Shown here: piece after piece, positions 1-21,595 of the stretch
How positions within the stretch are numbered: position 1 is the first letter of the stretch
Layout of the letters: each line of letters starts with the position of its first letter
Origin: Nitrospinota bacterium
GTDB lineage: Bacteria > JADFOP01
Assembly (NCBI GenBank): GCA_022562795.1
Contig: JADFOP010000039.1
Span: forward strand, 1 to 21,595
Length of the DNA stretch: 21,595 bases
Direction of reading: 5' to 3'
Program-made: the position numbers and the translations under genes
The notes under the pieces: model-generated
What the model saw: only the letters and a program-made list of their open reading frames with translations
Database searches by the model: none
What the model was told of the DNA's origin: nothing

Positions 1-43
1 CCTTTCCTTGAGTTTTTGCGAGACGGACCGGCGAGCTGTTCAC

Positions 44-80
44 AAAAAAACCGCACGGCGTACAACAGACGCCTGTGCGG
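44..80 (-). terminator. Intrinsic terminator ending the grpE-fmdB-dnaJ-DUF1844 run
   Basis: Read on the minus strand, 80 to 51 forms a hairpin: CCGCAC pairs with GTGCGG and GGCGT with ACGCC, leaving one bulged base and a short loop. Seven T residues (44-50) follow directly. Stem plus U-tract is the standard Rho-independent layout. It lies about 180 bp past the DUF1844 stop, so the transcript would have a long structured 3' end. Confidence 0.8.
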
Positions 81-86
81 TGGCCT

Positions 87-108
87 GTCGTTCTTGCGTC
101 GTTCTTGC
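87..108. repeat. Perfect 11-bp tandem duplication
   Basis: GTCGTTCTTGC at 87-97 is repeated exactly at 98-108. It lies between the terminator hairpin and the second 3' hairpin of the DUF1844 transcript. No function is evident; it may be a replication-slippage duplication. Confidence 0.7.
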
Positions 109-198
109 CTAGTCTATCTCTTGCTCTCCAAACAATAGGACAAATGGCGGAAGAAAGCAAGGCTTGTTTTTGGGTCTTAGCTGATAATATTTTCCCAG

Positions 199-240
199 GT
201 AATCTTAACTCTGGCCATCCAACCGAAAAGTTAAGATTAC
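199..240. other. Perfect 12-bp inverted repeat in the 3' region of DUF1844
   Basis: GTAATCTTAACT (199-210) is perfectly complementary to AGTTAAGATTAC (229-240), with an 18-nt spacer. No T-tract follows on the minus strand, so it is not a typical terminator. It could be an RNA stem in the long 3' untranslated region or a protein-binding palindrome. Confidence 0.6.
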
Positions 241-250
241 AACAGTTATT

Positions 251-278
251 GCCCCTGGCGCCTACGATGCGCCGGGGC
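251..278 (-). other. Strong GC hairpin spanning the DUF1844 stop codon
   Basis: On the minus strand, GCCCC-GGCGC (278-269) pairs with GCGCC-A-GGGGC (261-251). This gives ten base pairs, one bulged base and a 7-nt loop that contains the TAG stop at 264-262. There is no U-tract, so it is more likely a 3'-end stabiliser or part of a structured 3' UTR than a terminator by itself. Confidence 0.6.
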
Positions 279-741
279 CGGTGGCCTGGACGTAGCGCAT
301 CCGGAGGTCGTAGAGGAGGCTTTCCAGGAGCTGGCTCTCGTCGTCGTCGAGGTTGCCCTTGGTTTTGTCCTGAATGACTCCAAGGAGGTCTATGGCGTGT
401 TTGGCTCCCGGAAGGTTCTTCTCGAACTTCTCACCCGCAGCGGCGTCTGGCTGCTCGCCCATACAGAGCAAGGCCTGGGTGCCTAGGAAGACCACCAGGT
501 AGTGGAAGTCGGGTGGCGGCAGCTCCTCCTCGGGCGGAGCCTCAGCTTCGGGAGTGGCCTCAGGCTGGGGGGGAGCCTCAACCTCGGAGGGAGCCTCAGG
601 CTCAGGGGGGGTAGAGGGCGCTTCGGGCTCAGCCGGGGAGGGCTCTTGGGCCTCCTCGCGCGCCCAGTGGCGCCGGTCAGTTATTTTAAATCCTCTCTCC
701 TCCGATTCTTCGGGAGAGTCGCTTTCGCGGTCCTTTGCCAT
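262..741 (-). CDS. DUF1844 family protein with Pro/Glu-rich linker
   Basis: The 159-residue product ends in a domain that resembles DUF1844 (about residues 80-150, with YLVVFLGTQALLCMGEQP and a C-terminal ESLLYDLRMRY). The biochemical role of this family is unknown. Residues 18-29 read FKITDRRHWARE and almost match residues 28-39 of GrpE from the same run. Between motif and domain is a low-complexity linker (about 30-77) of repeated Pro, Glu and Ala, encoded by imperfect 18-bp units. The ATG at 741 follows AAGGAAG and lies 13 bp after the dnaJ stop, so it is probably co-transcribed with grpE, fmdB and dnaJ. I infer a chaperone-related role from the company and the shared motif only. No signal peptide or membrane segment is visible. 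Confidence 0.85.
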   Translation of the reverse strand: MAKDRESDSPEESEERGFKITDRRHWAREEAQEPSPAEPEAPSTPPEPEAPSEVEAPPQPEATPEAEAPPEEELPPPDFHYLVVFLGTQALLCMGEQPDAAAGEKFEKNLPGAKHAIDLLGVIQDKTKGNLDDDESQLLESLLYDLRMRYVQATGPGAS

Positions 742-754
742 CTACGCTTCCTTT

Positions 755-1876
755 CTAGAGGGAGTCCTTAAACCGGTCAAATAAGCCCTTGGACTTTGGC
801 TTCACATCGCTGTCACTGAGTTTAGCGAACTGCCTGAGAAGGTCCTCCCGCTCGGGGGTTAAGTCGCTCGGGGTCTCGACGTGGATCTGTATATGCAGGT
901 CGCCCCTGCGACGGTTGCGGAGGCTGACCGCACCTGCTCTTGGTATAGTGAGGACCTTGCCGCTTTGGATTCCACGGGGGATTTTTAACTTTTCCGTGCT
1001 GTTGAGCGTCGGCACCTCGATTTCCGCCCCAAGCGCCGCCTGAGGAAAGGAGATGGGGACGATACAGTGGAAATCATCACCGTGGCGTTCGAAAAAGGGG
1101 TGAGGCTGGACCTGGAGCACCACGTAGAGGTCGCCGGGCGGACCGCTCCCCGCCCCAGGCTCCCCCTCCCCCGAGAGACGAAGCCGCGAGCCGCTTTCAA
1201 CTCCCCCCGGCACCTGGACGGTGAGCGTCTTCTCCTCTGTGGTGCGACCCTCACCACGACAGGCTGGGCAAGGATGGTGGATGACCCTGCCGGCGCCCTG
1301 GCACTGAGGGCAGGTCGTAGAGAGGCTTACGAAGCCCTGGCTCCGTGTAACGGCGCCTCTCCCCCCGCAGGTCGAGCAGGTGTCGGGATAGGTGCCAGGC
1401 GCACAGCGGTTGCCGCCGCAAGCCGAGCATACACCGGCTCGCTCGAAGGTGATGACCTTCTCCGTGCCCAGGGCGGCTTCCTCGAAGGCAATTTCCATGT
1501 CGTAGCGGAGGTCGGCACCCCGATCGACGCCCGCCCGGCGACGGGTCCCAAAGCCGCCAAAGGTGCCGGCTCCGAAGAGGTCCTCAAAGATGTCGCCGAA
1601 GTGGGATAGGATATCTTCGAAGCCCGTAAAGCCCGTAAACCCGCTTTGCTGGAGCCCGTCGTGACCGAAGCGGTCGTACAGGGCCCGCTTTTCATTGTCG
1701 TGTAGGACCTCGTAGGCCTCTGAAGCCTCCTTAAAGTGCTCCTCGGCTTCTTTATCGCCCGGGTTGCGGTCGGGATGGTACTTCAGGGCCTGCTGTCGGT
1801 AGGCCTTCTTAATATCCTGCTCAGACGCATCCCGGCGGACGCCTAAAATCTCATAGTAATCCCGCTTCGATATCAT
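755..1876 (-). CDS. dnaJ: Chaperone protein DnaJ (Hsp40, canonical type I)
   Basis: This 373-residue J-protein delivers unfolded clients to DnaK and stimulates its ATPase. The J domain is residues 5-70 with HPD at 34-36. A Gly/Phe-rich linker spans 72-118. The cysteine-rich region (150-210) has four CxxC pairs: C150/C153, C167/C170, C189/C192 and C203/C206, enough for two zinc ions. The first pair reads CSACGGNR and lacks the last glycine of the usual CxxCxGxG. Two C-terminal beta domains follow. Length and domain order match ordinary DnaJ. The ATG at 1876 lies 3 bp after the fmdB stop and is preceded by a GGA-containing site. It is the second and more complete of two J-proteins here, grouped with grpE rather than dnaK. 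Confidence 0.97.
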
Positions 1877-1879
1877 CCG

Positions 1880-2152
1880 TTAGTCCTCAGCCGAGGAGCT
1901 CCCAGAAGGTGCGTCGGAGGAGGGGGGCGCATCCTCGCCTCCGCCTTTTTCTGCTTTCATCGCGGCTTTTCGGGAAGCCGAAGGGTAATCGTTGACGTAG
2001 AATCCCTCGCCCTTAAGAATGAATCCCACAGGGGAGAGAATCCGAGGGGCCCGACTGCCGCAGGTGGGGCACGCGCGGCTCTTAGGGCTTTTTCCTCGCT
2101 CGAGCTTTTCGAAGCGATGTCCCTGGGAACACTCGTACTCAAATATCGGCAT
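1880..2152 (-). CDS. FmdB-type putative regulatory zinc-ribbon protein
   Basis: This 90-residue protein begins MPIFEYEC and matches the small FmdB/CxxC zinc-ribbon family, whose name comes from a proposed regulator of formamidase and whose general role is unclear. The family signature GFILKGEGFYVNDYPS is at about 43-58. The second metal pair CPTCG is intact (C28, C31). The first knuckle reads CSQGH, with one Cys (C8) and His12 where many members have CxxCGH, so His may be a ligand. The last 25 residues are Ser, Pro and acidic, and probably disordered. I chose the ATG at 2152 because it fits the family start, follows GGAG, and lies 7 bp after the grpE stop; the frame stays open further upstream but would overlap grpE. 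Its place between grpE and dnaJ suggests a link to proteostasis. Confidence 0.88.
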   Translation of the reverse strand: MPIFEYECSQGHRFEKLERGKSPKSRACPTCGSRAPRILSPVGFILKGEGFYVNDYPSASRKAAMKAEKGGGEDAPPSSDAPSGSSSAED

Positions 2153-2159
2153 TGATCTC

Positions 2160-2825
2160 CTAGTCTCCTTTAGGGGAACCGGCAGCGTATCGGCCCACCC
2201 GGACCTGAGCAGCCCTAAGCAGGTGGTCTCTGTAGAGGTAGCCGGGGCAGAGCTCCTCGACCACCTTGTTATCTTGGTCCGCAGCCTCCACCGCCACCAC
2301 ATCCATGGCTTCGTGGATCGCCGGATCGAACGGCTCTCCAACCGAGGCAATCCGCTCGATGCCTTCTGATTGAAGCCTCTGGAGAAAGAGGTCCCGCACC
2401 ATAATGATGCCCTTGAGGAGCCCTTCGTAGTCCTGGTGATTTTCACCAGTGGCAAGAGCCCGCTCCATGTTATCGAGGACGGGCAGGAGCCCCGCGAAGA
2501 ACTCCTGCTTGTCGCGCTCCAGCCGCCGCTCCATATCCTGGGCCAGACGAGCGCGGGCCGCCTCCATCTCCTCCTTCACCTTCTTATAGGAGGCGATGTA
2601 TTCTCTCAGGGTCGCGTCTTTCTCCTCGGCTTCTGCCTTGAGCTCTTCCACGTAGGTGGGCAGCCGCTCCTTAGGCTCGGTAGGCTCGGCGAGCTCATCG
2701 CCTCGCTGGCGGCGGGCCCAGTGGCGCCGGTCCGAAACGGTGAAGGACTTATCCTCTTCGCGTTGCGCGATTTCGGCCTGGGCCTCCTCCTCGGCCTTCT
2801 GCTTGGAATCCCCTGGCGGGCCCAT
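2160..2825 (-). CDS. grpE: GrpE nucleotide-exchange factor for DnaK
   Basis: This 221-residue protein fits GrpE, which releases ADP from DnaK and so drives client release. A charged, probably disordered N-terminus (1-50) leads into a long coiled coil (about 55-110), the four-helix region around LLPVLDNMERAL (113-124), and a C-terminal beta domain with HEAMDVV and the closing VGRY motif. Unusually, the tail carries FTVSDRRHWARR at 28-39, nearly the same as the N-terminus of the DUF1844 protein in this run; the match includes 17 identical bases (2716-2732 and 662-678). The ATG at 2825 is preceded by AAGGAAAG. grpE lies 27 bp after htpX and upstream of fmdB and dnaJ, not next to dnaK. Confidence 0.96.
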   Translation of the reverse strand: MGPPGDSKQKAEEEAQAEIAQREEDKSFTVSDRRHWARRQRGDELAEPTEPKERLPTYVEELKAEAEEKDATLREYIASYKKVKEEMEAARARLAQDMERRLERDKQEFFAGLLPVLDNMERALATGENHQDYEGLLKGIIMVRDLFLQRLQSEGIERIASVGEPFDPAIHEAMDVVAVEAADQDNKVVEELCPGYLYRDHLLRAAQVRVGRYAAGSPKGD

Positions 2826-2852
2826 CGTACGCTCTCTTTCCTTCAGAGGTTG

Positions 2853-3719
2853 TTACCCTCTGGTTAATTCCATCAGCCGCTTGATGCGTTCCTCAACTGG
2901 AGGGTGGGTGCTGAAGAACCTCAGCATTGACCGGCCCCTGCTCCTGCTAAGGGGCTTGACTATAAAGAGGTGAGCGGTGGCCGGATTTCCGCCCTCGAGC
3001 GGCACCCTGCGGGATGCGTGGTCCAGCTTCTCGAGCGCCCGGGCGAGCCCCTTGGGGTTACCGGCTATCCAAGCCCCTGTGGCATCGGCCTGGTATTCCC
3101 GCGAGCGGCTAATGGTCATCTGAATCAGGAGGGCCGCTATGGGCGCCAAGATCGCCAAGACGATAAGGCCTATAGCTCCGCCGGGGGAGTCGTCATCGCC
3201 GGCAACGCCCCCGAAAAAGAACATGCTGAACATTAGCCATCGGGCCACCATCATGATAACGCCTGCGAGGGTCGCCGCGATAGTGCTGATTAGGATATCA
3301 CGGTTTCGGATGTGGCCGAGCTCGTGGGCGATCACGCCCTCTAGCTCCTCCTGGTCCATGAGTTCCAACAGCCCTTCGGTTACTGCGACCGCCGAGTTTT
3401 CCGGGTTGCGCCCGGTGGCGAAGGCGTTCGGGGTAGGCTGGGGGATGACGTAGACCTTCGGCATGGGAAGCTCCGCCCGCTGGGTGAGCCTTCTAACGGT
3501 GCCGAACAGGCTCGGGGCCTCGGCCTCGGAGACCTCCCGGGCCTTGTACATTCTAAGCACAATCTTGTCCGAGTACCAGTAGGCTCCGACGTTCATTACG
3601 ACTGCGAAGATGAAGGCGAAGATGAGACCCCCGCGCCCTCCCAGCCAATCGCCGATGAGCAGCACCAGGCCGGTCAGGGCCGCCAGGAGAAAGCCGGTCT
3701 TCAATGTGTTCCAGTTCAT
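2853..3719 (-). CDS. htpX: HtpX-type membrane zinc metalloprotease (M48B)
   Basis: HtpX proteases take part in quality control by cutting misfolded inner-membrane proteins. The 288-residue product has two N-terminal membrane segments (about 9-24 and 31-48), the zinc motif HELGH at 132-136, two further hydrophobic segments (about 143-170 and 181-203), and SREYQADA at 205-212, whose Glu208 would be the third zinc ligand. The conserved [10 protein letters not shown] (95-104) is also present. Length is normal for the family. The ATG at 3719 is preceded by AAGGAAG, and AAGGAG lies further upstream. Upstream is the first repeat array (3763-3853); downstream, grpE follows after 27 bp. Its place inside a dnaK/dnaJ/grpE block fits a heat- or envelope-stress role; I saw no convincing promoter of its own. 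Confidence 0.95.
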
Positions 3720-3762
3720 CTTCCTTTACACTCCTTCCCTTTTCCAGGGATATCCACTATCT

Positions 3763-3853
3763 GCGATTTTCCGCTAATTTCCATTTTCCGCGATTTTCCG
3801 CGATTTTCCGAATAAGTCAATTTCCGCGATTTTCCGAAAATTTCCAATTTCCG
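3763..3853. repeat. Array of ten-base GATTTTCCGC-like units, copy 1
   Basis: Nine short units ending in TTTCC or TTTTCC fill the gap between the DnaJ-like gene and htpX. The CC dinucleotides fall at 3771, 3781, 3788, 3798, 3808, 3824, 3834, 3844 and 3851, so the intervals are 10, 7, 10, 10, 16, 10, 10 and 7. The core 10-10-16-10-10 is identical to a second array at 20341-20430 in the opposite orientation. Both contain TTTCCGAATAAG. T-runs repeating about once per helical turn suggest intrinsic DNA curvature. I do not recognise a named repeat family. No frame through it looks like a gene. Confidence 0.8.
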
Positions 3854-3859
3854 AATATA

Positions 3860-4870
3860 TCATTTTTCGCGGGGTTTGTAGGCGGTCCGCTCTTCAAACT
3901 CCCTTATTAGCTCCTGGGAGCGCTCGTCTAGGTCCTTGGGCATCGTCACGTGGACTGTGACGTACTGGTCGCCGCGTCCGGAGCCCTTGAGCTTCTTGAT
4001 GCCTTTGCCGCGGAGGCGGAACTTTTGGCCCCCCTGAGTCCCAGGCGGTACGGTCATCGTGGTTGGGGCGTCAATCGTCGGCAGGGTGACCTTCGCTCCA
4101 GCGACCGCCTCTCCGACGGTAATGGGGACTGTCGTAAAGACATCCACACCCTGGCGGGCGAAGACCGGGTCGGGACGGACCTGCGTGATGATGAAGAGAT
4201 CGCCCGGCGGCCCGCCGTTGAGGCCAGGCTCGCCCTTGCCCCTGAGGCGAATCCTGCTTCCCGTGTCCACTCCTGCGGGTATCTTGACATTAAGGCGTTG
4301 GGTCTCTTTCGTCCGCCCGCGGCCGTAACAGACTCCGCAGAGTCCGCCGCCGCTCCGACCGCTGCCTCCGCACGAGCCACAGAGGCTCTCCTTCTCAAGG
4401 TTGAGGAGCCTAGTGGCGCCGTGGGCGGCCTCCAAGAAATCAATCTCCAAGTTGTATGTGACGTCCGTTCCCTGCCTGGGAGCATGTGCCTGCGAGGAGA
4501 TCCCCCCCCCGAAGGGCCCGCCGAAAAGGTCCTCCAGGCCACCGAATCCGCCCCGGCCGGAGCGCCCAAAGGGATCGAAGCCGAAACTGAAACCCCTCTC
4601 CTGAGCCACCCGCTCCCAGAAGGAAGAGAAGTCGAAGCCTTCGCCAAAGGCCTGGTGGCCCATTTGATCGTAGCGCTTGCGGGACTCGGGGTCGATGAGC
4701 ACATGATAGGCCTCCGAGATATCCTTAAACCGCTCCTCGGCTTCATTGTCTCCGGGGTTGACGTCCGGGTGGTACTTGCGGGCGAGCTTGCGGTACGTCT
4801 TCTTTATCTCCTCTGGGGAGGCGTTTTGCTTAAGCCCCAGGGTCTCGTAGTAGTTTTTAGCCTTATGCAT
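3860..4870 (-). CDS. DnaJ-like co-chaperone with a halved zinc region
   Basis: This 336-residue J-protein has a J domain at 5-70 (HPD at 34-36), a Gly/Phe-rich segment (about 75-125) and the two DnaJ C-terminal beta domains. The cysteine-rich region is short: only C164/C167 (CGSCGGSG) and C178/C181 (CGVCYGRG), two of the four CxxCxGxG repeats, enough for one zinc ion. It is thus intermediate between type I DnaJ and zinc-free CbpA. It starts 28 bp after the dnaK stop and surely shares the dnaK transcript, so it is probably the main DnaK partner under the heat-type promoter. Its Shine-Dalgarno site lies in a hairpin (4879-4892). A run of nine C on the plus strand (4502-4510) encodes glycines in the linker and could be slippage-prone. 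Confidence 0.94.
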
Positions 4871-4878
4871 TGCCGCTC

Positions 4879-4892
4879 ACCCCCTCGGGGGT
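4879..4892 (-). promoter_or_regulatory. Hairpin covering the Shine-Dalgarno of the DnaJ-like gene
   Basis: The minus strand reads ACCCCC-GA-GGGGGT, a perfect inverted repeat that can form a short GC hairpin with a 4-nt loop. The 3' arm GGGGGTGA is the best Shine-Dalgarno candidate for the ATG at 4870, six bases on. The stem would hide it, so DnaJ-like translation may depend on melting or on ribosomes arriving from dnaK. Confidence 0.5.
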
Positions 4893-4898
4893 TTCTTT

Positions 4899-6797
<1,899 letters not shown>

Positions 6798-6859
6798 GGG
6801 GCGGTTCCTCCTTCATCCTTGAATATGTGCTTTTACTCCCAAGTTATGAGTTCTAATGT

Positions 6860-6888
6860 AATATAATAATTGAGTTTTAACATGTCAA
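6860..6888 (-). promoter_or_regulatory. sigma70-type promoter of dnaK
   Basis: On the minus strand TTGACA (6888-6883) is followed by 17 bases and TATATT (6865-6860), about 63 bp before the dnaK ATG. Near the -10 box the plus strand has GAGTTCTAA (6848-6856) and GAGTTTTAA (6872-6880), direct repeats 24 bp apart. The hsp20 promoter has the same boxes and an AGT pair with the same 24-bp spacing, which suggests a shared regulator. No full CIRCE palindrome is present. Confidence 0.75.
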
Positions 6889-7003
6889 GGAGGCCTGTCT
6901 TTTGGTAACATCTTCAAACACAATGGTTTATCATGACCTGGAAAGTCACGGGATTCCTCTAAAGATGCTCTTGCCGACCAACACCTATTGCGTTGGGCAG
7001 TGA

Positions 7004-7031
7004 GAGAGGCCCCGGTACAAGGGGCCCTCTC
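7004..7031 (-). terminator. GC hairpin after hsp20, possible weak terminator
   Basis: GAGAGGCCCC (7004-7013) pairs with GGGGCCCTCTC (7021-7031), with one bulged base and a 7-nt loop, 13 bp past the hsp20 stop. The minus-strand sequence after it is TCACTGCCC rather than a T-run, so it may slow or protect transcript ends rather than act as a full terminator. The rest of the gap down to the dnaK promoter shows nothing clear. Confidence 0.4.
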
Positions 7032-7043
7032 CCGTACGCATCT

Positions 7044-7496
7044 TCAGTTAGTCTCGATGGATACGGCCCGCCGTTTGGCCTCCGAAGCCTTAGGCAAGGT
7101 CACCTCCAGGAGACCGTTTTGAAGCCGGGCCTGGATCCCTTCGGAGTCTACTGAGCTCGGCAGGGTGAAGGAGCGCTCGAAAGCGCCGTTGAATCGCTCA
7201 ACCCTCCTGTAGCGCTCTCTCGTCTCATCGACCTCCTCCCGGCGCTCACCCTTGATGGTCAGCAGACCGTCATGGACCTCGACGGCAATATCCTCCTGGG
7301 CGAAGCCAGGGACTTCCGCCACGAGGACGAGCGCCTCGTCCGTCTCGGAGATATTGATGGGAGGCCGCGAGCGGTGCTGAGGTAACCCTCTTCCCAGCAA
7401 GCCAGGAGCGTTGCGTAGACCTTCCTCGATGAGCCGGTTTAGCGACTTGTTCACGGTTGTTAGACCCATCAAAGGCTCCCACAGTGTCAGTCTCAT
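7044..7496 (-). CDS. hsp20: Small heat-shock protein, Hsp20/alpha-crystallin family
   Basis: This 150-residue protein holds unfolded proteins without ATP until DnaK refolds them. The alpha-crystallin domain covers about 45-140, with the ADVPGF-like VAEVPGF, the region GLLTIKGERREE and the signature LQNGLLEVTLPK near its end. The short tail includes VSI, close to the oligomerising I/V-x-I motif. I chose the ATG at 7496 because a perfect AGGAGGT lies seven bases before it. An in-frame ATG at 7514 would place that Shine-Dalgarno inside the coding region and add six unlikely residues. It has its own promoter at 7551-7579. A hairpin separates it from dnaK, which has a near-identical promoter, so the two are probably co-regulated but separately transcribed. 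Confidence 0.95.
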   Translation of the reverse strand: MRLTLWEPLMGLTTVNKSLNRLIEEGLRNAPGLLGRGLPQHRSRPPINISETDEALVLVAEVPGFAQEDIAVEVHDGLLTIKGERREEVDETRERYRRVERFNGAFERSFTLPSSVDSEGIQARLQNGLLEVTLPKASEAKRRAVSIETN

Positions 7497-7550
7497 TGTT
7501 GCACCTCCTCTCATTGTATGGTGAATGTTCGCGTAATTAAGTCTAATAAT

Positions 7551-7579
7551 AATATATGATATGAGTGATATATTGTCAA
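7551..7579 (-). promoter_or_regulatory. sigma70-type promoter of hsp20
   Basis: On the minus strand TTGACA (7579-7574), a 17-base spacer and TATATT (7556-7551) lie 55 bp before the hsp20 ATG in very AT-rich DNA. Boxes and spacing are the same as for dnaK. Both spacers have ACTCA seven bases after the -35 box. A 9-bp inverted repeat, TGATATATT (7566-7574) and AATATATCA (7594-7602), overlaps the -35 side and could be an operator. Confidence 0.75.
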
Positions 7580-7737
7580 GTTATTTGTTTAGAAATATAT
7601 CATCTTTTGGATTTTCTCTATAACTAATTATGATTCAGTACCTTATCCGTTATAGAAATGAAGGTTGTGGGGTCGCAAGAAGGGTTCCGAGCCGCGTTGG
7701 CCAGCTTTTTGATAGACTACCGCCTCCATCCTCACGG

Positions 7738-9009
7738 CTAGCCCATCAGACGGACGAGAAAGAGGGTGAGGTCGGGCACGTAGGTAATGATGATGAGCGC
7801 GAGAAGCCGAATCCAGAGAAAAGGAAGGGCCGCAAAGTAGAGGTCCACCACAGGCTTGGAGAACCGGAAGCTCGCGATGAAGAGGTTGATACCCACCGGT
7901 GGGGTGGCAAAGCCAATCTCGAGGTTGGTGAGGAAGATTATTCCCAGGTGGACTGGGTCCACCCCAAATTCCATGGCGATGGGGAGGATGAGGGGCACCA
8001 CGACGATGATGGCGCTGAAGATGTCCATCAGGCACCCCACTATGAGGAGAAAAATGTTGAGGGCGATGAGGAAGGTCACCTTGCTCGTCAAGTATGTTCG
8101 CATGAGGTCGAACAAGACCAAGGGGACTTCTTGGTCGATGAGGAAGTTCGTGAAGCCCAAAGCCACACCCAAAATGATGAGGATGCCCCCAACGAGAACC
8201 ATGCTTTCGAGCATGACCCGAGGGACGTCCTTCTTCAGCGAAAGGTCTTTGTAGATAAAGACTTCTACGATGAGAACGTAGAAGGCGGTAATGGCGGCGG
8301 CCTCCGTTGCGGTGAAGTAGCCGCCGTAGATCCCGCCGAGAACCAGGAAGGGCAGAGGAATTTCGAAAGCCGCCTCCCGGGCCGCACGCCCCAGGGCATC
8401 CCAGCGAAACGGCACTGTGGGTACCTTGGCCCGGTGGCCCACATGCATGCAATAGACCGACAGCAAAAGGACCAGCAGGATGCCAGGCACGATCCCGGCG
8501 ATAAAGAGCTTATCGACGCTCGTGCGGGCGACGAGCCCGTAGAGGATAAGAGGCAGGCTTGGGGCGAAGAGGACGCCCAGGGAGCCCGAGGCGGTCACCA
8601 GCCCGAGGCTGAACCTCTCCGGGTAGGCCTCCCGGATCAGGGCCGGGTAGAGGAGGCCGCCAAGGGCGATGATTGTCACCCCACTGGCGCCGGTGAAGGC
8701 GGTGAAAATGGCGCAGACAATGAGCGTTACCACTCCCAACCCACCGGAAACCCAGCCAAAACAAGCCCGGGCCAGGTTGACGAGCCGGGTCGGTGTGCCG
8801 CTTTCGGCCATCAGGTAGCCGGCAAAGGTGAAAAGCGGAATGGCCAGCAGTGTGGGGGCCGAAGCCATCCGGTAGAGCTCGATAATGACCGCCGCCGTGT
8901 CGATCCCGATCCACCAGAAGGCGACGAGGGCCGCCGCTCCGATGACGGTGAATAGCGGCGCGCCCAGCAGAGCCAAGGCGAGGATTGCGAGGCCGAGTAG
9001 GAGAGTCAC
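7738..9009 (-). CDS. dctM: TRAP transporter large permease, DctM family
   Basis: This 423-residue, strongly hydrophobic protein matches the DctM (M) subunit, the ion-coupled permease of TRAP transporters. Many membrane helices span the whole length. Family marks include FTGASG (105-110), TATEAAA (233-239) and GFATPPVGINLF (366-377), typical of the re-entrant, substrate-handling parts. Length is normal. Its ATG at 9009 overlaps the dctQ stop by 4 bp (ATGA), implying translational coupling. It is the last gene of tatT-dctP-dctQ-dctM. After its stop, about 240 bp lead to hsp20, and I see no clear terminator there. The substrate cannot be read from this subunit. Confidence 0.95.
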   Translation of the reverse strand: MTLLLGLAILALALLGAPLFTVIGAAALVAFWWIGIDTAAVIIELYRMASAPTLLAIPLFTFAGYLMAESGTPTRLVNLARACFGWVSGGLGVVTLIVCAIFTAFTGASGVTIIALGGLLYPALIREAYPERFSLGLVTASGSLGVLFAPSLPLILYGLVARTSVDKLFIAGIVPGILLVLLLSVYCMHVGHRAKVPTVPFRWDALGRAAREAAFEIPLPFLVLGGIYGGYFTATEAAAITAFYVLIVEVFIYKDLSLKKDVPRVMLESMVLVGGILIILGVALGFTNFLIDQEVPLVLFDLMRTYLTSKVTFLIALNIFLLIVGCLMDIFSAIIVVVPLILPIAMEFGVDPVHLGIIFLTNLEIGFATPPVGINLFIASFRFSKPVVDLYFAALPFLWIRLLALIIITYVPDLTLFLVRLMG

Positions 9010-9515
9010 GAAGCGGCTTCCTCCGGGCCTCGCTCCTCAAGCCGACCGAGGGCGAACAGGGCGGAGCGTAGCCCGAAGCGGAAGGCTATGAGTCCAAAGC
9101 CTACGGGGATGATGACCTGCGCCCACCACGCAGGAAAACCTTGAAGCAGGAGGCCCTGGCCCAGGCGCTCGGCCGCTACGAAGGTCCATGCGGCGTTGGC
9201 CAGGAACAGACAGATGATGCAGGCCGCCAAACTGAGGGCTGTGGACAGCCACCGCCGCGCCATCGGCGGCAAAAAGCGGCTCGCCACGTCAATGGCGATG
9301 TGGCGTCCCTGCCGGGTGGCGAGGCTCGCTCCCAAAAAGGCCGCCCATAGCACCATGTGGCGCAAGACGATGTCGGCCCACGGCAGGCCCAGCCGGAAGA
9401 TGTTGCGCAGCACCACTTGGGCGAAGGCGAGCCCCACCATGAGGCTCACAAGCCCAATCAGGGACCAGCTTTCGACAGTAGCCAGCCAGTCATCCAGGCG
9501 CTGGAGGGCCTTCAT
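9006..9515 (-). CDS. dctQ: TRAP transporter small permease, DctQ family
   Basis: This 169-residue protein fits the small membrane subunit (Q), which joins DctM and helps dock the binding protein. Four hydrophobic segments are visible at about 15-35, 48-65, 88-112 and 132-152. The segment SLMVGLAFAQVVLRNIF is typical of DctQ, as is WADIVLRHMVLWAAFLGASLATRQ just after it. The ATG at 9515 overlaps the dctP stop by 4 bp, and its own stop overlaps the dctM start by 4 bp, so P, Q and M are translationally coupled in the usual order. Confidence 0.93.
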   Translation of the reverse strand: MKALQRLDDWLATVESWSLIGLVSLMVGLAFAQVVLRNIFRLGLPWADIVLRHMVLWAAFLGASLATRQGRHIAIDVASRFLPPMARRWLSTALSLAACIICLFLANAAWTFVAAERLGQGLLLQGFPAWWAQVIIPVGFGLIAFRFGLRSALFALGRLEERGPEEAAS

Positions 9516-10609
9516 GGATTCTTGGTTGAAACGGAAATTGGCGTTAGAGCTTTTTCGGGGTGGAGGCGGCGGAAGTCAGCCACCGCGCTTCGAACCTTGT
9601 CCAGGAGTTCCTGCGAGTAGAGCCGTCCCACGAGGGACTGCTGAGCTTGGCGGCCCGTCGTCACGAAACGTTCCATCTCCTCGTTTTGAGGAGCGGCCAC
9701 GACCTGGATTCCCCTTTTACGAAGCACCTCCAGGGCGCGGGCGTTATCGGCCCTGGTCTGAAGGACGAGCCGCCGCATGTATTCGCGGGTCCGTTCTTTG
9801 AGGAGCGCCTGGTATTTCGGTGGCAGCCGATCAAAGGCCTTTTTCGACATCAGCACAGCGCCGGCGGCGTCGGCCATGGGCAGGGCCCACATATAGGAGA
9901 CTTTCGTGTGCCACTGCAGCGCAACGGCACACAGGGGGCAGGCGTACACGGTATCGACGAGGTCGGTCTGAAGGGAGGTGAGCACATCGGTCACCGCAAG
10001 GGGGATGGGCGAGACCCCTAGAGCGCGAAAGTACGCCTGGGCCAGAGGGTCACCCTGCCACATCCAGACCTTGTGGGTCTTTAGGTCATCCTGGGTGCGG
10101 ATGGGCGACTTGGAGAAGAAGTGGACGAAACCGACCTCCGCCCAGCCAAGCAATATGAAGCCACGCTCGGCGAACCGGCGGGCGAAGGTCTCCTCCATCT
10201 TTCCAATGACGTGGTCAACCTCGTCGTAGTTGAAGAAGAGGAAGGGGAGGTCGAGGACCCGCACCTCTGGGAGAATCTCGCCCATTCCCACCCCCGTGAA
10301 GCCACCGGCGTGGAGCTGGCCGATCCGAATCTTGCGCAAAACGTCTTTCTCGTCGCCCTGGACCATGCCGGCGTAGATTTTAAAACCGAGCTCCCCTCCG
10401 GTGCGCTCGTATAATTCGGCATCGAGCTGACGCATGATCTTCATCCAAGTTGAACCCTCGGGGGCCAGTGTGGCGAACTTGATTTGGTGGCGAGGGCGCG
10501 GGCGGCGGCGAGCGTGCGCTGGAGAGGCCGTCAGAGAGAGCCCCACCGCCAAAGTGGTTATCCAGGCCCAAAGACAAAGGAAGCCCCTTCGAGGCTCAGA
10601 AGTACGCAT
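9512..10609 (-). CDS. dctP: TRAP solute-binding protein, DctP family (TatP-like)
   Basis: This 365-residue periplasmic protein captures the substrate for DctQM. A signal peptide spans about 1-34 (basic start, hydrophobic core from LCLWAWITTLAV, cut near AHA). The mature start IKFATLAPEGSTW and LPFLFFNYDE (121-130) are typical of the family. At the place where characterised DctP proteins have the substrate-binding Arg (the last residue of LKGLKLR in the sialic-acid protein SiaP), this one reads LKTHKVWMW, with Trp182. The usual carboxylate anchor is therefore missing. Together with the tatT gene that overlaps its start by 14 bp, this points to the TatT-associated TRAP subgroup, for which hydrophobic ligands have been proposed. 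The actual ligand is unknown. Confidence 0.93.
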   Translation of the reverse strand: MRTSEPRRGFLCLWAWITTLAVGLSLTASPAHARRRPRPRHQIKFATLAPEGSTWMKIMRQLDAELYERTGGELGFKIYAGMVQGDEKDVLRKIRIGQLHAGGFTGVGMGEILPEVRVLDLPFLFFNYDEVDHVIGKMEETFARRFAERGFILLGWAEVGFVHFFSKSPIRTQDDLKTHKVWMWQGDPLAQAYFRALGVSPIPLAVTDVLTSLQTDLVDTVYACPLCAVALQWHTKVSYMWALPMADAAGAVLMSKKAFDRLPPKYQALLKERTREYMRRLVLQTRADNARALEVLRKRGIQVVAAPQNEEMERFVTTGRQAQQSLVGRLYSQELLDKVRSAVADFRRLHPEKALTPISVSTKNP

Positions 10610-11501
10610 CGATGTCCTCCAGGAGGATGGCCGCCCGCTGGCGGGCCAAGGCGTCTAGGAGACCCCACCGAGGGATGGTCGTCGGCGGGGCTTCGAGCAC
10701 CTGCTTACACAATCTCACGAAAAGCCCTCTGTCCTGGGTCTGGACCGCGTAAGATGTGGCGAAGAGCACATGCGCCAGGAGGAACCGCCCCTCGGTTATG
10801 GCGACGACCCGCTCGTAGTGTTTTTTCGCCTCGGTCAGGTTGCCCCCAAGCATCGCGGGGCGGCTTGCAAGTGAAACGATGAAGAAGAGGTGGGCGCCTC
10901 CGTCGAAGTAGGTCTCGTCGAGCTCGAGGGTCCGCGCCATCATAGCCTCCACCTTCCAGTAGTCGGCCAGGGCTTCGGGGTTGTCCCGCTCCAGGTTGAT
11001 CCACCCCGCCCAATTGTAGGCTGTCCAGAAGAGCCCTGGGACGGCATCGGCCGAAAGACCTGCGAGAACCCTCCCAACTTCCGCCTCATCATTGCCCGCC
11101 AGGGCCGGGGTCAATCCCCCCTGGCGGTCGATGAGCCGCCAGCCGTAGACAAGCCCTCTTCGATAGAAGGTCGCTGCCCGCCCGGGGTCTTCGGGCTCGA
11201 CGAAGGCGAAGGCGTAGCCTCCGAAGCCCCGGGCCAGGAGGAGGAGCAATTCTGGGTTCCTTGGGTCGGCCTTGAGCATCCCCTCGGCAAGCTTGAGCTG
11301 GGAGGCGGTTGCATCCTCGGCGAGGGGCAGGTCGCCTTCCTCCTGGATGGATGCGGCGCCGAGCTTCGCAAGCCCGACCGAAGAGCGAACGAGTATCTGT
11401 TCTCCGGTGCAACCCGCTAGCAGGACCACTAGGAACAAAGCCCCGCCCGACCGGAACGGAGATGTTGTGCGACACCGCCTGAGCTCATCGTCTTGCCCCA
11501 T
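10596..11501 (-). CDS. tatT: TatT-type TPR lipoprotein of a TRAP transporter
   Basis: This 301-residue helical repeat protein resembles TatT, the tetratricopeptide partner of TRAP binding proteins described in Treponema pallidum. A lipoprotein signal peptide ends in the lipobox LLAGC, with Cys31 as the lipidated residue. The mature protein has TPR-like helix pairs, including RGFGGYAFAFVEPEDPGRAATFY at about 91-113 (written here only as a location) and YWKVEAMMARTLELD later. I chose the ATG at 11501, preceded by GAGGAA. The open frame runs up to a TTG at 11561, but that codon is the -35 box of a promoter, and an ATG at 11531 touches the -10 box. It is the first gene of the TRAP operon and overlaps dctP by 14 bp. 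TatT is thought to bind TatP and perhaps help pass hydrophobic ligands. Confidence 0.88.
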   Translation of the reverse strand: MGQDDELRRCRTTSPFRSGGALFLVVLLAGCTGEQILVRSSVGLAKLGAASIQEEGDLPLAEDATASQLKLAEGMLKADPRNPELLLLLARGFGGYAFAFVEPEDPGRAATFYRRGLVYGWRLIDRQGGLTPALAGNDEAEVGRVLAGLSADAVPGLFWTAYNWAGWINLERDNPEALADYWKVEAMMARTLELDETYFDGGAHLFFIVSLASRPAMLGGNLTEAKKHYERVVAITEGRFLLAHVLFATSYAVQTQDRGLFVRLCKQVLEAPPTTIPRWGLLDALARQRAAILLEDIDAYF

Positions 11502-11532
11502 GGAGCGTTCCTCGTCAACAGCAAACGGCATT

Positions 11533-11561
11533 ATTCTATCGGAGGGGATGCACCCTTTCAA
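11533..11561 (-). promoter_or_regulatory. Probable sigma70 promoter of the TRAP operon
   Basis: On the minus strand TTGAAA (11561-11556), 17 bases and TAGAAT (11538-11533) each match five of six consensus bases. Transcription would begin near 11526, about 25 bases before the chosen tatT ATG. It separates the TRAP operon from the upstream mla block. Confidence 0.6.
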
Positions 11562-11570
11562 CAGCCCATG

Positions 11571-11634
11571 AAAACCAGACCGCCCTGCTTCGCCCCACCC
11601 CCCTTAAGGGCGTCGTCTCGGACGCAGGGTGCGG
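11571..11634 (-). terminator. Possible terminator between the mla block and the TRAP operon
   Basis: Just past the stop of the repeat protein, CCG..CCCTGC (minus strand, 11634-11624) can pair with GCAGGGCGG (11588-11580), and an inner CGCCC/GGGCG stem lies between. The following sequence has only four T in a row (11571-11574), so termination would be weak. The promoter just downstream supports a transcript boundary. Confidence 0.4.
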
Positions 11635-11635
11635 C

Positions 11636-13285
11636 TCAGCGGATCGACTCGAAAGTGATGCGCTGTTTGACTTTCCTTTCGCCTGCCTTCGGAGCGGGGG
11701 GCTCCGTCGGATGAGGTTTCTTGGCAGCCAAGGTGGGTGTGGCCGGCGTCTCGGCGGCTGCCCGCTTGATTTCCCAGGGCACGAATAGGAAGCTGTATCG
11801 CGTCCGATCCGGCAGGCGGCGGTATGCTAGGAGGCCCTTGAAGAGGCTAAACTCCTTCGTCCGAGCCTCTCGATCGGAGGAGCGTTCGAAGATGTAGGCG
11901 AGCTCCATTGAGGAGGAGTGATCGTCCGCTTCATAGGTGAAAAGATTCCACAAAAAGGAGCTCGTCACGCGGCCGACCTCGTCTCTCCGGTAGTCGTAGA
12001 GGGTTAAATAGGGCCAGTTGCGCTGGAAGCTTTCCGAGACGATGGGGAAGACCGAGGGGAAGGCGACATTCACCGCCCCCGAGCGGCTCTTCTTATAGTG
12101 GCCGATGGGCCAGACGTGGGTGAGCCGGCTTGTCGCCCCGTCTTTTTCCCAGGTGCGCTGACGGTCCTTTGCGAAAAAGAGCCAGCGGGTCCGCTTCTCC
12201 CTGTATCCACCGGCTTGGAGGTCCCTGGTGCCGTAAATGAAGGGGGTGACGATGAAGGAGCTGTGGGATCGTTTGGTCTTCTCGTAGCCGAAGAGAGGCA
12301 GGAGCTTAAAGCCCTCCCGGTCGGCGCCCCGGGTGACGGTCAACAGAGGAAAGAGGCTAAAGGTGGAGTAGTCGTGTTCCTTGTCCTTAGCGGAATGGAA
12401 GAAGGGCCACAGGGCCACCCAGCTGTCGCGCTTTGGCGAGGTGGTCCGACCGAATAAGGGAAATAACATTCGGAAGTGCTCTGGGTTGTCGGTGTCAAGC
12501 CCCCTTCGGCGCTCGATCCAGAAGGGCCAAAGCACGAAAGAGGACTCCATGCGGCCTGCCTCGTTCCGCCACCCGAAGAAGGGCCAGGCCTTGAAGCCAT
12601 CTTCGCTCGGGCCCCGGGTGGATGAGAAAAAGGGCCATAGAAGATGGGTCGTGGTCGTATCATCCCGGCGGCTTCTTGCAAAGAGAGGGAAGAGGAAGAA
12701 GGAGCCCTCGTCCTGTCCGAAGCGCTCTTTTATTGTGCCGAATATGGGGAATATGCCGCCGTAGCCCTCCCCCTTCGAGGAGCGGCCGCCATAGATTGGA
12801 AAGATCCCAAAGCTCGGAGATTCGTCATTGTCGCCCTCTAAAAAGGGCAAAAGGCGCGTCTCCGTTTCACCCCCTTCGCTCTTGAAACGGCCGTAAGGCC
12901 ACAGGAACTCAATCACCGAGTCGCTGGTCTTCTTGTCCTTGCGGCTGAATAGCAAGGGGCTTAAAGCGAAGGTATTCTCCTCGGGGGTCCCTCCGAAGCG
13001 GAGCATAGGTCCAATTAGGTTGAACTGATAGGTCTGGCCTACAGGGTCGTGGCGGTAGTAGAGAAACGGCCAGAGGTTGAGCCTCTTTGTTTTCGAGACG
13101 ACCCCCTTGTCGCGGCTAGGGGGCGGGGGAACAGGGGTGGATAAGGCCAAAGGCGGTACGGGCGTTCCCTTGGCGGGAAGCGCTTTCTGGGGCTCAGCGG
13201 CGAGCCCGGGCCCGGCAGTCAAAAGAAGAAGGAGTATAGAGGCGACGGCAAGCCGGGCGGGGCGGTCTTCATGAAGAGGGGCCAT
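11636..13285 (-). CDS. Secreted WPFF-repeat protein of unknown function, mla-linked
   Basis: I do not recognise this 549-residue protein as a named family. A signal peptide is clear (hydrophobic 11-24, cut near GLAA-E at 30-31), followed by a Pro-rich stretch (41-57). From residue 71 to about 350 short motifs of the type aromatic/aliphatic-x-Pro-hydrophobic-aromatic recur: LWPFL 71, LLPFL 145, IFPIY 161, IFPIF 178, LFPLF 198, LWPFF 216, AWPFF 233, LWPFW 252, LFPLF 274, LWPFF 292, LFPLL 311 and LLPLF 328, among others. Spacing is 16-22 residues, about 18 on average. Charged, turn-rich segments lie between. This suggests a regular beta-strand repeat fold in the periplasm or outer membrane. The C-terminus (about 510-549) is Ala/Pro/Lys-rich. 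It starts 9 bp after the mlaD stop with a weak Shine-Dalgarno, so it is probably coupled to mlaD and may be a partner in lipid transport. Confidence 0.88.
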   Translation of the reverse strand: MAPLHEDRPARLAVASILLLLLTAGPGLAAEPQKALPAKGTPVPPLALSTPVPPPPSRDKGVVSKTKRLNLWPFLYYRHDPVGQTYQFNLIGPMLRFGGTPEENTFALSPLLFSRKDKKTSDSVIEFLWPYGRFKSEGGETETRLLPFLEGDNDESPSFGIFPIYGGRSSKGEGYGGIFPIFGTIKERFGQDEGSFFLFPLFARSRRDDTTTTHLLWPFFSSTRGPSEDGFKAWPFFGWRNEAGRMESSFVLWPFWIERRRGLDTDNPEHFRMLFPLFGRTTSPKRDSWVALWPFFHSAKDKEHDYSTFSLFPLLTVTRGADREGFKLLPLFGYEKTKRSHSSFIVTPFIYGTRDLQAGGYREKRTRWLFFAKDRQRTWEKDGATSRLTHVWPIGHYKKSRSGAVNVAFPSVFPIVSESFQRNWPYLTLYDYRRDEVGRVTSSFLWNLFTYEADDHSSSMELAYIFERSSDREARTKEFSLFKGLLAYRRLPDRTRYSFLFVPWEIKRAAAETPATPTLAAKKPHPTEPPAPKAGERKVKQRITFESIR

Positions 13286-13294
13286 GGCCGGGGG

Positions 13295-14398
13295 CTAGAA
13301 GATGAAGCCGAGCACGACGCCTAGGGCAGAGATCGGTGTCTGCTCCTCGATGTCCTCGGCCGCCTTGCCCACTTTCTTCAACGCACGCTCCGCCTCCAGA
13401 TAGAGGGTTTCATCGGCGTAGAGCCGCCCAAGGGTCCCCTTGCCAGCCTCAACCCGCTTGACGATGCGGTCGATGGTGGCGATGGTATCCTTCGCCTGAT
13501 CGTAGATGTTGTCGTCGTTGAGGAACTTGGCGAGGCTGCCCTCCCCGCGCTCTACCTTCTGAGCGAGAGTGTGGACCACCGATAGCACATCGTCGACCTT
13601 CCTGCGGGCCTCTTTCAACCCCGAAAGAGCTTCCTTTACGTCAGCGTAGAGCTCCTCCTCGTAGATGAGCTTGCCAAGGGTCCCCTGGCCGGCCTCGATT
13701 TGGGTCGAGATCTTATCGAGTCGGGCGAACGTGTCCTGAATCTGGGGCAAGGTCTCGGTGGAGAAGGTCTTGATGCTATTGGAGGCCTCCTCCATGTTGT
13801 CGATTAAGAGCTTAAAACGATTGTCTTTGCCAAAGAGCTCACGGTCAATGCTCTCGGTAAGCTTGGAAACCGTCTCGAAGGCTTGCTTGAACCGGCTCAG
13901 CCCATCCTCTCCACTCATCATCTCGCCTAGGGGCTTGGTGAAGGCCTCGATGTTGCCGGCCACATCGGTGAGCTTTGCGATCAGCTCGTCAATATCGGCT
14001 GCCTCGGAGACAGGCTTCAGGACCGCCCCGTCTTTCAGCAGGGGAGCATCGAGCGGGCCGGGATCGATGTCGAGGAACTTCTCTCCAAGGAAACCCTCGG
14101 TCTTGATCTCCGCCGCGGCCCCTTCGTGAAGTTCGACTTCCTCTTCAAGCCGGATGACGACCTTTGCCTTTCCGCGCTCCAGGCTGATCGCCTCGACCCT
14201 GCCTACGTGGACCCCGGCGACCTTAACGTGGCTTCTCACCTCAAGCCCAGAGACGTTGTGAAAGTAGGTCACGAGCGTCTTGGCCGGCTTGCCCCGGAAG
14301 CCCTCGAAAATGCCTATGGAGACCGAAAGGTAAAAAAGGATCCCCAAGGCCACTAGGCCGAAGAGGCCGACCTTAGCTTCTGTCGCGAATCGGGCCAT
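13295..14398 (-). CDS. mlaD: MCE-domain lipid-transport protein (MlaD-like)
   Basis: This 367-residue protein has one N-terminal membrane anchor (about 11-30) and one MCE domain (about 40-115, with VSGLEVRSHVKVAGVHVGRV), the ring-forming module that shuttles lipids across the periplasm. It is much longer than E. coli MlaD (about 180 residues). The extra C-terminal part is helical and holds three related segments: AGQGTLGKLIYEEELY from 236, RGEGSLAKFLNDDNIY from 284 and AGKGTLGRLYADETLY from 318. The last residues, ISALGVVLGFIF, are hydrophobic, as often seen in long MCE proteins, and may touch a membrane. The ATG at 14398 follows AGGAAA, 33 bp after mlaF. The order permease, ATPase, MCE protein is the usual Mla-type operon. 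Confidence 0.95.
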   Translation of the reverse strand: MARFATEAKVGLFGLVALGILFYLSVSIGIFEGFRGKPAKTLVTYFHNVSGLEVRSHVKVAGVHVGRVEAISLERGKAKVVIRLEEEVELHEGAAAEIKTEGFLGEKFLDIDPGPLDAPLLKDGAVLKPVSEAADIDELIAKLTDVAGNIEAFTKPLGEMMSGEDGLSRFKQAFETVSKLTESIDRELFGKDNRFKLLIDNMEEASNSIKTFSTETLPQIQDTFARLDKISTQIEAGQGTLGKLIYEEELYADVKEALSGLKEARRKVDDVLSVVHTLAQKVERGEGSLAKFLNDDNIYDQAKDTIATIDRIVKRVEAGKGTLGRLYADETLYLEAERALKKVGKAAEDIEEQTPISALGVVLGFIF

Positions 14399-14431
14399 AA
14401 TAATTTCCTGCTCCTCCGTACGGGTCCTATG

Positions 14432-15187
14432 TCAGACGCTCGTTATGGGACCAACGGAACTGCCAGTGATGAACTGGCGCACCATGGGGTCGGTGGTATT
14501 CTTACACTCCTCCGGTGTTCCGGTAAAGATGATTTTTCCCTGATAGAGCATGGCCAAGCGGTGGCCGATCTTGTAAGCGCTTACCATGTCGTGGGTTATG
14601 GCGATGCTGGTTATGGCGAAACGTTCTCTCATTTCAACGATGAGGTCGTTTATGGCATCGGCCATGATGGGGTCTAGACCGGTGGTCGGCTCATCGTAAA
14701 GGATTACCTCCGGCTCGATAGCCAACGCTCGGGCCAGCCCGACCCGCTTTTTCATGCCTCCGGAGAGCTCAGCGGGGAATAGGTCCTCGGTGCCGGGCAA
14801 CCCCACGAGGGTGAGCTTCTCGCGGACCCGGTCGGCAATCTCTGCCCGGCTCAGCCGCGTGTGTTCGACCAGAGCGAAGGCCACGTTCTCTCCCACAGTG
14901 AGAGAGTCGAAGAGAGCTGCGGCCTGAAAAAGCATGCCGAATTTCTTTCGCAGCTCCTTGAGCTGGCGCTCCCTCATTGTGGTGACCTCCTCTCCGTCCA
15001 CCAAGATGGAACCCCGATCGGGCTTGAGCAGGCCTATGATATGCTTGATGAGGACGCTTTTGCCCGAGCCGCTGCCGCCAATGACGACCATGCTTTCGCC
15101 CGGCTCAACCGTCAGGTTCACTCCTCTCAGGACGTGGTTGGCCCCGAAGCTCTTGTGGAGGTCGGTAATTGTTATTGCATTGAGCAT
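14432..15187 (-). CDS. mlaF: Mla-type ABC transporter ATPase (MlaF)
   Basis: This 251-residue ATPase powers the MlaE permease. Walker A is GGSGSGKS (37-44), the Q-loop is FGMLFQAAALFDSLTVGENV, the ABC signature LSGGMKKR is at 141-148, Walker B VILYDEP is at 161-167, and the switch His lies in ITHDM. The Q-loop phrase and LSGGMKKR rather than LSGGQ are typical of the MlaF subfamily that works with MCE proteins. Length is normal. It starts 10 bp after mlaE with only a weak Shine-Dalgarno, so translation is probably coupled to mlaE. Confidence 0.97.
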   Translation of the reverse strand: MLNAITITDLHKSFGANHVLRGVNLTVEPGESMVVIGGSGSGKSVLIKHIIGLLKPDRGSILVDGEEVTTMRERQLKELRKKFGMLFQAAALFDSLTVGENVAFALVEHTRLSRAEIADRVREKLTLVGLPGTEDLFPAELSGGMKKRVGLARALAIEPEVILYDEPTTGLDPIMADAINDLIVEMRERFAITSIAITHDMVSAYKIGHRLAMLYQGKIIFTGTPEECKNTTDPMVRQFITGSSVGPITSV

Positions 15188-15197
15188 AGTCGGCGGC

Positions 15198-16007
15198 TCA
15201 CAAAAGCAGGGCGGTGAGAATGTAGTTAAAGATGAGGATGAAGGTGCTCGCTAAGACGACGGCCCGGGTCGTGGAGCGGCCGACCCCCTCGGCTCCACCC
15301 CTGGTGATGAAACCCTGGTAGCAGCCGATGATGGCGATAATCATTCCGAAGATGCAGGATTTGATTAGTCCCGTGTAGATATCCTCGCCTTCAATGAACC
15401 ACCACATCTGGCGAATGTAGATCACAGGGTTGGTCCCCAGCGCGTTGACTGAGATGACGTAGGCCCCGATCATCCCGATCCCAGAAAAAAGGGTAGAGAG
15501 CAGGGGCATCATCAGGGTGCCTGCCAGGTAGCGGGGCACCACCAGGTAGTTTACCGGATCGGTTGCCAAGGAGTTGAGAGCGTCGATCTGCTCGGTGACC
15601 TTCATCGTGCCGATCTCGGCGGCCATAGCCGAGCCAGCCCGGCCGGCGACGAGGAGACCGGTGAAGACAGGCCCGAGCTCCCTGAGAAGAGTGACGGCGA
15701 TCACGCCGCCGATCATGGTCTCGGCGTTAAAGCGCTTGAAAGAGGTAAATGTCTGGAGGGCCAGGACCGCTCCCGTAAAGCCACCCGTTATAAGAACGAC
15801 GGGTATCGAGTTGAACCCGACCAGCTCCATCTGTCGGAAAATGAGTCGCGGGCGGAAGGGTGGCCAGAGGCAGTAGCGAAGAGTGCGGCCAAATAAGAGC
15901 ATGTGGGCGCCGAGCTCCGAGAGTATGTTTATCAGGAGGCGTCCTAGGCCCTCCAAGGGGAGGGCCAGGACCGAGCGGCGCTCGATGGCCGTATGCGGCG
16001 GTGTCAT
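15198..16007 (-). CDS. mlaE: Mla-type ABC permease (MlaE)
   Basis: This 269-residue inner-membrane protein is the permease of an MCE lipid transporter. It has an amphipathic N-terminus, then about five membrane segments, with the family's most conserved stretch at 110-143 (ELGPVFTGLLVAGRAGS, then EIGTMKVTEQIDAL). The later ITRGGAEGVGRSTTRAVV is also characteristic. The ATG at 16007 overlaps the alr stop by 4 bp (ATGA), so lipid-transport genes are translationally coupled to a peptidoglycan-precursor gene. Direction of lipid movement cannot be judged from sequence. Confidence 0.96.
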   Translation of the reverse strand: MTPPHTAIERRSVLALPLEGLGRLLINILSELGAHMLLFGRTLRYCLWPPFRPRLIFRQMELVGFNSIPVVLITGGFTGAVLALQTFTSFKRFNAETMIGGVIAVTLLRELGPVFTGLLVAGRAGSAMAAEIGTMKVTEQIDALNSLATDPVNYLVVPRYLAGTLMMPLLSTLFSGIGMIGAYVISVNALGTNPVIYIRQMWWFIEGEDIYTGLIKSCIFGMIIAIIGCYQGFITRGGAEGVGRSTTRAVVLASTFILIFNYILTALLL

Positions 16008-17155
16008 GGAACCACCTCCAAGGGCCGGCCGTCTCGCACATACAGGCGGGGCACACGTTTGCCAATTCGGGTGAAGACCTCATACGAGATTGTCTCGCTG
16101 GCCGCCGCCACCTCGTCGGCGGTGATGAGGGCATCGCCCTGCCGCCCGATGAGGACGACCTCATCGCCTACCGAAACCCCCGGTACTTCTGTCACGTCCA
16201 CCATAGTCAAATCCATACAGACCGTTCCCACAATAGGGACCCGCCGGTCGCCTACGAGGGCGGAGCCCCGGTTGGAGAGCAGACGGCTCCAGCCGTCAGC
16301 GTAGCCGATAGGCAGGGTGGCGATGCGGCTCGCCTTATCCGCCACGTATCGCCGCCCGTAGGATACGCTCTCGCCGACCGCGAGGTCGAAGAGATGGCCC
16401 ACCTGCGTCTTGAGCTTCATTACCGGTCTAAGGTCGGCGTCGGCCCCCACCTCCGCCGACGGCGGGGCCCCGTAAAGCATGATGCCCGGCCTGACCATAT
16501 CGTAGTGGCTCTCGGGTAGGCTCAAGATCGCTGCGCTATTTGCTGCATGGACGCAAGGCACCTCAAGGCCCGCATCCCGAACGGAATGGACGGCCCGCTC
16601 GAAACGCGCAAGCTGCTCAGAAGTGTAGGCCTTATCGGCGTGGTCGGCCGTGGCGAAGTGGGTCATTATGCCCGCCAACTTGACGCCCTTCAGGTCGCTC
16701 AGACGCTTGGCCTCCTCCAGGGCCCTTTCAGGAGGCAATCCAAGCCGCCCCATTCCCGTATCCAGTTTCAGGTGGCACGCTACGATCCTGGCCTGCCTTC
16801 TCGCTTCCGAAGCCAACGCCTCGGCATGCTTCATTGAGTAGAGCGCCAGCTCCAGCCCGTAGGCCACCACCTCCTCAACTCGGTCTTCGAAGAATCCCCC
16901 CAGGACGATGATGGGAGCTTCCAGGCCCGCCTCCCTAAGCTCCACCGCCTCGTCCACATGTGCGACCCCGAATATTTCGGCGAGACCCGCCTGAAGGGAA
17001 GCCCGGATCAGCGGCAAGGCGCCGTGGCCGTATCCGTCCGCCTTTACCATGGCGGCTACTTTGACCCCTGGGGGGATGGAGCGGTGGACTAGGTCCAGAT
17101 TGTGGCAGAATGCCCCGAGGTCGATCTCAGCGACGGTGGGGTGGCGGGACGACAT
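16004..17155 (-). CDS. alr: Alanine racemase
   Basis: This 383-residue PLP enzyme converts L-alanine to D-alanine for peptidoglycan. The PLP-binding lysine is Lys38 in MVKADGYGHGA, and the second catalytic base is Tyr266 in SVSYGRRYVA. Other family marks are LKLDTGMGRLG (129-139), MTHFATAD (164-171), RPGIMLYG and GTVCMDLTMVDVT. Length is usual for Alr. The ATG at 17155 lies 4 bp after the dnaB stop and follows GAGG within TGAGGCG. The stop overlaps the start of mlaE. Its place in the rpsF-dnaB run suggests expression with growth rate. Confidence 0.98.
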   Translation of the reverse strand: MSSRHPTVAEIDLGAFCHNLDLVHRSIPPGVKVAAMVKADGYGHGALPLIRASLQAGLAEIFGVAHVDEAVELREAGLEAPIIVLGGFFEDRVEEVVAYGLELALYSMKHAEALASEARRQARIVACHLKLDTGMGRLGLPPERALEEAKRLSDLKGVKLAGIMTHFATADHADKAYTSEQLARFERAVHSVRDAGLEVPCVHAANSAAILSLPESHYDMVRPGIMLYGAPPSAEVGADADLRPVMKLKTQVGHLFDLAVGESVSYGRRYVADKASRIATLPIGYADGWSRLLSNRGSALVGDRRVPIVGTVCMDLTMVDVTEVPGVSVGDEVVLIGRQGDALITADEVAAASETISYEVFTRIGKRVPRLYVRDGRPLEVVP

Positions 17156-17159
17156 CGCC

Positions 17160-18563
17160 TCAGGCGGGCTCCATGTGCCTGGAGAGGTTTTCGAAGCGGG
17201 CGAATTCTTTTAGGAAGGTGAGCCTCACCGTGCCGGTGGGGCCGTTGCGCTGCTTGCCGATGATTATTTCTGCAATACCTTTTGTTTTATCCTCCGGAGG
17301 AGGGCTATCGGTGTATCCTCTGCTTTCAGTTTCATCAGAGGTTACTTCTCTTGCATACGCATCAGGCCGGTGGATAAAAAGGACTACATCTGCATCCTGT
17401 TCGATCGACCCTGATTCTCTTAAATCGGCCAATTGTGGCCTTCGATCCTGCCGGTGCTCGACAGCCCTACTTAACTGTGATAGAGCAATAACCGGAATAT
17501 CTATTTCTTTGGCAAGCGACTTTAAGGACCGAGTAATTTCTGAAACCTCTTGAACTCTATTTTCAAATCTTCCTCGAGATGTCATGAGCTGAAGGTAATC
17601 AACGATGATTAATCCTATGTTGTGTTCTGATTTTATTCGGCGAGCTTTTGCTCTAAGTTCTAAAATTGTAAGGTAAGGGCTATCATCAATGAAAATCGGT
17701 GCTTCGTAGAATTTACTAACTGCCATTGATAGTGGAACCCATTCGCGCGTCGAAATCTTCCCCATTCTCAAGCGATTAGAATCTATTCTCGATTCCGAGG
17801 CAATCGTCCTAATACCAATCTGAGCGTTTGACATTTCTATACTGTGGAAGGCCACAGGAATTTTACTAGAGAGAGCCACATTAAACGTAATATTCAGGGC
17901 TAGGGCCGTCTTTCCCATACCTGGTCTGCCCGCAATGATAATGAGGTCTCCTTTTTGGAGCCCCACAATATATTTATCCAATTCGGTGAAGCCTGTTTTA
18001 ATACTACTTTCTGGTTGCTTGCCTTGAGATATATCTTCTATTCTTTCCAGAGCTTCTTTCACAATACTACCAGCTCGGTTATATGAGGGTGTGATTTTTT
18101 GCTCTGCAATCTTGAAGATCGATTGCTCTGCTCGATCCAGGAGCATTTCTACGTCTTCGGTATCCTCGTAGCTCTGGCTGACAATCTCGGTGCCCACGTG
18201 AATGAGCCCGCGGAGAATGGCCTTCTCCCGGACAATCTTGGCGTGGTGGCGGACGTGCCCAGCGGTGGGGGTCATATCGATTAGCTGGGAGAGGTAAGAG
18301 ACCCCGCCGGAGGCTTCCAGCCGCTCGCGGAGCCTGAGGCGCTCCTGAAGGGTGAGCAGGTCGATTGGCTCGCCATGCTCGAAGAGCTCTAGCATGGCCT
18401 CGAAGATGAGCCGGTGTGTTTCGCGGTAGAAGTTTTCCCGGTCGAGAATCTCTAGCGCCTTCGACAGGGCTTCATTATCACGCAACACGGCCCCAAGGAC
18501 CGCCTGCTCCGCCTCCATGTTTTGGGGCGGCATCCTGTCGAGCAACTGGTCCGTCATTTCCAT
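17160..18563 (-). CDS. dnaB: Replicative DNA helicase DnaB
   Basis: This 467-residue hexameric helicase unwinds DNA at the replication fork. The N-terminal domain (about 12-115) begins PPQNMEAEQAVLGA. The RecA-like domain starts near 185, with Walker A GRPGMGKT (212-219), Walker B LIIVDYLQLM (318-327) and QLSRAVEHR (363-371). There is an unusual Ser/Glu/Pro-rich insertion at about 403-427, just before the conserved GIAEIIIGKQRNGPTGTVRL; most DnaB proteins have a few residues there. Base composition shifts inside the gene: hand counts of 60-base lines from about 17260 to 18120 are mostly 35-47% GC, against about 57-63% in the parts on either side. The gene is intact. It lies between rplI (34 bp) and alr (4 bp). 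Confidence 0.98.
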   Translation of the reverse strand: MEMTDQLLDRMPPQNMEAEQAVLGAVLRDNEALSKALEILDRENFYRETHRLIFEAMLELFEHGEPIDLLTLQERLRLRERLEASGGVSYLSQLIDMTPTAGHVRHHAKIVREKAILRGLIHVGTEIVSQSYEDTEDVEMLLDRAEQSIFKIAEQKITPSYNRAGSIVKEALERIEDISQGKQPESSIKTGFTELDKYIVGLQKGDLIIIAGRPGMGKTALALNITFNVALSSKIPVAFHSIEMSNAQIGIRTIASESRIDSNRLRMGKISTREWVPLSMAVSKFYEAPIFIDDSPYLTILELRAKARRIKSEHNIGLIIVDYLQLMTSRGRFENRVQEVSEITRSLKSLAKEIDIPVIALSQLSRAVEHRQDRRPQLADLRESGSIEQDADVVLFIHRPDAYAREVTSDETESRGYTDSPPPEDKTKGIAEIIIGKQRNGPTGTVRLTFLKEFARFENLSRHMEPA

Positions 18564-18597
18564 GGATGCGACCTGCTCCTGGAAAGGGCGAGAGGCA

Positions 18598-19041
18598 CTA
18601 TTCCTTAACGACCCAGACTTTCAGTTCCACCTCCACTTCGGGGTGGAGCTTGATGGGAACGTTGAAGACGCCGAGGCTCTTAATTGGCTCCTCGAGTAGA
18701 ACGTTTTTCCGCTCCACACCCATTTTCTCTTCAGCGAAGAAATCGGCGATGTCCTTGGACGTCACGGACCCGAAAAGCTTATCATCTTCTCCGGCTTTGC
18801 GAACAAATGTGGCGCTGATGGTGTTGATATCTACAGCGAGATGGGTTGCTTGCCTGAGATGTTTGTTCTGCTGAGCGGATAAGAGTCTGCGCTGGTGTTC
18901 GATGGCCCGCATGTTTCCGGGGGTGGCCATCACGGCCAGGCCTTTCGGAATGAGATAGTTGCGACCGTACCCCGCCTTCACCTCCACCAGGTCTCCCGCC
19001 CTGCCGAGGTCCACCACGTCATCCTGCAGAATCACCTTCAT
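18598..19041 (-). CDS. rplI: 50S ribosomal protein L9
   Basis: This 147-residue protein matches L9, a large-subunit protein reaching from the L1 stalk that helps keep the reading frame. The N-terminal rRNA-binding domain is classic (MKVILQDDVVDLGRAGD then YGRNYLIPKGLA), followed by a long connecting helix (about 42-75) and the C-terminal domain with LFGSVTSKDIADF. Length is normal. It lies 25 bp after rpsR and 34 bp before dnaB, in the widespread rpsF-rpsR-rplI-dnaB order. Confidence 0.98.
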   Translation of the reverse strand: MKVILQDDVVDLGRAGDLVEVKAGYGRNYLIPKGLAVMATPGNMRAIEHQRRLLSAQQNKHLRQATHLAVDINTISATFVRKAGEDDKLFGSVTSKDIADFFAEEKMGVERKNVLLEEPIKSLGVFNVPIKLHPEVEVELKVWVVKE

Positions 19042-19066
19042 TGCCGTCCATCCTCCAGGGAGATGC

Positions 19067-19300
19067 TTACCGTTCCATGGTGAAGGGCATGAGCGCTATG
19101 TTCCGGGCCCGCTTGATGGCAGAAGTCAGCGCCCGCTGATGGGGGGCGCAATTGCCTGAGATGCGGCGAGGTAGAATCTTGCCCCGCTCGGTAATGAGGC
19201 TCCTGAGCCGTTTTATGTCCTTATAGTCGATGTAGGTGATCTTATCGACACAGAATCGGCATGCCTTCCTGCGGCCAAACCGCCGTCGTCGACGAAACAT
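19067..19300 (-). CDS. rpsR: 30S ribosomal protein S18
   Basis: This 77-residue protein fits S18, which pairs with S6 on the small-subunit platform. The basic N-terminus is followed by CRFC (C14, C17), [19 protein letters not shown], and GNCAPHQR (C51, H54). The Cys/His set would form a zinc site, so this is the zinc-containing form of S18. The gene lies between ssb and rplI. S6 and S18 together are known to control the rpsF operon in several bacteria, relevant to the leader hairpin at 20261-20311. Confidence 0.97.
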
Positions 19301-19326
19301 TACACACTTCTCCTCGAACCCGTCAA

Positions 19327-19764
19327 TTAGAACGGGATGTCATCGTCCTCGTCAAGAGGGGGGGGGGCCGATTCCTGTGGAGCTTCCTCGGCTGGAGCTG
19401 GAGCTGTTTGCTCGACCTGGGCAGTCTCGGCAGGGGCGCGGGGGCCAATGAACTGAACGTTCTGGGCCACCACCTCATGCTTGCTTCGGCGCGTTCCGTC
19501 GTCCGCCTCCCAGGTGCGCCAGGTAAGCCGGCCCTCCACTAGAGCCTGTCGGCCCTTTGAGAGATACTCGCTCACCGTCTCAGCCTGTCGGCCGAAGACG
19601 ACAACATCTACGAAGCAGGTCTCCTCCCGCATTTCCTCGCCCTGGCGGTATCGCCGGTTAACGGCAAACCCGAAGCTCGTAACGGCAGTCCCAGCGGGGG
19701 TATAGCGCAGCTCAGGGTCACGGGTGAGGTTGCCGAGCAGATAGACCCGATTGAGGGTTGCCAC
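19327..19764 (-). CDS. ssb: Single-stranded DNA-binding protein
   Basis: This 145-residue protein is a normal SSB: an OB-fold domain (about 1-105, starting [20 protein letters not shown]), a Glu/Ala/Pro-rich linker and the acidic tip DEDDDIPF that recruits replication and repair partners. A run of ten C on the coding strand (G on plus, 19358-19367) lies just before the tip and encodes the prolines of PPPL. Slippage there would remove the tip while keeping the OB fold. The ATG at 19764 is 3 bp after the rpsF stop. Confidence 0.98.
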
Positions 19765-19767
19765 GGG

Positions 19768-20256
19768 CTAATTCTCCTCCTTAGCTGTGGGGATGGGCGA
19801 ATCCTCTGTGGCTTCCGCTGGGTCTTCTATATCGGCCTCGGGCGGCGCCTCTTGCGCCTGCTCCGGCTCTGCCTCGGCTTCGGCGGCCTCCTTGGCAGAA
19901 CGCTCCTCTGCCCGCCTCGCCTCCTCCTCAACCGCTGCGACGGCCGCCGCGCGGGCCTTCTCCACCTGGGCGCCCTCTAGCTTGACAGTAAGATGCTTGA
20001 GGATGTCCTCGGACAGCTTAAAGTTGCGTTCGAGATCCGGCACGACCTTCGGGTCGCCCTCGTAGTGCATGAGGACGTAGAAACCGTGTCTCTGTTTCTT
20101 GACATGATAGGCGAGCCGCTTCTTTCCCCATTGTTCGACGTTGATAACCTTGGCTCCATTGCTTGTGAGGATATCGGTGACCCACGCAACCCTCTCGGCC
20201 AAGGCCTCATCGCCGAGGTCGATTTTGACAATAAAAATGGTTTCGTAGAATGTCAT
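19768..20256 (-). CDS. rpsF: 30S ribosomal protein S6 with long acidic tail
   Basis: The first 97 or so residues are S6 (MTFYETIFIVKIDL, then KRLAYHVKKQRHGFYVLMHY). S6 binds S18 on the 30S platform. About 65 extra residues follow, rich in Ala and Glu and ending in an acidic, Pro-containing tail; part may be helical or coiled coil (AAAVAAVEEEARRAEERSA). S6 tails vary, but this one is long. The ATG at 20256 follows AAGGAG with five bases between. The gene opens the ten-gene operon and has a strong promoter about 185 bp upstream, with a leader hairpin able to hide its Shine-Dalgarno. Confidence 0.97.
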   Translation of the reverse strand: MTFYETIFIVKIDLGDEALAERVAWVTDILTSNGAKVINVEQWGKKRLAYHVKKQRHGFYVLMHYEGDPKVVPDLERNFKLSEDILKHLTVKLEGAQVEKARAAAVAAVEEEARRAEERSAKEAAEAEAEPEQAQEAPPEADIEDPAEATEDSPIPTAKEEN

Positions 20257-20260
20257 AGCT

Positions 20261-20311
20261 ACTCCTTACGAGTTTGCAGCCCCTCGGCCTAAAAGCCGGG
20301 GAGCAAGGAGT
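20261..20311 (-). promoter_or_regulatory. rpsF leader stem-loop that can hide the ribosome-binding site
   Basis: In the transcript, ACUCCUU (20311-20305) is fully complementary to AAGGAGU (20267-20261), which is the rpsF Shine-Dalgarno. Between them GCUCCCCGGC pairs with GCCGAGGGGC around a UUUUAG loop, with one mismatch or bulged A. S6:S18 complexes repress their operon through rpsF leader hairpins in other bacteria, so an autoregulatory site is a reasonable inference, though I cannot confirm the known consensus. Confidence 0.55.
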
Positions 20312-20340
20312 GAACGGAATTGCCGATGTAGCTCTTATTC

Positions 20341-20430
20341 GGAAATTCCCGGAAAATTGCGGAAAATCGATAATTCGGAAAATCCCGGAAAATCGCGGAA
20401 AATCCTGAGGGACCCTGCCGCACTCCGGAA
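20341..20430. repeat. Array of ten-base GATTTTCCGC-like units, copy 2
   Basis: CGGAAA or CGGAAAAT units, the reverse complement of copy 1, have their GG at 20341, 20351, 20361, 20377, 20387, 20397 and a lone unit at 20427. The intervals are 10, 10, 16, 10 and 10 (then 30), exactly the core spacing of the array at 3763-3853. It lies between the rpsF promoter and the leader hairpin, so it should be transcribed. Relative to transcription it is in the opposite orientation to copy 1. Confidence 0.8.
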
Positions 20431-20441
20431 ATTCTTTGGGA

Positions 20442-20470
20442 ACTATACCGGACTGTTGTAGGGGTGTCAA
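20442..20470 (-). promoter_or_regulatory. Strong sigma70-type promoter of the rpsF operon
   Basis: On the minus strand TTGACA (20470-20465), a 17-base spacer and TATAGT (20447-20442) match consensus at six of six and five of six bases. It would give a leader of about 180 bases before the rpsF ATG, which is long enough to hold the repeat array and hairpin. Confidence 0.8.
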
Positions 20471-20548
20471 GCAGATTTCTATAAATTTCAAGGCTTTAGC
20501 GCAGATTTTTGGGGAGAAACCGTTGAAAATGCATCGCATAAGATGTGG

Positions 20549-20573
20549 AAAAAAACCAATCCCGAATTCGGGA
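20549..20573 (-). terminator. Probable terminator of ychF
   Basis: Just after the ychF stop, the minus strand has TCCCG-AATT-CGGGA (20573-20560), a 5-bp stem with a 4-base loop, then ATTGG and seven T (20555-20549). The stem is short and the T-run is offset by five bases, so efficiency is uncertain. Confidence 0.5.
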
Positions 20574-20591
20574 AGCCCGCCGGGTCCCAAT

Positions 20592-21595
20592 TTAGACGTT
20601 GAAACGGAAATAGACCACATCGCCGTCCTGGATGGCATACTCCCTGCCCTCAGAGCGCAGCCGCCCCGACTCTTTCGCCTTGGCGAAAGAGCCCAGCTCG
20701 CAAAACTCCTCGAAAGAGACGATCTCGGCCCGAATGAACCCCCGGGCAATGTCGGTGTGAATCTTGCCCGCCGCCTCCACGGCCGGCTGGCCGCGCACCA
20801 GGGTCCATGCCTTAAGCTCCGGCCCAACCGGGGTGTAGAAAGTGACGAGGTCGAGCATCCCGTAGCCGACCGTGATAAGCTTCTCGATGCCCCGCTCGGC
20901 CACCCCGGCCTCGGCCATAAATTCCTCCTGGTCCTCTGGGTCGAGGTCGAGGAGCTCCGCCTCCAGCTTTCCACAAAGGGTGATAACAGGGCTCGACTCC
21001 TCGGCCGCCAGAGACTCAAGCTCGCCTACCTCGTCGGGCGGCTCCCCCAGAGACTCCTCGTCGATGTTGGCGATGTAGAGCAGCGGCTTGGCCGTAAGCA
21101 GGAATAGCCCTGCCAGGGCGGCTCTCTCTTCTTCCAACCAGTCAACCCTTCGAAGGACCGTCCCTTTCTGGAGGGCCTCCCGGGCCTTCCCAAGCAAAGT
21201 GTGCTCTTCCCTGGCCTCCCGCTCACCGGTTATGGCCCTCCGCTCGACCTTTACGATCTGGCGCTCCACCGTGGCGAGGTCGCTCAAGAGCAGCTCGGTG
21301 GTGATGACCTCAGCGTCGCGCCTCGGGTCGAGGTCGGCGTAGGTGTGGGCCACGTTTGGGTCGGTAAAGCACCTGACCACGTGGGCCACGGCGTCCACCT
21401 CCCGGATGTGGCCCAAAAACTGGTTTCCGAGCCCCTCGCCGCTCGACGCGCCTTCGACGAGACCCGCTATGTCTACGAAGGCCAGGGTCGTCGCGGTGAC
21501 CTTCTCGGGGCCGACGATCTCCGCCAGCCGCTCAAGCCGATCGTCCGGCACCGGGACGATGCCCTTGTTCGCTTCAATGGTCGTGAAGGGGTAGT
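20592..21595 (-). CDS. ychF: Ribosome-binding ATPase YchF (Obg family), 5' end outside the window
   Basis: About 334 codons are present and the gene runs off the right edge. The first readable residues are YPFTTIEANKGIVPVPDDRL, typical of YchF about 35 residues after its start, so the P-loop is missing here only because the window ends. Next come LAFVDIAGLVEGAS (the G3-like region), GLGNQFLGHIREVDAV, the specificity loop YIANIDEE that replaces NKxD and gives ATP preference, a helical coiled-coil insertion, and the C-terminal TGS-like domain with ARGFIRAEIVSFEEF and YAIQDGDVVYFRFNV. YchF binds ribosomes and is linked to stress responses. An internal GTG at 21551 is not the true start. Confidence 0.96.
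   Translation of the reverse strand, partial: YPFTTIEANKGIVPVPDDRLERLAEIVGPEKVTATTLAFVDIAGLVEGASSGEGLGNQFLGHIREVDAVAHVVRCFTDPNVAHTYADLDPRRDAEVITTELLLSDLATVERQIVKVERRAITGEREAREEHTLLGKAREALQKGTVLRRVDWLEEERAALAGLFLLTAKPLLYIANIDEESLGEPPDEVGELESLAAEESSPVITLCGKLEAELLDLDPEDQEEFMAEAGVAERGIEKLITVGYGMLDLVTFYTPVGPELKAWTLVRGQPAVEAAGKIHTDIARGFIRAEIVSFEEFCELGSFAKAKESGRLRSEGREYAIQDGDVVYFRFNV

Follow-up and report, generated by a model that had tools for sequence, protein, structure and literature searches.

Most of the dispersed intergenic repeats known from bacteria are palindromic (REP, MITE) or are simple tandem repeats. Dispersed short tandem repeats occur in cyanobacteria as the STRR sequences; these and the heptameric repeats differ from the array described here in unit length and sequence, and we know of no three-unit module with a defined end in either. 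Heptameric repeats of Xanthomonas and Nostoc are dispersed short tandem repeats of bacterial genomes (PMC4692102). The TAACTGA direct repeats of the Beggiatoaceae, a seven-base unit in sets of two to six, occupy some 170 mostly intergenic places, are mostly oriented just upstream of start codons, are patchy between relatives, and are of unknown function (MacGregor 2015, PMC4679880). REPINs, on the other side, are inverted doublets that fold (PMC3116915).

The array shares features with two of these systems. Like REP and REPIN sequences with their RAYT transposases (PMC3116915), it is short, intergenic, present in many copies and non-autonomous, and a RAYT system is encoded in the same genome; it differs in having no palindrome or hairpin, in being built of direct 10-bp units, and in that the RAYT genes here are flanked by a separate hairpin element. 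Like the TAACTGA repeats, it consists of short direct-repeat sets of few units, dispersed and mostly intergenic, but its unit is of ten bases, usually present three times, with a common AATA end and with mixed classes of gap between genes as its sites.

Two arrays were located in the window, by which we mean the whole stretch of 21,595 nucleotides analysed. The features concerned are as follows, in window coordinates:

2853 to 3719, minus strand: HtpX-like M48 peptidase gene (Pfam PF01435), with array 1 on its 5' side
3762 to 3857, plus strand: stretch of about 95 bp, edges approximate, without counterpart in the htpX/dnaJ gap of the sister species, from alignments
3766 to 3783, plus strand: two outer units of array 1 (TTTCC starts 3768 and 3778)
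3783 to 3814, plus strand: first half of array 1, a canonical 32-bp module ATTTTCCGCGATTTTCCGCGATTTTCCGAATA (three units and AATA), both spacers consensus CGAT
3819 to 3846, plus strand: second module of array 1, decayed (third unit TTTCCA), 16 bp past the first
3848 to 3857, plus strand: outer unit of array 1 with the AATA end of the family (TTTCCGAATA), a few bp past the stop codon of the DnaJ-like gene
3860 to 4870, minus strand: DnaJ/CbpA-like gene (Pfam PF00226 and PF01556), with array 1 just 3' of it
19768 to 20256, minus strand: ribosomal protein S6 gene (Pfam PF01250), with array 2 on its 5' side
20336 to 20367, minus strand: second half of array 2, a module with the AATA end, 16 bp past the first
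20372 to 20403, minus strand: first half of array 2, a module ending in AATT, not AATA
20592 to 21551, minus strand: YchF-type GTPase gene (Pfam PF06071; its true start may be further upstream), with array 2 on its 3' side

In array 1, TTTCC starts on the plus strand at 3768, 3778, 3785, 3795, 3805, 3821, 3831, 3841 and 3848; in array 2, on the minus strand, it starts at 20401, 20391, 20381, 20365, 20355 and 20345. The two arrays are inverted copies (86% over 63 nt). These positions agree with the 10-10-16-10-10 core that an earlier note on this DNA had described in both arrays, and with the further outer units it had seen in array 1 (intervals 10, 7 and 7); the sixth core unit of array 1 is TTTCCA. 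The extent of 20341-20430 given there for array 2 was too wide, the core being 20340-20401 and the extra TTTCC at 20431 lying 30 bp off, outside the array. Exact 16-bp phasing, also emphasized, holds in both window copies but not genome-wide, where the gap is 15, 16 or 17 bp; a gap of exactly 16 bp in both was partly luck. Elsewhere in the window (528-638), 18-bp tandem repeats within an open reading frame encode a proline- and glutamate-rich stretch.

About 40 copies of the element are present in the 2.15-Mb genome (84 contigs). Array 1 gave 37 BLAST matches in the window's own genome; two-unit patterns matched 58 and 64 times and the three-unit pattern (one mismatch) 44 times, against none for the reversed-pattern controls in either case, which excludes chance. 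Forty-four stretches containing copies were examined, most with about 3 kb on either side, together with short later ones and control stretches. The basic element is one three-unit module rather than the double array: most copies are a lone three-unit module without a second half, and each long array consists of two adjacent modules. In its canonical form the module, AT-TTTCCGCGAT-TTTCCGCGAT-TTTCCG-AATA, measures 32 bp and has sharp ends, and the information profile of 40 aligned triplets is high from -2 to +29 and near background outside. The AATA end is a real boundary, since in-register units stand before 29 of the genome's 35 TTTCCGAATA words. In the copies read, the gap from module to module was 15 bp five times, 16 bp four times and 17 bp three times; a further unit followed 15, 16 or 17 bp past a run in 12 of 28 cases, against an expectation of about 0.2. 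The composite layout is a real feature, if a slightly loose one.

Variation among copies is unevenly distributed. Among copies selected by nothing but their last unit, 5% of TTTCCG positions and 16% of spacer positions depart from consensus, C to G and T to A being the usual spacer changes. Both spacers match the consensus CGAT in 18 of 40 triplets, and 97 of 98 later units retain an A-tract of five bases with no TpA. Units within one array are related copies, so neither the core and spacer counts nor the A-tract counts are independent. The less variable cores and near-universal A-tracts hint at constraint beyond passive copying.

Copies mostly avoid genes: two of 40 triplets were genic, compared with about 80% of bases by our home-made gene caller. 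Tandem, convergent and divergent gaps were all used, convergent ones by 9 of 34 arrays. Neighbouring genes include those for the HtpX-like peptidase, DnaJ, ribosomal protein S6, YchF, ThiC, GreA, AIR carboxylase, glucose-6-phosphate dehydrogenase, an amino-acid kinase with ACT domains, ExbD and a cold-shock protein; no common functional theme was found among them. A polar motif tied to the direction of replication was rejected (strand versus GC skew 13/10/9/8, no bias), and an orientation towards gene 3' ends (17 of 22, p = 0.017) was weak, inflated by contig-edge cases, and is not claimed. Palindrome-like words such as GGAACGAATTCCGTTTC recur near several arrays (L033, L036, L042, L049, L059).

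Within the genus, comparison was made with one other genome, that of the sister species (G001), which runs collinear to the window and is about 79% identical to it. Its htpX/dnaJ gap is a clean empty site for array 1, its rpsF/ychF gap is without array 2, and eight further gaps, located via the ends of their flanking genes, are all without an array (0 of 10 in total); the alignments show clean gaps at array 1 and at two other loci (L036 and L047). One related array occurs elsewhere in the sister genome, and none was found in a relative from the same class (G002). The simplest history from these alignments would be gain in the lineage of the window species; because the sister genome is 85% complete and the comparison a single one, some sites may instead reflect loss in the sister. 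The earlier note had proposed searching the genome and relatives and mapping copies against genes and strands. The search gave many copies, not just two, but no conservation in relatives; the mapping placed them mostly between genes and in both orientations. Its suggestion of a dispersed repeat family is upheld by the roughly 40 copies, their sharp common ends and the orthologous sister sites without them.

Structural candidates were also considered. The module forms no hairpin (folding z about -1 on either strand) and window positions 3700-3900 had no Rfam match at E up to 1, and an RNA structure was rejected. The terminal inverted repeats and target-site duplication of MITE and IS-derived elements are likewise missing: no opposite-strand GGAAA lay near 57 of 60 runs, save in the array's own complement, and no target-site duplication was apparent at the cleanest empty sites, which are few and in which the sister has diverged. 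Modelled curvature was slightly above that of shuffles in 38 of 40 single modules; composite arrays were not curved in the model because the 16-bp gap sets their halves about half a turn apart. An intrinsic DNA bend was therefore set aside.

Three Y1_Tnp (RAYT-type) genes are present in the window's genome (L057:1300-2500 on contig C36, L226 and L227); none was found in the sister species or the class relative. The element on their flanks is another one, a strong GTAGGGACAG hairpin resembling REP; GTAGGGAC-type hairpin repeats surround the genes, and a copy next to one of them has a folding z of -4.0. For two of the three genes an array is found no more than about 2 kb away, and a large TTTCCG array stands some 0.7 kb from one of the genes. 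RAYT-type repeat modules occur near arrays at 17 of 45 array loci and at 0 of 20 controls. Since the presence of array loci on small contigs might skew this association, it was recalculated for smaller contigs only, where modules lay within about 3 kb at 15 of 25 array loci and 0 of 20 controls (p = 1e-5), a figure that arrays near contig ends may still inflate. A REP-type module is present in the gap of the array in eight of 34 cases and absent in 26, which makes the link regional only: the two kinds of repeat share regions and are not one element. A longer repeated stretch lies immediately next to six of the arrays. Mosaic repeats between genes, as long as several hundred bp, are common to many loci (L060:1633-1886, L044:4400-4950, L065, L067, L069), and window bases 1-265 belong to them (78% to L060).

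Similar arrays exist elsewhere. In 385 other genomes the three-unit pattern gave scattered matches in seven, one match being that in the sister. Three-unit, ten-base TTTCCG arrays of unrelated genomes have different spacers and ends; two unrelated genomes (G050 and G026; L245, L246) carry several TCCGTGTTNA three-unit arrays at 10-bp steps, another repeat with a ten-base unit, with no reversed-control matches. A Candidatus Parabeggiatoa sp. nov. 3 genome likewise has, on at least 19 contigs, an element with three TTTCCGTGTT units at 10-bp steps, but complementary CACGGAA units precede them and can fold back, and its spacer and end are others; this foldable element of ten-base units, GCCACGGAA...TTTCCGTGTTTTTCCGTGTTTTTCCGTGGC, was seen at L073, L076, L080, L081, L085 and other loci. 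The differing spacers and ends, and a reversed control equally common in viral contigs, make the arrays elsewhere look independent, and no common family is claimed; broad kinship was rejected on these grounds and on the small number of matches among the 385 genomes, viral matches not exceeding the reversed control. The array itself was not found in viral contigs, phages or plasmids, and a phage or plasmid origin was discarded; nor was its sequence found in the literature searched.

Several explanations can be weighed against this evidence. Independent tandem slippage or chance might draw on the single occurrence of similar short tandem repeats in many genomes and on the viral control result just given, yet it is scarcely credible here, with the same AATA-ended module at many unrelated sites and no control match in the genome. 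Runs of two, three and four units number 23, 36 and 1, a distribution that is not geometric and that simple slippage would not be expected to produce; the earlier note's judgement against slippage stands, most runs also having the common AATA end. A conserved operator of a regulon is very improbable. The window arrays do lie upstream of htpX and rpsF, and their 10-bp direct repeats are similar to tandem sites of the OmpR/PhoB type; the ten orthologous gaps without an array are a strong argument to the contrary, the sister genome contradicting any conserved regulon, and the use of convergent gaps also counts against it.

Two further explanations are more probable. Under one, a putative lineage-specific nucleoid or regulatory protein would bind the three units on one face of the DNA, and its sites would have multiplied because they were useful. 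The prevalence of the three-unit form, a 10-bp phase of about one helical turn, the preferred gap of 15-17 bp between modules, the conservation of the TTTCCG cores, and looser spacers in which the most frequent changes stay within one base-pair class are all consistent with it, as are the A-tracts and the slight modelled curvature of single modules. We nevertheless find it doubtful, given flanking genes without a functional theme, the use of every gap class without a tie to GC skew, the failure of all ten sites to be conserved in the sister, and composite arrays that are not curved in the model. Under the other, a specific form of our preferred explanation, the arrays would be non-autonomous cargo of the RAYT transposase system. 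The finding of RAYT genes in this genome and not in the other two, the proximity of two of the three genes to arrays, the regional association and the six abutting repeats point that way; against it, the hairpin that flanks the RAYT genes is missing from the array, most arrays have no module in their gap, contig-end arrays may exaggerate the association, and both kinds of repeat could simply collect in the same permissive regions. As a full account it is a possibility to be held tentatively; RAYT mobilisation of the arrays is a reasonable suspect.

The array is a new lineage-specific, non-palindromic dispersed repeat with three units one helical turn apart; it is neither chance nor a conserved switch. 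Our best explanation, with a probability of about 0.62, is a family of very short intergenic repeats, lineage-specific and dispersed, REP-like but non-palindromic, that spread by copying. The proposed order of events is as follows: the spreading unit would be the 32-bp non-palindromic module, three 10-bp units closed by AATA, which after the split from the sister species was probably gained at many intergenic sites by copying, we infer, and not by repeated selection of new sites. Copies would have been tolerated because coding sequence was mostly avoided, and the long arrays would have arisen where two modules were placed adjacent, 15-17 bp apart. The first suspect for the copying enzyme would be the RAYT transposases, encoded here and not found in the sister.

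A sharply bounded non-palindromic module, multiplied in one species and missing at the corresponding sites of its sister, offers a clean case for how such repeats move, and the co-occurring RAYT system provides a direct suspect for the movement. More speculatively, and rather improbably at present, the element may be a hairpin-free mobile repeat that is recognised, through its three helically phased units, by the copying protein or by a lineage-specific architectural protein; if so, 32 bp of DNA would spread in a way that has not been described for REP or MITE elements.
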